DNA of 64,000 bases from Bythopirellula goksoeyrii (GTDB lineage: Bacteria > Planctomycetota > Planctomycetia > Pirellulales > Lacipirellulaceae): assembly GCF_008065115.1 (NCBI RefSeq), contig NZ_CP042913.1, positions 1,524,338 through 1,588,337 of the forward strand. The letters run 5' to 3'. The position numbers and the translations under genes were made by a program. The notes beneath the pieces were generated by a model. The model was given only the letters and a program-made list of their open reading frames with translations, did not search any database and was not told the DNA's origin. Below are positions 1 to 64,000 of the stretch, one piece after another. Each line of letters opens with the position of its first letter. Positions within the stretch are counted from its first letter, which is position 1.

Positions 1-831
1 GCTGTGCGACTCTTTCATTGGTCAAGTCAAAACAACCACATCGCTCGTGCAGATGGAGCTGTTCGATTGATTTGTGAATTGGCTCGTCTCGCTGAAGACT
101 TGCCAACGGCAGATGAAAGCAGCGACCCATCCCGAGTAATGCTCTGGGGTCACAGTCATGGGGGCAATGTGTTGGCGATCCTAACGAATCTTCTCGCCGC
201 GAACCAAGAGACACGAAATCAGTTCTTTGACGCGACTCGGACATTCTTTAGCCCTTGGTGGAGTGAAGAAACTGACCGGCCTGACTGGGAGCAGGCACGC
301 CAGTTGCTCAATGACGCACAGCACCCACTCCGGCGATTGGCTCTCGACATCGTCACCTTTGGCACACCGATCCGCTATGGCTGGGACACTGCCGGCTACA
401 GCAAGCTGCTACATTTTGTGAATCACCGCCCCACTCCGCAGCAGCCCGTTCATCGAACAGGATTCCCTCTGCACCTGCCGCGTTTTCTCAAAGCCAAAGA
501 AGGCGATTACATTCATCAACTAGGTATCGCTGGCACGAATCTTATTCCAAATCCTTTGGCCGTGCGGACTTTGCTCGCTGATTTGCGACTCAAGAAGGTG
601 CTTGAGCAGGGCCTTCAACCCGAGTGGAGACTCTCCCGCTGGATGCGGGGTCATAGGGTTCCCGATGAGGGCACGACGCTGTTGGTCGATTACCACGACG
701 GTCATTGGTTTGCGCCTCACCACTTGGCTGGTCATGCTACTTACACTCGCAGCAAATGGTTGCCGTTCCACGTCACCCAGGTCGCCCGACAGTTTTATGC
801 CGAGAAAAATTCTGATATGATAGTGAGATGA
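1..831 (+). CDS. Lipase-like alpha/beta hydrolase, 5' end outside window
   Basis: The reading frame is open from the first base, so the gene probably starts upstream; the first start-like codon is a GTG at base 4. About 50 residues in there is a GHSHGG nucleophile elbow (GxSxG type) after a hydrophobic strand, as in serine lipases and esterases. Possible acid and histidine partners lie near the end, in a DYHDG stretch followed by HHLAGH. The substrate cannot be told. The stop codon overlaps the cutA start (ATGA), so the two are probably translated together. The hydrolase fold is well supported and the exact family is not. Confidence 0.7.
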   Translation, partial: AVRLFHWSSQNNHIARADGAVRLICELARLAEDLPTADESSDPSRVMLWGHSHGGNVLAILTNLLAANQETRNQFFDATRTFFSPWWSEETDRPDWEQARQLLNDAQHPLRRLALDIVTFGTPIRYGWDTAGYSKLLHFVNHRPTPQQPVHRTGFPLHLPRFLKAKEGDYIHQLGIAGTNLIPNPLAVRTLLADLRLKKVLEQGLQPEWRLSRWMRGHRVPDEGTTLLVDYHDGHWFAPHHLAGHATYTRSKWLPFHVTQVARQFYAEKNSDMIVR

Positions 832-1154
832 CTTCCTTCATCCAAATTGACACCACAACCGCGTCTGAGGCAGAAGCCCAGCAGATTTCTCGGGGGCTCG
901 TAGAGCAGCGCCTGGTCGCATGTGCCCACATCATCGGTCCGGTCAGTAGCATCTATCACTGGAAGGGCCAAGTGGAGGAAGATAAAGAGTGGCACTGCCT
1001 GTTCAAGACACGCGAGTCGTTATTCAACAAGGTCGCTGATGCGATACGGAAATCACACTCCTACAAGTGCCCCAAGATTATCGCTTTGCCTATAATCGAG
1101 GCAAGTGAAGATTACTTGGCGTGGATGAACAGTGAGTTGCTGAGTGACTTGTAA
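828..1154 (+). CDS. cutA: Divalent-cation tolerance protein CutA
   Basis: This 108-residue protein has the usual CutA length and features: an N-terminal strand followed by a helix rich in A and Q, the segment LVEQRLVACAHIIGPVSSIY, a YHWKG turn, and the C-terminal pattern YKCPKIIALPI followed by YLAWM. CutA proteins form ferredoxin-like trimers in the cytoplasm; a role in copper tolerance was first proposed but the biochemical function is unsettled. The start codon overlaps the stop of the hydrolase gene by four bases, which implies coupling. No terminator is evident before the convergent export gene. Confidence 0.93.
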   Translation: MTSFIQIDTTTASEAEAQQISRGLVEQRLVACAHIIGPVSSIYHWKGQVEEDKEWHCLFKTRESLFNKVADAIRKSHSYKCPKIIALPIIEASEDYLAWMNSELLSDL

Positions 1155-1228
1155 ACCGAGAAGCGGAAACTAGATTTTAACCTTTTACTTCATACTTCCA
1201 TCATCCTGCACGTAAATCTAATCTCTAC

Positions 1229-2464
1229 TCAATTTCCCAGAGTGCGGAAATTATCGAAGTTGAATTGCCCAAACGCAAACTGAGGAAATAGCCCGTAGAG
1301 TCCACGTGTAAAATACTGGCCGATAAGTTCGTCGGTCGCTTGGATGCAGGTCTTTGGCAATACGATGATATCACTGTCGTTGAGCCAGATCTCGTCGGCG
1401 GGACCTGGGCGGCGGGCGTAGAGGGCACCCTTGATGTCGAGCATCGTTGCCATCAGACGCCAATCGTCGCCACGGCGGAAGACGACCACTTGCCGCAAGT
1501 TCGCGCCTGGATTCCAGCCCCCGGCCATCGCGATCGCACCCATCAGCGTCGTGGGGCTTTTGAGTTCGAACTGCCCAGGACGCGCGACCTCACCCAGTAC
1601 GTAACAGTATCGGGGAGCCCTTTGCTGCAACACAGGGGTAACATCCACGCCGGGGATCGCTGCATCGTAGCGGGCATCGACTTCATTCTTAAGTTCTTCG
1701 AGTGTTAGGCCTTGAGCATAGATCACACCCAAGCCTGGCAGGTAGAGTTTTCCCGCAGGTGTTACCGTCAGTAAGAGTCGCAAACCTCCGACACCGTAGC
1801 GTGCGTCAACCGATTCGATCAAGTCTCGAAGCCGTGTATTGACCTCGATTGGAGTCACTGTGATCGCTGGCACCTTGTAATATTTCTTATAGCGCTCGTC
1901 GAGGTGCTCCCGCAAGCCGTCCACGGTCATCCGGGCTGCTCGTACCTGTCCCAACAGGGGAAGGCTGATCGTTCCATCGGGCTGGATAACGAGTTCGCGA
2001 GCGATCTGATCTCCCGACTTTCCCGACTCCGTCGCGTTGCCACCACTGTCAGCAGTCAAGGATTCGATGCGAATCCGATCTCCAACCTCTAGTTCATAGG
2101 GGTGCGAAGTTTCAATACGGGTCAAACGAAAGATGAAGGCGATTTGATCGTCGACGCGAATGCGGTACTCGGGAACATGTGGCGTCCGAGCATGGCCTAC
2201 ATATTCACCTTGAGCATAGGCCTGCCAATTGATATAGCCACGTGCTTTCCAATCGACTTCGCCACAGGGGACTCCAGAATTGGCACAACCCGTCGCTCCA
2301 CACCCCGCGGTACTATCGACACCCCAAATGGGAAACGGTGCCGCCGGGTCAATGCACTGGGCATTGCACGGCTGTAACTGTGCCAGGCACGTAGAATCCA
2401 TGCCTACTGCAATTGCAACAGTCGTCAGCAGCAACACGCGCGTGATGGGCGAATTTGTTTTCAT
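1229..2464 (-). CDS. Polysaccharide export protein, Wza-type with SLBB domain
   Basis: The 411-residue protein has an N-terminal signal peptide (hydrophobic VLLLTTVAIAVG). A polysaccharide-export domain starts near residue 120 (YELEVGDRIRIESL, then DGTISLPLLGQV). Repeated soluble-ligand-binding beta-grasp segments follow (GKLYLPGLGVIYAQGLTLEEL and YCYVLGEVARPGQFEL, ending in MAGGWNPGANLRQVVVFRR). Wza-type proteins make the outer-membrane or periplasmic part of a capsule or exopolysaccharide channel. No polymerase, kinase or glycosyltransferase genes lie nearby, so the partners must be elsewhere. The TPR lipoprotein gene ends 37 bases upstream on the same strand, so the two may be one operon. 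Confidence 0.87.
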   Translation of the reverse strand: MKTNSPITRVLLLTTVAIAVGMDSTCLAQLQPCNAQCIDPAAPFPIWGVDSTAGCGATGCANSGVPCGEVDWKARGYINWQAYAQGEYVGHARTPHVPEYRIRVDDQIAFIFRLTRIETSHPYELEVGDRIRIESLTADSGGNATESGKSGDQIARELVIQPDGTISLPLLGQVRAARMTVDGLREHLDERYKKYYKVPAITVTPIEVNTRLRDLIESVDARYGVGGLRLLLTVTPAGKLYLPGLGVIYAQGLTLEELKNEVDARYDAAIPGVDVTPVLQQRAPRYCYVLGEVARPGQFELKSPTTLMGAIAMAGGWNPGANLRQVVVFRRGDDWRLMATMLDIKGALYARRPGPADEIWLNDSDIIVLPKTCIQATDELIGQYFTRGLYGLFPQFAFGQFNFDNFRTLGN

Positions 2465-2501
2465 AGAAGCGATGTTCTGGTTTGTAGTCCCGGCGTGATA
2501 T

Positions 2502-3944
2502 TTAATAGCGGACGGCTTGCGTAGCAGGGCGGGCAGCGACTTGCGGGGCGGGGTGGGCAGCTACGTGGGGTGGTACATTGATCGGAGCGGACTGGGCGAA
2601 TTGTTGGGGCGAGACCCACGCGACCTGGGCCGCCGGTCCGCGCCCATTTAGGGCAAGCTGTTCGGCATGCATGCGGCAATGACTGGCAACCGCCACGTGT
2701 CCCAACTCATCATGCACTCGAGCCAGATTTCTAAATACGACTGCATTGGGTTCCCGTAGGGCTACTTGATGGAGTAGTTGGCGGGCTTCGTCCAAATGCC
2801 CCGTCTCGGCCAAGAGTACACCTAACTCGTGCGCCGCCATGTAGTTCTGGTTGTGGGCCAACAGGGCTGCCTGCTGAAATGCAACGGCCCGACGCTTGGC
2901 CATGCGATGTTGTTCGGGTTCCATTTGGCCTAACTGGCTGTTGAGTTTTCCCAGGGTGTATAGTGTCATCGAACCCGCTGGCTCACCTGCCACGGCCAGT
3001 GCCAGCTTGATCTGAGCATAGCGGTTGTAGCGATCCAACATTTGCGAAGGGAGTATCCTTGCGAAGTCGGCTTCCTTCGCTAAGGGTGTTCGATGCGAGG
3101 CACAGATCACCTCTAGCACCATTTCTGCTTCAAGTTGCGTCCCGCGTGGTACAAAGTCTTCGGCTTCTTCTAAAGCTCGTAACCCCGCCGCCAAACTCTC
3201 GCTGCGGATTCGCGTCCCTTCACGCTTGTCTTTAGATTGAGAAACCAGCCGCAACACTTCGATCAGTTCCTGCCGGGCTGCATACGACGCTCCACGCTGT
3301 GCAAGGGCAAATGCGGCCCCAATCTTTTCGCGGGCCAGTTGGTCCATGCGAAAGTCTGTTTGTGCTCCTGTGGAAACCGCCAAGGTGTCTCGTGCGATCA
3401 CATCCAATAAATGTCGCTCCTCCGGCGAAAGTTCCTCCCGCACCGGAGCAACAATTGCCATGGTCTGAGCAGCAGATGTGTTTTCAACACGCTTCACATC
3501 GAACTTGATGGGGCTCTTCGCTTCAACCAAGGGGGGAATATCAGAGACGCTTTCTTCTAGATTGCTAAGTTCCGGGCTTGCGATTGGAGTCAACAACGCC
3601 CCTAAGAACTGTTTAGGAGCGACCGCCTTTTCGATATGGTCTGGCGACCCAACAAACGGTGTCTGACCACTGCATACAATCGGAAGGCGTGTGAGATGAG
3701 TGTCAGACGCGAAACCCCATTCAGTTGAGTCAGTGCTAACCGGAGGTATACAGTTCTCAGCTACCGGCTGAGTTACAGCTTGCTTCCGCGCTTTAGCCGT
3801 GCAGTCACGCAGGAGCCTGACTATGTTCTCTTGTTGCTGCTGACCACATCCTGCCAGCAGCGCGCAGCTCATCCATAGAGACATGAAGTACAACGAACCC
3901 TGCCAAGTATGGCATTGGGGCTGTGAGCGTTTACCGAACTGCAT
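2502..3944 (-). CDS. TPR-containing lipoprotein
   Basis: I place the start at the ATG at 3944 rather than the longer frame (to 4034), because AAGGAAGG lies eight bases upstream and the N-terminus then reads as a lipoprotein signal ending in LLAGC. The middle is charged and without recognisable fold. The C-terminal 150 residues contain helical repeats of TPR type, for example AAHELGVLLAETGHLDEA and VVFRNLARVHDELGHVAVAS. TPR proteins act as scaffolds. Its position directly upstream of the export gene suggests a role in polysaccharide secretion or assembly, but this is only contextual. The final residues are rich in Ala, Pro and His. Confidence 0.75.
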   Translation of the reverse strand: MQFGKRSQPQCHTWQGSLYFMSLWMSCALLAGCGQQQQENIVRLLRDCTAKARKQAVTQPVAENCIPPVSTDSTEWGFASDTHLTRLPIVCSGQTPFVGSPDHIEKAVAPKQFLGALLTPIASPELSNLEESVSDIPPLVEAKSPIKFDVKRVENTSAAQTMAIVAPVREELSPEERHLLDVIARDTLAVSTGAQTDFRMDQLAREKIGAAFALAQRGASYAARQELIEVLRLVSQSKDKREGTRIRSESLAAGLRALEEAEDFVPRGTQLEAEMVLEVICASHRTPLAKEADFARILPSQMLDRYNRYAQIKLALAVAGEPAGSMTLYTLGKLNSQLGQMEPEQHRMAKRRAVAFQQAALLAHNQNYMAAHELGVLLAETGHLDEARQLLHQVALREPNAVVFRNLARVHDELGHVAVASHCRMHAEQLALNGRGPAAQVAWVSPQQFAQSAPINVPPHVAAHPAPQVAARPATQAVRY

Positions 3945-4181
3945 CGGTTCAACCTTCCTTGGATGAACTTTCGTGGAGCGGCCATATTCTCGCAATCCTT
4001 GCGCATGGCCTGCTGAGTGAGATTCGGCTAGCACCTCGCTGGTAAACCAGAAAAACCGCTACCACCGGGCCATTGCCTGGGGGAGTCACCCCTACAGCCC
4101 TCACATTCCAACCACTCCCCACGCTAGCACCCGCTCCAACCCGCAAACCTTATCAGCCGTTCGTACTTTGATGATCCCCCT

Positions 4182-5144
4182 TCAGAACATCCGCATCTGA
4201 TAACTCCCCGTCACCGGCAGCGCATGGAACCCCGCTGCGCGTAGATGTCCCACAAACTCGGCCGAACCATGCGTGCAGTAGATCTCTCCAGCCCCCACTC
4301 GCCTAGCCGTTTCTAATAGCTGACCGAAATCTGCGTGATCCGACAGCGGTAAGGCATGATCCACCCTATAGCGATACTTGGCTCCGGGGTCGGCCGCCCA
4401 ACCCGTGACGGCGATACTCACCGGGTGCTTGATGCCCGCGATGCGAAAGTTCTTCATCCCTCGCGGCAAAGTCACGACGGCGTGGTCGTCACGCAGCTTT
4501 CCCTTGTATTCGGTCACGTCCCCCAGATCGACGCCACACTGCTGATATACCAGGCTCACCGCGTAAGTCATCGGATGTTGTTGCACTTTGATTCCGGCCA
4601 GCGTCAAGAGTCGTGTCACCTCTTGTGCTTTCCCTAAGGCGTAGGCGTGGATGACCGGTGTTTGCCCCGCCGCCAATGTCTCGCGAACTAGAGAAATTAG
4701 CTCCGAAACAACCTCTTCCCTTGGCGGCAATTGATACCTTGGCTTGCCAAAGGTGCATTCCATTACCAGAATGTCGGCTTCGGGCAATTCGGCCTCCGCA
4801 CTCGTCGCAGAAGGCCCCAGTTTGAAGTCACCGGTAAATAGAAGCCGTTTTTTACCATCGTCGGCCAGTAACATCGCTGATCCCAGGCAATGCCCCGCGG
4901 GATAGGGCGTCAGTTCGAGCGGACCAAACTGCATCGCCTCCCGATAGCGGATTTCCATCGTCCGCCGCTGGGCTCCCAGGCGATGCTGATACAGCCTCGC
5001 TGTGTCCGGAGTGCAGATCGCCAATTCATGCCGGGCCATGTGATCCGCATGGGCATGTGAGATAAATCCCACCTTCTGCCGCCTTGTCACATCGAGCGCA
5101 AGCCCCGCCTTCGTGAGAAAAACCCCGTTATTCCAATGAAACAT
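4182..5144 (-). CDS. MBL-fold hydrolase of the RNA-processing exonuclease type
   Basis: This 320-residue metallo-beta-lactamase-fold protein carries the zinc motif HAHADH at residues 30-35, a second histidine in PAGHCLGS, the aspartate in FTGDFKLG, and late histidines in SDHADF and YCTHG. The overall plan resembles the group annotated as mRNA 3'-end-processing or DNA-ligase-associated exonucleases (COG1236), in which a beta-CASP-like cap is reduced. The expected activity is phosphodiester hydrolysis of RNA or DNA in the cytoplasm. No ligase or helicase gene of the associated repair cluster is adjacent, so the RNA versus DNA role is open. Confidence 0.85.
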   Translation of the reverse strand: MFHWNNGVFLTKAGLALDVTRRQKVGFISHAHADHMARHELAICTPDTARLYQHRLGAQRRTMEIRYREAMQFGPLELTPYPAGHCLGSAMLLADDGKKRLLFTGDFKLGPSATSAEAELPEADILVMECTFGKPRYQLPPREEVVSELISLVRETLAAGQTPVIHAYALGKAQEVTRLLTLAGIKVQQHPMTYAVSLVYQQCGVDLGDVTEYKGKLRDDHAVVTLPRGMKNFRIAGIKHPVSIAVTGWAADPGAKYRYRVDHALPLSDHADFGQLLETARRVGAGEIYCTHGSAEFVGHLRAAGFHALPVTGSYQMRMF

Positions 5145-5175
5145 GATGCCCAGTCAACTAGAGAGAGAAAAGGTT

Positions 5176-5433
5176 CTATCCCCTGATGATTTTGTCGTAT
5201 TCACCATGTGGGCCGATCCAGAACCACACCAAGTCCTTCTCAGACTCCACTGCCAATGCTCGATAGTGGATGCCGACGCGTGCCGATCGTAATTGGCCAA
5301 TTTTCTTGAATGAGAGAGACGGATGATTTGGATCGGACTTGAGGAGCCTAAAATTCTTGTCTCCTAATCTTTGCACATGTTTTGGAAACCGATGATATGT
5401 CTGCCAGAACTCAGAATCTGCAAAGTGTTTCAT
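5176..5433 (-). CDS. RelE/ParE-superfamily toxin of a type II TA pair
   Basis: The 85-residue basic protein fits the RelE/HigB-like toxin plan: helix FPKHVQRLGDKNFRLL, then beta strands with SFKKIGQLRSARVGIHYRALA and a C-terminal WFWIGPHGEYDKII. Family members are usually ribosome-dependent mRNA interferases. The GPHGEYDKI ending is typical of a RelE-like subgroup common in cyanobacteria and planctomycetes. The start overlaps the stop of the upstream antitoxin gene by four bases, as expected for a co-translated toxin-antitoxin module. Toxicity is inferred from family and arrangement. Confidence 0.82.
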   Translation of the reverse strand: MKHFADSEFWQTYHRFPKHVQRLGDKNFRLLKSDPNHPSLSFKKIGQLRSARVGIHYRALAVESEKDLVWFWIGPHGEYDKIIRG

Positions 5434-5627
5434 AACTCCCGCGTCTTACCTTCACGGTGAGCTCGCAGAGCAGCTTCTGCCAAATCATCCAAACGACCAG
5501 CAAGAGCATCGGCTTCAATTTGCTGATCCCACATTTCGCCATCGTATTGAGCGAACCAAGCACGAAATCGAGCGAGTTCGTCCGGCGAAAGTCCTGTGAT
5601 GGCGTTTTCTAACTCATTTAGCGTCAT
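5430..5627 (-). CDS. Antitoxin partner of the RelE-like toxin
   Basis: A small acidic protein of about 65 residues begins MTLNELENAITGLSPDELARFRAWF and contains a WDQQIEADALAGRLDDLAEAAL stretch, resembling antitoxins paired with RelE-like toxins. I chose the ATG at 5627; an in-frame ATG three codons upstream (5636) is equally possible and neither has a strong Shine-Dalgarno sequence. It comes first in the operon and overlaps the toxin start by four bases. The C-terminal helix is the likely toxin-neutralising part. No clear DNA-binding domain is visible, so autoregulation is uncertain. Confidence 0.78.
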   Translation of the reverse strand: MTLNELENAITGLSPDELARFRAWFAQYDGEMWDQQIEADALAGRLDDLAEAALRAHREGKTREL

Positions 5628-5839
5628 GAACACCATTCTACGCTAGCGATTGTATCTCATCAAATGATGGTTTCTCCCGCTAGCAACGCCTGCATTTCAC
5701 GCTGTTTTCAGTGATTTCTTTGAGCGACTCTGCCGTTTTTGCCGAAGATACGGACAACGCCCCGGCCACGCTTTCGCGCTGTCGGTCGCGTCCTTTTTGA
5801 AAGGGGGGGCCACCTTTCAACCGGGAATCGTCTGCCACC

Positions 5840-6937
5840 ATGCGTGCAGCGCTTATCATCTTGCTCGTGAGCATCCTACCACTTTCGAGTGGTTGTAGCC
5901 TATTGCTGCCTGAAATCAGCGATCGGCCGGTGATTCACAACCCTTTTCCGCAACTCAGCAAGATCGCCGTCGCACCTTTCTTCAATCAAAGCGATGAACC
6001 CACGGTCGATGGCCGTGAGTTCGCGATTTCCTACTTCGCCGAACTCCAAAAGACCCCTGGTTTTGAAGTTGTGCCCGTTGGTGTCGTTGAGGAAGCCATC
6101 ATCAACCATCGAGTCGATCTTTCGGGCCCCGGAGAAGCACGTCGCCTTGCAAAAATACTCGGAGTCGATGCCGTCGTGATTGGCTCCGTGACCGACTATT
6201 CGCCCTACTATCCACCACGCTGTGGGCTAAGGGTCGACTGGTACACGGCAAATCCTGGCTATCATGAGATTCCAGCGGGCTATGGACTGCCATGGAACAC
6301 GCCTGAAGAAGAATACATTCCCGATTCACTAGCGTACGAAGCCAAGTTCGCCCAGGCCCGCGCTCAGATGGCCGACCTTGCCCCTGATTGCGACCAAAGC
6401 ATCCAACCTCTGCCAAAGCCTCCCCAACAACAGGAAGATATGTTTGCGCCTCCGGTAAAAGAAACGCGTGCTACCGATCGAAGTGAATTGCGTCTGGTGC
6501 AAGCAGTCGAAGAATTACCACAAGGCATGCAATTCACGCCAGCAGATATCGAGTCCGCTACAACTGGTAGTAACTCATCAATGATTGTAGAAGATTCGAT
6601 TGACACAATCGATACAACTCCCCTCACGTGCCCTCAAGGCGATTGCTTTACAGCACTGCCATCAGCAGGAGCAAGACGTCCTGCCTGCATGCCACACAAT
6701 GGGCCCGTATTATCGCAAACAAGCTTGTATAGCGGCACCGATCCCGAAGTGACCGAGGCATTAAAAGGCTATGTTTACTTTAGGGAAGACGCGCGCTTCG
6801 GTGGTTGGCAAGCTTACATGCAGCGCAGCGACGACTTCGTCCGTTTTTGCTGTCATATGAACATCTCCGAAATGCTGTCAGCGCGCGGCGGAAGTCGCAA
6901 AACGCGGGTGGTGTTACGCTGGCCAGAACGCCGATAG
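5840..6937 (+). CDS. Lipoprotein with CsgG/LpoB-like N-terminal domain, function unknown
   Basis: The N-terminus is a lipoprotein signal ending in LSSGC. Residues roughly 35-130 (KIAVAPFFNQSDEPTV, then FEVVPVGVVEEAI and ARRLAKILGVDAVVIGSVTDY) follow the pattern of CsgG, LpoB and related envelope lipoproteins, in which an oligomerising domain starts with an IAVAPF-like strand. The middle (about 190-290) is Pro, Gln and Thr rich and probably disordered. The last 60 residues (YVYFREDARFGGWQAYMQ) look conserved and folded. It may lead a short cluster with the small gene at 7110. Role unknown. Confidence 0.72.
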   Translation: MRAALIILLVSILPLSSGCSLLLPEISDRPVIHNPFPQLSKIAVAPFFNQSDEPTVDGREFAISYFAELQKTPGFEVVPVGVVEEAIINHRVDLSGPGEARRLAKILGVDAVVIGSVTDYSPYYPPRCGLRVDWYTANPGYHEIPAGYGLPWNTPEEEYIPDSLAYEAKFAQARAQMADLAPDCDQSIQPLPKPPQQQEDMFAPPVKETRATDRSELRLVQAVEELPQGMQFTPADIESATTGSNSSMIVEDSIDTIDTTPLTCPQGDCFTALPSAGARRPACMPHNGPVLSQTSLYSGTDPEVTEALKGYVYFREDARFGGWQAYMQRSDDFVRFCCHMNISEMLSARGGSRKTRVVLRWPERR

Positions 6938-7109
6938 AGGCTCAAAGGAAACTATTCTCGCCGGAATGATGTTTCCATGGGTTCGCCCGCAAGGATGTTT
7001 GAGGCAACTGACCCTGCCTCGGCAAGTACCCGCGTTAGTCCCTGCTGCCATGGACCGGCACTATGGAGGCAGAGCTCCCCCCCGCGCTGCCGCACGGAGA
7101 GATGCAACG

Positions 7110-7373
7110 ATGAACGATGACGACATTAATGTATTAGCACTAGTTAAAGGCACCGAGCGTTACATCTTTTTGTATGACGACTCGCAACGCGCTGAGACTC
7201 TGCGCATGCTCGGACGCTATGCGTCGAATCCCGAACTGAGTTTCAGTTGGTACGATGCGGCTGTGCTGAGCCAAAAAGTGCGTCAGATGAGCGCTGCGAA
7301 TTCAGGCTCGGTCGAAACCGCCAAACCTAAGAACCGCATTTCTTTGGTACAGCCCTCCGATTTTGAGGAATAG
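7110..7373 (+). CDS. Small conserved hypothetical protein
   Basis: I take the ATG at 7110 (MNDDDINVLALVKGTERYIF), which follows a GGAGA Shine-Dalgarno, in preference to an ATG 144 bases upstream whose extra residues look non-coding. The 87-residue product has a compact core (ERYIFLYDDSQRAETLRMLG, then FSWYDAAVLSQKVRQM) and a polar tail. I recognise it only as a small protein of the planctomycete type, found upstream of a Xer recombinase gene here. Enzymatic motifs are absent. It could be a regulatory or adaptor protein. Confidence 0.6.
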   Translation: MNDDDINVLALVKGTERYIFLYDDSQRAETLRMLGRYASNPELSFSWYDAAVLSQKVRQMSAANSGSVETAKPKNRISLVQPSDFEE

Positions 7374-7417
7374 TTTAGCCGCAACCCGAAGGGGAGCGCA
7401 ACGTTCGCGACTCCACC

Positions 7418-8317
7418 ATGCAGCGCGCCATAGCCCGATTCCTGCAGCACCTCACCATCGAACGAGGCGCTTCTTCGCATACGATCAAGGGCTATCGCGA
7501 AGACCTCGCCGCATTCGCTGATTACTTCAGCGAAGAGGATGGCAGTTTTCCCGACCTCGGCGAGATCACGGCTGTCGAGCTGCGCGGGTTTCTTTCCGCG
7601 CTCCACGAAGCAGGTTACGCCAAGACCTCGATCGCGCGCAAACTCGCTTCGCTCCGTAGCCTCTATCGTTTCGGCCAGCGTGAAGGGTGGGCCAAGACGA
7701 ACCCTGCCAAAGCACTCCGCAATCCTCGTAAGGCCCACAAGCTGCCGCATTTTCTCACAACCGACCAGATCGGTAAGCTGCTCGCTGCCCCCCAGGGCAA
7801 GTCGTTATCCTCGCTTCGAGATCGGGCGATCCTCGAAACCCTCTATTCGGCAGGACTGCGGGTAAGCGAGCTAGTCGATCTTAACGATGGCGACCTTGAT
7901 TTCCCCCAAGGGATCGTCAAGGTACGCGGCAAAGGCCGCAAGGAACGCCTCGCCCCGCTCGGCTCCTACGCAACCAAGGCGATTCAGGTTTGGCAATCCG
8001 CGAGAAAACTTTCGCCAAAAGAAGCGACCGGTCGCCAGGCTCCCGTTTTCGTCAACCGTTTCGGCACGCGTCTTACTACACGAAGTGTCGGCCGAATGCT
8101 AGAAAAATATCTTCGCCAGACTGGCCTCGACCGTCGCACAAGCCCGCATACGCTTCGCCATAGTTTTGCCACGCATCTGTTGGACCGGGGCGCCGACATT
8201 CGCAGCGTGCAAGAACTCCTCGGCCACGCAAGTCTCGTCACCACGCAAATCTACACCCACGTAAGCACCAGCAATCTGCGCCAGGCTTACGAAAAAGCTC
8301 ACCCTCGTGCTGGGTAG
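7418..8317 (+). CDS. xerC: Tyrosine recombinase XerC/XerD
   Basis: The 299-residue protein has the usual length and both domains of Xer recombinases: an N-terminal SAM-like core-binding domain (residues 1-95) and a catalytic domain. The catalytic set is complete: Arg148 in GLRVSEL, Lys172 in GKGRKER, His244 and Arg247 in SPHTLRHSFATHLL, His270 in LLGHASL, and Tyr279 in IYTHVS. XerC/D resolve chromosome dimers at dif with FtsK. Assignment to C rather than D is a guess, since both are similar. The last 80 bases overlap the antisense 3' end of the FG-GAP gene. No dif-like site was identified. Confidence 0.92.
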   Translation: MQRAIARFLQHLTIERGASSHTIKGYREDLAAFADYFSEEDGSFPDLGEITAVELRGFLSALHEAGYAKTSIARKLASLRSLYRFGQREGWAKTNPAKALRNPRKAHKLPHFLTTDQIGKLLAAPQGKSLSSLRDRAILETLYSAGLRVSELVDLNDGDLDFPQGIVKVRGKGRKERLAPLGSYATKAIQVWQSARKLSPKEATGRQAPVFVNRFGTRLTTRSVGRMLEKYLRQTGLDRRTSPHTLRHSFATHLLDRGADIRSVQELLGHASLVTTQIYTHVSTSNLRQAYEKAHPRAG

Positions 8318-10160
8318 ATTTGAGAAGCCGGTTGCAAATTCTCGCATTGAAAATCAATATGAGCAAGAAATACGTGCCAGATGTAGGTTCTGGCACTGCA
8401 ACGTTCGATTCCAAGGTAGCTGCTGGTGGGTTAAATTGCCTCTGCCAGACGAGAAAGTCCCCGCCATCGGTGATGCCGTTCCCATCGGCATCGGCGCTAT
8501 TGATAATGCTATATGCAGATTGCCATCTGCTTAAGTCATGTTGGTCGACGTCGCCGTCGCCGTCAAAATCAGCTGAAACTTCAGAAGCTGCTTCCACTAC
8601 ATGAAGCGTTTGGTCTACAGCGACATCAAATAAGTACTGAAAGATTCCACTGCTCCACCGAATCGCGACCATGTCCACTGTTTCGGAATTCGGACCAAGC
8701 CCAAAATGGGCCGTACTTTCATTTTGGCTGAGAAAACTACTGCCGCCGTCGATCTCCCAAACGAGTTGCGTAGTAGGATCGTATAGATCCGGCGTAACCG
8801 TAATCCACGTTCCGATTCCATCTCGGTTGGAAAGAGTTCCTTCGGGCTTGATTCTCAGGTAGTGGTTCTCATTGCCACCGTCATTCCGGTATAGAATCGG
8901 AGTGTCAAGATTGTTCACGACCACGACATCCAGATCGCCATCGTTGTCATAGTCAAGATGAGCAAGCCCGCGACCTTGTTGCGTATCGGTTATTCCTAGT
9001 GAATCAGAGACGTCCGTGAAAACCCCGTTTTCATTTCTCCAGAGAAATGTGCGGTCGTCGATCCAACCGCCGCCGTTGTAACCATTGGTGGCGATGAGAT
9101 CCGAATCGCCGTCGTTGTCGTAGTCGAAGAAGCTTGTACCCCAAGACCAACGCGAGTCCCGGACGCCTGCTTCTAGAGTTACATCGGTGAAGGTGCGATC
9201 GCCCTCGTTACGATAGAGTCGATTGAAACCACCAAAGGGACCGGGAAACTCAGGTGCATTGGTAATGTTGGTAATAAACCAATCAAGATCTCCGTCGCCG
9301 TCGTAGTCAGCAAATGTTGTCCCCATTCCGTTGTGATCCGTACCCACTCCGGCTGGCAGGGTACCATCGGTGTAAGTCCCGTCACCGTTATTCCAGAAGA
9401 GTTGGCTCGTCTCAAAATCTGCAGCAAAGGTCAAATCCAGGTGACCATCGCGATCGAGGTCAACAAATCGTGGAGCAAATCGATAGGTCTTTGCATTACG
9501 ATAAACATCGATTCCCGCAGCAGAGGTGACATCCTCGAATTGACCCGGTTGCGACGCGCCCAGGTTGCGCAAAAGTCGAGACTGGCTGTTAGCGACCGGG
9601 TTGTTCCAGTCGCCGGTTACAAGATCAAGATATCCGTCGTTGTCAAAATCACCAAAGCTGGCACCTTGGCCCTGACGCACGGTTCCGTTGGCCAATGCTG
9701 CGACAGACCCAATCCCCGCATCCGTAAAAAATCCCGCACCATCGTTTAGATAAAGATAGTTGCGGGTATCGTTGGTAGTGGTCATGTAGAGATCGAGATC
9801 ACCGTCGTTGTCGATGTCTCCTGACACGACACCGTTGGTCAAAGTCGCTGTGCTGAAGCCAGCTGTACCGGTCCGCGGTTCAAACGTGCCGTCCCCAAGA
9901 TTGCGATAAAAGATGTCGGTGGCATTGAGCCTCGTAAACAGCAGATCGGTTCGACCATCGCCGTCAAAATCACCGGCAGCCACCCCACCAGTCATGAAGA
10001 AGGTTCCGGGTAGACCTTGGATTGATGCGGGAGTCGCTTGAAGGTGGTTGATCCCTGCGGTGGCGGTAACATCTGTAAATACAACGGCACCAGCATCTAA
10101 TGGGAAATACGAAACCAGCCACGCCAAGATGACCAAGTGTTCAAAGCTTTTCGAGAACAC
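8238..10160 (-). CDS. Secreted FG-GAP/VCBS and ASPIC/UnbV protein with dockerin-like and PEP-CTERM parts
   Basis: Multiple FG-GAP repeats with calcium loops of the DFDGDGRTDLLF, DIDNDGDLDLYM and DYDNDGDSDLIA type form a predicted beta-propeller. An ASPIC/UnbV domain follows (NHYLRIKPEGTLSNRDGIGT), then a dockerin-like pair (DFDGDGDVDQHD and DADGNGITDGGDFLVWQRQ), then a PEP-CTERM-like tail (VPEPTSGTYFLLILIF). The longer ATG frame to 10208 starts inside a rho-independent terminator, so I prefer the GTG at 10160, which gives a clean signal peptide. The C-terminus runs 26 residues beyond the basic cluster, antisense to xerC, which is unusual for PEP-CTERM proteins. Surface location is likely and the ligand is unknown. 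Confidence 0.82.
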   Translation of the reverse strand: MFSKSFEHLVILAWLVSYFPLDAGAVVFTDVTATAGINHLQATPASIQGLPGTFFMTGGVAAGDFDGDGRTDLLFTRLNATDIFYRNLGDGTFEPRTGTAGFSTATLTNGVVSGDIDNDGDLDLYMTTTNDTRNYLYLNDGAGFFTDAGIGSVAALANGTVRQGQGASFGDFDNDGYLDLVTGDWNNPVANSQSRLLRNLGASQPGQFEDVTSAAGIDVYRNAKTYRFAPRFVDLDRDGHLDLTFAADFETSQLFWNNGDGTYTDGTLPAGVGTDHNGMGTTFADYDGDGDLDWFITNITNAPEFPGPFGGFNRLYRNEGDRTFTDVTLEAGVRDSRWSWGTSFFDYDNDGDSDLIATNGYNGGGWIDDRTFLWRNENGVFTDVSDSLGITDTQQGRGLAHLDYDNDGDLDVVVVNNLDTPILYRNDGGNENHYLRIKPEGTLSNRDGIGTWITVTPDLYDPTTQLVWEIDGGSSFLSQNESTAHFGLGPNSETVDMVAIRWSSGIFQYLFDVAVDQTLHVVEAASEVSADFDGDGDVDQHDLSRWQSAYSIINSADADGNGITDGGDFLVWQRQFNPPAATLESNVAVPEPTSGTYFLLILIFNARICNRLLKSTQHEGELFRKPGADCWCLRGCRFAW

Positions 10161-10171
10161 GCGACACTCAC

Positions 10172-10213
10172 AAAAAAAGCCGCTTGCCCGCTCCATTGGA
10201 AAGGGCAAACGGC
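10172..10213 (-). terminator. Rho-independent terminator after the 10231-10884 gene
   Basis: On the minus strand an 11-bp stem (GCCGTTTGCCC with GGGCAAGCGGC, one G-T wobble) with a 13-base loop is followed by seven T residues. It sits about 18 bases after the PEP-CTERM gene stop, and rules out the most upstream start of the next gene. Confidence 0.85.
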
Positions 10214-10230
10214 ACTGAGGGAAGCAATGA

Positions 10231-10884
10231 TTACCTACGACGCATTCCGACCAGAGCCAAGCTGGCCAAGCCCAAGAGTGCTACTGATGCGGGTTCGGGA
10301 ACGCCTTCAACATTGAAGTTGACATCGTCCACGAAGACTTGTTGATTCAGCGCGCCGCCAAAACTCTGGATGGCGTAGACCACACGGGCTGTATTAGCGC
10401 CAGCAGGTACAGACGAACTTACGATAAATTCCTCATAACCGGCACCCACTGGGGACGTGGTCAGATTGGGAGTTCGACTAATTTCAACGTCCGCAACCGA
10501 GTCACGCCATTCAATGCGGATTTCAGATCCGCCTGCCGCGCCGACAAGCTTGTGCCATCCACTAAACCAGGCCATCGCGCCCGCGGATCCAAAGCCGAAT
10601 CTTGCATCCTGGAATGCGCCGGCAAACAGGTTGGCATCAGCGCCAATGTTCGTCTCAAGCGACTGGGCGCCGGTGCGCGGCATATTCGTAGTGAAATCAG
10701 CCGTAGAAGATCCACCAGCATTGAAGCCTTCCCAGGTTCCCACAAATGGGGGACCGTCGAAAGTGAGAGTCCCTTCAAAGCTAGGATCCGCAAGTAGATT
10801 TGGATTGTCGAGGTGGACCGCCATTGCTGGCGAACAAAAGACGGCAACTGCCGCCACTGCAAGACTGATCTTAAGACACTTCAT
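10231..10884 (-). CDS. PEP-CTERM sorting domain protein
   Basis: The 217-residue exported protein starts with a signal peptide (KISLAVAAVAVFCSPAMA) and ends with VPEPASVALLGLASLALVGM followed by RRR, a textbook PEP-CTERM tail. The mature part (NLLADPSFEGTLTF, then GWHKLVGAAGG and EEFIVSSSVPAGANTARVVY) resembles jelly-roll carbohydrate-binding-like domains often seen in such proteins. PEP-CTERM proteins are processed by exosortase and linked to exopolysaccharide production. Translation starts after a strong GGAGGG Shine-Dalgarno, and a hairpin terminator follows the stop. No exosortase gene is in the window. Confidence 0.85.
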   Translation of the reverse strand: MKCLKISLAVAAVAVFCSPAMAVHLDNPNLLADPSFEGTLTFDGPPFVGTWEGFNAGGSSTADFTTNMPRTGAQSLETNIGADANLFAGAFQDARFGFGSAGAMAWFSGWHKLVGAAGGSEIRIEWRDSVADVEISRTPNLTTSPVGAGYEEFIVSSSVPAGANTARVVYAIQSFGGALNQQVFVDDVNFNVEGVPEPASVALLGLASLALVGMRRR

Positions 10885-11486
10885 GAGCGTTTCCCTCCAA
10901 AAAAATGAAACTAAAGCGAACCGATTACCTGAATGGTAATAACCCAGTTCACGCCAATCGTCGGGGCAAAATGTAAGAGTTACGACGAAGAGATAAATTG
11001 TATTTTAACCTAACCACCCGCAAAATTGATATCCTCGGGCCCCAAAAAAAGACAAAATCGAGAATATCCCTTTGTAACGTTGTTTCAGGCCCTACGCTTA
11101 ACCCACTGAATCGCCAGCGGCCGCAGCTTTATGGGTGAGCAGGCAACAACCCGGCACACGTTGTGCCAACTGCGTGCCGCTAGGCGATCATTATTACCAA
11201 CGCCCATGGATTGCAATCCATGGGCGTATCGCCACTACCCTTTCAACCCGTACAACTCCACACCGTTTCCAGAATCCCCCGCGCTCACTTTTGTTGACTC
11301 CCCCACAGCTGCAACGTACATATTTAACGACAGCCTATGGTGAAATCTCCCCGCCGGTAACTGCCCGTTTGTTTCTCCCCAACAGCAGGCCACCGTTTCA
11401 CAGGAAGGCCGCTCGCCCAACTCGGCAAGTGGCACTCCGCATTGGTTGAAACACCAAGGTAAACACACGAGGGGAGATTTCCTGCC
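10885..11486. other. Intergenic region with palindromes, no gene seen
   Basis: About 600 bases separate divergent genes. I see a short palindrome at 10924-10940 (ATTACC-TGAAT-GGTAAT), a small hairpin at 11153-11167 (GGCACA-CGT-TGTGCC), and the 26-bp palindrome at 11201-11226. Short ORFs here lack ribosome sites and look like chance. It probably holds the promoters of both neighbours. Confidence 0.5.
11201..11226. repeat. Perfect 26-bp palindrome, related to the one at 12888
   Basis: CGCCCATGGATTGCAATCCATGGGCG reads identically on both strands. It lies about 260 bases upstream of the sigma-54 regulator start. Its centre GGATTGCAATCC is the same as in the palindrome just after that gene. There is no adjacent T-tract, so an operator or a structural element is as likely as a terminator. 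Confidence 0.75.
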
Positions 11487-12866
11487 ATGACCCATGGTTC
11501 TTTGTTGTTGGTAGATGACGATCGTCAGGTTCTTGAGTCGATGGCCGACTGGCTTCGCGACCAGGGGCTTCAACTAGACACTGCCACAGGCTATGCCAAC
11601 GCCCTGCAATTGCTTCAGCGTAAGCAGTACGATCTACTTCTGGTCGATGTGCGACTCCAGGATGGCGACGGCTTCGACCTGTTGGAGCAAGTCCGTCGCA
11701 GCTATCCGCATACCCATGTCGTATTGATGACCGGCTACGGGAACGCCGACTCCGCCGTAGAAGCTCTCCGCGCAGGGGCCTTCGACTATCTGACCAAGCC
11801 ATTGATCGACGACGAACTGATGATGACCCTGCAGCGTGCTTTCGATCAACGCCGTGTTGTTGAAGAAAACAATCAGCTTCGCAAGCAACTCGACAAGCAT
11901 CACGCTATGGACAGCATCGTCGGACAGGATCCGCGGATGCTCCGCGTGTTCGATATGGTTTCGAGTGTGGCCGACACCAAAGCGACTGTGTTGATCACCG
12001 GCGAGAGCGGCACCGGCAAGTCGATGATCGCTCGCACGATCCACCGCCAAAGCAGCCGCGCTGGCAAGCCCTTCATCGAAGTCGCCTGCGGTGCCCTCCC
12101 AGAGAATCTCTTGGAGAGCGAACTCTTCGGCCACGTTGCCGGTTCGTTTACCGGAGCCACCGGCGATAAGGTCGGCAAGTTTATGCAAGCCAACGGCGGC
12201 ACAATTTTCCTCGACGAGATCGGCACATCCAGTCCAGCCATGCAGGTGAAGTTGCTGCGTGTGTTGCAGGAATTGGAATTCGAACAAGTCGGTGGAGCGA
12301 AAACATTCAAGGTCGATGTCCGCGTCATTCTGGCTACCAATGAAGATCTCTCGGAGGCCGTTGCCGAGGGACGCTTCCGCCAAGATTTGTACTACCGCAT
12401 CAATGTCATCAATGTGGAACTTCCCGCACTACGCCAACGTCATAGCGACGTTCCCCTACTCGCCCAGACATTCCTGGCCGAGCTCCGCGAGGATACTAAC
12501 CGCGAAGTCCGCGCTTTCAGCGACGAAGCCCTGCTTGCCTTGGAGGCGTATCCCTGGCCGGGCAATATTCGCGAGTTGCAAAACGTCGTCGAACGGGCAG
12601 TGCTGTTGGGCAAAGGCGAAGTGATCACGGTGGGTGATCTCCCCCGCGAAATCGCCGGCGGTCCGACGCTCAGCATATCCCGTGCCGGCTCGCGCACTCT
12701 CAAGGAAGCCCTCGAAGAACCTGAGCGTCAGATCATCCTCGATGTGCTAGAATCGAACAACTGGAATCGTAATGCAACGGCTGATTCCCTGGGGGTCAAC
12801 CGTACGACGCTCTACAAAAAGATGAAAAAACTAGGCCTAGAAGACGGCAAATACGCCATCAACTAG
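11487..12866 (+). CDS. NtrC-family sigma-54-dependent response regulator
   Basis: Domain order is a receiver (residues 1-120, phosphoacceptor Asp54 in LLVDVRLQDG), an AAA+ domain with Walker A GESGTGKS, and a C-terminal Fis-type helix-turn-helix (NATADSLGVNRTTLYKKMKK). Such proteins remodel sigma-54 RNA polymerase at GG-N10-GC promoters once phosphorylated. The sigma-54 contact loop reads GSFTGA where the family consensus is GAFTGA. No sensor kinase gene is adjacent, so it is an orphan here. A perfect bidirectional terminator-type palindrome follows the stop. ATG 11487 follows a GGGGAG ribosome site. Confidence 0.93.
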   Translation: MTHGSLLLVDDDRQVLESMADWLRDQGLQLDTATGYANALQLLQRKQYDLLLVDVRLQDGDGFDLLEQVRRSYPHTHVVLMTGYGNADSAVEALRAGAFDYLTKPLIDDELMMTLQRAFDQRRVVEENNQLRKQLDKHHAMDSIVGQDPRMLRVFDMVSSVADTKATVLITGESGTGKSMIARTIHRQSSRAGKPFIEVACGALPENLLESELFGHVAGSFTGATGDKVGKFMQANGGTIFLDEIGTSSPAMQVKLLRVLQELEFEQVGGAKTFKVDVRVILATNEDLSEAVAEGRFRQDLYYRINVINVELPALRQRHSDVPLLAQTFLAELREDTNREVRAFSDEALLALEAYPWPGNIRELQNVVERAVLLGKGEVITVGDLPREIAGGPTLSISRAGSRTLKEALEEPERQIILDVLESNNWNRNATADSLGVNRTTLYKKMKKLGLEDGKYAIN

Positions 12867-12887
12867 TCCCAATCAATGAAATTTCGC

Positions 12888-12921
12888 AAAACGCCCAGGG
12901 ATTGCAATCCCTGGGCGTTTT
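12888..12921. terminator. 34-bp perfect palindrome, bidirectional terminator
   Basis: The sequence runs AAAACGCCCAGGGATTG and then its exact reverse complement, so the hairpin ends in an A-tract and a T-tract and can stop transcription from either side. It begins 21 bases after the sigma-54 regulator stop. Its core matches the palindrome at 11201. Confidence 0.88.
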
Positions 12922-13127
12922 CTAGTGACATGCTTTCTCATGCAATCACAGCAATGAATCGAATCCAAAAACTTTCCACAATTTTGTTGCCTCGCATGTA
13001 GCGAGCTATTACATTGCAGAAAGTGCGGTCGGTGATAAACGGCGTTTGATTCATCATCGATTTCGGGGAGACCTCCAGCTGTGAATTGCCGGCCGCACCC
13101 CTTTCTTTATGCTCTGCTGCTTCGCAC

Positions 13128-15542
<2,415 letters not shown>

Positions 15543-15626
15543 TCAATTTGAAATCAGTGACTGAAAGACTCAACGGAATGACTGGCGTAGAATGGAGGCT
15601 TAGCTCATATTACTCGGTGTTTTCTT

Positions 15627-17024
15627 TCAATCTCGGAACGAATAGTCTCCTGAATCGGAATGGGCCGAGTCCATCAGCCGCTCTAGACGAGCTACGACTT
15701 CCGGATGCTCATCTGCGAGGTCATGCTCTTCGGATAGATCACTGCGAAGGTCGTAGAGTTCGATCGGTTTCCGCGATTGCTTCATGCCAAGTTGTACACC
15801 CTTCCAGTCGCCAGATCGGATCGCACGCTTTCCTCCTTCTTTGAAGAACTCCCAATAGAGGAAATCGTGTTGCGCTTGTTCACCCTGTCCCGTGAGCATC
15901 GGTACGAGAGAGATGCCATCGATATCACTCGGCGTCTCAGAACCTGCCAATTCAGCAAACGTTGGCAACCAGTCCTGAAAGGCACTGACAGTGTCTTCTA
16001 CATGACCAGGCGAGATTTGCCCCGGCCACGCGACAATAGTTGGCACACGAATGCCACCCTCATAGAGATCGCGTTTGATTCCCCGCAGCGGACCAGACGA
16101 ATGGAAGTAAGCCGGGTCGTTACCTCCCTCAGCATGCGGGCCGTTGTCACTGCTGAAGACGACGATCGTGTTCTCTTCAACGCCAAGGAGCTCAAGCAAC
16201 TCTCGTACCTGTCCGACCGTCTCATCGAGCCGAGTGATCATCGACGCGGTCCCCTTCTGGGAATCGGGCCAGTCGCGGTCCGCATATTGACCAAAGTCGG
16301 GCGTTTCCTGCCCGCGCGAGCCGGCTTCATTGTTGGCGTGAGGCAATGTCACCGCCAAGTAGAGAAAAAATGGTTTTCTGTGGTTCAACCTAAGCCACGC
16401 GTGCGCTTCCTCTGCGATGCGGTCGTGCGAATAGTCAACCTTCTCACTTGCCACGCCAGCACCGCTGGGCCGGGCCGCGGGCACAAAGTTTCGCAGAGTG
16501 ACTCGCTCACCATTTCGAAACAGGAACTCAGGGAAATAATTGTGGGCGTGCGACTGATCTAAGTACCCGAACGTGTAGTCAAAGCCCTGTTGGTTTGGAA
16601 ACCCAGCGTTGTGCTGATCTCCGAGTCCCCACTTGCCGATCAATGCCGTCGCATATCCCTGCTCTTGAAGCAATTCGGCGATGGTAACCTCGTCGTCAGG
16701 CAGCGGTTTGTTGCTTGTAGGGCTTACGTTGCGGTTATCCCGAATCGGAACATGGCCCGAATGTTTGCCAGTCATCAACACACATCGCGAAGGGGCGCAG
16801 ACAGTCGAACCAGCGTAATGCTGTGTGAGCTTCATCCCATCGGCAGCCATCTTATCGAGGTGGGGCGTTGCGATCTGCTTCTGACCGAAGCAACCGAGAT
16901 CACCGTATCCGAGGTCGTCAGCAAGGATGAAGACGATGTTCGGCTGCTGAGCAGCGACTCCATCGTCCACTTGGAGAGAGAACAAAGTGACGAGAAGTAG
17001 CCCCAAAAATGCGGCGCGAGCCAT
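15627..17024 (-). CDS. Secreted sulfatase, formylglycine type
   Basis: The 465-residue protein has a signal peptide and then QPNIVFILADDLGYGDLGCF, whose aspartates bind calcium in type I sulfatases. The active-site motif is CAPSR (residues 76-80), where the cysteine is converted to formylglycine by a maturing enzyme not present here. GKWGLG and SDNGPHAEGG, characteristic of the family, follow, with a short C-terminal domain ending LERLMDSAHSD. Planctomycetes use many such enzymes to desulfate algal polysaccharides, but the substrate cannot be read from sequence. ATG 17024 follows an AAGGAA site. Confidence 0.93.
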   Translation of the reverse strand: MARAAFLGLLLVTLFSLQVDDGVAAQQPNIVFILADDLGYGDLGCFGQKQIATPHLDKMAADGMKLTQHYAGSTVCAPSRCVLMTGKHSGHVPIRDNRNVSPTSNKPLPDDEVTIAELLQEQGYATALIGKWGLGDQHNAGFPNQQGFDYTFGYLDQSHAHNYFPEFLFRNGERVTLRNFVPAARPSGAGVASEKVDYSHDRIAEEAHAWLRLNHRKPFFLYLAVTLPHANNEAGSRGQETPDFGQYADRDWPDSQKGTASMITRLDETVGQVRELLELLGVEENTIVVFSSDNGPHAEGGNDPAYFHSSGPLRGIKRDLYEGGIRVPTIVAWPGQISPGHVEDTVSAFQDWLPTFAELAGSETPSDIDGISLVPMLTGQGEQAQHDFLYWEFFKEGGKRAIRSGDWKGVQLGMKQSRKPIELYDLRSDLSEEHDLADEHPEVVARLERLMDSAHSDSGDYSFRD

Positions 17025-17123
17025 AAGATATTTCCTTCACAAGCGGGTAATGAGGTGGAAGATAAAGAACTGCATTATAGGGTGATTTATTCGAAACGAT
17101 AAGAATACTTGCGGGATCCTCAC

Positions 17124-17211
17124 GCGAGCCGAGGGGCTTGTCTCCAAGGTTTTCTTCCCCTCGGTTTCAAGCGTAGAGGTACTTCCCGGGGGGACAAGCC
17201 TCCCGGCTCGC
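17124..17211. repeat. Imperfect inverted repeat with 19-base arms
   Basis: GCGAGCCGAGGGGCTTGTC at 17124-17142 faces GACAAGCCTCCCGGCTCGC at 17193-17211, with two mismatches. The spacer is 50 bases. It could form a long hairpin or be a REP-like element. Confidence 0.7.
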
Positions 17212-17310
17212 AGTACTCCTTTGCAGCAATCCGACACTTAAGTCCCCATTCGACGAACTCTTCGGTGCTTGCCGAGTGGCTGCGTTGCCAGATACAGCAC
17301 CTTCACAAGT

Positions 17311-17381
17311 CTCCCTGAATGGGTGCGACACTCGCCCCAGAAGAGCTTCCACGTGTTTTGAACCCTTCTTCATTCAGGGAG
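17311..17381. repeat. 11-bp perfect inverted repeat upstream of the protease gene
   Basis: CTCCCTGAATG at 17311-17321 faces CATTCAGGGAG at 17371-17381. Just inside the left arm and just outside the right are CACTCG and CGAGTG, which are also complementary. The right arm ends 66 bases before the protease start. Confidence 0.6.
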
Positions 17382-17447
17382 CGAGTGATATCATTAGGGC
17401 ATCCATGACCATTCATACCTCCATCCTCTTAGCGGAAATATCCTCTC

Positions 17448-18776
17448 GTGTCCCTCCGCAATTTACTTTTGTTCGTTTTCATCGTGTTGCTATCGTACGT
17501 GTGCTACGTTCGCGCTGAACAGAATCCTTATGCCCGCTATATCGCGGCAAGCTACTCCGTGATCGACCGTTGGTCGTTAGTTTCCCCCCCCGATCAAGAA
17601 CTCTTCGATGGAGCCATGGATGGCATGATCGAAGTTCTGCACAAACGGGGCGACGAACACTCGATGTTCGTTGACCCGCAAGAGCGTGATACATTCCAGG
17701 AAGACTTGATTCAGGAATTCGGCGGCATTGGCGTTCGAATTCTCGAGCTAGGCGATCCTCCGCAGTTGACGGTCGTCGGTCCCCCGGAACCAGGCACTCC
17801 CGCGTTTAGTGCCGACATCCGCGCCGGCGACCGCATCGTAGCGATCGATGGCCAACCAACGGCTGAGATGGAGATGCGAGATGCCTTGCGATTGGTGCGG
17901 GGTGAGGTCGGTACGCCGGTTACTCTCACCGTCATCCATCCTGAGGAAAAGGATGAGACCGATGTCAAAATCGTGCGGGCAGTAATCAATGTGGAATCGA
18001 TTTACGGCGACCTTCGTGGCGAAGGTAATAAGTGGCAGTTTCTCCTGGGCGCTGACGATCGCATCGGTTATGTGCGGATTACCAAGTTTGGTGACAAGAC
18101 TCTCGACGAGTTTACGGATGTGTTGGCTGAATTGAATTCCGCCGGGATTCAAGGCTTGATTCTTGATGTCCGCGACAACTACGGTGGCACGCTTGAGGCG
18201 GCAGTCGGCATCAGCGATTTGTTTCTCCGCGCCGGCCAGCCGATCGTCACTACCCGTGATCGCGAAGAAGAAATACGCGATCGATTTGTTTCTACTGGTC
18301 GGGGTGGTTATCTCGATATCCCTATTGCTGTGTTGATCAATCACAATAGCGCCAGCGCCAGCGAGATTCTCGCCGCTTGTCTGCAGGACTACCACCGGGC
18401 CGTGATCATTGGCCAGCGTTCTTATGGCAAAGGGACCGTTCAACGCATTATGCAGATCGAATCGGGACGCAGTTTGCTGAAACTCACTTCTGCGACTTAC
18501 TGGCGACCGAGCGGGAAGAATATCCATCGTATGGCGGAAGCCAAGGAATCCGATTCCTGGGGGGTGAAGCCGACCACAGGTTTTGAGATAGAAATGGATG
18601 ACGATGAATATCTGCTCTGGCGCAAATATCGCTATCGCCGAGACCTGCTCGGAGAGCAGACGGATGGCCCTCTCGCCGAGGAGCTTGATTCTCAGAACGG
18701 TGGAATACCGAATGATTTTCGGGATGAAGCTCTCGATTTGGCTATCGAATATCTCCAGTCGCAAATGGGGAAGTAG
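17448..18776 (+). CDS. S41-family C-terminal processing protease
   Basis: An N-terminal signal or anchor (NLLLFVFIVLLSYVCYV) leads to a helical region, then a PDZ domain (about residues 85-165, GGIGVRI and ADIRAGDRIVAIDGQP). The S41 catalytic domain carries the nucleophile in LINHNSASASEILAA and the general-base lysine in IGQRSYGKGTVQ. Ctp enzymes cut periplasmic or outer-membrane substrates at their C-termini. At 442 residues it is a little longer than the core family. The start is a GTG, chosen because it yields the signal sequence. Regulation is not visible beyond the inverted repeats upstream. Confidence 0.92.
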   Translation: MSLRNLLLFVFIVLLSYVCYVRAEQNPYARYIAASYSVIDRWSLVSPPDQELFDGAMDGMIEVLHKRGDEHSMFVDPQERDTFQEDLIQEFGGIGVRILELGDPPQLTVVGPPEPGTPAFSADIRAGDRIVAIDGQPTAEMEMRDALRLVRGEVGTPVTLTVIHPEEKDETDVKIVRAVINVESIYGDLRGEGNKWQFLLGADDRIGYVRITKFGDKTLDEFTDVLAELNSAGIQGLILDVRDNYGGTLEAAVGISDLFLRAGQPIVTTRDREEEIRDRFVSTGRGGYLDIPIAVLINHNSASASEILAACLQDYHRAVIIGQRSYGKGTVQRIMQIESGRSLLKLTSATYWRPSGKNIHRMAEAKESDSWGVKPTTGFEIEMDDDEYLLWRKYRYRRDLLGEQTDGPLAEELDSQNGGIPNDFRDEALDLAIEYLQSQMGK

Positions 18777-19138
18777 ATATTTCCTAGGCCGTACAGATTC
18801 TTCCCGGTTACAGCTAGATTGAAATATCTTCCTCTTTGCAGGGATTACACGGCGGTTCCCTCTTTGCTAGCAGAACGCTCTAAGTGCTTACTCCAATAGA
18901 GTTTATCGTTGTTCAGTCCCTGCTCTCGCGACTTCAAACGAGTTTTGGCATGGAGTCTGCACTAGAGAGTCCCAAGAAAGGTGATGGAAGGCGTCAAAAC
19001 CGACCTCACCGGGCGAACGTGTTCCGCCACAAGGCCGAAGGGATTTACGGCTTGTACAGCACATCGCTTCTTTTCAGCTACTCTCGTTTCAATCATCAAT
19101 ATGGGCAAATCTTGCCCACAAGGGGAAAAGGAATTGCA
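18777..19138. other. Intergenic region, hairpin before the next ribosome site
   Basis: About 360 bases without a supported gene. A perfect hairpin (TGGGCAA-ATC-TTGCCCA) at 19102-19118 ends just before the AAGGGGAAAAGGA ribosome site of the next gene. Confidence 0.45.
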
Positions 19139-19465
19139 ATGGTTGCTCCAAGGAAGATTCGTCGCGTTTTTTGCACAGTAGTACGGGTACCAAATGCCGA
19201 CGAAAGCTGCATGGTTTCAGAAAATCGAATTCAACATCGTCCCAGCGACCGCCTGCCGTGGTCGGATCCCACCATCGCCCGTCTGGTGGCCAACTTGCAG
19301 GATGAAGTGCGCGGCGAACGTCGAAGTGCCAAGATTGAAAGGCGCACGGCCAACTGGCAGACGGAAGACTCTGCAATAGCTGAGATGGAACCTCCTACTC
19401 CGGAACTCGATACCGATTTCGATTGGTACGATCAGCCGCGCTGGAATTGGCCAGATCAATCCTAA
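19139..19465 (+). CDS. Hypothetical protein, 108 residues
   Basis: I start at the ATG at 19139, which is preceded by AAAAGGAA six bases away; the frame is open 255 bases further upstream but that part has no ribosome site and unlikely composition. The product is basic at the N-terminus (MVAPRKIRRVFCTVVRV), then has a charged helical part (PTIARLVANLQDEVRGERRS) and an acidic, Trp-rich tail (DFDWYDQPRWNWPDQS). I do not recognise it. The strong ribosome site is the main evidence that it is real. It lies tail-to-tail with folC. Confidence 0.5.
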   Translation: MVAPRKIRRVFCTVVRVPNADESCMVSENRIQHRPSDRLPWSDPTIARLVANLQDEVRGERRSAKIERRTANWQTEDSAIAEMEPPTPELDTDFDWYDQPRWNWPDQS

Positions 19466-19583
19466 ATATCCGTTCTATCTTTACCTCTGTCTCGAGTGAA
19501 AGGAATCGACATGCTCACCTACCTTGGTTGTTGTCTTGCCGTGTTCGCTGCTCGACGCATGGGGCCTCGCAAAGGAGATTGGT

Positions 19584-21008
19584 TCAAGCGTCTGCGTAGA
19601 TCACGCTGCGTAGCTCGGCCACGACAAAGAACGAACCCGTGACGCAAATCAGATCGTCTCGACGAACTCCTTTTCGAGCGATTTGCCACGCTGCTTTCGA
19701 GTCAGGGTTTTCGACGACTTCCCTTTCGCTCACCTTTTGAGATTCAATTTCTGCTCGGACGATCTTTCCTAGTTTCTCGGTGGCTACGGCGCGCGGATTG
19801 TCGTGATACTGGGTGACGATTACACGCTCGAAATGAGGAACCAATACCCGGACGATTCCACGCACGTCTTTGTCGCGGGTTGCCGCCAGAAGCAGGACCC
19901 GATGAGAACAAGAAAAGCTCGTGGCAAGAACTTCGACCAATGCTTCAACGGCCGCCACATTGTGCGCCACATCGAGCACCACGGCAGGACGACGACAAAT
20001 GAGTTCGATCCGACCCGGGAGTGTAAGCTTGGAAAATGTATCGCAGATGGCATCGCTTGTTATCCGCCAGCCCTGTTTGCGGAGTTGACTGGCCGTTGCA
20101 ATTGCAAGTGCAGCGTTGGCCGCTTGATGCTCGCCCAACATCCGTAAGGGAATATCGGTGATCTGCACATCTTCGCTCCCCATGTCTCCTTCAAAATCGA
20201 GACTGCCTAGCCGGTCCTGTTTCTCCAACTTCAAGGGAGGACGGTAAGTATAGTGAAATTCTCGACCAGCCTCGATCATCCGAGAGCCATGCTGCTGGGC
20301 GATCTCAGAAATAACATTTCGTGGCCCCGTTTCGAGCGGCCCGCACAAGAGCGGCACTCCGGGCTTTATAATTCCAGCCTTCTCACGGGCGATCTCTTCG
20401 ACGGTTGAGCCGAGCTGCTTCGTGTGATCGAGACTGATACTGGTAATCACTGTGACGGTCGACTGACAAACATTAGTCGAGTCGAGTCGCCCCCCCAATC
20501 CGACTTCCAGGACGGTAATGTCAACCTTCTGCTGGGAAAAATGCATTAGGGCGATGGCCGTGACTAACTCGAAGTAGGTCGGGCCCAGTGACCCATCGGC
20601 GACCGCTTCGCGGTCCATTTCCTCGACGACCGGTCGGAGCCTATCGACTAACGCAACAAGTTGATCGCCTGGACAGGGGACAGAGTCTACTTGAAAGCGT
20701 TCTTCAATCGACTCCAGGTGCGGAGAACTAAACAGCCCCGTCCGGTAACCGGCTGCTTGAAGCACTCCAGCAATCATCGCCGATGTGGAACCTTTTCCCT
20801 TGGTGCCCGCAACATGTACGATCGGCATGCCCGCATCCGGGTTCCCCAAACGTGTGAGCAATGTACGCATGCGATCGAGCTTCATGTGGCGTTTGCCATA
20901 GGGCAAGACGGCAGTACGCTCGTAGTTGATGCGGCCCAAGAGAAATTCGCTCGCCTGCTGGTGCGGACAGGGAGCGGAGGCAGTTTCAGCAGGGGAAGAA
21001 AGTGTCAT
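19584..21008 (-). CDS. folC: Folylpolyglutamate/dihydrofolate synthase
   Basis: The Mur-ligase-type ATP site is VHVAGTKGKGSTSAM, with the helix LGRINYERTAVLPYG ahead of it and the family motifs DITVLEVGLGGRLDSTN, ITSISLDHTKQLG and VVLDVAHN behind. FolC adds glutamate to dihydropteroate and/or to folates in the cytoplasm, so it is needed for tetrahydrofolate supply. The length of about 474 residues fits bifunctional or polyglutamylating forms. I prefer the ATG at 21008 to a TTG 36 bases upstream. bshB1 lies just upstream on the same strand, 93 bases away, and may be co-transcribed. Confidence 0.93.
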   Translation of the reverse strand: MTLSSPAETASAPCPHQQASEFLLGRINYERTAVLPYGKRHMKLDRMRTLLTRLGNPDAGMPIVHVAGTKGKGSTSAMIAGVLQAAGYRTGLFSSPHLESIEERFQVDSVPCPGDQLVALVDRLRPVVEEMDREAVADGSLGPTYFELVTAIALMHFSQQKVDITVLEVGLGGRLDSTNVCQSTVTVITSISLDHTKQLGSTVEEIAREKAGIIKPGVPLLCGPLETGPRNVISEIAQQHGSRMIEAGREFHYTYRPPLKLEKQDRLGSLDFEGDMGSEDVQITDIPLRMLGEHQAANAALAIATASQLRKQGWRITSDAICDTFSKLTLPGRIELICRRPAVVLDVAHNVAAVEALVEVLATSFSCSHRVLLLAATRDKDVRGIVRVLVPHFERVIVTQYHDNPRAVATEKLGKIVRAEIESQKVSEREVVENPDSKAAWQIARKGVRRDDLICVTGSFFVVAELRSVIYADA

Positions 21009-21101
21009 GCAAATACTGGCGGGCGAGAGGTCAGTAGATTCCAAACCGAGAAATACTACTCGAATCTTAGTCGATTTGTGATTTCAGCAAAACGTCTACC
21101 C

Positions 21102-21791
21102 CTACACCAGCCCCATTAGTGACTTCAAGCCGATTGGCTCACGACAAGTAAACGGCTCCCCGTACGGACGTCCAATCGACTTACCCCAAAATGCCGCTTC
21201 ATCGCGAAGTTGGTCTAGGAACGCGGGTGGCTCGGTGGGGCGGCCCGTAATGAATTGGCTCTCATAGGCACGGATGGCGGCGATCTTTTGGTCCCATTCG
21301 GCGGTGATGTCCAGGACAAACGCTGGTTGAGGTACCATTTTTAGATGCACGCAGTAGTAATTGAAGATTCGTTCAGGATGGAAAGGATCGCCCGCAAGTT
21401 CGCTCTTGGTGAGCTTTGACCAAAACCGGGCCGCTTCGACTAACTGTGTGGCGGCCAAATGATCGGGATGGGCGTCGACCCAGTACGGAGCGAACAGCCA
21501 CCGAGGCCTTGTGCGGCGAAAGACTTCGGCCAACTTGGCTCGATTTTCCAGTGTGTCTTCAAGAGAGCGATTAGGCAGTCCCAGATTCTCGCGCCAGGTG
21601 AGCCCCAGAATCTTTGATGCTGCCGCTGTTTCCCTCGCACGAATCTGTACCGACCCATGCGGCGTTGGCTCGCCGTTGGTAAGGTCAAGTACTCCGACCT
21701 TCCTACCTTCGGCGATAAACTTGACGATAGCGCCCCCCATGCCAAGTTCGGCGTCATCGGGATGCGGTGCGACTACGAGGAGGTCAAGCAT
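21102..21791 (-). CDS. bshB1: PIG-L deacetylase, probably bacillithiol BshB1
   Basis: The 229-residue protein opens with LVVAPHPDDAELGMGG, the PIG-L zinc motif (HPDD), and has the later histidine motif AHPDH (WVDAHPDHLAATQL). Length and the segments LTNGEPTPHGS and RENLGLPNRSLEDTLENR match BshB1-type N-acetylglucosaminyl-malate deacetylases, which act in the second step of bacillithiol synthesis. Other PIG-L deacetylases share the zinc motif, so the thiol pathway is likely rather than proven; bshA and bshC are not in the window. It sits upstream of folC. Confidence 0.85.
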   Translation of the reverse strand: MLDLLVVAPHPDDAELGMGGAIVKFIAEGRKVGVLDLTNGEPTPHGSVQIRARETAAASKILGLTWRENLGLPNRSLEDTLENRAKLAEVFRRTRPRWLFAPYWVDAHPDHLAATQLVEAARFWSKLTKSELAGDPFHPERIFNYYCVHLKMVPQPAFVLDITAEWDQKIAAIRAYESQFITGRPTEPPAFLDQLRDEAAFWGKSIGRPYGEPFTCREPIGLKSLMGLV

Positions 21792-21935
21792 AGATGTTCT
21801 CTGCCGATAAGGTGATTCTGGAGTTGTCTAGTTCCGACCGTTGTGCGACAAGTTCAGTTTGCCGAACTTCTATGATATTGTTTCCGAATTCGGAATTGTA
21901 GTCACCCTCACGGCTGTAATTAGAAAGTTATTACT

Positions 21936-23450
21936 TTGAATTCGTACGAAGAAACCTACGACTTGGTTACATCACACGTCCGCGAAGCGGCTATATTGGA
22001 GAGCATTCAGGAATTGCTCGAATGGGACGAGCGCACCAAGATGCCGGCCGCTGGAGGGAATTACCGGGCCGATCAGGCCGCCTATGTAGCTGGGCTTGAG
22101 CATCGCAAGCAAACGGACCCTCGGCTTGGTGAATGGCTGACAGAATTGGCTGAGAGTCCACTTGCTGCCGATCAGTCCGGCGACACTGGCACCGTAATTC
22201 GACATCTCCGGCGCGAATACGATAAACAGACGAGAAAGCCACAGAAACTCGTCGAAGAACTCACCCGCGCAGCTGTCGAAGGGCAGCAAATTTGGGCCGC
22301 AGCCCGCAAGGCGAATAACTTTGCGGCTTTTCAACCGATTCTCGAAAAGATGGTTGACCTGAAGAAGCAAGAAGCCGCAGCCCTCGGTTTTGAAACCACG
22401 CCTTACGATCCCCTGCTGGATGACTATGAGCCAGGTGAGTCGACGGAAAACATCGCCCACGTGCTGTCCAATTTGCGGGATGCCTTGGTGCCGTTGGTGC
22501 AAGCCATCGCCGAGAGCGGGCAGCGCCCCGACGTGAGTATTCTAGAACGCACCTATCCGGCTGACGCGCAAGAGTCATTCGGCAAACAAGCTGCGGCTGC
22601 AATTTGTTTTGATTTCACTGCTGGTCGCCTCGACTCGACGGATCATCCCTTCTGCTGCATGCTTGGCCCGAACGATGTGCGACTGACCACTCGCTATGAT
22701 GAACACTGGTTTTCCGATTGCTTTTTCAGCATTCTCCACGAGGCGGGGCACGGAATTTATGACCAGGGATTGCCAGCCGAGCACTATGGTCTGCCCACCG
22801 GTGAGTATGTGTCGCTGGGCATTCATGAATCGCAATCTCGATTGTGGGAAAACCAGGTAGGACGCAGCCGTGCCTTTTGGGAGCATTTTTTTCCGTCCGC
22901 CCAACAGGCATTTCCACAGGCGTTGGGCGATGTCACCAGAGAGGCTTTCTACGGTGCGATCAACGACGTGCGTCCGTCACTGATTCGCGTCGAGGCCGAC
23001 GAAGTCACCTACAATCTGCATATTCTCATTCGCTTCGAATTGGAGAAGGCCTTATTGGAAGATCAGCTCAGCGTGGCAGATTTGCCCGGTGCTTGGGACG
23101 AGAAATACATGCACTATCTTGGGGTCGCTTCCCCCACCGCAGATGATGGAGTTCTTCAAGACGTGCATTGGAGCGCGGGCTTGTTCGGCTATTTCCCCAC
23201 CTACGCTCTAGGCAACCTTTACTCTGCCCAGTTCTTCGGTCAAGCACAAGAAGACCTCGGCGATCTCGACGCCCAATTCCGCCGCGGCGAATTTAGCAAT
23301 TTGCGCGAATGGCTCCGCGAGAAAATCCACCGTCATGGCAAGCGCTACTCTGCTGCTGAACTTGCGGAGCGAATCACCGGCAAGCCACTCTCGCATCAGG
23401 CACTTATCCAGCAGCTCTCGGTAAAATACGGAGAATTGTACGGACTGTGA
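21936..23450 (+). CDS. M32-family metallocarboxypeptidase
   Basis: The 504-residue length, N-terminal coiled helices (EAAILESIQELLEWDERTKM) and zinc motif ILHEAGHGIYDQG (HExxH near residue 268) identify the M32 Taq-carboxypeptidase family. GIHESQSRLWENQVGRS supplies the third zinc ligand, and IRFELEKALLE plus the DDVLQDVHW-like segment (GVLQDVHWSAG) complete the usual signatures. The enzyme removes single C-terminal residues, in the cytoplasm as no signal is seen. The start is a TTG with only a weak ribosome site, and an ATG further in is possible. The upstream neighbour is divergent. Confidence 0.93.
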   Translation: MNSYEETYDLVTSHVREAAILESIQELLEWDERTKMPAAGGNYRADQAAYVAGLEHRKQTDPRLGEWLTELAESPLAADQSGDTGTVIRHLRREYDKQTRKPQKLVEELTRAAVEGQQIWAAARKANNFAAFQPILEKMVDLKKQEAAALGFETTPYDPLLDDYEPGESTENIAHVLSNLRDALVPLVQAIAESGQRPDVSILERTYPADAQESFGKQAAAAICFDFTAGRLDSTDHPFCCMLGPNDVRLTTRYDEHWFSDCFFSILHEAGHGIYDQGLPAEHYGLPTGEYVSLGIHESQSRLWENQVGRSRAFWEHFFPSAQQAFPQALGDVTREAFYGAINDVRPSLIRVEADEVTYNLHILIRFELEKALLEDQLSVADLPGAWDEKYMHYLGVASPTADDGVLQDVHWSAGLFGYFPTYALGNLYSAQFFGQAQEDLGDLDAQFRRGEFSNLREWLREKIHRHGKRYSAAELAERITGKPLSHQALIQQLSVKYGELYGL

Positions 23451-23493
23451 AAACCTCCGTGCTTCTCACTGATTACGGCAGCACGTTGTCTGC

Positions 23494-24207
23494 CTAATTC
23501 GGGACATTATGTTCACTTTCCGGGTCCATGATCACCGGCTGAATGATGCGAGGGCCAAGTTCTGCGGGCAATTCTCCTGGGACATTAACTTCATTTGACG
23601 ACATCACCGGAGTCGAAACGTCCGCTCGAACATTCCCGACGGGAATTGGGGCAGCAATTAATTCCAAGTCAAGATTTGTTGAGGAAGCCACAGTAGTTGT
23701 ATCAGTGACAGGCGTTTCTGGGTCTTCCTCCTGATTGTGAGGACTCGTCGGATCCATAATCACCGGCTGAATCAGGCGTGTAGGGAGTTCATCCAAGATG
23801 CTCTCCAACTCATACCCGAGTGATTCAAACGCCGAGTCCAATGCGGCTACCTCGTAGGGAATGCGTGGCCGCACGGTGGTGAATGAAAGGGCAGTTACTG
23901 GTGTTTCCTCGATCGCTTCAGTTTCCTCGATATCGAAACTGTGCACGATCTGGGCTGGAATCGTTGAAGTCTCTACTTCATCGAGATAGTAGTGGCATGC
24001 TACCCGGACAGTGGAAGTGCTCTCTGCGTCGCCTCTTGAGCTTGAATCGCTGTCGTCGAACACGGGACCAAAAAGTGGCAACATCACTCCTGGAGCGATG
24101 CGGCTTTCCAAACGCTCAGGAGCCACTATTCGCCTTGGGTAGAGCAAATTGCTTTGTGAGTTCTTTTCGCACGGGCGGTCAACCAGCCATTTTCGTTTTC
24201 GATTCAT
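23494..24207 (-). CDS. Hypothetical protein with duplicated IQPVIMDP motif
   Basis: The 237-residue protein opens with a basic segment (MNRKRKWLVDRP) and a PERLESRIAPG motif of the kind seen at the start of some planctomycete surface proteins. The rest is acidic and low in hydrophobic content. Near the C-terminus it carries RLIQPVIMDPTSPHN (about residue 153) and, as its last part, RIIQPVIMDPESEHN, an internal duplication separated by about 70 residues of Thr, Val and Pro-rich sequence. No known domain is recognised and there is no clear signal peptide. The composition suggests an extended or surface-associated protein. Confidence 0.6.
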   Translation of the reverse strand: MNRKRKWLVDRPCEKNSQSNLLYPRRIVAPERLESRIAPGVMLPLFGPVFDDSDSSSRGDAESTSTVRVACHYYLDEVETSTIPAQIVHSFDIEETEAIEETPVTALSFTTVRPRIPYEVAALDSAFESLGYELESILDELPTRLIQPVIMDPTSPHNQEEDPETPVTDTTTVASSTNLDLELIAAPIPVGNVRADVSTPVMSSNEVNVPGELPAELGPRIIQPVIMDPESEHNVPN

Positions 24208-25122
24208 GGGTACTTCTATGCAACTTGGCCCGGCTTATGCTCAGCGGTACTATTCAACTCAATCTGACCTGAGTAACGCGGATTATTTAGTCGCAGTCTT
24301 GGAGGCCAACGATTCTTGTCGGCTACCAGGCGAAAGGTTCTCTTGCTAGTCAACTCCTGTCTGTTTGCCCCAATTGTCCCTATCGACCGATTTAACCTGG
24401 CCGGTAAACCCACGTAGCGGTTGATCCGATTGAATCGATCGTGCGTCTTCTTGGGGTTGTTTGTAAAAAATGGTGACCATAATCGAGTGAAGTCTTGTCT
24501 TCGGTTTCCCCGAGAACGGCCATCTCGAGGACAGGCTCCTCCAGCAGTTCGCTGGCTGAACATGCTTCAAGGCTCGTCTCTTCTGAGCTCTCTTGGCATC
24601 GCTACGCGAGCGAGTACTGGCATGGTCTTGTCCTTGCCCCACAACTCGCCGCCACGTCGTAGACCCTCTGTGTCGGGCGGAGCACGGCACATCCGGGCGT
24701 GATACCCCTGCTCTCACTCTATTGGTGACATCTCACCTTTTCAGGGAAATCGCTGATTGACACTGCAAAAATAGGGGATTTTTATCTTTGCTAGCAGTTT
24801 TCATCACCTCTTTGGTGAATAGACGGACAGAGGTGTGAATCACCCAATAGTCCCATAAGTGCTTAGCTGACAGCAGCTTGCGCCACTCAGAATGGGTGCC
24901 TCAGTTCTTGGCACACAAATCGCAAAGGAAACATTGTCGCTCAACGCTTGCGCTGAGCGAGGCTGCCGTCCTAGATGGCTGCCGACGCTATTGGCTTGGC
25001 GCCAATGGCATAAGTCCGACTAGTGTTTCCCCTCATCTTTGTGATGTTGGGAGCCATGCCTCCGCAATTGCGGTGTAAAGGTACGCATGGTGCGTTTCCT
25101 CTTTTTTTTAGGAGAAGTGCAA
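24208..25122. other. Long gene-free region, hairpin-rich in its last 280 bases
   Basis: About 915 bases without a gene I can support; the short ORFs lack ribosome sites. From 24841 on there is a series of potential stems: CACCCA at 24841 with TGGGTG at 24893, GTGCC/GGCAC at 24896-24914, CGCTCA/TGAGCG at 24938-24959, ATTGGC/GCCAAT at 24991-25007, CCGCAATTGCGG at 25063-25074, and ACGCA-TGG-TGCGT at 25083-25095 followed by CCTCTTTTTTTT. The last one ends just before the ribosome site of the small gene at 25123, so it may be a leader RNA. Confidence 0.45.
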
Positions 25123-25302
25123 ATGAGCAATTTCCAATCTTATGAAGCGTTGGAAGCAGATTACAGCGGTGACAGCTTTCGCAGGAGTGAGCCGATCAAG
25201 GCGCGCAGAAACGAGCAGCCTAATCGGGGCAATCGCCGCGGGAAGTCTCCTCAATCGGTCAACGGAATTCACCGTCGACGTAAACGAAAAATCAACTGGT
25301 AA
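25123..25302 (+). CDS. Small basic protein, 59 residues
   Basis: ATG 25123 follows AGGAGAAGTGCAA, a strong ribosome site. The product starts MSNFQSYEALEADYSGDSF and then becomes very basic, with Arg, Lys, Asn and Gly and an ending of GIHRRRKRKINW. Its plan is shared with the small gene at 26224: about 60 residues, an acidic-to-neutral head, an Arg-rich body, and a GIH motif near the end. The composition suggests nucleic-acid binding. Function is unknown. A T-tract hairpin directly upstream of the ribosome site could regulate it. Confidence 0.72.
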   Translation: MSNFQSYEALEADYSGDSFRRSEPIKARRNEQPNRGNRRGKSPQSVNGIHRRRKRKINW

Positions 25303-25624
25303 GGCGTTCGGTTTCGCAAGTCCGTGCAGCGCGCTCGGTGTTTCTACGAATCATCGGACTTGCGCCTCTCAGGGTTTTGACGGGTCGAAGGTCTGGGTTT
25401 CGGTGTTCGTCTCAGGGCGGACACTGAGGAATAGGATTTTAGGTGCTGCGCAATCAGTTGGGCGTGAAATGCGCCGAAGCATCGGTAGTTTGATTGCGTA
25501 GTTTGTGTTCGAAAGAAATTGTGGGTGCGGCGTGTTGTTGCACTTGGTGGGTTACTTTGCGGGTTTTTTCAAAATGATTTTGGCACCAGCGATCAAATTT
25601 TACGACATTCGAGGGACATAGACT
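25303..25624. other. Intergenic region after the first small basic gene
   Basis: This 322-base gap holds the perfect 10-bp inverted repeat 25315-25324/25355-25364. No gene is supported. The next gene starts at a GTG after AGGGA. Confidence 0.45.
25315..25364. repeat. 10-bp perfect inverted repeat, 30-base loop
   Basis: CGCAAGTCCG at 25315-25324 faces CGGACTTGCG at 25355-25364, just downstream of the small basic gene. No T-tract follows, so termination is uncertain. Confidence 0.6.
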
Positions 25625-26131
25625 GTGGAATCTGTCTCAACGCAATCAACTCAGCAGAGAGCTACTTTGCCCGTGAGGGAATCAGCTCTGCCTGCTGGCA
25701 GACTGGTTTTGCCAAGCATGCTGCACTGTCTGATGTTGACCTGGTGTGACGAAAGAAGTGATTTATTACGCGCTGCCGCCGAGAACGAGTCATGGCATCC
25801 TACGGTCAATCTTGAAATCCAAGAATTCCTGCGCAACTTATTCCGCCTTCGTTTACCCCTGACACTCATTGACTTACCCGCTTTGGATTCGGGTGCCTAT
25901 CCGAAGGTTCAGCAAGCCGCTAGCCACGCCTCAGAAATTGGGAATTCTCAAGTGATTGTCTGCGGTAACGAAGGGCAGTGTCAGGAAGAACTTTGGGCCC
26001 GTTCATTGGGTGTCTGGGCTTATTTACCTGGAGATGGTGGTCTGGCTGGCTTGGAATACCTATTCAGCGACGCTCGTCAGGCATTAGCCAAGAGCGCAAT
26101 GACCTACGTCGAACTCAAAGCGTACCACTAA
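25625..26131 (+). CDS. Hypothetical protein, receiver-like fold possible
   Basis: The 168-residue protein, from a GTG after AGGGA, has an alternating strand-helix pattern (LPSMLHCLMLTWCDERSDLL, LRLPLTLIDLPAL, GNSQVIVCGNEGQCQEE, LGVWAYLPGDGGLAGLEYLF) reminiscent of a degraded receiver or flavodoxin-like fold. The LIDLP segment sits where a receiver aspartate might be, but no phosphorylation triad is evident. It lies between the two small basic genes on the same strand. No signal peptide or membrane segment is seen. I do not know its role. Confidence 0.6.
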   Translation: MESVSTQSTQQRATLPVRESALPAGRLVLPSMLHCLMLTWCDERSDLLRAAAENESWHPTVNLEIQEFLRNLFRLRLPLTLIDLPALDSGAYPKVQQAASHASEIGNSQVIVCGNEGQCQEELWARSLGVWAYLPGDGGLAGLEYLFSDARQALAKSAMTYVELKAYH

Positions 26132-26223
26132 TTCGTGAACCAACCTTTATGACAGACAAAGCGGACTGATCGATTACACACAAAGATTGACTCCCCCATC
26201 AATGTACAAGAGCAGGCACATCG

Positions 26224-26430
26224 ATGAATAAGAAGAATATCGGAAAATTTGAGGAGATCACTACCGAGTACACAACAAGCTCGGTTGTGCGATCTGCTCG
26301 CCTCCGTCGCGAGGCAAGAACTGGAAGTATGCGGTCCCAAGCCAAACGTCGTCGGACGACAAGCGGACGCCGCAAGAATAGTGTTGTTGGTGGAATTCAT
26401 TTGAGAAGTGGAAGAAGAACGACCAGGTAA
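26224..26430 (+). CDS. Small basic protein, 68 residues, related to 25123
   Basis: The product (MNKKNIGKFEEITTEYTTSS start) becomes strongly basic, with RSARLRREARTGSMRSQAKR and an end of VVGGIHLRSGRRTTR. It resembles the 59-residue protein encoded at 25123 in size, charge pattern and the GIH motif before an Arg-rich terminus, so they may be diverged paralogues. The ribosome site is weak (AGCAGG). Nucleic-acid or ribosome binding is a guess from composition. A PEP-CTERM gene follows on the same strand. Confidence 0.58.
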   Translation: MNKKNIGKFEEITTEYTTSSVVRSARLRREARTGSMRSQAKRRRTTSGRRKNSVVGGIHLRSGRRTTR

Positions 26431-26589
26431 GAAGCCTGGGGTAATGCGGGGGGTTGCAAACCTGTCGGTTGTTCCGACGACCAGCAACCAGCAGCGGCCG
26501 CTAGGCCGCATGGGAATAGTCGCGTCGCTTCATTGGCGACGCCAAGAATATTTTTGGGAATGAATACCTTTTTTTACTGGAGTTACCTC

Positions 26590-27393
26590 ATGATCGAAGT
26601 TCAGCAATCTAAGAAACGCTGCCTGGGAGTACTGGCAGCAACACTTGCGACTTGTTCTCTTGTCGCAACCAGCCTGCACGCAGGTACCATCCCGTCGGGG
26701 GCACAAACTCTCCCTATTGGGCAATCTGTGAAGCTCAATCTACTAACCTCAGGTGAAATACCTGGCGTTGTGGTGGGCGACAAATTGTTCAAGGAGTTTA
26801 TCTATTCCTGGACAAATAACATGCCGGCGCCTGAGAACGTCAACGTGACGGCCATCATTGATAGCGACGACAATTTTGGCATCCGTTTCCAAGGTTCCTT
26901 CAGCGATCTGCCTGGAGACCTTGTGGCATCGGATGCGTCGTTGTCGTTCTCGGTGCATGTAGTTCACGAGCCTACCAATGGCAATTCTGAAGCGGAGAAT
27001 GGATATGGGTCGACGCGATTCCTCATCTCTGACGCTCACTTGAAAAGTGCTGTTTTCTTGGATGAAGGCACTCCAGGCTCCTTTGGTTCTGTCGACGAAA
27101 GTTTCCTCGGCAATGTTCCTCAGATTCCACAAACATTGCATGTGTTCAATTCAACACTTGGCCAGGGTGGGAAAAAGTCTGAAGACGGAGTGATCTTTGA
27201 CAATACCTACGAATGGCTACACGTGCAAAAGGACATTTATGCATTCGCGGCTGAAGGAGCAAATGCTCCTGTGAGAATGACGATCATCGATCAGACTTTC
27301 TCGCAAGTAGAAATTCCTGAACCTTCCTCTGCAACCATCCTCATGATGTTGGGTAGCGTTGCTGTCATGGGTTTCAGCCGACGATCGTTGTAG
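26590..27393 (+). CDS. PEP-CTERM sorting domain protein
   Basis: I start at the ATG at 26590 (MIEVQQSKKRCLGVLAATLA) because GGAG is nine bases upstream and a signal peptide follows at once; the frame extends 19 codons further. The mature part of about 230 residues has beta-rich, Asp and Ser-containing sequence (NFGIRFQGSFSDLPG, DASLSFSVHVVHEPTNG). The C-terminus IPEPSSATILMMLGSVAVMG followed by FSRRSL is a PEP-CTERM tail. Surface or matrix location is inferred. No other domain is recognised. An inverted repeat at 27428-27497 follows. Confidence 0.82.
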   Translation: MIEVQQSKKRCLGVLAATLATCSLVATSLHAGTIPSGAQTLPIGQSVKLNLLTSGEIPGVVVGDKLFKEFIYSWTNNMPAPENVNVTAIIDSDDNFGIRFQGSFSDLPGDLVASDASLSFSVHVVHEPTNGNSEAENGYGSTRFLISDAHLKSAVFLDEGTPGSFGSVDESFLGNVPQIPQTLHVFNSTLGQGGKKSEDGVIFDNTYEWLHVQKDIYAFAAEGANAPVRMTIIDQTFSQVEIPEPSSATILMMLGSVAVMGFSRRSL

Positions 27394-27427
27394 TTCAGCG
27401 ATCCATATTGGAAGTAGAGAAAGAGAT

Positions 27428-27497
27428 GGCCTGCCCACGCCCAATGAGGCCGTGGAGGGAGATACTCCAGCCTTCCCCCATGGCTGCTGGACAGGCC
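27428..27497. repeat. Inverted repeat between convergent genes
   Basis: GGCCTGCCC at 27428-27436 faces GGACAGGCC at 27489-27497 with one mismatch, with smaller palindromes such as GGAGATACTCC inside. It lies between the convergent 26590 and trpC genes and could serve both as a transcript end, although only the minus-strand side is followed by pyrimidines. Confidence 0.5.
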
Positions 27498-27534
27498 GCA
27501 GAATTACCGAAAAAAGGTAGCATTCCCAAAAGGC

Positions 27535-28320
27535 TCAGCGGTTGATGAGTTCATCGACCGCTGAGCCAATGTTTTTTTCTCGGATCAGCGATTCACCTAC
27601 CAGAATTGCATCGACCCCACCTTGCTCCAACTGCAAGACATCGGCGCGAGTCTTGATGCCGCTTTCTCCTACCAGCACGCAATCATCGGGGATTTCTTGA
27701 CGAAGTCGCAGTGTATGTCCCAAATCAACTTCGAAGGTGTGCAGGTTCCGATTATTGACACCGACCAAATTGGTACCCGTTTCTAGCACTCGAGGCAAAT
27801 TTTCTGGCTCATATAGCTCGATGAGTGGTGTCATCCCCAATTCGATCACTTCACCGTATAGCTTGCGAAGCTGGCAATCGTCCAGACACTCGGCAATGAG
27901 CAAGACCGCATCCGCACCTGCAACTCGCGCTTCCAAGAGTTGGTACGAATCGATGATGAAATCCTTGCGGAGTACAGGCAGTCCAACCGCGGCGCGGACC
28001 TGGCTCAGATAATCCAAGCTTCCTTGGAAATAGCTCACATCCGTTAGTACGCTAATACAAGCTGCCCCGTGCTGTTCGTAAATTTGAGCGATCTCAACCG
28101 GACTGAAGTCCTCCCGGATAATTCCTGCCGACGGACTGGCCTTTTTCACCTCGGCAATCAAGCGGATTGAGTCACCTTGAGCCAGTGCGGCAAAGAAATC
28201 GCGCACCTCCGGGGCATCCACGACGCGAGCTCTTAGTTCGCTCTCAGGAACCAACGTGCGTGCTTCAGCAACTTCTCGTCGTTTGGTTGCAACTATTTTT
28301 TCGAGGATCGTTTCCGACAT
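27535..28320 (-). CDS. trpC: Indole-3-glycerol-phosphate synthase
   Basis: The 261-residue TIM-barrel has all major signatures: IAEVKKASPSAGIIREDF (catalytic lysine and phosphate-binding lead), SVLTDVSYFQGSLDYLSQVR, VLRKDFIIDSYQ, ADAVLLIAECL, VGVNNRNLHTFEVDL and LVGESGIKTRADV. It closes the indole ring from carboxyphenylamino-deoxyribulose phosphate in tryptophan synthesis. It stands alone here, with no other trp gene adjoining. The start at the ATG at 28320 matches the family N-terminus. Confidence 0.96.
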   Translation of the reverse strand: MSETILEKIVATKRREVAEARTLVPESELRARVVDAPEVRDFFAALAQGDSIRLIAEVKKASPSAGIIREDFSPVEIAQIYEQHGAACISVLTDVSYFQGSLDYLSQVRAAVGLPVLRKDFIIDSYQLLEARVAGADAVLLIAECLDDCQLRKLYGEVIELGMTPLIELYEPENLPRVLETGTNLVGVNNRNLHTFEVDLGHTLRLRQEIPDDCVLVGESGIKTRADVLQLEQGGVDAILVGESLIREKNIGSAVDELINR

Positions 28321-28474
28321 AAACCAATTCTAGCCAGCCAAGCTGCTTTGCAATAGGCTCGACCTCATGGGACGTTGCCCATTCCCTCTTTCATCTTCCC
28401 TCGCATTGTCCGGGAAACTAGACTTAAGAGAGTCTCTTCGACAAATAAGGTGCCCCTCCTGGAGTAAGACGAAC

Positions 28475-30826
28475 ATGGCCGAATCGGTCGATCCGCTCGA
28501 AAATCGTGAGTCCGATCCGGCCACTCCCATTAATGCTAAGGACAGCGCGGGGCGGACTGAGGAAATGTTGCGGGCGTTGCTTGAATCGGCGGCACAAGGT
28601 GTGGTCGCGATTGACCAGGAACACCGAATTGTCTTGGTCAATTCCCATGTCGAACAGATTTTCCAGTTCAGTCGGGATGAGCTCTTGGGGCGCACTGCCG
28701 AGATGCTATTCCCCACAGAACTGCGAGGCAAAGACTCCTTTGTTCTTTCGGACTCAAGCTTGCGCTCACGGCCTCTCGTGCCTGCTGCGGGCAAATACTT
28801 TACGGGACAACGCAAAGATGGTTCTACTTTCCCCATGGAAGTTGCTCTGAGCCATTTCGAGCATCTGGGAGGTCGCATGGTTTTGGCCTTGATGACCGAT
28901 GTAACCGAGCGTGTGGAGTTCGAGCAGAGACTTCGTAAGAGCGAAGAACTCTATCGAACCGTTGTCGAGGATCAGATCGACCTGGTCGCTCGCTACACTC
29001 CCGATGGAAAACGGACCTTTGCAAACGATGCCTATTGTCGGTTTCTCGATAAACCTCGTGAGGAACTCATCGGTCGTTTTCTTTGGGACGACATACCACC
29101 CCATGAAATCCAATGGTTGCAAGCCGAGTTTGCCAAACTCACTCCCGATAGTCCTGTGAAGTACTACGAACGCCGAACGCTAATGCCAACTGGCAAAGTC
29201 GTCGTCAACCAATGGATTGATCGTGCCTTGTTCGACGTGGATGGAAAGGTGCGTGAGATCCAATCAATTGGTCGGGATGTAACTCAACAGCGAGAAGCTG
29301 AAGAACGGCTCCGAGCTGCCCAGCGACTCGAATCGATCGCCCTCTTGGCCAGTGGCATCGCTCATGATTTCAACAATCTGCTCACGCCAATTCTGGTCTA
29401 CGCCGAGAACTTACAAACGCGTCTTGAGGATGGCACCTTAGAAGCTCACCAAGTCCAGCAAATCCGTACCGCTGCCGACCGAGCGAAAAACCTTGTCAGA
29501 CAAATCTTAACCTTCGGCCGCAAAGGAGGGCAGCCGTCGCTGAACTATCGTCCTGCTACCAACGTGTTGAAAGATGCTATGCATCTCATCGGGATCTCAG
29601 TCCCGGCACACGTTCGATTGGATGTGGACATCGCCGACGACTGTGGAGTGATTGCCGCAGATGCGACCGAATTGCATCAAATCCTTGCCAATTTGTGTGG
29701 CAACGCTTTCCAGGCGATTGATGAATTGGGTGTCGTATCCGTGTCAGCAGTCAGAACTACCTCCCATCGGTCCTATCTTGCACCGGGAGAATATGTGGAA
29801 ATCACAGTAGAAGATAACGGCGTCGGAATCGCTCCAGACCAGCGCGAACGGATTTTTGATCCCTTCTTCTCCACCAAACGTCCTGGCGAGGGAACTGGAT
29901 TGGGGTTAGCAGTTGTCCACGGTACTGTGACTCGCCTCAATGGCTGTGTGGAAGTGGAAAGTCAGCTCGGCAAGGGAACAAAGTTCATTATTGCCCTTCC
30001 TTGTTTTGAGCCAGAAGAGCTGAAAGCTGAACCAACCAGCTCGCCGTCAACTCAGCAGTCCACTCCATCGCACGTCCTGCTAGTTGATGACGACGAACTA
30101 GCAAGAAAAGCGATGCAGCTCGTTCTGGGACAATGCAATATGAGGGTGACAGCCTGCTCCTCGGGCCAGGAAGCCCTGGCACTGATCGCCAACCCGGATA
30201 GTGATTTTGATGTCGTCCTGTCTGACTATACGATGCCAGGAATGAGCGGCGTGAATCTCGCCAAGCAGATACATGCCACGCGGCCTGCTATGCCAATCGT
30301 TCTCATATCTGGTGACGCCGGTCGAGTGGGCTCCGCAGAGGCAAGCTCGCTAGGAATCCAAGGATTTGTTGACAAGCCAGCAAGCGTAGAAGAGTTGCAG
30401 GGGGCCCTTTCTCAAGCCATTCTAACCAAACCTTCGGAATGCCCTTCGCCTGATGGTACCAAACTACAGATACTCATCGTAGACGACGACAATCTTGTTC
30501 TAGATTCGCTCGCAACCACCCTTGAGACGATCGGTTGCTCTTCTCATACCGCAAACAATATGCAGCAGGCAGAGGAATTTCTAAGCTCCCACGAATTTGA
30601 CGTGGTACTCGTAGATCGAAAAGTCAACCAAGAAGACGGGTTCAAATCCGTGCGAATGCTCTTCAAGAACGACATTCAGGCGAACCAGGGAAGACCCCGC
30701 TTGGTAGGTATGACCGGCTCGGAAACCCCTGAGGACGAAGAAGAGTACGTCCTGGATGCTTACCTCACCAAGCCCTTCACCCACGAGGAACTGAAGCAAG
30801 CATTATGCCTACCGAAGAGCGAATGA
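28475..30826 (+). CDS. Hybrid histidine kinase, PAS-PAS-HisKA-HATPase-REC-REC
   Basis: I take the ATG at 28475 ([10 protein letters not shown]), preceded by GGAG; upstream codons in frame look non-coding. Two PAS domains occupy about residues 30-275 ([40 protein letters not shown]). The phosphoacceptor motif is [15 protein letters not shown]. The ATPase part has [10 protein letters not shown] and [12 protein letters not shown]. Two receivers follow, with aspartates in [13 protein letters not shown] and [13 protein letters not shown]. No membrane segment is visible, so it is a cytoplasmic sensor. No output regulator is adjacent. The signal is unknown. Confidence 0.92.
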
Positions 30827-30888
30827 CTCGTTGGGCCACTAACTTCGATAATCTTCTCTACTCTTGTTTCACAACTGTCGCTTGGCGG

Positions 30889-32559
30889 CTAGTTTCCTAG
30901 TTTCCTGAATGGCAGCGACACCCCTGCCATACACAGTAACAAGCCTAGGGTTGACGGTTCAGGTATCTGAGCAGCAAGTAGACTCTCAAATGTGTCATAC
31001 TGCGCCTGCCAAACTCCCAAGTCAAGCGAATCGACCACTCCATCATGATTGGCATCGGTAGTAGCAAACGCACCCATGGCTGTGGCACCCACGTTTCGTT
31101 GCCATTGTAGAAGATCGCTGCCATCGATGTCGTCGTCGAGATCGAAATCGGCGGAATCTATCAGCTTGGAGACAGTTGGAGATATCAGCACACACAACTG
31201 GGCACCTGAGCTGCCATTTGACAATCCTTGAACGGAAGTCAGAAATATACTGCCTGGTTGGTAACCAACTTGTGCTGAAACATCGATTATTCCTGAGGGC
31301 TCAGAAAACGCATGAGCGATTTTCTTTAATCCCGAGCCATTAGGATCTATTTGCCACATGTCGTCGCCGTCACCATCTTCTTGTACATAGATGTTTCCGT
31401 CGAGAGACCATGTCACATTGTCGGGGCGGCCGATTCCCGCTGCCTCCGAACCTGCATCGTCGATCTGATAGATGCTAGTTGTCGAAGTTGAAGGATTGAA
31501 AATGCCTGCTAGGAATTGTAAGTTCAAATCCATCCGGTACACACCATCATTCTGATCAGCAAATACCAACTGGCTACCGTCGGCGGGATTCGTGTGCACG
31601 TCTTCGATCTTATCTTCAGTCAAAGCGCCGGTGGTTGTAGTACTCCATGCCCCGTTAATTTGCCCATCGGGTAATGTGGTGCCCATCCCCTCATCTGGCA
31701 AGAAATAGTAAACGGTCCCTCCTCGCAACCCATTGCGTTCGAGAAGGTCGATTGAACCATCGAGATTGGCATCTACTCCCTTTTCGCCAACATAGAGCCG
31801 TAGCGGTTCGTCACTCTTGTCAGCATTCAAGACCATAGCAATGTGAGTTGAGTTCCCTGTATCGACCAAGGCAGAATTCTCCCAACTCGAGGTCCCTAAG
31901 TCAGGAATTTCCCAGAGTGTACGCGTCAGTTGATCGAGGGCGAACATCTGACCGAATTCATCGAAGGTCTCCTCTCCTGTGATGTAAATCGGATCGACGA
32001 ATCCACGGTCTTGACCAAACGCATGCGGCAGATAGGCCGTGCCAGAGCAGAATCGTGAGAAGTTTGAATCGCCATAAGTGCTGACGGCGGCGGTTCCCAT
32101 CGCTACAGGATCCGGAGCGTCTGTTGCATGGTAGTTTTTGTCAAATATTCTGGAGTATGAAAACCCTATTCCTGTTACGAGAGTGCTTGGAAATGGAGTT
32201 GCGCCGCCGGCAATCTTGCTGGCGAGGGCTTCCTGCAAAGCATCCAGCTGCACGTCAACACGGCTAATGGCACCCACGACGGCCTCGTGGTTGACATGAA
32301 TCGAGAGCATGCTTCCTGATAAGAAGACTCCCAGGCCATCATACTTCCCACTCGAAGCTATCGAGCCAAATCCCACGTCGCTGATTGCTGAGATGTCGTC
32401 ACCTTGTGAGACCAATTCAAAAGCCTGCCAACCATTTTCTAGGCTCAATTGCAGTGGACTTGTGTTGTCAAGTGCTTGGGCTACTGAGCCGAATGCGAAC
32501 CAGCAGACTGCAGACAAGAGACCGGCAAACAAATATTTCGTGTACTCAAGTAATGACAT
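30889..32559 (-). CDS. Exported PhoX-like protein with dockerin-like and PEP-CTERM parts
   Basis: An N-terminal signal precedes a large beta-propeller-like region that resembles PhoX-type phosphatases (DUF839 group): a VNHEAV segment, ITGEETFDEFGQM, ADKSDEPLRLYVGEKGVDAN and DNVTWSLDGNIYVQEDGDGD. Known PhoX enzymes are secreted calcium- and iron-dependent alkaline phosphatases; activity here is not proven. A dockerin-like repeat (DFDLDDDIDGSDLLQWQR, then DANHDGVVDSLDLGVWQ) and PEP-CTERM tail (IPEPSTLGLLLC) close the protein. I use the ATG at 32559; a TTG 33 bases upstream is the alternative. Its 3' end converges on the hybrid kinase. Confidence 0.75.
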   Translation of the reverse strand: MSLLEYTKYLFAGLLSAVCWFAFGSVAQALDNTSPLQLSLENGWQAFELVSQGDDISAISDVGFGSIASSGKYDGLGVFLSGSMLSIHVNHEAVVGAISRVDVQLDALQEALASKIAGGATPFPSTLVTGIGFSYSRIFDKNYHATDAPDPVAMGTAAVSTYGDSNFSRFCSGTAYLPHAFGQDRGFVDPIYITGEETFDEFGQMFALDQLTRTLWEIPDLGTSSWENSALVDTGNSTHIAMVLNADKSDEPLRLYVGEKGVDANLDGSIDLLERNGLRGGTVYYFLPDEGMGTTLPDGQINGAWSTTTTGALTEDKIEDVHTNPADGSQLVFADQNDGVYRMDLNLQFLAGIFNPSTSTTSIYQIDDAGSEAAGIGRPDNVTWSLDGNIYVQEDGDGDDMWQIDPNGSGLKKIAHAFSEPSGIIDVSAQVGYQPGSIFLTSVQGLSNGSSGAQLCVLISPTVSKLIDSADFDLDDDIDGSDLLQWQRNVGATAMGAFATTDANHDGVVDSLDLGVWQAQYDTFESLLAAQIPEPSTLGLLLCMAGVSLPFRKLGN

Positions 32560-32692
32560 GCACAGAGTGTTTCGGAGAAAAAATTTGATCAAGCAACCTA
32601 TTCCAGGGCAACCCTCAACTCAGTTGAGCGCAACAAACCATGCCGGTTTGCGTGTAGAGAGGTAAAACTCTCAACCTCCATCGCGTAAAACA

Positions 32693-33535
32693 TCAACCAC
32701 TGCGACGAAAAGCAACCACTGTAAGGTCGTCCGGTTTCGAGGGATGATCTCCGGTAGGACCAATCTCCATGCGATGGCGCGCATCGGCCACAAGTCGTTC
32801 CACGGCTGCAGGCAAGGGACCCTTGCGGCAACGCTCAACGATCTCATCGGTCAGCAGATTGTCAAGCAAGCCATCGGAAGAAAGGATCAATGTATCACGC
32901 AATGACATTTTACGAGGTGGACCGATCTCGATACGCATCTCGGGCGATCCGAGAAAATTGGAAATCAGATGACGCTCTTCGTGATGGATCGCGTCAGCCT
33001 CTTCAAGCATTCCTGCTTCGACGGCGTAGCCAATTGGTGAGTGCGCTAGGGTCTGAAACTTCATCTTCCCCCGCTGTCCGACCAGCATGATCACGGAGTC
33101 TCCGATGTGATAGACTCGGACCGTGTCGCCTTGGATTTCGGCGACACATAGGGTGGTACCGGCCCCAGTAGCTATTTCCATGATCGCCTGATTCGCGCGT
33201 TCAATGCCTGTGATGATTGAAGCCCGAAGTTGTTCGGCGTCGAGTGGTCCTTCGCTTTCCTCGGTCTTTTCGAGAAGCGATTCTTCTATCTTCTGGATTG
33301 CCAATCGCGAAGCAATTTCCCCTGAAGCGTGTCCTCCCATTCCGTCAGCGACAAGCAATACGGCCTGATCGTCACCAACTGGAATCACTGAGGCGCAGTC
33401 CTCGTTGGGTGTCGTCTTCTCTGGGGCAGTGCGCGAGGCTACCACTGCCACCCCCCCGGCGACTTGGCAAGTCTCCAAGTGGTCTGGGTCCGCTAGAAAA
33501 GTGAAATAGGGTGCATCCATAGTTTGGGGCGGCAC
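32693..33535 (-). CDS. PP2C-type protein phosphatase
   Basis: The PPM fold is shown by VVASRTAPEKTTPNEDCASV (metal aspartate in NED), LLVADGMGGHASGEIAS, AGTTLCVAEI, YHIGDSVIML, LILSSDGLLDNL and the final KPDDLTVVAFR. It is a cytoplasmic Ser/Thr phosphatase of about 280 residues. I choose the GTG at 33535, seven bases after GAGGAG, over a TTG at 33550 and an ATG at 33520. An atypical kinase gene lies 130 bases upstream on the same strand, so the two may form a reversible phosphorylation pair. Confidence 0.9.
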   Translation of the reverse strand: MPPQTMDAPYFTFLADPDHLETCQVAGGVAVVASRTAPEKTTPNEDCASVIPVGDDQAVLLVADGMGGHASGEIASRLAIQKIEESLLEKTEESEGPLDAEQLRASIITGIERANQAIMEIATGAGTTLCVAEIQGDTVRVYHIGDSVIMLVGQRGKMKFQTLAHSPIGYAVEAGMLEEADAIHHEERHLISNFLGSPEMRIEIGPPRKMSLRDTLILSSDGLLDNLLTDEIVERCRKGPLPAAVERLVADARHRMEIGPTGDHPSKPDDLTVVAFRRSG

Positions 33536-33665
33536 GGCATTGCTCCTCAATAATACCGCAGGCTACCTCAGGAGAAAAAACACTCTCTCACGGTGCAGAC
33601 GCTACAAACGATGCACCGGTCAGTTTCCCTCAATGAGAAACAAATAAACCCAATAAGCTAATGTC

Positions 33666-34406
33666 CTACGACCAAGTCATCGTGTCCAAATACTGACGCA
33701 ACTGCCCAGCTGTGCGAAACTTGCGTAGGATCAACGAACGTTTTAAACCTCGACAAATGGCTTTGACCTCAGGAGGATGCTTTGAGTACCACTGCTTCCC
33801 TCCGATAGCATCATAGAAGATTCGGATCAAATCACAAACATCGTCATGCAGATCATGGGCTCGTGCGGTGCCATAATCATAGAAATCCAACAACTTTATG
33901 TTAAAACCGATGCCCTGCCGCCGAATTATGACGTTTCCCATATGCAGGTCGCCATGATATTCACGCGCGTTGTGTACTCCCTCCATTCCCAGGGAGAGGG
34001 CGTGCAGGAGATGCAAACCCTGAAATACACTCAGGCGTTTACCAGGTTGCCGGGCTAGGAACTTGCTCAACAACTCTCCCTCAACCAATTCAGAGACCAG
34101 AAACGTTACCTTTTGGCCCTTGAATATGAAAGACTCACTCGTGTGGTACTGGATCAAAATTGGCAAATGGCGAAGCTTGTTTAGTTTGCGCGCATAAATA
34201 CGCGAGGTACGTCCATTGAGATTGCGCTGGGGGAAGAAAAACTTGCCGGCGCGCTCGATGTCCGTTTCAAGTTCGCGGAGCTTATAAACTTCCCCTTCCC
34301 AGCCACGCCCTAAGGGGGAGATGATCTCGTATTTGCCAGCCAGGATTCTTCCCGGTGGAAGCTTAAACGATGAGATCGATTGCGATTTCGATGGCCGACT
34401 GGGCAT
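33666..34406 (-). CDS. Atypical eukaryotic-like protein kinase
   Basis: The 246-residue protein has a glycine loop (GRGWEGEV, residues 33-40), a likely ATP lysine at position 55 (RAGKFFF) and a catalytic loop HGDLHMGN (151-158) where most Ser/Thr kinases have HRDLKPEN. The metal motif is DFY (LLDFYDYGTA) instead of DFG. The HGDLH form is more like aminoglycoside or choline kinases and some bacterial kinases, so it may phosphorylate protein or small molecules. There is no membrane helix or sensor domain. It is followed by the PP2C phosphatase. Confidence 0.82.
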   Translation of the reverse strand: MPSRPSKSQSISSFKLPPGRILAGKYEIISPLGRGWEGEVYKLRELETDIERAGKFFFPQRNLNGRTSRIYARKLNKLRHLPILIQYHTSESFIFKGQKVTFLVSELVEGELLSKFLARQPGKRLSVFQGLHLLHALSLGMEGVHNAREYHGDLHMGNVIIRRQGIGFNIKLLDFYDYGTARAHDLHDDVCDLIRIFYDAIGGKQWYSKHPPEVKAICRGLKRSLILRKFRTAGQLRQYLDTMTWS

Positions 34407-34769
34407 GAGGTGTCGATCTGGTGGAGTATTTGGGCGGTGCTGTCAGAGTTTGGATGGTAGGTTACACAAGGAAATCGAGCCAGTAGTGAGTCCACCATAT
34501 CGGCCTATTTCTATCATAGCTCGGGGAGCTCCGAATAGCTCTGTAGAAGGCTCAAAAAAAAACAGCTTTCGGAGGCGTTGGTTAAATCAGCCACAAAGCC
34601 CGGGAAGCCCTATGAGTGATCCATAATCCCGTGAGAAGCGGGGCCACATTCAAGGTGTACTAATTCCAGAAAACGATCCTAAATTGCGACTTACCCGCGC
34701 AAAAAAAACAAACGGCTGGTCACCCGAAGGTGACCAGCCGCGTAGGCTTCCGAGACTTGAAAATAAAGC
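34407..34769. other. Gap between the kinase gene and a PEP-CTERM gene
   Basis: About 360 bases, containing the terminator at 34702-34741 and otherwise nothing I recognise. It separates the kinase start from the end of the next minus-strand gene, so the kinase promoter probably lies here. Confidence 0.5.
34702..34741 (-). terminator. Rho-independent terminator with TTCG loop
   Basis: On the minus strand a 12-bp perfect stem CGGCTGGTCACC closes with a TTCG tetraloop, followed by TTTGTTTTTTTT. It lies 29 bases after the PEP-CTERM gene stop. Confidence 0.95.
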
Positions 34770-35441
34770 TTAGCGACGACGAATGGTCATTACCCCTAGA
34801 CAACCGATCAGCAGAGTAATGCTGGCGGGTTCGGGAATAATGCTATGCTCCCCCAGACGCTGGTTGGTACCAGTGGCCGCATTGTTCACGTCATCATTCG
34901 AGAATTGTGTCCATTGGGATGCATCGAAATCAAGATTTGTACCAGAGGTGATATTGGCATTGCGAACGTAACTGGTGTTTCCAAAGGCATTCGCAGTTGC
35001 ACCGAAGGCGTCGACAACACTGGCAAACGCATATGCTGCACCGGTCCAAAGGACAGAACTGTCATCGCCGTTGAAGTTGACTCCACCGTTGCCGCCATCG
35101 GCAGCATCGGCGGGGAGCGCATAGGCAGGAGTGGCAGCAGATGAATGAGCAACCAAGTATGTCCCTCCAACTGGTATGACACCGGTTAGGCTTTGGGTGC
35201 CCGTTGGTGAACCACCGGTCTTCCAGTCTTCGCGGGCCGCATTGCTCCAGTGAGAGAGATTGTACAGGCCAGCAGCAAGGTCAACTGCTGCAGGACCTGT
35301 GTTGTGGAGCTCGATATACTTGTCGAAACTGGCACCTTCATAGTATTGGGAAATTATGATGGCAGCTGGTGCTATTGCCATTGTCGCTGAAAGCATTCCC
35401 ACGATGCTGAGTATTGTTAGAAACTGTTTTCCGATTCGCAT
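34770..35441 (-). CDS. PEP-CTERM protein with lamin-tail-like domain
   Basis: The ATG at 35441 follows AGGAGATGAGCTA and gives a signal peptide (MRIGKQFLTILSIVGMLSAT). The mature N-terminus, IIISQYYEGASFDKYIELHN and then VDLAAGLYNLSHW, matches the start of bacterial lamin-tail domains, which are often found in secreted nucleases. The PEP-CTERM end is IIPEPASITLLIGCLGVMTI followed by RRR. It is the last gene of a minus-strand run of exported genes and is followed by a strong terminator. The function is likely binding or anchoring; enzyme motifs are absent. Confidence 0.82.
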   Translation of the reverse strand: MRIGKQFLTILSIVGMLSATMAIAPAAIIISQYYEGASFDKYIELHNTGPAAVDLAAGLYNLSHWSNAAREDWKTGGSPTGTQSLTGVIPVGGTYLVAHSSAATPAYALPADAADGGNGGVNFNGDDSSVLWTGAAYAFASVVDAFGATANAFGNTSYVRNANITSGTNLDFDASQWTQFSNDDVNNAATGTNQRLGEHSIIPEPASITLLIGCLGVMTIRRR

Positions 35442-35708
35442 TAGCTCATCTCCTGTTGAAACTTCGAGTCCGCATAAAATGTAATTCAACGCCGCGGCCA
35501 GTCGACTCGTAAGCCGGCCAACACGTCGGCCTCCCTTTCCTCATCCTACCAGCCGTTAAACTCGCTGTCGCCTGTTTTTTGCCGAGATTAGCGGAATCTT
35601 CATCTGTTGCGTAGAAACCGCAGATTCAGCGGTGGGCGTTTCGGGAGGGACCTGCAACGCGTAGCATCGCGGCTACCGACATAGAGAAGTTGCACTATTT
35701 GTGTGATG

Positions 35709-38048
35709 TCAGCGAGTTGGGCGGGTGAGGCTTCCACTGACTAAAGCTGCCAGGGTCAGCAGTAGGAAACCTGACGGCTCGGGAACAGCCGCGGTAGATG
35801 CCAGCAGGGGCAGCGTACTTTGGCCATATTGCCGTTGCCAGACGAGGAAGTCGGCCCCGTCGGTGTCGCCATCGGCGTCGGCGTCGGATCCGTTGCCCAA
35901 GGCGTAATCCATTTGCCACTTGGTGAGGTCGATATCATCGACGTTGCCATCCTGGTTGAAGTCGGCGGCCAGGAACTCAACAAAGGTAGTTCCTTCGATG
36001 ATGAGATTGTCAAAGGCATAGGCCTCATCCCCTCCATCAGTCTTGGCTGTCAACTGAATGGTCAGTAGGTCACCGAGTCCATCAATGGGTGAAGTCAAAG
36101 TCTGAAGCAAATTAGACAAGGTGACTATTTCACTATCGGTTGTCGTCATCTGCACCGGATCATCGAGAGTAAACATGTCTCCATCGGCCAGAGCGTAGGT
36201 CTGGGAAATGTCTTCGGTGATCGTAGAGGAAAAAAGAGGTAGCACGGATCCATTGTCAATTTGGTAGGTCCAATTGAAACGATCACCATTGACTCCAGAG
36301 GCTTCGAAATCTCCCATGGCAGCCATATCGATCGATACTTGCATGTCGAAAGCACCAGCAACATCGAATTCCCATGTTGCAGTGACCTCTCCAGGATTGG
36401 ATACAGGTAGATTATCTCCATTGACGGTATCAGTTATGCCAAACCAAGCGTCGGTCTTGGTAGAGGTATCGATCATGCCCTGTACATCAACAGGATTGCC
36501 ATTCAGAGAATCGTCGACTAACTGAGATGGAATCGAGCTGCTAACACCAACTTGATATTGCTGAAAGCCATCCCCATTACTTGAGTAGGCACCCACTGCA
36601 GGATCTTGCGAAAAACTATTGAGCTTCAAACTCTCATCAAACGTGTCCTTGGCAATCACACCAAACACCTCCCCCCCGCTGCCACCTCCCACCGTGAAGC
36701 TAACGGGGAAATTGAACACGGGATTGGCTGCCTGCTGACTCGAACTCGCAACCGTGACGATCCCCGTCTTGAAGCCCGTGGAAGAAGTATCAAGGAAAAT
36801 CTGGCTCATATCCGCTCCGGCTAGTGGAAAAGCCGTACCACTCCCACTCCCTAGCAGAGAACCCCCGACGGTGATCGTATAGTCTAACTCGTCAGCCCCG
36901 TTGACCGAGAGCACATTGGCGATATTCTCGACAAAGACATCAATCCCCACAGAGGCTCCTTGCATGACATTCGTGGGGACCGAAGCAAGCATGGCATTCA
37001 TCTTGGCAGGCAACTGATAGTCAGCTACCACCGGCAGGTGGTCGCTGTTGTTGAGCAACGCCGATAGTACCGTCGGTGAGGCACCCGTGCCAGAAGTGAT
37101 GCGGTCATTTAGATTGTGGGTCCCGTTGTTGCCGAACGCTCGATAGCTGCCAGGAATATAACTCAGCCCCTCATCGTCAAGGAATTCACCCGTGACGAGT
37201 TGGAAATCGAAGCGATCATCAAGCCCCCCATCAGCGCCCCCTTCCGCATCAATGGGATCACCATCTACTGCAGGGGACTGTGTATGCACATGGCGGATAT
37301 CCGTGGGACCAATAAACTGATTATCGTGCCAAACGCCAAGCGTATCGATGGGATCAAAGGCTTGGCCATTGCCACTCGAAAGCAATTCTTGAAACATGCC
37401 GACATTGCTGCTCGTGACGTTGTAATCGCCAGCGTAGATCGCATGGATCCCTTCGCCCAAGGCGTCGGAATTGTTTCGCACCGAAGTCGCCTCAATGAGA
37501 CGGCTGGTCGGATTGTCTGAGCGGTAATGATTGTTGTAGACATAGAAATCTGCCGAAGCATCATATCCCACGGGGCGGAGTTGATATCGGAGCGAAGCTC
37601 TTGGCTGCAAGTCGCCAGTTCCCACTGTGCCAAAAGCCAGCTCGTCAATCAATTGCACGGACTGTGTATTGTAAACGAGTCCTGGACGACCACCTCCTCC
37701 ATTGAAACTGCTTACGGCCCCATTTATGGTCGAGCGAGCATAGGTGCCGGCTCCGTAGATGCTGTTGAGTACATCGACGAACGATTGAGTCGACAACTCC
37801 ATGGAAAACTGTTCTTGCAGAATGAGCACGTCTATGGGCTTGCTGATCCCCCCAACATTTTCCAGGCCGATCGCTTCGAGGATCGTGGAACTATACGGAA
37901 GGCGGGCCGTTTGTTGGCCCCCAAAGGCTTGGCCCGTCAGGGTGTTGTACGTCACCATGCGCAACTGCGCATACGCATCGAAGCATGTGAAGAATCCTGC
38001 AATTCCGGCGCAAAGTAGAACTAGCGCCTTCGTTTTGCCACCTAACAT
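35709..38048 (-). CDS. Exported endonuclease/exonuclease/phosphatase-fold protein with PEP-CTERM tail
   Basis: I start at the ATG at 38048 (MLGGKTKALV), with GGAG six bases upstream. After the signal peptide the EEP-fold motifs appear in order: LRMVTYNTLTGQAFG, VLILQEQFS, ADFYVYNNHYRS, IYAGDYNV and NNSDHLPVVADYQ. These correspond to the catalytic residues of DNase I-type nucleases and phosphodiesterases. A long beta-rich part follows, then a dockerin-like segment (ADFNQDGNVDDIDLTKWQ, then DGADFLVWQRQ) and a PEP-CTERM tail (VPEPSGFLLLTLAALVSGSL). Extracellular nuclease activity is probable. It forms part of the exported run from 34770 to 45138. Confidence 0.85.
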   Translation of the reverse strand: MLGGKTKALVLLCAGIAGFFTCFDAYAQLRMVTYNTLTGQAFGGQQTARLPYSSTILEAIGLENVGGISKPIDVLILQEQFSMELSTQSFVDVLNSIYGAGTYARSTINGAVSSFNGGGGRPGLVYNTQSVQLIDELAFGTVGTGDLQPRASLRYQLRPVGYDASADFYVYNNHYRSDNPTSRLIEATSVRNNSDALGEGIHAIYAGDYNVTSSNVGMFQELLSSGNGQAFDPIDTLGVWHDNQFIGPTDIRHVHTQSPAVDGDPIDAEGGADGGLDDRFDFQLVTGEFLDDEGLSYIPGSYRAFGNNGTHNLNDRITSGTGASPTVLSALLNNSDHLPVVADYQLPAKMNAMLASVPTNVMQGASVGIDVFVENIANVLSVNGADELDYTITVGGSLLGSGSGTAFPLAGADMSQIFLDTSSTGFKTGIVTVASSSQQAANPVFNFPVSFTVGGGSGGEVFGVIAKDTFDESLKLNSFSQDPAVGAYSSNGDGFQQYQVGVSSSIPSQLVDDSLNGNPVDVQGMIDTSTKTDAWFGITDTVNGDNLPVSNPGEVTATWEFDVAGAFDMQVSIDMAAMGDFEASGVNGDRFNWTYQIDNGSVLPLFSSTITEDISQTYALADGDMFTLDDPVQMTTTDSEIVTLSNLLQTLTSPIDGLGDLLTIQLTAKTDGGDEAYAFDNLIIEGTTFVEFLAADFNQDGNVDDIDLTKWQMDYALGNGSDADADGDTDGADFLVWQRQYGQSTLPLLASTAAVPEPSGFLLLTLAALVSGSLTRPTR

Positions 38049-38252
38049 CAAATGCTCCGAAAGAATGTGCCCCATTCTCGGTTGGTCCCGTTAAGATCCA
38101 ACCTTGTCCTCTACTCCATTGTGTGCATGAAAACGGTTTGTGACAAACAGTTGGCCTGGTATTTCGTAGAAACCGCAGCAGTTTAAGCGCCGAACTCTCA
38201 AACAACGGCCGTGCCCACTTCAGTGGGTTGGAGCAGTTCAACGGCTTGTAGC

Positions 38253-40124
38253 CTAAGAACAGTCATTTTCCGGCTCGCTGAAGCGACCTCGGCCAAATTG
38301 GGTTAGGGACAGGCAGGCCAGGGCCAGAAGTGCCATGGCCGTGGGTTCGGGAACGGCAGCAGCACTCACCAGACTCTCTGGCAAAGAACCATACTGGTCC
38401 TGCCAGATGGCCAGATCGGCGCCGTCGACGACCATATCGTTATTGGCGTCTCCGGTAGCGAGTGAGGTCCCCATGCCGAAGCCTCGCTGCCAGATAAGGA
38501 AATCAGCGCCATCGATGTCGCCATCCTCGTCAAAGTCGGCCGATTCGACGAAAGCGGCCTCGACATTTCCGGTGAGACTCAGTGTGAGGCTCCCCAGCCC
38601 GATCGCCCCGGCGAGGTCTTCGTCGGAGAAGTTGAGCGTGTAGCTGGCTGAGAACATGCCGACTGCCGAGGTATCGAGCATGGCCGTGAAGGAATTTGTC
38701 AGGCCTGCGTCGAGGGCCGAGGCACCCGTGAAAGTCGTCAGATCGGTACTCAACACACTCGAATCCCCGGCAGGGACGATCGAATCGAGGTCTAAGCCGG
38801 CCGTAAAACTGGCCGTGCTCACCAAGTTGGCGATGTCAAAGTCCAGCGTGGGTGCCATACTCCCCATGGACACTGTACCGAAATCCAAGGCGAGAGTGTT
38901 GATGTCGCTTGCCAGCTCAAAGGAGGGGTTGGCATGGTCGAGCACACTTAGAGTGACGTTGATCGAGTCGTTGCCATCGTTGGCCCCACGGCCGCTGCCG
39001 CCACTAGTGGTGATGTCGAGATTGTCGATCGCAATGCTGCCCGAACGAAGGCCCGCAGTCGCCGTAGTCGTATTGAGACCTACGGAAAGATTCTTGCTGC
39101 TCGTGCCGGAAGTAAGAATCGGAAATGCATTGTAGCGGCCTGAAACTGAGGAAGTCGCAGCGCCTGTGGGGGTCACTTCGTAGTACGTGCCATCCAGACC
39201 ATTTTTGTGCAGGGTCACGTTTTGGGAGGAAGGAACAGATGCACCTACCAGGACACTTCCGAGATTCACATCCTGGGAGGAGCTACCATTTGCGCTAGGC
39301 GATGCTCCGACGTAAAGCTGCGAATCGTTTTGCTGATCCTTAAACACCGACCAAACGTACTCGGGGTGGTCGACGTAAGGATTGCGGTTCTCTTGGCGGT
39401 ACGGATTGTTGATCGCCGGAGCCCCGTCGCCTGCTAGCCCATAGATGGCATGATTGCGGCGACGTTCAAAGTCATCGGGTACATCGCGATAATGCCAAGC
39501 GACGAGTGAGGAAAGATCTCCCATCTGCTCGCCCGAAGGGAACGAATCGGTCAGGGAAAGTTGGGTGTAACGCGTGGCCATGTAAAACTGCGCGCGGGCG
39601 ACATCCCCAATGTCTGCGTCTCCTGGATACCAATACGATCCCACGGGACCATAACCGCCGATGGTCGTGTCGAAGCCGAAAGGATCGTTACCCCGGTCTG
39701 AATTGATTCCGTCATCCGAGGGCCGCAAGTTGAATTGATCGGATGCGATGTTGGTCGTTCCGTTACTAGGTGAACCCACACCAAGTCGCGAGGAAGGCCA
39801 GATGTGTTCGCGATTCCAGATGAGAGGACTTGTCTCCCATTCGCCATCTACTGATGCCCGGTTGTAGATCAACAGAATGTTGTTTGCATTGTTCGGGTCT
39901 TGGTCGGTATAGGGGGCCGAGTAGCGGGCATCGCCGTAACTCACCCCATCCATGTTGCTGATGATGGTGCGCAGTTGCGACTTGAGTGTCGCCCCCGTGC
40001 CTGTAGCAGAGTTATAGTAAGTGGCCGGCGGATCGTACGGAGCGGCAGCCGCTTGCTGACTCACCAGCAGAAGAAGCACGCAAAGCATGCTCAATGCATA
40101 TTGTAACCGCGATCGACTCAACAC
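38253..40124 (-). CDS. Exported endonuclease I with dockerin-like and PEP-CTERM parts
   Basis: The 623-residue protein has a signal peptide and then an endonuclease I domain. The core motif is NREHIWPSSRLGVG, with SDQFNLRPSDDGINSDRGND and DADIGDVARAQFYMATRYT following, as in EndA-type periplasmic or secreted nucleases that cleave DNA and RNA. A beta-rich middle leads to a dockerin-like pair (ADFDEDGDIDGADFLIWQRG, DANNDMVVDGADLAIWQ) and a PEP-CTERM tail (VPEPTAMALLALACLSLTQF). The start is a GTG, with GGAA just upstream. Extracellular nucleic-acid degradation is the likely job. Confidence 0.88.
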   Translation of the reverse strand: MLSRSRLQYALSMLCVLLLLVSQQAAAAPYDPPATYYNSATGTGATLKSQLRTIISNMDGVSYGDARYSAPYTDQDPNNANNILLIYNRASVDGEWETSPLIWNREHIWPSSRLGVGSPSNGTTNIASDQFNLRPSDDGINSDRGNDPFGFDTTIGGYGPVGSYWYPGDADIGDVARAQFYMATRYTQLSLTDSFPSGEQMGDLSSLVAWHYRDVPDDFERRRNHAIYGLAGDGAPAINNPYRQENRNPYVDHPEYVWSVFKDQQNDSQLYVGASPSANGSSSQDVNLGSVLVGASVPSSQNVTLHKNGLDGTYYEVTPTGAATSSVSGRYNAFPILTSGTSSKNLSVGLNTTTATAGLRSGSIAIDNLDITTSGGSGRGANDGNDSINVTLSVLDHANPSFELASDINTLALDFGTVSMGSMAPTLDFDIANLVSTASFTAGLDLDSIVPAGDSSVLSTDLTTFTGASALDAGLTNSFTAMLDTSAVGMFSASYTLNFSDEDLAGAIGLGSLTLSLTGNVEAAFVESADFDEDGDIDGADFLIWQRGFGMGTSLATGDANNDMVVDGADLAIWQDQYGSLPESLVSAAAVPEPTAMALLALACLSLTQFGRGRFSEPENDCS

Positions 40125-40144
40125 TCTGTTCCGGAAAAGAGTCT

Positions 40145-40184
40145 AAAAATTAAACGGCCATGCCCGCATCAGCAGGCATGGCCG
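40145..40184 (-). terminator. Terminator after the 40210-41832 gene
   Basis: On the minus strand CGGCCATGCC pairs with GGCATGGCCG around a 10-base loop and is followed by TTTAATTTTT. It separates the lamin-tail gene from the endonuclease I gene, so the two need not be one transcript. Confidence 0.8.
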
Positions 40185-40209
40185 AAGCACATCTCAATTC
40201 TAGTTGCAA

Positions 40210-41832
40210 CTATCGTTTACGGCCACAAGTGAGCGGCATCAAAGCCAAGCCTAGCATGACCAGGGTCGCTGGCTCAGGGACAGCACCAATCGTAGCCGAG
40301 AGGGGAGTGCCGTAGTTGCTCTGCCAGTCGGAGAGATTTCCGACTGCGGGGTTGCGCTGCCAGACGAGGAAGTCATTGCCATCCACGTTGCCGTCCATGT
40401 CGAAGTCGCCAGGGATGCCAACTACTACGCCAAAGGAACCGGGGCTGCCAACGTCGCCTCCAGCATGCAGTGGAACCATCCCGCCAGGATCTGCCACCAG
40501 GTTGGCGTTAAAAGAACCAATGGAGTCCCCGTCGAGAGAAAGATCCCAGTTACCACCATCGGCAAGATCAGAGCTTAAATCAAACGGAGAGATCGAAGAA
40601 CCATTTGCATTAGGAAATCCGTCTGCCGCTAGAAAAGACTGGCTTGCTACAGTGGTCCCCGATCCATTTTTTAAAACGATTGCATCACCGCTGCTATTGC
40701 CAAGAGCTGGCCAAGTTGTCACTCCTACTAGATTGAGCGATCCTCCCCAGGCAGCAGCAAAATCTGCGGAACTAACATCGTCCGCATTATAAAGGATCGC
40801 TGTGCCACCCGCCGCAATTGAACCGGAAGCAATGTTTCCAGTTGCAATTTCTGGGTTGTCGTCATCATCAAAAATATATCCGGACAGGTCAACTGCGGAG
40901 AGAGTGCTATTGTAGAGTTCAACCCATTCCCAGTCGTCTTCAGGGCTAGCGGGATTAAACATGATTTCTGAAAAGTACAAACCTGCAGTCCCAGGTGTTC
41001 CTGTCGGTACAATCCCTGGATTGCCAATGTCTGCATCACTGTTGATAAATCCGGGAACCTGAACTGGAACACTTGTAACAGCTCCATTCGAGCCACTGAC
41101 ACTCAATGTCCAATTGCTGCCGATTTGATTGCTGCCATTACCTGTCCAGGTAATTGACGACATTCCGTCATCTGCCGGAAAGGGAGGGCCTGGGACTGGG
41201 TCTGGGATAAGATCGATGTAATAGTTACCTGAGTAGTCGAGGCTGAAAGCTGTATTGGCAAAACTGGTGACACGATTGATGAATGTGCCGGGATTATCCG
41301 GGTCTTCCACAGGACTAATGTCCATTGCGTAGGTGGCTGCATCAGGCCAGAATCCGATCGATTGACCCTGGCTTCCAGTTGTATTGGAAAGCCCTGGCCA
41401 AAAGTTAGCTCCTATCAAAGGAACGGTAGGTGCGAGTCCCCAGGCACTACGGAAATCGGCGTCGACGAAATTATTTGGGTTGCCCATAGGAGCATTTCCA
41501 CTCCCATAGTTTGCGTCGTATATCACAGCTACTTGGCCAGCACCAATCACGGTGTTTTGAGCGAGGGCATTATTGATTGTTGGATTGGGAGCAGTAAGTT
41601 CTATGTCCCCCAGGTTGAAACCTAGATAACCATTGAGATCGACAGAAGAGCCCCCGGTGTTGCGGACCTCAATCCATTCCCAAACATTATCGTCGATAGG
41701 ATTGAACATCACCTCAGTGATTTCCAATTGAGCAAAGGCGGTGTTGCCTCCCACAAGTGTCAGGCAAGCAACAAAGGCACTTGCGAAATAGAATCGTCTT
41801 ACCCAACTGTCTTCTACTTTGATACGTTTCAT
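40210..41832 (-). CDS. PEP-CTERM protein with two lamin-tail domains and a dockerin-like segment
   Basis: The 540-residue protein opens with a signal peptide and then LEITEVMFNPIDDNVWEWIE, followed by VRNTGGSSVDLNGY, a lamin-tail-domain start. A second copy starts near residue 290 (LYFSEIMFNPASPEDDWEWV and LYNSTLSAVDLSGY). The C-terminal part has a short dockerin-like segment (DFDMDGNVDGNDFLVWQR) and a PEP-CTERM tail (VPEPATLVMLGLALMPLTCG). Lamin-tail domains occur beside secreted nucleases and phosphatases and probably bind or scaffold. ATG 41832 follows AGAGGACAAAT. Confidence 0.85.
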   Translation of the reverse strand: MKRIKVEDSWVRRFYFASAFVACLTLVGGNTAFAQLEITEVMFNPIDDNVWEWIEVRNTGGSSVDLNGYLGFNLGDIELTAPNPTINNALAQNTVIGAGQVAVIYDANYGSGNAPMGNPNNFVDADFRSAWGLAPTVPLIGANFWPGLSNTTGSQGQSIGFWPDAATYAMDISPVEDPDNPGTFINRVTSFANTAFSLDYSGNYYIDLIPDPVPGPPFPADDGMSSITWTGNGSNQIGSNWTLSVSGSNGAVTSVPVQVPGFINSDADIGNPGIVPTGTPGTAGLYFSEIMFNPASPEDDWEWVELYNSTLSAVDLSGYIFDDDDNPEIATGNIASGSIAAGGTAILYNADDVSSADFAAAWGGSLNLVGVTTWPALGNSSGDAIVLKNGSGTTVASQSFLAADGFPNANGSSISPFDLSSDLADGGNWDLSLDGDSIGSFNANLVADPGGMVPLHAGGDVGSPGSFGVVVGIPGDFDMDGNVDGNDFLVWQRNPAVGNLSDWQSNYGTPLSATIGAVPEPATLVMLGLALMPLTCGRKR

Positions 41833-42021
41833 ATTTGTCCTCTTCAGAAAGAATGTTTCCCTTTGGGAATCGCTCCCCTCACGGTAGATGCAACACCAAG
41901 TAAGTAGTTCCGTGCGACTCGCTTCTCCAGGTTACCGTCGTCGCCTTCGGTAAGATCATTTGTTCTAGTCGTGCTGATTACCGTACGTGCCTTCGCACAG
42001 GAGTCAGGCTAACTCATTAAT

Positions 42022-44094
42022 TCAACGATTTCGGCCTCGAATCGACATACCTGCCAACCCCAAGAGGATCATCGAAACCGCTGCTGGCTCGGGCACTGCC
42101 GTGCCACTCGCCAGGGGAGCCATGTTGGAAAACCCGTAGTTCAATTGCCAATCGGCTAAATCTCCGGCGTCAAACTGGGGTCCTCGTTGATAGACCAGGA
42201 AATCGTTGCCATCGACGTCGCCATCAAGATCGAAGTCGCCGAGCTTCGTGCCAAGGATGTTTTCAACCAATTCCGTCACATCAGCAGCGGTCAAAGAGGC
42301 ATCACCAGTCAAGTCGTACCATTCGGCACCCACGGAAGCTGAAACAGTACCACCCAAAGTGGGGTCGGCGATTCCGTCAGCCAAAGCCTGGATGTCGGCA
42401 TAGGTGACTTCGCCACTCCCGTCGATGTCGCCACGAGTGAAGACTTTGAGCGTTCCTCGGTTGAAAATGCCGATATCAAACGGATTCAATTCGGAATAAA
42501 CAATCGTGCCAGTGGCAGGGTCGAAAACATAAATGTCTTCGGTGAATCCCGTGTCTTGGTCGACGATGTAGAGATAGCCTGTACTCTTGTCATAGGCTAC
42601 GCGAGTGCTGTTAGTTACATCATCGTCGTTGTCTATGGCACCAGTCACAGGGATACTGGCAGTGACTGCCCAGGGTGACGAATCATTGAATCCTGTCCCA
42701 GCTGGGCCAGTAGGAACGACTTCATTGAAACCGCTGCCGTCGGAATCAGGGCTGTTGTAATCAGCAATTCCGACGGTAAACACCCGAGGCTCCTGGGCCG
42801 TCTCGCCGCCATTGCCTAGCGGAGGAGTTGTACTGCCCATCGTCGTATCGAAGAAACCACTCTCGACGATCACCAGATTTCCATTCTTGTCGACAAACAA
42901 GTGGTCGATCTCGCCATCGTTGGTCGTGGTGTCCGAAGTGGGATCTTCAGCCAAACTTATTTGATTTGCATAGGGTCCACCGGTTGGCGAAGTAAAAAGC
43001 TCCTTCTTGGTTGCCGTGGGGTTCGGCCCGGACAGGTCGAGCTCGTAGAAAGCGAAGTCGTCTCCACCGCCATCACTATCTGCAGCCCAAATGCCTAGTG
43101 TTCCGTTGTTCTTGACGAGTGTCCAACCACGAGGAGTCGTAATTCCAGCGGCATCGAGATTCAGGAACCCAGCAATCTTGGAATTCCACGACTCGGTATT
43201 GTTGACACTATTAAAACCGCCCTGTTGGTCTGTGGGTGTATTCGGGAACAGATCTGGTGGAATTGTTGCAGCCCCTTGGCTCGTACTCGCGCGACTTAAA
43301 GTGCGAATGTTAAAGTCTTGGGTCGCAGGATCCGTAGTGCCAAAATTGGCATCCATTAGTAAAAGAGTTTCTGGGTTTAGGAAATCTATCTGATAGTCGA
43401 AAAACGAAGTGGAAGACTGCGACCGCCCAACTTCACCAATCTTTTGAAACGCCCCTGGAAGGTGAACCGTGTTTACCAGGGAGGGATGAGGAATATCATT
43501 CGCCAACCCATCAACCAACCCATCAAAGAGTGGGCTGCTGATATCCGACAGAAACTGTTCATTCGCAGTTGTAATGTTCAAAGTTTTTGGGGCATAGATA
43601 GTCCCCTTCGGGCGAGCGTTATCCGTAAAATCCTTGAGGATCGATTGATAGTCAATTCGGTAGAGATCGAAATCGCCTTGTGTATCACCTACGCCATCAA
43701 GCGCAGACGGAGCACCACTGTCAAAAGCGGCTGCGTAGATCGTGCCGTTGGCAGGATTGAACGTGAAGGCAGAAAACTCTTCGCGATTACCTGCCGGCAA
43801 GCCTTCAGGAAGTTCATTCCTCTCGCCCTCAAAAATCTCGAACCCCATCCAGACGGAAAACAAAGGATCGTTATTGAACACCCCTGAACTGGCACCGTTA
43901 CCTATGTCCGTGACATCGTAGAAGATTAGTGAATCAGAAGGTGCACCTGGTATTTCCGCTACTCCCCCGGGCTGAGTTTGAGAGACCGCAAAAATCTTTT
44001 GCGGAGTGGGTGCCGCTGCTAGGGCTATTGCGGGGCAAAGCCCCATGATAAACGGGCAGGTAAGCAAGGTGCGAAAAAAGCGGCTAAATTCCAT
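42022..44094 (-). CDS. PEP-CTERM protein with dockerin-like segments, catalytic role unknown
   Basis: The 690-residue protein has a signal peptide and a large domain without recognised catalytic motifs. It includes many beta strands typical of a propeller (FSAFTFNPANGTIYAAAFDS, GYLYIVDQDTGFTEDIYVFD), so a binding or strictosidine-synthase-like role is possible. A dockerin-like part spans DIDGSGEVTYADIQALADGI to DFDLDGDVDGNDFLVYQRG, and the tail is VPEPAAVSMILLGLAGMSI followed by RGRNR. ATG 44094 follows AAGGA. It lies between two terminator-like hairpins and may be a single-gene unit. Confidence 0.8.
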   Translation of the reverse strand: MEFSRFFRTLLTCPFIMGLCPAIALAAAPTPQKIFAVSQTQPGGVAEIPGAPSDSLIFYDVTDIGNGASSGVFNNDPLFSVWMGFEIFEGERNELPEGLPAGNREEFSAFTFNPANGTIYAAAFDSGAPSALDGVGDTQGDFDLYRIDYQSILKDFTDNARPKGTIYAPKTLNITTANEQFLSDISSPLFDGLVDGLANDIPHPSLVNTVHLPGAFQKIGEVGRSQSSTSFFDYQIDFLNPETLLLMDANFGTTDPATQDFNIRTLSRASTSQGAATIPPDLFPNTPTDQQGGFNSVNNTESWNSKIAGFLNLDAAGITTPRGWTLVKNNGTLGIWAADSDGGGDDFAFYELDLSGPNPTATKKELFTSPTGGPYANQISLAEDPTSDTTTNDGEIDHLFVDKNGNLVIVESGFFDTTMGSTTPPLGNGGETAQEPRVFTVGIADYNSPDSDGSGFNEVVPTGPAGTGFNDSSPWAVTASIPVTGAIDNDDDVTNSTRVAYDKSTGYLYIVDQDTGFTEDIYVFDPATGTIVYSELNPFDIGIFNRGTLKVFTRGDIDGSGEVTYADIQALADGIADPTLGGTVSASVGAEWYDLTGDASLTAADVTELVENILGTKLGDFDLDGDVDGNDFLVYQRGPQFDAGDLADWQLNYGFSNMAPLASGTAVPEPAAVSMILLGLAGMSIRGRNR

Positions 44095-44152
44095 GACGAT
44101 CTATCCTTGTGTCCTTCTTGGCTGAGGAATGAGTGGCTTGGGGTGTCGACTA

Positions 44153-44197
44153 AAATCGAAACGAGCTGCCGCCGGAAAGGCGACCGACGACAGCTCG
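44153..44197 (-). terminator. Terminator-like hairpin after the 44290 gene
   Basis: On the minus strand CGAGCTG and CAGCTCG bracket an inner CGCC/GGCG stem and are followed by TTTCGATTTT. It lies between the two PEP-CTERM genes. Confidence 0.55.
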
Positions 44198-44289
44198 ATC
44201 TCAGTGCAATCTACTCGATCGTTAAAACTGTTTAGTCTGAAAACAAGAATCAGTGAATGAAATCCATGAATCTTGCTCTCGTAGAAAAA

Positions 44290-45138
44290 CTACAGCGACC
44301 GGCGTGAACCAACAATTCCAACCAAAGCCAAAAAGGCCATAGCCAGACTAGTAGGCTCGGGAATATTCGAACCATTCATAGCGTTCATCAACACACTGTC
44401 AAAGTCGTTACCCAATGCAACCGAATTAACCAGAATCTGATTGTTGGGCGTACCACCAACAAAGTCTTGACGCAATCCTAGGGCTTGAATGAGGGTAAGA
44501 GCAGCAGCTCCGTCTGTATGAGTGATTTTCGTACTGCTACTATCAACAGGGTCTACCCAAAGGTTTGTCTCTCCGGTACTAACTGCATAGGACCCAACAA
44601 TTTTATATTCTTGTCCAAAGTCTAAATCGGTCGCCCACTTAGCAGCTTGAGAACCCGATGTCGCGGACAACCCAAAGGTGAATTTGGTTGGATCAGCAAC
44701 GTTCGGATCATCAATCCAGGTACGTGTACGAAAACCGAAACCATTGTCCATGAAGTGGATGAAATAATCGTTGTTAAGCGATTCGTTGTTCGGGTCTGCA
44801 CGTCGGTCGTTGACGGTGACCAAGGCAGCGTAATACCAAGTCTCGCCGGCACCAATTTGTTGCAAACCTCCGAAGACCGCGTCGCGGTGGGCATCTTCGC
44901 TACCAGAATTGAGAAGTTCGGCCTGACCACTGATGACATCGATATTGTCATCAAAAGTTTCACCGCTATGGGATCTCCACGCACCACCCGAGACGTTGTC
45001 GCCCGTTCCGTCGTTGCTAGTCAACTCGCCGTCGGCGTAGCTAAAAGTGTCCGACATGAATGTCGTCGCACTGGCAATGCCACCTGTCATGGCAACGATC
45101 GCTGTTGCGACCAGAACTAAACTGAGCTGTTTCTTCAT
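44290..45138 (-). CDS. PEP-CTERM sorting domain protein, LamG-like fold possible
   Basis: The 282-residue protein has a signal peptide, a mature part (SDTFSYADGELTSNDGTGDN, YYAALVTVNDRRAD, DFGQEYKIVGSYAVSTGETN) that follows the LamG/concanavalin-like pattern common in planctomycete exported proteins, and a clear tail (IPEPTSLAMAFLALVGIVGS followed by RRSL). No enzymatic residues are seen. ATG 45138 follows GGGGAGAAG. It begins the minus-strand exported run, with the divergent nuclease-like gene at 45591 on the other side of a 450-base gap. Confidence 0.82.
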   Translation of the reverse strand: MKKQLSLVLVATAIVAMTGGIASATTFMSDTFSYADGELTSNDGTGDNVSGGAWRSHSGETFDDNIDVISGQAELLNSGSEDAHRDAVFGGLQQIGAGETWYYAALVTVNDRRADPNNESLNNDYFIHFMDNGFGFRTRTWIDDPNVADPTKFTFGLSATSGSQAAKWATDLDFGQEYKIVGSYAVSTGETNLWVDPVDSSSTKITHTDGAAALTLIQALGLRQDFVGGTPNNQILVNSVALGNDFDSVLMNAMNGSNIPEPTSLAMAFLALVGIVGSRRSL

Positions 45139-45590
45139 TAGAACTTCTCCCCTTTACAGTCATGCGAAACTAAATGACACAGTAGCCCATGGCATGCGAA
45201 ATGGACTACCAACTTGAAAACACGCACCAACATGGCACGCCACAAACGTCGATTATACTTGGGAACTATCTACAATTTATGAAGATCCTGCGGATTTTGC
45301 CAAAGAAAAGGCACTCTTTTTAGCCTAATTGCGGAAATCCCTTATTTCCAGCCCTCTCGCCCCAACCCATCCTCTAATTCTTCACATCAATGCGGTAGAA
45401 CTCACGGTTGAGAAGCGACCTAGGGCGATTATCCAGTTTCTCTGCAGGAAACTCGGCTTTGTCCCATGGAAAGAGGCGTACGAAGCGGGATTGCCTCGAG
45501 GTGCCAGCGAGAGTCACAAAAAACACTGTGAATTCTTGTTCTGAGACATTCTTGGGGGCGATTCACTCGTGCAAATGAGAGTCAGAGAAA
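45139..45590. other. Intergenic region between divergent exported genes
   Basis: About 450 bases with no gene I can support; an ORF at 45329-45544 lacks a ribosome site. Promoters for both neighbours should lie here, but no strong -10/-35 pair stands out by eye. Confidence 0.4.
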
Positions 45591-46871
45591 ATGTCAACTT
45601 TCGATCCTGGAATCAGTTTTGCCGACATCACCTGTACGAATGTCAGGTACCTAACTGTTTTTCTATTTCTCCTCCCCAGCGTGGTAGCCGCTCAGCCTGG
45701 GGAAGCAGGCCAGCCAGTACGTTTCGCCACGTTCAATGTGTCGCTTTATGGGGGCTCGGCTGGAGAAGTCGCAAAACGGCTTGCCGAAGGAGACGACCAA
45801 CAAGCCAGTTACGATGCGGAGATCATTCAACGAGTTCGGCCCGATGTCTTGCTTTTGAATGAAGTGGACTACGACCCTAAGGGCAAACTCGTTAAAGAAT
45901 TCCGGGAAAAGTACCTCGGCGTGGAGCAGAATGTTTCTGGATCGGAAGCAGGTCCGGCCGAGCCGATGGATTATCCTTATTGTTATTTCGCATCCGTAAA
46001 CACAGGTATGCCCTCCGGTTTTGACTTGGATCGCAACGGCAAAATTACCAGTGAACCTGGCAGCCGCGAGTATGGCGGAGACTGCTGGGGATTCGGTCAA
46101 TACCCCGGGCAATACGGTATGGTACTACTGTCCAGATTCCCGATCGACGTCGAGAATGTTCGCACGTTTCAGAAATTCTTGTGGAACGACATGCCCGGTG
46201 CGCTGCTCCCGGATGATGTAGACAATGACGAGCCGGCGGATTGGTACTCGGCAGAAGCTCTGGCTCAATTTCGACTTTCCTCCAAGAGCCATTGGGATGT
46301 GCCAATCTTGGTTGATGGGCAGACGATTCATGTATTGGCGAGTCACCCGACGCCGCCGATTTTCGACGGCGCGGAGGATCGTAACGGTCGGCGCAACCAC
46401 GACGAAATCCGTTTTTGGGTCGACTACATTTCTGGGGAAGATGGCGAATACATATACGATGATCTAGGGAAGTATGGTGGCCTCGCACCAGGGGAGAGCT
46501 TTGTCCTCCTAGGAGACCTCAATGGTGATCCTCATGACGGTGAAGGGTCGGCAGGCATCGCACAGCTTCTTGCATCGCCGGCAATTGTCCAGTATCCACC
46601 GCCTGAGAGTAAGGGTGGCGCAGAACAGGCAAGGTTGCAGGGAGGAGTGAACGCCCAGCATGTGGGTAGTTCCCGCAATGACACGCTCGATGCCGCCGAC
46701 GATGGCCCGGGGAATCTACGCTTAGATTACGTTTTACCGTCAAATGATTTAAAAGTAGTTGCTTCCGGCGTATTTTGGCCCGACAATACAGACAGCCTCT
46801 TCTCGTTGGTTGGAACCTATCCGTTTCCCAGTTCTGACCATCGATTGGTTTGGGTGGATGTTGATTGGTAG
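45591..46871 (+). CDS. Exported endonuclease/exonuclease/phosphatase-fold protein
   Basis: The 426-residue protein has a hydrophobic segment (YLTVFLFLLPSVVAAQP) that fits a signal peptide. EEP motifs are VRFATFNVSLYGG, VLLLNEVDYDP, YGMVLLSRFPID, HVLASHPTPP, VLLGDLNGDPHDG and PSSDHRLVWVDVDW. The last gives the SDH catalytic histidine. The insert DGFDLDRNGK-like segment (FDLDRNGKITSEPG) could bind calcium. It is a likely secreted nuclease or phosphodiesterase. The start is uncertain, because the ATG has only a weak ribosome site. Confidence 0.87.
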   Translation: MSTFDPGISFADITCTNVRYLTVFLFLLPSVVAAQPGEAGQPVRFATFNVSLYGGSAGEVAKRLAEGDDQQASYDAEIIQRVRPDVLLLNEVDYDPKGKLVKEFREKYLGVEQNVSGSEAGPAEPMDYPYCYFASVNTGMPSGFDLDRNGKITSEPGSREYGGDCWGFGQYPGQYGMVLLSRFPIDVENVRTFQKFLWNDMPGALLPDDVDNDEPADWYSAEALAQFRLSSKSHWDVPILVDGQTIHVLASHPTPPIFDGAEDRNGRRNHDEIRFWVDYISGEDGEYIYDDLGKYGGLAPGESFVLLGDLNGDPHDGEGSAGIAQLLASPAIVQYPPPESKGGAEQARLQGGVNAQHVGSSRNDTLDAADDGPGNLRLDYVLPSNDLKVVASGVFWPDNTDSLFSLVGTYPFPSSDHRLVWVDVDW

Positions 46872-46973
46872 TGATACGCATAAGTTGATAACTTCTTACT
46901 TAACCCTACCTTGAGTAATTTTATCCTATAATTCTAACTTGCTATTTTTTCTTCCTTGATGGAGATGTGTGCT

Positions 46974-48122
46974 ATGTCCCAACGCAAGTCATTTGGTTTC
47001 ACTTTGGTCGAGCTGCTTGTTGTGATCGCCATCATTGGTGTATTGGTTGCGCTATTGTTGCCTGCCATCCAGGCGGCACGCGAGGCGGCTCGACGCACTT
47101 CTTGCGTTAATAATGTTAAGCAAATGGGATTGGCTGCTGCCAACTATGAAAGTGCCCGTGGTACGTTTCCTCCAGGGAGGCTGTTCCCAGATTGGGTCAG
47201 CGGCGGAAGTATCAAGGGAGGCTACACCAGCTATGATCCTGGCCCAACTCCAGGAGACAAGACTGGCTTCTATTCCGTCCATATCTGGCTTCTGCCCTAT
47301 ATGGAAGCGAACAATGTGTACAACTTGATTGACTTCAACCAACCTCAAGTTAAGAAAATGCTGAACCCTACTAATCCTCATTTCGATGCGTATTCGACTG
47401 CCCAGGGACTATTTATCTGTCCGAGCGATGCGAATACGGGAATGGTGATCTCTGAGAACAATTACCGAGCGAACTTTGGAGGAGATGGCCCTGGCGCTGG
47501 AGTACGCACAAATTCAATGACGATAGTTGAACCACGTCCATCAGGGGACTGGTGGCATATTGGAGGAAGCGGAGCTTTTACCATCGGTGAAAAGGGCTTG
47601 AAGACAAGTGCCTATGCAGATGGCCTTTCGAAAACAGCCTTTTTCTCGGAACGCATAAAAGGTCAGGGGGAAGAGAATAGTTCTTTGCCTTCTCGGACAT
47701 CCATGATTCGCTGCCCTGGCAATCTGGCTCCCAATGTCAATATTGACGTCGCCTATCAGGCAGCAACCGACTACACACCCGTAGCGGATGGATTCAATTT
47801 CGATGCGGCAGGACGTTGGATTGGCGATTGGTCCAATGGCTGGCCGTTTGCTGGTTACGATTCGACCCAGTACAACCATGTTGCACCACCAAACTGGACA
47901 GGTCAGGACTGTGGAGTCAACTTTATCCCAGATACTCCGGCCGAGCACGCGATCATAGCCGCTCGTAGCGATCACCCTGGCGCAGTAGTTGTCGCCTTTG
48001 GTGATGGACACACCGCTATCGTTAATGATAGTATCAATCTGGACGTTTGGCGTGCCCTCGGCACACGCGATGGGCGTTTCAATGCAAGCAATGGGCCTGA
48101 ACCCGTCGATGTAGAATTCTGA
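46974..48122 (+). CDS. DUF1559 pseudopilin-like protein
   Basis: The N-terminus [20 protein letters not shown] is a type IV pilin/pseudopilin methylation signal with the hydrophobic helix, followed by [22 protein letters not shown], the signature of planctomycete DUF1559 proteins. The C-terminal part includes [20 protein letters not shown], another family hallmark. I start at the ATG at 46974, with GGAG upstream; an ATG 18 bases before is possible. Such proteins occur in many copies in planctomycetes and their role is unproven, probably in a type II secretion or pilus-like complex. The PhnD-like gene follows on the same strand after 28 bases. Confidence 0.92.
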
Positions 48123-48150
48123 TCTGCACTATTCTGGGGAGACTCTTTTC

Positions 48151-49212
48151 GTGAACACCAAATCTGCATTTGTGCGTATCCGGGTCATTGTCGCAATTGC
48201 CGTGGCGGCGTTAGTTGCCGGCTACGCCTCCTATGTTGCCTCTAGCTGGGAAAGGACTGCCAAAGAGCAATACGTCACGCGGACGATGAGCAACTTCTTT
48301 ACGAGTCTCAATCCCATTACTCAGCTCGACTCGGTGTATCGCGACGCCGATGGGGACCTCCTGGCGGACGTCCCCGAGAACGAAGCCCTGCAGGCCAAGC
48401 CCGCCGAATTGGTGCTCTCTTTTATCACCTCCGAAGACTCCACCAATGAGCCGGCTCAGTGGCAAGAACTGATGGATGCGATTGCCGATAAGACCGGTAT
48501 TCCGGTGACCTATTTGCGACTGACCGACTCGCGTCAGCAATACGAGGCCCTGCGCAACGGACAGCTACACATTACGGCATTGAGTACCGGAGAAGTTCCC
48601 GCCGCAGTCAACACGGCCGGATTTATCCCCGTTTGTGCGTTTGGCCAGGAAGATGGCACAAGCGGTTACAAAATGGAGTTTATCGTCAAGGCCGACAGTC
48701 CGATCAAAAACCTGGCAGATCTACGCGGCAAGAGAATTGCTTTCACTCGGCCCCGCTCCAATTCCGGCTGCAAGGCGGCGGCAATGTTGCTGATGGACGA
48801 GAAGAATCTGCAGCCTGAACTCGATTACCAGTGGAGCTACACATATGGTCATCAAGGTTCGATTGACGCCGTCCTGGCTGGCGAGGTCGATGCTGCACCG
48901 ATTGCCAGTGATGTACTCGCGCGGATGAAAGCCAAAGGGGAGGTCGATCCCGAGGCGGTGCGCAGCATTTATGAATCGGAAAAATTCCCCCCCGCGGCCT
49001 TTGGTTTCGCCTATAATCTGGCCCCAGAAATCCAGGATGCCGTCCGCCAGGCTCTGCTCGAATTCGAGTGGGATGGCACGAAGATCGCGGAAGAGTTCGG
49101 TGCCGATGGGACGAGCAAGTTTGCTCCGGTCGTTTTCAAGGACGACTGGGCACTCGTCCGCCGCGTCGATCTCTCCGCCAGCAAAGCCCGCAGCGACCTA
49201 GCAATGCAGTAG
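48151..49212 (+). CDS. PhnD-like phosphate/phosphonate-binding protein
   Basis: An N-terminal anchor (IRVIVAIAVAALVAGYASYV) precedes a PhnD-type periplasmic binding fold: LVLSFITSEDS, DAIADKTGIPVTYLRLTDSR, GQLHITALSTGEVPA, KNLADLRGKRIAFTRPRSNS, and GEVDAAPIASDVL. These match the phosphate/phosphite/phosphonate ABC binding family. No permease or ATPase gene is adjacent, so it is an orphan binding protein, and some orphans in this family are sensors. The start is a GTG after GGGGAG. Phosphonate versus phosphate specificity cannot be assigned. Confidence 0.88.
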   Translation: MNTKSAFVRIRVIVAIAVAALVAGYASYVASSWERTAKEQYVTRTMSNFFTSLNPITQLDSVYRDADGDLLADVPENEALQAKPAELVLSFITSEDSTNEPAQWQELMDAIADKTGIPVTYLRLTDSRQQYEALRNGQLHITALSTGEVPAAVNTAGFIPVCAFGQEDGTSGYKMEFIVKADSPIKNLADLRGKRIAFTRPRSNSGCKAAAMLLMDEKNLQPELDYQWSYTYGHQGSIDAVLAGEVDAAPIASDVLARMKAKGEVDPEAVRSIYESEKFPPAAFGFAYNLAPEIQDAVRQALLEFEWDGTKIAEEFGADGTSKFAPVVFKDDWALVRRVDLSASKARSDLAMQ

Positions 49213-49275
49213 GTCCCCGGGTTAGCCGCGACGCGGCAGGCGAGTCCTGCTCGGCGTAGCGGAGCGCGTCGAGTT

Positions 49276-50532
49276 CTATTTCAACTTAAACCGCGCAAAC
49301 ACCGGGTCGTGGTCCGAGCCGTCCATCTCTGCTGGGGCTCGCATCTTCTGCGAGGACCCTTCGACGTAGCTCTTTGCCATTGCTGGCGAACAGAGAATGA
49401 AATCAATCGGTTCCCAGCCTTCCTGATCGGGGTCAAGTATTGAATCAGGAGTGTCTTTTGTGGGAGTAGGCCACATTGCTGTGGGGCCGCTGCCCAGAAT
49501 GGTCAGCAGTGAGGTACTATCGATCGTATCATTGAAATCGCCGGTCAGAATGATTCTCGCGTTTGGGTCTTTCTCAAGTTTTTCGTCGAGCAGTTTGCGG
49601 AGCATCGAAGCTTCGGCAAGCCGAATGGGCTCAGAGGAGTCGGCCCCACTTGCCTTACTCTTGAGATGTACAATCCACACCTCCAGAGGTTCGCCGCCGG
49701 GTGGCAATACAGTGATAGCCGGCACATCGCGGTTGAATTGTCGTTCAACTCCATCTGGTCCTTTGAATGTCAAATGTCTGCGGGAAGTGACTTCGCCAAT
49801 CGGAGCGCGAGAGAGCAAACAGACGTCGATTCCTCGGCCATCGTTACCTTCAAAATGCACGACATTCTCATATCCCATATCACTGAGAAAAACCTTGTTG
49901 AATCGCTCCAAGTAACCTCGATTCTCTACCTCCTGGAGTGCGATCACGTCGGCATTCACCTTGTGGATCGTGGCAGCCAAACGCTCCAGTTCATCGCGAG
50001 GCTTAGTTCGAGTTCCTTCGTCAGCGTGGTAGGGATCGTCAACTTCGTCGAACAGATTGAGAACATTGAACGTAGCGACCACGATTTCATTGGGATCGGC
50101 AGACCAGGTAGTGACCGGTTTCTTCTCCACTCCTTCTGTTTTCGGCAGGGCATCGAGTACACGAATCTGATCCGATCGTGCGATGACCATCTGAGGATTG
50201 CCATTGTAGGTGCTAATCAATCCACGCATTTCCACCAACTTGTTTTCATAAAGTTCTTTGAGATCGCCAGGGAATCGTTCGAGATTCTCACCGAAGACGA
50301 TCCCTACAAACCCAGGTGGTCGTTCATTGTCGAAGTTCAAGAAATTAATCCGCCCGGCGCTGCCAACTCTTACGATCTTGCCGCTCACAAAGACGGTCTG
50401 TCCGATCGCATCGCCAGCATCGTCCCAACTGATGTGTTTGATCCCTTCGTCCGGATCGATAGGAGGCCGGGCGTGAAGAGCGGTCGGCACGAGGGACATC
50501 ATAAGAAGAATTGTGGCAACGTAGCGGAGCAT
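49276..50532 (-). CDS. Exported OB-fold plus endonuclease/exonuclease/phosphatase-fold protein
   Basis: I start at the ATG at 50532 (MLRYVATILLMMSLVPTALH), after AAGGCG, giving a signal peptide. The first part (IGQTVFVSGKIVRVGSAGRI, FLNFDNERPPGFVGIVFG) is an OB-fold-like nucleic-acid-binding segment. The EEP domain follows, with EIVVATFNVLNLFDEVDDP, VIALQEVENRGYL, VCLLSRAPIGEV, VWIVHLKSKASG, IILTGDFNDTID and GSDHDPVFARFKL. The arrangement resembles secreted nucleases with an N-terminal OB domain (YhcR-like). DNA or RNA hydrolysis outside the cell is likely. It converges on the PhnD-like gene. Confidence 0.88.
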   Translation of the reverse strand: MLRYVATILLMMSLVPTALHARPPIDPDEGIKHISWDDAGDAIGQTVFVSGKIVRVGSAGRINFLNFDNERPPGFVGIVFGENLERFPGDLKELYENKLVEMRGLISTYNGNPQMVIARSDQIRVLDALPKTEGVEKKPVTTWSADPNEIVVATFNVLNLFDEVDDPYHADEGTRTKPRDELERLAATIHKVNADVIALQEVENRGYLERFNKVFLSDMGYENVVHFEGNDGRGIDVCLLSRAPIGEVTSRRHLTFKGPDGVERQFNRDVPAITVLPPGGEPLEVWIVHLKSKASGADSSEPIRLAEASMLRKLLDEKLEKDPNARIILTGDFNDTIDSTSLLTILGSGPTAMWPTPTKDTPDSILDPDQEGWEPIDFILCSPAMAKSYVEGSSQKMRAPAEMDGSDHDPVFARFKLK

Positions 50533-50762
50533 TTTTATTTCGCCTTGATTAGAGAGGATGAAACAGGAACAAGGTCCCGTTATTTTGCCACGTTCAAGGG
50601 CATTCCACAATCAATACCAGAGCGAAAGCACCGGAATTGCGCTGACCCGCAATCGGCGTCGGAATGACTAATAGGACGAAGAATAAGCGCTCAAAAGCGA
50701 GCAGAAGGGAGTTTTTTCAAAAAATTGGCTTTCAACTTGGCGCGATATGAAGTATGCCGAGA

Positions 50763-50768
50763 TATAAT
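50763..50768 (+). promoter_or_regulatory. Candidate -10 element of the alkaline phosphatase gene
   Basis: TATAAT lies 40 bases before the ATG at 50809. The -35 is weak (TTGGCG at 50737, about 20 bases upstream), so another factor such as a phosphate regulator may be needed. I found no clear Pho box by eye. Confidence 0.35.
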
Positions 50769-50808
50769 AAAGGTTTACCGCACTTATCCCCGCCGGATCT
50801 GTCTCACG

Positions 50809-52503
50809 ATGCATTTTCTCCGATCTTCATTTGTAATCTGCTTCGCATTGCTTGACATTGTCGTGCTGTTTGCAGATCACTCGCAGGGCGAAGAAGTTGC
50901 GCCGAAGCTTGATTTCCCAAGCACATCAACCCCCGATAGTTCCTTGGCCAATGGGGTTGCCCTACCAGAGCAACGAATTCGCAATGTGATCCTCATGATC
51001 GGCGACGGTATGGGCCCCCAGCAGTTGGGATTGCTCTTTGCATACGCTCGCCATTCTCTAGCGTCGCAAGCATCTGGAAAGCCACTATCAGAAAGAATGG
51101 CGGCTATCGAAAAACTGGCGTCGCAAGGCAATGTTGGCATCGTACGCACGAATCCCCATGGGGCTCTGGTCGTTGATTCCGCTTCGGCGGCGACGCAATT
51201 GGCAACGGGAGTTTGGTCCGGATCGGAAATGATCGGTGTCGACTACCGAGGAAACGCAGCCAAGACCGTGTTGGAAATTGCACGCGACACGGGTCGATCG
51301 ACGGGGCTTGTCTCCGACACGCGGATGACCCATGCAACTCCTGGCGCTTTCGCGGCCCACCAACGCCATCGATCGATGGAAAACGAGATCGCCGTCGACA
51401 TGCTCGGCAACCAAGTGGACGTTCTCATGAGTGGTGGTCTGCGCCATTGGATACCGCAAGCCGTCAACAAGCGGGATTCGGCCTCATACATGGCTTTGGT
51501 GCAGATGATCGGCGGAGCGTTCGATGTTTCTTCTAAACGCCAAGACAATCGCAACTTGCTTCTTGAAGCGCGTGGAGATTATCAGTTGGTATTTGATCGG
51601 TCGTCGATGGCGCAACTTTCGGAGGGCAAGGTGCTCGGTCTGTTTGCCAACTCTGAAATGCTCGATGCTATTGGAGAACGCAAAACGCTCGAAAGCGGCG
51701 TACGTACGGAGCCCACCTTGGTAGAGATGGCGGAGAAGTCTCTGGAAATATTGAACAAGAATTCCAAGGGTTTTTTCTTGATGGTTGAAGGTGGCCAGAT
51801 CGATTGGGCGGGACACAATAACGACGCTGGAGACATGCTCTGGGAACTTATTCAATTTGATGATGCTGTTCGGGCTGTATTTGATTGGGCCAGTAAAAGG
51901 GACGACACTCTCGTGCTGATCACAGCCGATCATGAAACAGGATCATTCGGATTTAGCTACTCAGGTTATGAGATTCCTGAAGCTCAGAAGATCGGCGGAA
52001 ATGTTTTCGGCGAAGAGCCGTTTGCCCCAAATTTCAATTTTGGCCCCCAACATGCCCTCGATGATTTGGCAGCCCAACAGAAAAGCTACTTCGAGATTTT
52101 CACCGAATTTGATTCTTTGCCCGCTGAGGAGCGGACCCCCGAAAGGCTGATGGAGATTGTGAACGGGGCCGTCAAGCCGCTGTCGATCACGCTTGCCGAC
52201 GCTACGGACTTGCTTAATCGAATGCCGAACCAATACTACCAGAAGGGACATCCCTATCTCGGCACTCCGACGTTGCCCGAGATGCCCGACCAAGAGTCTT
52301 TCTACGTCTATGGGGAAAACTTGCGTATGAATCGACTTGGCCACATCCTGGGCACACAGCAACATGTCGTTTGGGGATCTGGCACCCACACCAGTACCCC
52401 AGTGTTGATCGCAAGTTTCGGCCCGGGATCGGAGCGGTTTACTGGCATCCTCCATGCAACGGATGTTGGCAAACGCATGATCGAGATGATCCAGGGGCAA
52501 TAG
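50809..52503 (+). CDS. Alkaline phosphatase
   Basis: From the ATG at 50809 a signal peptide is followed by IRNVILMIGDGMGPQQLGLL (metal aspartate) and VVDSASAATQLATGVWSG, in which the serine is the catalytic nucleophile. Further family metal-site segments are SDTRMTHATPGAFAAHQRHR, FLMVEGGQIDWAGHNNDAGD, LITADHETGSFGF and, near the end, SGTHTSTPV. It belongs to the PhoA superfamily and hydrolyses phosphomonoesters in the periplasm or outside. The longer N-terminal extension relative to PhoA is mostly the signal. Its neighbourhood of exported nucleases suggests phosphate scavenging. Confidence 0.94.
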   Translation: MHFLRSSFVICFALLDIVVLFADHSQGEEVAPKLDFPSTSTPDSSLANGVALPEQRIRNVILMIGDGMGPQQLGLLFAYARHSLASQASGKPLSERMAAIEKLASQGNVGIVRTNPHGALVVDSASAATQLATGVWSGSEMIGVDYRGNAAKTVLEIARDTGRSTGLVSDTRMTHATPGAFAAHQRHRSMENEIAVDMLGNQVDVLMSGGLRHWIPQAVNKRDSASYMALVQMIGGAFDVSSKRQDNRNLLLEARGDYQLVFDRSSMAQLSEGKVLGLFANSEMLDAIGERKTLESGVRTEPTLVEMAEKSLEILNKNSKGFFLMVEGGQIDWAGHNNDAGDMLWELIQFDDAVRAVFDWASKRDDTLVLITADHETGSFGFSYSGYEIPEAQKIGGNVFGEEPFAPNFNFGPQHALDDLAAQQKSYFEIFTEFDSLPAEERTPERLMEIVNGAVKPLSITLADATDLLNRMPNQYYQKGHPYLGTPTLPEMPDQESFYVYGENLRMNRLGHILGTQQHVVWGSGTHTSTPVLIASFGPGSERFTGILHATDVGKRMIEMIQGQ

Positions 52504-52873
52504 GGCACTTCTTGGTGCACATCTTCCATAGTTGCCTGATTTGTCAGCCTATTTGCCCCAGATTGCAGCCTTCTGCCCCTGCAGACTTCCGTTGACCGAT
52601 TCCGGCAATCCTTCTAAAATTTGCTGTCACTTGGACTTATGGTGCTGCTGGCAGAATTGGCGGTTGTGCATTTTCAAGTGCAGGCATTCTGAGTTGGCGG
52701 TGCCAAATGGTCTATTCATCCACGCTTATATAGCCAGCTCGACAGATCATTCCGGAGAGTTTGAAGCGCGACAAGAAAAGTCGCAGGATAGAAACACAAG
52801 GAAAATGCTGTTTTTGGGTCCAATGTTGGGTTGGACCAACAGCTTTGCGTGATATCGACTCTGGACGTACAAC
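52504..52873. other. Gap between the phosphatase and ispE genes, with a promoter
   Basis: This 370-base gap contains a near-consensus sigma-70-type promoter at 52592-52620 and no supported gene. The phosphatase terminator is not obvious. Confidence 0.45.
52592..52620 (+). promoter_or_regulatory. Sigma-70-type promoter candidate upstream of ispE
   Basis: TTGACC and TAAAAT are separated by exactly 17 bases. The start of ispE is about 250 bases downstream, which implies a long leader. Confidence 0.5.
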
Positions 52874-53815
52874 ATGGTTCCCCGTAAGGCTGGTACCGAC
52901 TGGGAGATCCTCGCTCCTGCGAAATTGAACTTGTACTTGAAAGTTCTCGGCAAGCGCTCCGATGGTTTTCATGACCTGGATACGCTCATGGTCCCGGTGC
53001 AGCTATGCGACCAATTGCGCTGGTGTCCCGAGAATTCAGGACGGCCAGTTCAGGCTGAATCTTGCTCGCTAACTGTCGATTCTCGTGCTCTCAATCCAGG
53101 TCCAAGTTTGCATTCACTCAATTCCTCAGAGAATTTAGTGCTGCAGGCAGCCCATCTGGTCGCCGCCCGAATTGGCCGACCACCCCACGGGCATTTCCAG
53201 CTCACGAAACGAATACCCTTGCAAGCTGGCCTCGGGGGAGGCAGCAGCGATGCAGCAGCTACTTTGCGACTAACAAATGCCTGCTGGAAAGCAGGTCTTG
53301 CGGAGTCGGAACTTGCTCAATTGGCCGCTGAGCTGGGCAGCGATGTCCCGTTTTTCCTGCATTCCGGCCCTGCTATCTGCCGTGGCAGAGGCGAACGAAT
53401 TTCAACCGCCGCTGGACTAGCGAATTTGCACTTTGTACTGGTGAAACCCTCCTTCGGCCTCTCAACGGCGCAAGTTTTTCAGGAGTTTTCGAGTTCTAAG
53501 GAACAGATACAAAGTTCGAATGACAATTCAACTGCTAGGCTCACTAGTTTGATTGGCGCACTACAAGCTGGGGCATTGTCAACTGCTAGTCGCTGGATGA
53601 CTAACTGTCTGGAGTCCGCTGCAGCGCGGATCGCTCCAGAAATTCTGTGTATCAAAAACTTATTAGCGGATGCAGGTTGCCGGGGACAACTCATGACTGG
53701 CAGCGGCTCAACCTTATTTGGAATTGCTCGATCAGCAAGGCATGCGAGATGGATCGCCCGACAACTATCGGCACAAAGCATGGGAACTGTGTTGGTTACG
53801 TCAACGAGTTGGTAA
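52874..53815 (+). CDS. ispE: 4-diphosphocytidyl-2-C-methyl-D-erythritol kinase
   Basis: The GHMP-kinase protein of 313 residues starts near WEILAPAKLNLYLKVLGKRS, the substrate-binding helix, and has the ATP-binding loop PLQAGLGGGSSDAAATL. The third motif lies in LMTGSGSTLFGIA. IspE carries out the ATP-dependent step of the non-mevalonate isoprenoid pathway in the cytoplasm. Only 30 bases separate its stop from the spoVG start, and both lie on the same strand, so they are probably one operon. In Bacillus ispE and spoVG are also near neighbours. The ATG has a weak GGA ribosome site. Confidence 0.93.
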   Translation: MVPRKAGTDWEILAPAKLNLYLKVLGKRSDGFHDLDTLMVPVQLCDQLRWCPENSGRPVQAESCSLTVDSRALNPGPSLHSLNSSENLVLQAAHLVAARIGRPPHGHFQLTKRIPLQAGLGGGSSDAAATLRLTNACWKAGLAESELAQLAAELGSDVPFFLHSGPAICRGRGERISTAAGLANLHFVLVKPSFGLSTAQVFQEFSSSKEQIQSSNDNSTARLTSLIGALQAGALSTASRWMTNCLESAAARIAPEILCIKNLLADAGCRGQLMTGSGSTLFGIARSARHARWIARQLSAQSMGTVLVTSTSW

Positions 53816-53845
53816 GGCGACCAATGAATCGCAAGGAGACTTACC

Positions 53846-54469
53846 ATGTATATTTCTGAAGTGCGAATTAAACTGATGGAAGATCCTGGCGAAAGGCTCA
53901 AGGCCTTTTGTTCGATCACATTCGATAACTGTTTCGTCGTGCGCGATCTCAAAATCATCGAAGGATCCAATGGCCCTTTCGTAGCTATGCCCAGTCGCAA
54001 GCTGACTTCCCACTGTTCGCGTTGCGGCATGAAAAACCATCTCCGGGCCCAGTATTGCAATCAATGCGGCTCGTCGATTAGCCACGATCACATGCCGCTG
54101 GATGCCGATGGTCGAGCAAAGCTCTATGCTGACATCGCCCATCCCATCAATTCCTCCTGTCGGGAGATGATTCAGGATCATGTAATCAATGAGTATTACG
54201 ATGAACTTGATCGCTCGAAACTCCCCGGCTATGTATCACGGTATGACGATGTCGATGTCGAACTAGGCTACGAAGAGGATGTGCCCCAACTGCCGCGCAA
54301 ACGTGAGACACGAATTGATCAGGCCCATAAAGACTCCTCGCCACATGAATCTCGAAAAGGAGACGTAAAGAGCAGTGGGCACGAGAGTTCATCTTCGAGA
54401 GCCCCGGGAGGCAAACCTCCGCATCAAGTCGAAGATTCCTTCGGATCAGGTATCTTCCCGGATGCTTAG
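53846..54469 (+). CDS. spoVG: SpoVG-family protein with an inserted zinc ribbon
   Basis: The SpoVG core is clear: [40 protein letters not shown] and AMPSRK, then [20 protein letters not shown]. Between AMPSRK (about residue 52) and DIAHPIN (about 96) lies a ribbon CSRC-(10)-CNQC, with Cys57, 60, 71 and 74, absent from ordinary SpoVG. The C-terminal 85 residues are charged and Ser-rich, probably disordered. SpoVG homologues bind DNA and RNA and regulate transcription. AAGGAG six bases before the ATG is near-perfect. The stop overlaps the end of uppP on the other strand by four bases. Confidence 0.92.
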
Positions 54470-55266
54470 AAGAGAAGCCGCCAAGCGACAACAGTGATTC
54501 CCAGCGGCACGAGATAGTAGGCGAACATCGCGAGTCGACCACGACGGACAAAGCGTATCAACAGGGCTAATGCTGCCAGGCCTACGACAAACGAGATGAG
54601 AAAGCCTACTGCCAGCGTTCCCAGCGGCGTTCCCGTAGTGCCTTCTTTCAATGCCTCGAGCATTTCTAGCACTCCACCACCGGCAATAGCCGGAATCGCC
54701 AACAAAAACGCGAAGGTCGAAGCGGACTCCCGCTGCAAGCCAACGCCTAGTCCTCCGGCAATGGTAGCACCGCTGCGAGAAATTCCTGGTAGCAATGCAA
54801 AAGCTTGGAGCATGCCGATCTTGAGAGTGTCCTGCCAATTTAGTTGTTTGTAGTCAGTTGATCCTTCAGTGCGATTGGAAGCCCACCACAGGAGCACTGC
54901 TGTAACGGGAAAGCAAAACCCTGCTACCAGTGGATTGGCGAGTATCAAATCGCTCGTTGCAGCAGGGAGCCCCTTCTTAAGATAAATTCCAATCACGGCC
55001 GCCGGTATTGTGCCTAGGATCAAAAGTGGTATCAGCCGACGATCCGAGGTAAAAAGTCGCAAGATTTCGCGGCGATAATAGACCAACACGGCAAGCAAGG
55101 TTCCCAGATGCAACACAATTTCAACTTCAACCAGATCCTTGACCGGTTCACTACCAAGCGATTGGAAAATCGCGTTGGCTACCACGAGGTGTCCTGATGA
55201 ACTCACCGGCAAGAATTCAGTGAGACCTTGCACAATCGCGAGGAGAATGATTTCGAAGATTGTCAT
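54466..55266 (-). CDS. uppP: Undecaprenyl-diphosphatase
   Basis: The polytopic membrane protein of 266 residues has the family motifs [12 protein letters not shown] (residues 18-29) and [18 protein letters not shown], plus [16 protein letters not shown]. UppP (BacA) dephosphorylates undecaprenyl diphosphate on the periplasmic side to recycle the lipid carrier of peptidoglycan and other polymers, and gives bacitracin resistance when overproduced. It lies tail-to-tail with spoVG, the stop codons overlapping by four bases. The start is fixed by the family N-terminus. Confidence 0.95.
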
Positions 55267-55446
55267 TTGCTGCGGGTCTCACAAGTATGGAATTCGCGTC
55301 TGCTAGTCTCTGAGTCAAAGTACCAACTATAATTGCCCACTATGCTCATGTCAGCGGCGAAAACAGTCACTTCTCGTCGCATCGAGTGGTCGTTAAGCTA
55401 AAGAATAGGTTGCATCCTGGTGAAACCCTGGCAAGATTGAAAGAAC

Positions 55447-56073
55447 ATGGGAATTCGCTTCTTTTGCCCGAATGGCCACAAACTCAATGTGAAAGGATTT
55501 CTCGCGGGCAAGCGGGGGATCTGTCCCGAATGCGATGCGCGCTTTCTGGTTCCTATGGAAAGCGGTGGAAGAGTTGAAGCCCTTGAAGAGCCTACCGAGT
55601 TGCTGGGGTCAGATGTACCCGCACCGGCCAATCATAGCGACTCTCTGAAAAAGGAAGAGGCCCATCTTGCTGACACCGACTGGCACGTTCGTGGTGCCTC
55701 CGGTGCTGAACAAGGACCGATTCCTTACGCCCAGGTGAAGGCTCAAATAGAGATTGGACAGGTCGACAAGGACTCTTGGGTCTGGCGGACCGGGTGGCAA
55801 GATTGGCAACGGGCAATCGATGTGTTCCCCGAAATTGAATCAACCCCCGACGGATCGAATGCCAACACTGTTAAAGACATTGGGGCAATTCCAAGTAATC
55901 CGGAAACCATTGTAGTTGAAGAAAGTGGTTTTGTTCCTCAGGAATCTGTAGCAGTAGCAACTCATCGCCGTCTTCAACGAGAACGTCGTCAACGTGCGAG
56001 AATGGTTACTCTGGTTCTGACCGTTCTGATTTGCTTGCTGGCGCTAGTTCTCGGGATAATACTTTCGCGGTAA
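55447..56073 (+). CDS. GYF_2-domain membrane protein with N-terminal zinc ribbon
   Basis: The 208-residue protein starts with a zinc-ribbon-like segment (IRFFCPNGHKLNVKGFLAGK, then GICPECDARFLVP), continues with a GYF_2 domain (WHVRGASGAEQGPIPYAQVK, then VDKDSWVWRTGWQDWQRAID), and ends in a single C-terminal transmembrane helix (MVTLVLTVLICLLALVLGII). The GYF domain probably faces the cytoplasm and binds proline-rich partners. Such DUF4339-type proteins are common in planctomycetes. No neighbouring partner is evident. A terminator for the next gene lies after its stop. Confidence 0.82.
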   Translation: MGIRFFCPNGHKLNVKGFLAGKRGICPECDARFLVPMESGGRVEALEEPTELLGSDVPAPANHSDSLKKEEAHLADTDWHVRGASGAEQGPIPYAQVKAQIEIGQVDKDSWVWRTGWQDWQRAIDVFPEIESTPDGSNANTVKDIGAIPSNPETIVVEESGFVPQESVAVATHRRLQRERRQRARMVTLVLTVLICLLALVLGIILSR

Positions 56074-56120
56074 AACGCAGAACTTCCCTCGAACCAGGTC
56101 ACACTGACAGGCGAAGCACC

Positions 56121-56160
56121 AAACAAAAAAACCGGTCCTCGCGTTGAGGACCGGTTCTCG
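56121..56160 (-). terminator. Rho-independent terminator of the Cys-rich gene
   Basis: On the minus strand ACCGGTCCTC pairs with GAGGACCGGT around a five-base loop and is followed by a run of T residues. It sits between the 3' ends of two convergent genes and may act on both. Confidence 0.85.
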
Positions 56161-56196
56161 TTTCTTTCAACTGTACTTTCTGCTATGGCAGAAAGC

Positions 56197-56685
56197 TCAG
56201 GTGGTGGAATCGCTCTGAGGAGCCTGGGGAGCTGCTTCTGGAACAATCTCACCAGCGGCTTCGCCACAGCTGCTGCAACCTTCGACGGCGGCACCACCAC
56301 AACTGCTGCAACCTTGGACTTCACCACAGCCACAAGGAGCGGCACTGCAGGAGCAAGTTGTGCAGCAACCAGCACGACGAGCCTTACGGGCCTCGCGACG
56401 GGTCATGCATTCGCAGCTGCATTGGCTAACTTCACAACCGCAAGGAGCGGCGGCGGAGCAACCACATGGAGCGGCAGGAGCAGCTTCGCAACCACAAGGA
56501 GCAGGAGCAGCTTCACATGGGCAAACTGGCTCGCTGTAGCAAGCTGGAGTAGCTTCACAGCATACAGGCTGGCAACAAGTGGCGGGCTTGCAGCACTTGT
56601 TCTTGCGCTTGAACAAACCAGCTTCGGCGCTCGAAGCAGCCAACATCACCATTACAGCAGTCAACACGATCATAGCACGTTTCAT
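56197..56685 (-). CDS. Secreted cysteine-rich protein
   Basis: A signal peptide (MKRAMIVLTAVMVMLAASSA) is followed by a mature part with about 28 cysteines in 140 residues, arranged in KCCKPATCCQPVCC, repeated APCGC and CSSCG units, and a basic patch (RREARKARRAGCC). The plan suggests a metal-binding or densely disulfide-linked extracytoplasmic protein, a type recurrent in planctomycetes. It is not a recognised metallothionein. A long ORF on the opposite strand (56185-56862) is a shadow of this GC-rich repeat. A terminator follows the stop. Confidence 0.75.
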   Translation of the reverse strand: MKRAMIVLTAVMVMLAASSAEAGLFKRKNKCCKPATCCQPVCCEATPACYSEPVCPCEAAPAPCGCEAAPAAPCGCSAAAPCGCEVSQCSCECMTRREARKARRAGCCTTCSCSAAPCGCGEVQGCSSCGGAAVEGCSSCGEAAGEIVPEAAPQAPQSDSTT

Positions 56686-57207
56686 AATGTAATCCCTCCT
56701 CTTGGGAAAAACCCGCGCCGCGGTAAATCGGAATACGTTTCCGTTAACGGCGCAACAAATTCTCTACTTCTTTCACCGTCAAAATTCTTGCCCCGAAGTG
56801 CTACGACGGCCAGTAGCGGCGGGGGAAATCAAACCTGTATCGCTTCAGCCACTGCACATTGATGCACGATCCGGCTGCTAATTTTCTGACTTTACGAATT
56901 AGAAAACTTAGGCCGACAAAATAACATGGCTACTTTTGATGTCAAGTGGCTCGTTAGCCCAAAAGAACCAAATCACCAGCCTCTACAGAGTCTCTTGAAT
57001 ACGAGAGAACCGAATGAAGTCATCGAAACCTAAGTTTCACAGGCATATCGGGCAAGTAGCGAAATTCGTCCGCTTTTTTCAGCAGTGAGAGTGGCTTTCC
57101 GTAGAAGTCGGTAACCAAATTGATCGCATGGTAAAATGCGTTGGATGCGGTGAATGGAGAAAGGCTGGTTCCGCCTAAGCTGCCTCTTGCATCACATCTC
57201 TGAGGAG
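56686..57207. other. Gap upstream of the Cys-rich gene
   Basis: About 520 bases with no supported gene, carrying a minus-strand promoter candidate at 56918-56945. Confidence 0.4.
56918..56945 (-). promoter_or_regulatory. Promoter candidate of the Cys-rich gene
   Basis: On the minus strand TTGACA is followed after 16 bases by TATTTT. The implied leader to the ATG at 56685 is about 225 bases. Confidence 0.4.
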
Positions 57208-57780
57208 CTATCGAGGACCTGCACGGAAAGGGTCCTGTGAGGGCTGAGATGCTTGTCGTGGCGTCGAGGGAGAGTTCTGTTCCGTTGCACTCACCGAAGA
57301 CGGCATCGCAAATTGTCCGGGATTCTCGAAGTCCATCACGATGGGTGGCTGGTCCTCGCCCAATTCGGCTGCCATGCCTGAAATACGCCACTGCCCACCG
57401 TTTAACTTTAAAGCCCAGGTGATTTTCTCCTCCTGAGGCTGACCGTCGGCGTCCAAGTCCTTCCAAGTCGATTCAACTACTGCTTTGTCAGCATCGATCA
57501 TTTCGACTGCGCCTACCCGAAAAGTAGCCGTGTCGCTCCCGGGAGGTGAGAAATTGAGTTCCAACTCGCTTGTTCTTTTCAGCGCCAGTGGAGTCAGTCG
57601 CTCGCTGGCTGTTTCCGTTTCGCCCGCGCGGACTGCACTTAGGAATTGGTGCACTACCTGGGCCACCGGATCGCTAGGCACTCCGTCTCCAGCCGAACTG
57701 CTCGACGAGTTTTGCGATCCGCAGCCGGCAGTGATAGCTATCAGTGAAAGAGCCAATATTTGAACCGGGTAACAGCGCAT
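57208..57780 (-). CDS. Small lipoprotein, function unknown
   Basis: The ATG at 57780 follows GAGGT six bases upstream and is preferred over a TTG four codons earlier. The N-terminus is a lipoprotein signal ending in AITAGC. The mature part (VAQVVHQFLSAVRAGETETA, then FRVGAVEMIDADKAVVESTW and WALKLNGGQWRISGMAAEL) has the strand-helix plan of NTF2-like or DUF4878-type lipoproteins. The C-terminal 40 residues are Ser, Pro and Gln rich and probably disordered. No catalytic residues are evident. Confidence 0.72.
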   Translation of the reverse strand: MRCYPVQILALSLIAITAGCGSQNSSSSSAGDGVPSDPVAQVVHQFLSAVRAGETETASERLTPLALKRTSELELNFSPPGSDTATFRVGAVEMIDADKAVVESTWKDLDADGQPQEEKITWALKLNGGQWRISGMAAELGEDQPPIVMDFENPGQFAMPSSVSATEQNSPSTPRQASQPSQDPFRAGPR

Positions 57781-57947
57781 CGGTGACCTCAAATTTTGTA
57801 GCTTAGGAATGTGCAGGCTAGATTATCTAACCCTGCATCCTGCAAGGGGCGGGAGTGTGGCAAAATTCCGATGTGGGGTCAAGACTAAGCGACGCCAAGA
57901 ATAGGCCTGACTGGACCACTTGCCGGAACCTCAAGGTCGAGGAAAAG

Positions 57948-59447
57948 CTATCTACCCGCACTGAGCCCCTCGTCGACTGCTTGCTGATCACGACGATAGA
58001 GTGCTAGCTGTGACTCAAAGGTGGCAGCGCTGATCTGCCAGGAGGGCTCCGAGCTGACGAAGCTTTGGCAATGAGCCACCAAGACGCGGTGAAGAAATTT
58101 GAACAAGTGGCGGGGTACGCGAAGTGCCGCAAAGGCTTCGATTAACCTTGCGCTGGTTACGTTCTGCTCAAACAAGTTCTGCAACTGAGGGTTGGATCCC
58201 TCTTTTCCACAGGCCTCGACCCGCGCATTGGCCAGATCATAGAGTGCAGCGCCTGTCCATTCGAGCGAGGGGATCATGTTTTGCTTGTCCAAGCGAGCTC
58301 GCTGGAAGAAATCATGCCCTTCCTGCTGCATGCAGTTGGCCAATTCGATTGGCAACAAGAGCTTCAGACCCAACCCCGGTTGCTTGAGGAACTTGTTGTC
58401 GAGCATCGACCAGACAAGTCCCTTCATGTTTTCTTGGGAACCGTTAATCAGGTGAGGCTCGTCGACGCGATCTACGAGTACCACGATGCCCGAGAAACCC
58501 AGTGCCTTGAGCACCCCTTGGAATTTATAGAGCAGTTCGTAGCGATCGTCGGTGCGACGCTTGTTGGGCAAGGGTTGCCCATTGATATCGTGACCGGAGA
58601 ACTGCATGAGCACCTTGCGCAAGGGATTGATGTCCCGATTTACGCAGCGCAAATGTCGTGAGACGGAGAAGGCTTGTGGCCACCATCGCCATACTTGGGC
58701 AAGCCACGGTGCCCAGCCGAGAGCCATGATCAGCCACGGCCAAACCGTGGTGAGCCAACTCCACTTGCGCAGGTAAACAATAGTCCCCGCGACCACCAAC
58801 ATCGTTAGTAGGCCGAGTGCTCGAATCCCCCAACTTTGCCAAGGTCTGTATTTCAGGATGTGGCGCAAACGATACCAACGTGCATCAAACGATTCAGAAA
58901 GCGAATCATCGTAGCAAGAAGCCAACAGCAGCAGATCGCGGCGCTGGAAGTGATCGAGGCGCGATACGGCCTTTTCGGGCAAAGTATTTCCTGTGGGACC
59001 TGAAGTTTGGGAGATGTTCAGGAATCGATCGACGACATCGGTTACGCCTAGCGAGAGGATCGCATCCATATGGTCCCAGAGCTTCCACTCTTCAAGTACC
59101 TTCGTTGGTTTGCGGCGCGTGCGACTACTCAGTCGTTCAGCGAAGCGATCCAGGAATGGATTGAAATCATCGTATTCGATCACGAACGCGCCATGGTCTT
59201 TGTGCGTTCGATTGAATTCTTCGATTTGGGCGGTGATCTGTAGACGCATGGCGGTCTTGCCGGCACCTTTTTCGCCAAACACGATGGATGTGCCGGGGTT
59301 GGCTGGATCGCCGTAGACCTTGTCCCAGTTCGGATGAAACGTACTAGTGCGGCAACGTCCCTGAAAGACAGGATCCGTTTGTGCATCTTCGTCTGCAAAC
59401 GGATTCGTGGCCATTCCATGATGATCAAACAGGTCGTGAAGGTTCAT
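57948..59447 (-). CDS. Membrane-inserted P-loop NTPase (KAP/STAND-like)
   Basis: The 499-residue protein has Walker A GEKGAGKT at residues 58-65 and a Walker B-like IVVLVDRVDE at 321-330. Two predicted transmembrane helices lie between them (about 207-226, LGLLTMLVVAGTIVYL, and 231-254, LTTVWPWLIMALGWAPWLA). Insertion of membrane helices between Walker A and B is a feature of KAP-type P-loop NTPases, but length and flanking motifs differ, so I call it KAP-like. It is presumably anchored at the membrane with both faces cytoplasmic. The small gene at 59656 is divergent. The role is unknown. Confidence 0.65.
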   Translation of the reverse strand: MNLHDLFDHHGMATNPFADEDAQTDPVFQGRCRTSTFHPNWDKVYGDPANPGTSIVFGEKGAGKTAMRLQITAQIEEFNRTHKDHGAFVIEYDDFNPFLDRFAERLSSRTRRKPTKVLEEWKLWDHMDAILSLGVTDVVDRFLNISQTSGPTGNTLPEKAVSRLDHFQRRDLLLLASCYDDSLSESFDARWYRLRHILKYRPWQSWGIRALGLLTMLVVAGTIVYLRKWSWLTTVWPWLIMALGWAPWLAQVWRWWPQAFSVSRHLRCVNRDINPLRKVLMQFSGHDINGQPLPNKRRTDDRYELLYKFQGVLKALGFSGIVVLVDRVDEPHLINGSQENMKGLVWSMLDNKFLKQPGLGLKLLLPIELANCMQQEGHDFFQRARLDKQNMIPSLEWTGAALYDLANARVEACGKEGSNPQLQNLFEQNVTSARLIEAFAALRVPRHLFKFLHRVLVAHCQSFVSSEPSWQISAATFESQLALYRRDQQAVDEGLSAGR

Positions 59448-59655
59448 AACGCGTCGGGGGGTGTTCGAGTAGACGATAAAGTGTCATGCATTTGGGCGAA
59501 ATTCGGCCCTTTAAGTATAGGTTGTCTGCTGGCGTTTCCTAAGGAGAAGTGCTCAAGCTCACTGTCGATACAATCGGTGCAAGCTGGTCAATTGTGCGTC
59601 CTTTGGATAATCTGGAAATAGATAAGGGCACTTATCACGGATCGAGAGAATCACT

Positions 59656-60069
59656 ATGAAAACAGATCCCAAGTACGGCTATTATCCCTGGTGGCCCGAG
59701 GACGGCGACGATTGGATCCACCCCGAGGATGCTGAGTTGGCCCGCACACTGATCCCCAGCCCGCGCGTTTTCTGTCGGGACGGTGAGCAAGAGCCCTATG
59801 TCCTGCTGCACTATGGCGACGTGCTTCTTCGCGTCAAGCGAACTCTCTGGCAGGCTGTTGAGCCAGAAGGCTTTGGGATCGGAGATTGGGTCGAGGTACT
59901 TTCCCGCGGCATGCGCAATACCCCACGTACGGCTGTCATCCATGAAATGCACTGGGACGCCAAAGATCGGAAGCTCGTCTATCAAGTGACGGAAAATGGC
60001 GTACCGGTTCCCAATCAGTACGCGGGAGAGGATCTAAAGCACGTTGACCCTCCTAAGCTTGAGGAGTGA
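59656..60069 (+). CDS. Conserved hypothetical protein, 137 residues
   Basis: The product (MKTDPKYGYYPWWPEDGDDW start) is acidic and beta-rich, with YVLLHYGDVLLRVKRTLWQ, GIGDWVEVLSRGMRNTPRTA, and a C-terminal YAGEDLKHVDPPKLEE. It has no signal peptide, membrane helix or recognised catalytic motif. It looks like a planctomycete-type conserved protein, possibly with a beta-barrel (SH3-like) core around GDWVEV. It is divergent from the NTPase gene across 208 bases and convergent with the RND transporter gene. Confidence 0.6.
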   Translation: MKTDPKYGYYPWWPEDGDDWIHPEDAELARTLIPSPRVFCRDGEQEPYVLLHYGDVLLRVKRTLWQAVEPEGFGIGDWVEVLSRGMRNTPRTAVIHEMHWDAKDRKLVYQVTENGVPVPNQYAGEDLKHVDPPKLEE

Positions 60070-60245
60070 GCCGTAGGCAGCGTCATCGGATTGACCACTC
60101 TTGAAATAGCGTCTGTGGAGGAGGGCCGGCCGTGCGTAGCACGACGGCTCTGAGGGAAGTCCTGGAAGAACGCCGTGTGGGGGAAGCGTGGGGCGCGTGT
60201 CGGAGCTGAAGCGAGCTCTTCTTCAGTGGGGCTAAGTCAGCTCGG

Positions 60246-63200
60246 CTAACGTTGGGGAGTTTCGCGGCGGAGGTTGCGGAGGCGGGCGTGGAGGGCAGCG
60301 TGGGGGCCGTCGACAAGGTCTTTGCGGTCTTCGTCGCTCAGCAGGGTGCGGGTTGATTGCGCGGGTAACTGCGAGTCACGCGATGCGAGAGGGGCGGGTA
60401 CGGCAGGCGCGACTTTGGGAGCAGTTGGAGTCGGAGATTGTGGCTCATCCGAAGGGTCGACGGGCGAGGAAAAATCGTTGAGCTGGCCGCTCCGGTGCAG
60501 TTCTTCGATGAGTTCTTTGGTGGCATCGGCAAAAGCACCAGGGGTAGCGAGAGCAGCAGTGCCTTCTTTAGAAATGCTACCTCCAAAGAAAACTCCCAGA
60601 GGACTGGCCAAGATCGCTGGCAGTAGAAGCAGATCTCCGACCAAGGCGGCGCCGAGCATGGAGATCATCAGGTAGCCAAATTGCTGGGTCGGTGTAAAGG
60701 TACTCGTGGCAAATACAGCCAGGCCGAGGCCGCCGATGAGAGTCGTTTGGAGCATGGCCATCGCACAACGGTCATAAGCCAGCATTACTGCCTGGACACG
60801 GCCAAGACCGATCTTGATGCCGCGGCGGAACCAAGTGAGGAAGTGAATCGTATCGTCCACCGCCACACCAAGCGCGACGCTCGCGGTCATCATAATGCCG
60901 ATGTCCACTTTAATTCCCAACCAACCAAGTGCACCAAAGATGATGACGATAGGAAACACGTTGGGGATCATCGAAATGAGGCCGGCCATCGGGCTCTTGA
61001 GCAGGAACATCATCACGACGGCGATCAGCACGGTGGCCCACATGATACTTTCATTGAGACTGATCAACAGCTGTCGCTGGGTCTTGTAGACCAGCGGGAC
61101 CATTCCCGTGTAAACCGAGCGAATTGGGCGCGGTTCATCCGCATTGCCAACATTGACGGCTGCAGAAGAGAGGTCGATATCAAAATCCGTAACGTCGATT
61201 AGGGGAAGCCCTCGCTTGGCAAAACTTTTGGCAGTCGGATCGCTCCCGGCCGAGACCAGAATCAGCGCGTCCTGGTTGCTAAGCGCTTTGATTGCTCGGT
61301 CGACATAATCTGCATCATTCTTATGCTCGTCGAATTCAGAGAGATTGTAGAACGAAACGGCACGAGCTTTGCCGCCACTCTTGGGCTGCACACCACTCTT
61401 CAGCAGCAGGCTTCGTAACACAGATTCTTGGGCTGTTGGTGTAGGTTCGGGATCGCCGTGTGGGGTTCGGTAGAGGATCGTAACTTGTGACCCATCGAGT
61501 TGTTTGCCCTGTTCGTGAAGCTGCTCGACGATCATGTCGCGTTGTTGATAAGCGACGAGAACCGGATCGACAGCGGCCTTAAGATCTTCAACAAACTCGC
61601 CGTAGTCGATGCCACCATTGTCATTATCTTGATCACCCAGGGCGGCGACGCGGGCACTAACTCGCCAAAGTTCGCGTCCGGTCTCCTCATTGGTTTTCTT
61701 ATCGCGCTCCATGCGGAGATAATCACCAGAAAGAAGTTGTTCGCGGTGTTCCTCGAGGCTCTTGTTTTTTGCATAGTCGGCACTTCGGTCGGCACCGCCA
61801 ATGCCAGTATTTGTACTCTCAGGAGTGAAAGTTGCGACGGACATCACACGACTTATCTCGGGGAATTCTTCGATGCGGCTTTGAATCTCTCGCATGAGGT
61901 CCAGTCGCTCGAGCATGGTCATACGATACTGCTTGCCATCGGCTTCAGCATGTTCCTCGGCGGTACGGATTTTTTCTGGAGGTACCGTCAGCACAACTTC
62001 CATGGGGACGAGATTCCCCAGGTTTTTCTCCAACCAGGCATAATCGTGGATTAGGCGAGTGTCCTGGTCGAGCAGTTTTAACAGCTGAACGGACGTGCCA
62101 ATCCGAGTGAAACCAAAAGCAAAGATTCCCATCACAACCAACCAAAAGCAGCAAGTCCAAACGTTGCGGCCGATGACAATCCCAAAGAGACGCAAGGCCC
62201 AATCGGGAAGGTGTCCATGTTCGTGATCACCCGATTGACGCTTGATTAAGTCGTCGCTGATGGGGAAGCGGTGCAGGAATACTGGCAACAGGGTGAACAG
62301 AACAACGACGGTTCCCAACACCGAAATGCCAGTGAAGAGGCCGAATTTTTTGATGGGGAGAATGTCGCTGGTAAACAGTGAGCCGAGACCTACAGCCGTG
62401 GTGAACGCCGCCAGCGTGCAGGGCCACCAGCCATGGCGCACCGCCGATTCGGCTGCGCCTTTGAGCCCTTGCTCGCGGCGGGCATCGCGGTAGTAGTTGA
62501 CAATATGGATCGCACCGGAGAGGCCCAACACGTAGACAACGGCAGGCATCGACATGAGAATCGCGTCGACGGTGCCAAGTCGTGGCCGATCAGACCCCGT
62601 GACCATCACTTCCAGGATGCCGAAGTAAAAGACGACGGCCAAACTCATTCCAGCGCTGAGAACCCCAATAGCGAAAACAATGCTGGTGATCTTCACGCTG
62701 CGAAAACACCAGTAGGAAAGTCCGAATCCGACCAATCCGGCAAGCAACGCAAGCCGGATAAGGGTTCTCTCCCCTTCGACGTCGATCGTGATGTTGTCCA
62801 CAGGAGGACCGCCCATGTGGATGGAGTCCGCGGAGATGGCACACTCGGTGGTTGCGATCTCGGTGATTTTCTCAATCGCGGCACGCATTGTCTTGTTGTC
62901 TTTAGTCGCTTCCTCGCTCAGGAAGACAATCAGACAGGTGGTGCGGCTCTCGTTGCCTAAGGAATTTCCCTCAGCATCGCGCTTGACCGGTCCCACAAGG
63001 GCACCCTCGAGTCGCTTTACGGCATCGCCATAGCCTAGACTTACTGGCGGTGTCGTAAGTTCTTCGAGAACGGCTGGACCGCTGATGACTCGTTTATACC
63101 AACGGGATCGTTTGGCCAGATCAGAGTCGGGGCCAGCTTGGGCAAGTGCTTCCTTGCCGGGGATCAGTTTTCGCTCGAGTTGGTCGAGCTTCTCTGTATT

Positions 63201-63467
63201 GCCCAGCGTGCAGTCATCCCAGCTTACAAGGGCAAACTGTTCACCGACGAAGTGGTCGCGAAACCAGCGCAGGTCAATTGATTCCGAATAGTTTGGCGGG
63301 AGCCAGTCTTCGGCCTTGTTGGTGTTGCTTTCGATGGCTCTGCGGGCACCGCGAGGCAACAAGGCAATGAGAAACGCGGCGGCTAGCGCCAACAAGAAAT
63401 AGTTGGGCTGCCCAAAGGTCTTGCGAGCCAGAAAGGAAGGCTTGTCAATCTGATCGGGAGAGGTCAC
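60246..63467 (-). CDS. RND/MMPL-family transporter
   Basis: The 1073-residue protein has the duplicated RND layout: an N-terminal helix (YFLLALAAAFLIALLPRGA), a large periplasmic loop up to about residue 230, a cluster of helices (LALLAGLVGFGLSYWCFRSV, VMSMPAVVYVLGLSG-type), a second large loop, and a second cluster (WATVLIAVVMMFLLKSPMAG, GIMMTASVALGVAVDDTIHF). The VALGVAVDDTIHFL segment is typical of MMPL/SSD proteins related to HpnN. The C-terminal 120 residues are cytoplasmic and Pro/Ser rich. A lipid or hopanoid substrate is plausible. The start is a GTG with no clear ribosome site. Confidence 0.86.
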   Translation of the reverse strand: MTSPDQIDKPSFLARKTFGQPNYFLLALAAAFLIALLPRGARRAIESNTNKAEDWLPPNYSESIDLRWFRDHFVGEQFALVSWDDCTLGNTEKLDQLERKLIPGKEALAQAGPDSDLAKRSRWYKRVISGPAVLEELTTPPVSLGYGDAVKRLEGALVGPVKRDAEGNSLGNESRTTCLIVFLSEEATKDNKTMRAAIEKITEIATTECAISADSIHMGGPPVDNITIDVEGERTLIRLALLAGLVGFGLSYWCFRSVKITSIVFAIGVLSAGMSLAVVFYFGILEVMVTGSDRPRLGTVDAILMSMPAVVYVLGLSGAIHIVNYYRDARREQGLKGAAESAVRHGWWPCTLAAFTTAVGLGSLFTSDILPIKKFGLFTGISVLGTVVVLFTLLPVFLHRFPISDDLIKRQSGDHEHGHLPDWALRLFGIVIGRNVWTCCFWLVVMGIFAFGFTRIGTSVQLLKLLDQDTRLIHDYAWLEKNLGNLVPMEVVLTVPPEKIRTAEEHAEADGKQYRMTMLERLDLMREIQSRIEEFPEISRVMSVATFTPESTNTGIGGADRSADYAKNKSLEEHREQLLSGDYLRMERDKKTNEETGRELWRVSARVAALGDQDNDNGGIDYGEFVEDLKAAVDPVLVAYQQRDMIVEQLHEQGKQLDGSQVTILYRTPHGDPEPTPTAQESVLRSLLLKSGVQPKSGGKARAVSFYNLSEFDEHKNDADYVDRAIKALSNQDALILVSAGSDPTAKSFAKRGLPLIDVTDFDIDLSSAAVNVGNADEPRPIRSVYTGMVPLVYKTQRQLLISLNESIMWATVLIAVVMMFLLKSPMAGLISMIPNVFPIVIIFGALGWLGIKVDIGIMMTASVALGVAVDDTIHFLTWFRRGIKIGLGRVQAVMLAYDRCAMAMLQTTLIGGLGLAVFATSTFTPTQQFGYLMISMLGAALVGDLLLLPAILASPLGVFFGGSISKEGTAALATPGAFADATKELIEELHRSGQLNDFSSPVDPSDEPQSPTPTAPKVAPAVPAPLASRDSQLPAQSTRTLLSDEDRKDLVDGPHAALHARLRNLRRETPQR

Positions 63468-63798
63468 TGGGATTAAGTCTCGAATGGCTTTCTACAGACA
63501 GAAAAAGCGGGACTGCCAGCAACGCTTGCCCGAGGTTGCTTCTCAGACGCAAGAAGGTGCTGCCAAAAATGCCTTCACAGTAACCTAGGCTAACGAGAAA
63601 TGCTGGATAAGTCTACGTCGAACTGGCAGGGAAGAGCCGGTTAGGCAAGAGGGATGGCTCTGAATCGCAATTTTTCGGTTTTTGCTCAGTAGCTTGCTGC
63701 CGAACAGGGCGATGCCAGAGAGTTGGAAGCTAGCAATCTCTTCGCCTAGGTCAAAGGTTGCAAGGACGAATTGAAGCTTCCCTTTGGTCGCCTTGAGC
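63468..63798. other. Gap between the RND gene and the right-edge gene
   Basis: About 330 bases in which I see no supported gene. ORFs at 63585-63875 overlap the partial barrel gene in another frame and look like shadows. Confidence 0.4.
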
Positions 63799-64000
63799 TT
63801 ACCAGTAGCTCTCGAAGCCGAATCCCCCGCCGAGGTAGAAGAGGTCGCCATTTTTTCCGATGTAGGGACTTCCACTGGGAACGAAATCGACTTGGTAGGG
63901 CGCCAATGCTACACCCGTGACTTGCATGACTTCGAGACTCGTTCGAATAGAAAAATTGGGCCGCAAGTGCCACCTGCCTATGAGCGATCCTTCGCCAATG
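63799..64000 (-). CDS. C-terminal part of a BBP7-like outer-membrane beta-barrel, start outside window
   Basis: On the minus strand the frame is open from the right edge to a TAA at 63799-63801, covering 66 residues. The last residues alternate polar and hydrophobic positions, with HLRPNFSIRTSLEVMQVTGV, LAPYQVDFV, GDLFYLGGGFGFESYW, ending on an aromatic-W pair as outer-membrane barrel proteins do. The pattern matches the C-terminus of planctomycete BBP7-type barrels as I remember it. The family call is from memory and the start is unseen. Confidence 0.58.
   Translation of the reverse strand, partial: IGEGSLIGRWHLRPNFSIRTSLEVMQVTGVALAPYQVDFVPSGSPYIGKNGDLFYLGGGFGFESYW

Follow-up and report, generated by a model that had tools for sequence, protein, structure and literature searches.

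The window analysed here, a stretch of 64,000 nucleotides from the chromosome of Bythopirellula goksoeyrii, contains a spoVG gene located directly downstream of ispE and preceded by a Shine-Dalgarno-like motif (Table 1). SpoVG proteins are small regulators that bind DNA or RNA. At its 3' end, spoVG overlaps by 4 bases a convergent uppP ORF (54466-55266, minus strand). The encoded protein matches the Pfam SpoVG family (PF04026) over residues 1-118 with an E-value of 1.7e-27 and a score of 95.8 bits, above the gathering cut-off of 29.6. Against the NCBIfam SpoVG equivalog NF009749 it reaches 89 bits, below the cut-off of 108, the match being split in two stretches. This is the single SpoVG match returned by a search of its own genome, and its nearest named relative found is the SpoVG of Bythopirellula polymerisocia, with 80% identity. 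Two other ORFs were observed nearby, one (55447-56073, plus strand) encoding a GYF_2 domain protein with CPN...CPEC in its N-terminal part and a hydrophobic segment at the C-terminus, the other (56197-56685, minus strand) a cysteine-rich product (162 aa) whose beginning is signal-like and in which CC and CGC motifs are numerous.

Table 1. Features of the spoVG locus, in window coordinates.
Feature	Position	Strand	Basis
ispE, 30 nt 5' of spoVG	52874..53815	+	ORF, profile match, synteny
Shine-Dalgarno-like AAGGAG, 7 nt ahead of the spoVG ATG	53833..53838	+	read in the sequence
spoVG CDS with zinc-ribbon insert, 207 aa, ATG start	53846..54469	+	ORF list, Pfam, PDB alignment
SpoVG N-terminal sheet, residues 1-52, ending in MPSRK	53846..54001	+	PDB alignment, DSSP
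Arg51-Lys52, equivalent to K50-R51 of S. aureus SpoVG by alignment	53996..54001	+	R51 in 138/143 rows, K52 in 133/143 rows
Insert, residues 53-93	54002..54124	+	mostly without alignment to Staphylococcus/Bacillus SpoVG
Cys57 codon	54014..54016	+	143/143 selected rows
Cys60 codon	54023..54025	+	143/143 selected rows
Cys71 codon	54056..54058	+	143/143 selected rows
Cys74 codon	54065..54067	+	143/143 selected rows
SpoVG helix, residues 103-124	54152..54217	+	PDB alignment, DSSP of the model
Conserved C-terminal tip DSFGSGIF, residues 197-204	54434..54457	+	tip count in homologues

The insert and its four cysteines

A phmmer comparison with the PDB aligns residues 1-53 and 94-123 of the window protein with solved SpoVG structures and leaves residues 54-93 unaligned, so that the SpoVG core is intact on both sides of the insert. 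The sequence-only reading had claimed as much from the letters, and the Pfam match agrees with it. This reading had placed a Cys4 ribbon between AMPSRK and the INSSCRE helix; the four cysteines are found where it put them, and the right border had to be refined, the insert extending over residues ~53-93 and the helix starting at residue 103 and ending at 124. The net insert amounts to 36 residues between MPSRK and DIAHPINS. The planctomycete protein shares with the SpoVG of Bacillus, Staphylococcus, Listeria and Borrelia the fold, the MPS-basic pair, the DIAHPINS motif and the helix, but differs from them by this Cys4-bearing insert and by a longer tail that often carries an FGxGIF-like tip.

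Conservation was measured on an alignment of 143 rows, composed of the window protein and 142 of 170 less redundant ORFs. Because the Cys pattern served as a criterion for choosing these rows, selection accounts in part for the invariant cysteines. The invariant columns are M48, P49, C57, C60, N64, C71, C74 and P100; the invariance of N64 and the retention of K63, R67 and N72 lie outside the selection. Two spacings, K52-C57 and C60-C71, are constant in all 143 rows, and the distance from K52 to D96 is 43 residues in 111 of them, versus 7 in Listeria SpoVG (L071). The mean column entropy is 1.16 bits in the sheet, 1.61 in the ribbon without its cysteines, 2.43 in the linker and 2.17 in the helix. 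Every selected row displays the four cysteines in two knuckles, as in a zinc ribbon; at E<=0.01, Pfam DZR matches 140 of the 143 members and Zn_Ribbon_1 matches 74. The window ribbon itself falls below the gathering cut-offs of both families (23.5 versus 27.3 bits for DZR, PF12773; 20.4 versus 25 bits for Zn_Ribbon_1, PF13240). Judged from these sequences, the Cys4 pattern of the insert is beyond chance. An assembly or frame artefact is ruled out, the insert being common to 209 ORFs (207 distinct proteins).

The insert itself is already known. In the accessible text of their paper, Gupta, Bhandari and Naushad (2012; PMC3444138) describe in SpoVG a Planctomycetes signature indel, of 36 aa in the text and 32-36 aa in the figure legend, shared by every sequenced member of the Planctomycetes and absent from all other organisms. 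This signature is the same insert, used as a taxonomic marker, and the words "zinc" and "cysteine" are absent from the main text of the article. A search by title and start of abstract, with most subscription journals outside its scope, retrieved no publication about SpoVG with a zinc ribbon. The present analysis adds the recognition of the insert as a conserved, basic and likely zinc ribbon between two contact sites, together with the ispE linkage, the C-terminal tip and the phage copies.

Distribution of the ribbon and linkage to ispE

Among 392 Planctomycetota genomes, a PF04026 search gave a match in 233, and in 150 of the 217 that have a completeness of 90% or more and a contamination of 5% or less. 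A recognisable SpoVG is thus missing from a sizeable share of the phylum. The loci read, which cover part of the 233 positive genomes, comprise 226 from Planctomycetota (own, searched and genome-contig) and three Bacillota/Fusobacteriota controls (L070-L072). A profile detected 223 SpoVG-like ORFs, including four ribbon-free ones from the controls; eight further loci gave weak short matches under the profile threshold. The strict pattern CxxC-x8-14-CxxC is found in 207 of the 219 Planctomycetota ORFs, and in 209 when deviations in the first knuckle are allowed (L173 and L196), a few of these 209 being cut or frameshifted (L213, L202). The cysteines are accordingly conserved in homologues, as the sequence-only reading expected. 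The ten ribbon-less ORFs consist of two contig-end pieces (L212, L229), two frameshifted-looking sequences (L202, L215) and six divergent short proteins. Among the 219 ORFs of the fetched loci, every canonical full-length planctomycete SpoVG carries the ribbon. Acquisition of the ribbon as a local event is ruled out by this phylum-wide presence. The divergent short ribbon-less proteins form a SpoVG-like class in a few planctomycete genomes (L214, L216, L217, L218, L221, L228); among the four that were scanned, the Pfam cut-off is exceeded by L217 and L218 but not reached by L228, and the L214 stretch gives no match.

Of the 209 ribbon-SpoVG ORFs, 192 are preceded on the same strand by an ispE-like ORF, at less than 250 nt in 187. 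Among the 17 without it, L120 and L213 are close to a contig end, and six others belong to genomes with another ribbon copy (L111, L142, L172, L189, L207, L210). The adjacency is phylum-wide and supports an old ispE-spoVG linkage within Planctomycetota, which bears out what had been proposed from the window alone. The Bacillus order has purR-yabJ between ispE and spoVG, whereas the planctomycete ispE is directly upstream of spoVG without them. No conserved downstream partner was found, the three downstream genes scanned being different (a DNA polymerase IV, a DUF2520 protein and one without Pfam match). Planctomycetota lack FtsZ according to the accessible part of PMC10632474, a study of essentiality in Planctopirus limnophila whose main text contains neither "SpoVG" nor "ispE".

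Ribbon-bearing SpoVG also occurs on viral contigs. In IMG/VR, 23 loci were collected, of which 10 encode a ribbon-SpoVG (L232-L241, eight distinct proteins) and 13 a ribbon-less form; the L237 protein is identical to that of L236, and the L239 protein to that of L238. A PHROGs scan of the neighbours of eight of the ten revealed portal and head morphogenesis genes at L236, a major head protein at L234 and L235, and a terminase large subunit at L241; it showed no clear structural phage gene beside L232, L233, L238 and L240. The flanks retrieved around the viral-contig spoVG loci, of up to 3 kb, revealed no ispE. L238 harbors in addition a tandem repeat (1093-1738) that can be read in two overlapping frames, one GYGYGSGN-like and the other MDMDMEVE-like. 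Outside Planctomycetota, tblastn matched 11 plasmid and 13 phage records, and no ribbon was found in them: in 21 of these 24, the match crosses the ribbon site with a span that falls ~35-39 residues short of what the ribbon would need, and the three remaining records, H11 (L072), H23 (L312) and H24 (L313), are ribbon-free on reading.

A tree was built on 79 core columns without the insert for 98 sequences, namely the window protein, 70 random ribbon ORFs, 23 viral-contig proteins and 4 controls. It separates ribbon from ribbon-less forms with a support of 0.767 and one exception, the ribbon-less viral protein L247, which falls on the ribbon side. This core tree is weakly consistent with a single gain of the ribbon. 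L247 originates from a 470-kb viral contig and could represent a ribbon loss.

Predicted fold and basic face of the ribbon

The AlphaFold model (monomer, 143-row alignment) has a mean pLDDT of 81.3, with values of ~95 in the core and ribbon, including the blocks covering residues 51-80, and of 86-91 in the linker; by blocks of ten, the tail past residue 140 is at 47-65. The ten top Foldseek matches are SpoVG chains with a probability of 1.00, and in the VIA comparison SpoVG chains have Z-scores of 12.5-13.5, the superposition on 2ia9_F giving 13.5 with an rmsd of 2.0 over 86 residues. For the ribbon, Foldseek returns many RanBP2/NZF fingers (probability 0.91-0.98, rmsd 0.7-1.1 over 24-27 columns, E >1) and a few poor finger fits such as 7mnp (probability 0.82, rmsd 4.3). 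Zinc fingers reach VIA Z-scores of 3-4 (3.0-3.2 for the single RanBP2-type 2gqe and 2lk0), a level that unrelated RNA polymerase rows also attain. A profile search with the ribbon ranks the DZANK1 double zinc ribbon first (2.7e-5), followed weakly by eL40 (0.014) and Rpb12 (0.05). The four cysteines, whose separation would have contradicted the sequence-only reading, probably sit together in this confidently modelled ribbon, and its superposition on zinc-finger structures suggests a tetrahedral Cys4 site. According to the model, the insert is likely a single Cys4 zinc ribbon, comparable to one half of a double zinc ribbon and possibly folded like the RanBP2/NZF fingers.

The two families to which the ribbon is closest each differ from it in specific ways. 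The double zinc ribbon and zinc-ribbon families (PF12773, PF13240) have in common with it the C-x2-C-x10-C-x2-C-G pattern and partial scores; the SpoVG insert, in contrast, holds one ribbon instead of two and a basic KNHLRA...CN face, and the window protein remains under their cut-offs. The RanBP2-type RNA-binding fingers (ZRANB2, RBM5, RBM10) share the C-x2-C-x3-N-x6-C spacing and possibly the fold of the model, but the SpoVG ribbon is without the Trp two residues ahead of the first Cys, the stacking Trp and the second RNA-contacting Arg. Indeed, compared with the RanBP2-type consensus given in the accessible text of PMC6384913, the Cys and Asn spacing is the same, and Trp occurs at position 55 in none of the 143 rows. 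In a putative register, R67 and N72 fall at the ZRANB2 RNA-contact positions R19 and N24 (PMC6384913, same text), the stacking Trp position would be occupied by H65, and the second Arg position by A or S68 in 143 of 143 rows. A nucleic-acid face is likely on these grounds and on those of position and charge given below, and a true GGU reader is not claimed.

The position of the ribbon points in the same direction. In S. aureus SpoVG, DNA binding strictly requires K50 and R51, and the helix residues S66-E71 determine specificity, as stated in the accessible text of PMC3688583. R51-K52 of the window protein align with the first pair, and residues 103-108 (SSCREM) with the specificity stretch SDMRQE; the ribbon therefore lies, in sequence, between two contact sites. 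Its face is basic, with K/R63 in 140, N64 in 143, H65 in 96, R/K67 in 120 and N72 in 118 of the 143 rows, versus 1, 5, 0, 1 and 0 of the 24 best-scoring ribbons of other planctomycete proteins. The mean charge of residues 57-75 is +2.3 in the SpoVG ribbon and -1.9 in these 24, and that of the whole SpoVG insert is +4.6. The 24 comparison ribbons, two of them identical, all come from genomes of the same one class and were retained from 30 loci among the matches listed, once five SpoVG loci and a poorly placed match had been removed. From this position and charge, it is plausible that the ribbon changes the target of SpoVG, as had been supposed before.

Proposed role and C-terminal tip

The reading that we favor, with somewhat better than even confidence, is that of a structural zinc ribbon whose basic face widens the nucleic-acid-binding surface of SpoVG, perhaps towards RNA. 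It is grounded in the sequence, conservation, predicted fold, position and basic charge of the ribbon and in the ispE linkage. The Cys4 ribbon would replace the short loop between the strand of the Arg-Lys pair and the base-specificity helix; in the S. aureus protein, this pair makes backbone contacts. The ribbon would bind zinc in a structural rather than a sensing role, and the basic surface made up of K63, H65, R67 and N72 would extend the binding surface of SpoVG, with a longer footprint and perhaps more binding of single-stranded RNA as the result. The ribbon-SpoVG may then act as a global, probably post-transcriptional regulator. In the accessible text of PMC4959528, Listeria SpoVG is titled an RNA-binding protein and shows weak ssDNA binding, and its affinity is cited as higher for RNA than for DNA in that of PMC13123087.

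An alternative that we hold to be unlikely makes the ribbon a protein-docking module joining SpoVG to RNA polymerase, the ribosome or an RNase, with nucleic-acid binding left to the core. NZF fingers bind ubiquitin or Ran-GDP, and such Ran- and ubiquitin-binding fingers are among the nearest structural matches; the weak eL40 and Rpb12 profile matches point the same way, and a basic face could bind protein too. This face is nevertheless unlike that of the 24 best-scoring other planctomycete ribbons, and the ribbon adjoins the DNA-contact pair. Less probable still is a redox or zinc-availability sensor, as the sequence-only reading had imagined, in which oxidation or zinc starvation would switch SpoVG off: four cysteines do lie within the core insert, and cysteines are frequent at positions 22 and 105 as well (118 and 89 of 143 rows), but the motif resembles ordinary zinc ribbons and the constant neighbor is ispE-like, not a zinc or redox control gene, the other neighbors being seen in few loci. 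A structural ornament fixed by chance in the ancestor of the phylum, with function unchanged, would account for an insert present in 209 of 219 ORFs with no canonical full-length copy lacking it, but is the most improbable reading in view of the non-cysteine ribbon columns (1.61 bits of entropy versus 2.25 for the first six helix residues), of K/R63, R/K67 and N72 retained in 118-140 of 143 rows, and of cysteines kept in all ten viral ribbon forms (8 distinct proteins).

The tail ends in a short conserved tip. Of 203 complete proteins, 81 match the pattern F[GSADK]xG[ILV] within their final 14 residues, including 64 of the 71 that have at least 190 aa; this pattern was written after inspection of the tails, an earlier different pattern having given 68 of 203. 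Shuffled tails yield a mean of 1.2 and a maximum of 5 in 500 rounds, and reversed tails 0. Variants such as DSFGSGIF and DDNFSTGIF were observed behind the low-confidence tail. Sharing of the tip with other proteins of this genome was rejected: in searches for F-G-x-G-hydrophobic-F, only SpoVG has it within four codons of the stop, and the second DxFGxGIF match lies well inside an ORF of 831 aa (the frames of the listed matches were checked by eye). It is not an SSB tip, since the best-scoring SSB of the genome ends in DEIPF. A bolder proposal, which we regard as doubtful, would make the planctomycete SpoVG a bivalent RNA-binding hub composed of the core, a RanBP2-like ribbon reading ssRNA and a self-regulating C-terminal tip, a hub that phages of these bacteria would redirect with a ribbon-SpoVG of their own, encoded near structural genes.

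The action of SpoVG is unsettled between site-specific DNA binding and RNA binding. A natural SpoVG with an extra zinc module between its two mapped contact sites, occurring throughout a phylum as well as in phages, would offer a ready test of how this protein reads nucleic acids, and the predicted zinc ribbon lends a molecular meaning to an indel employed as a taxonomic marker by those who discovered it.
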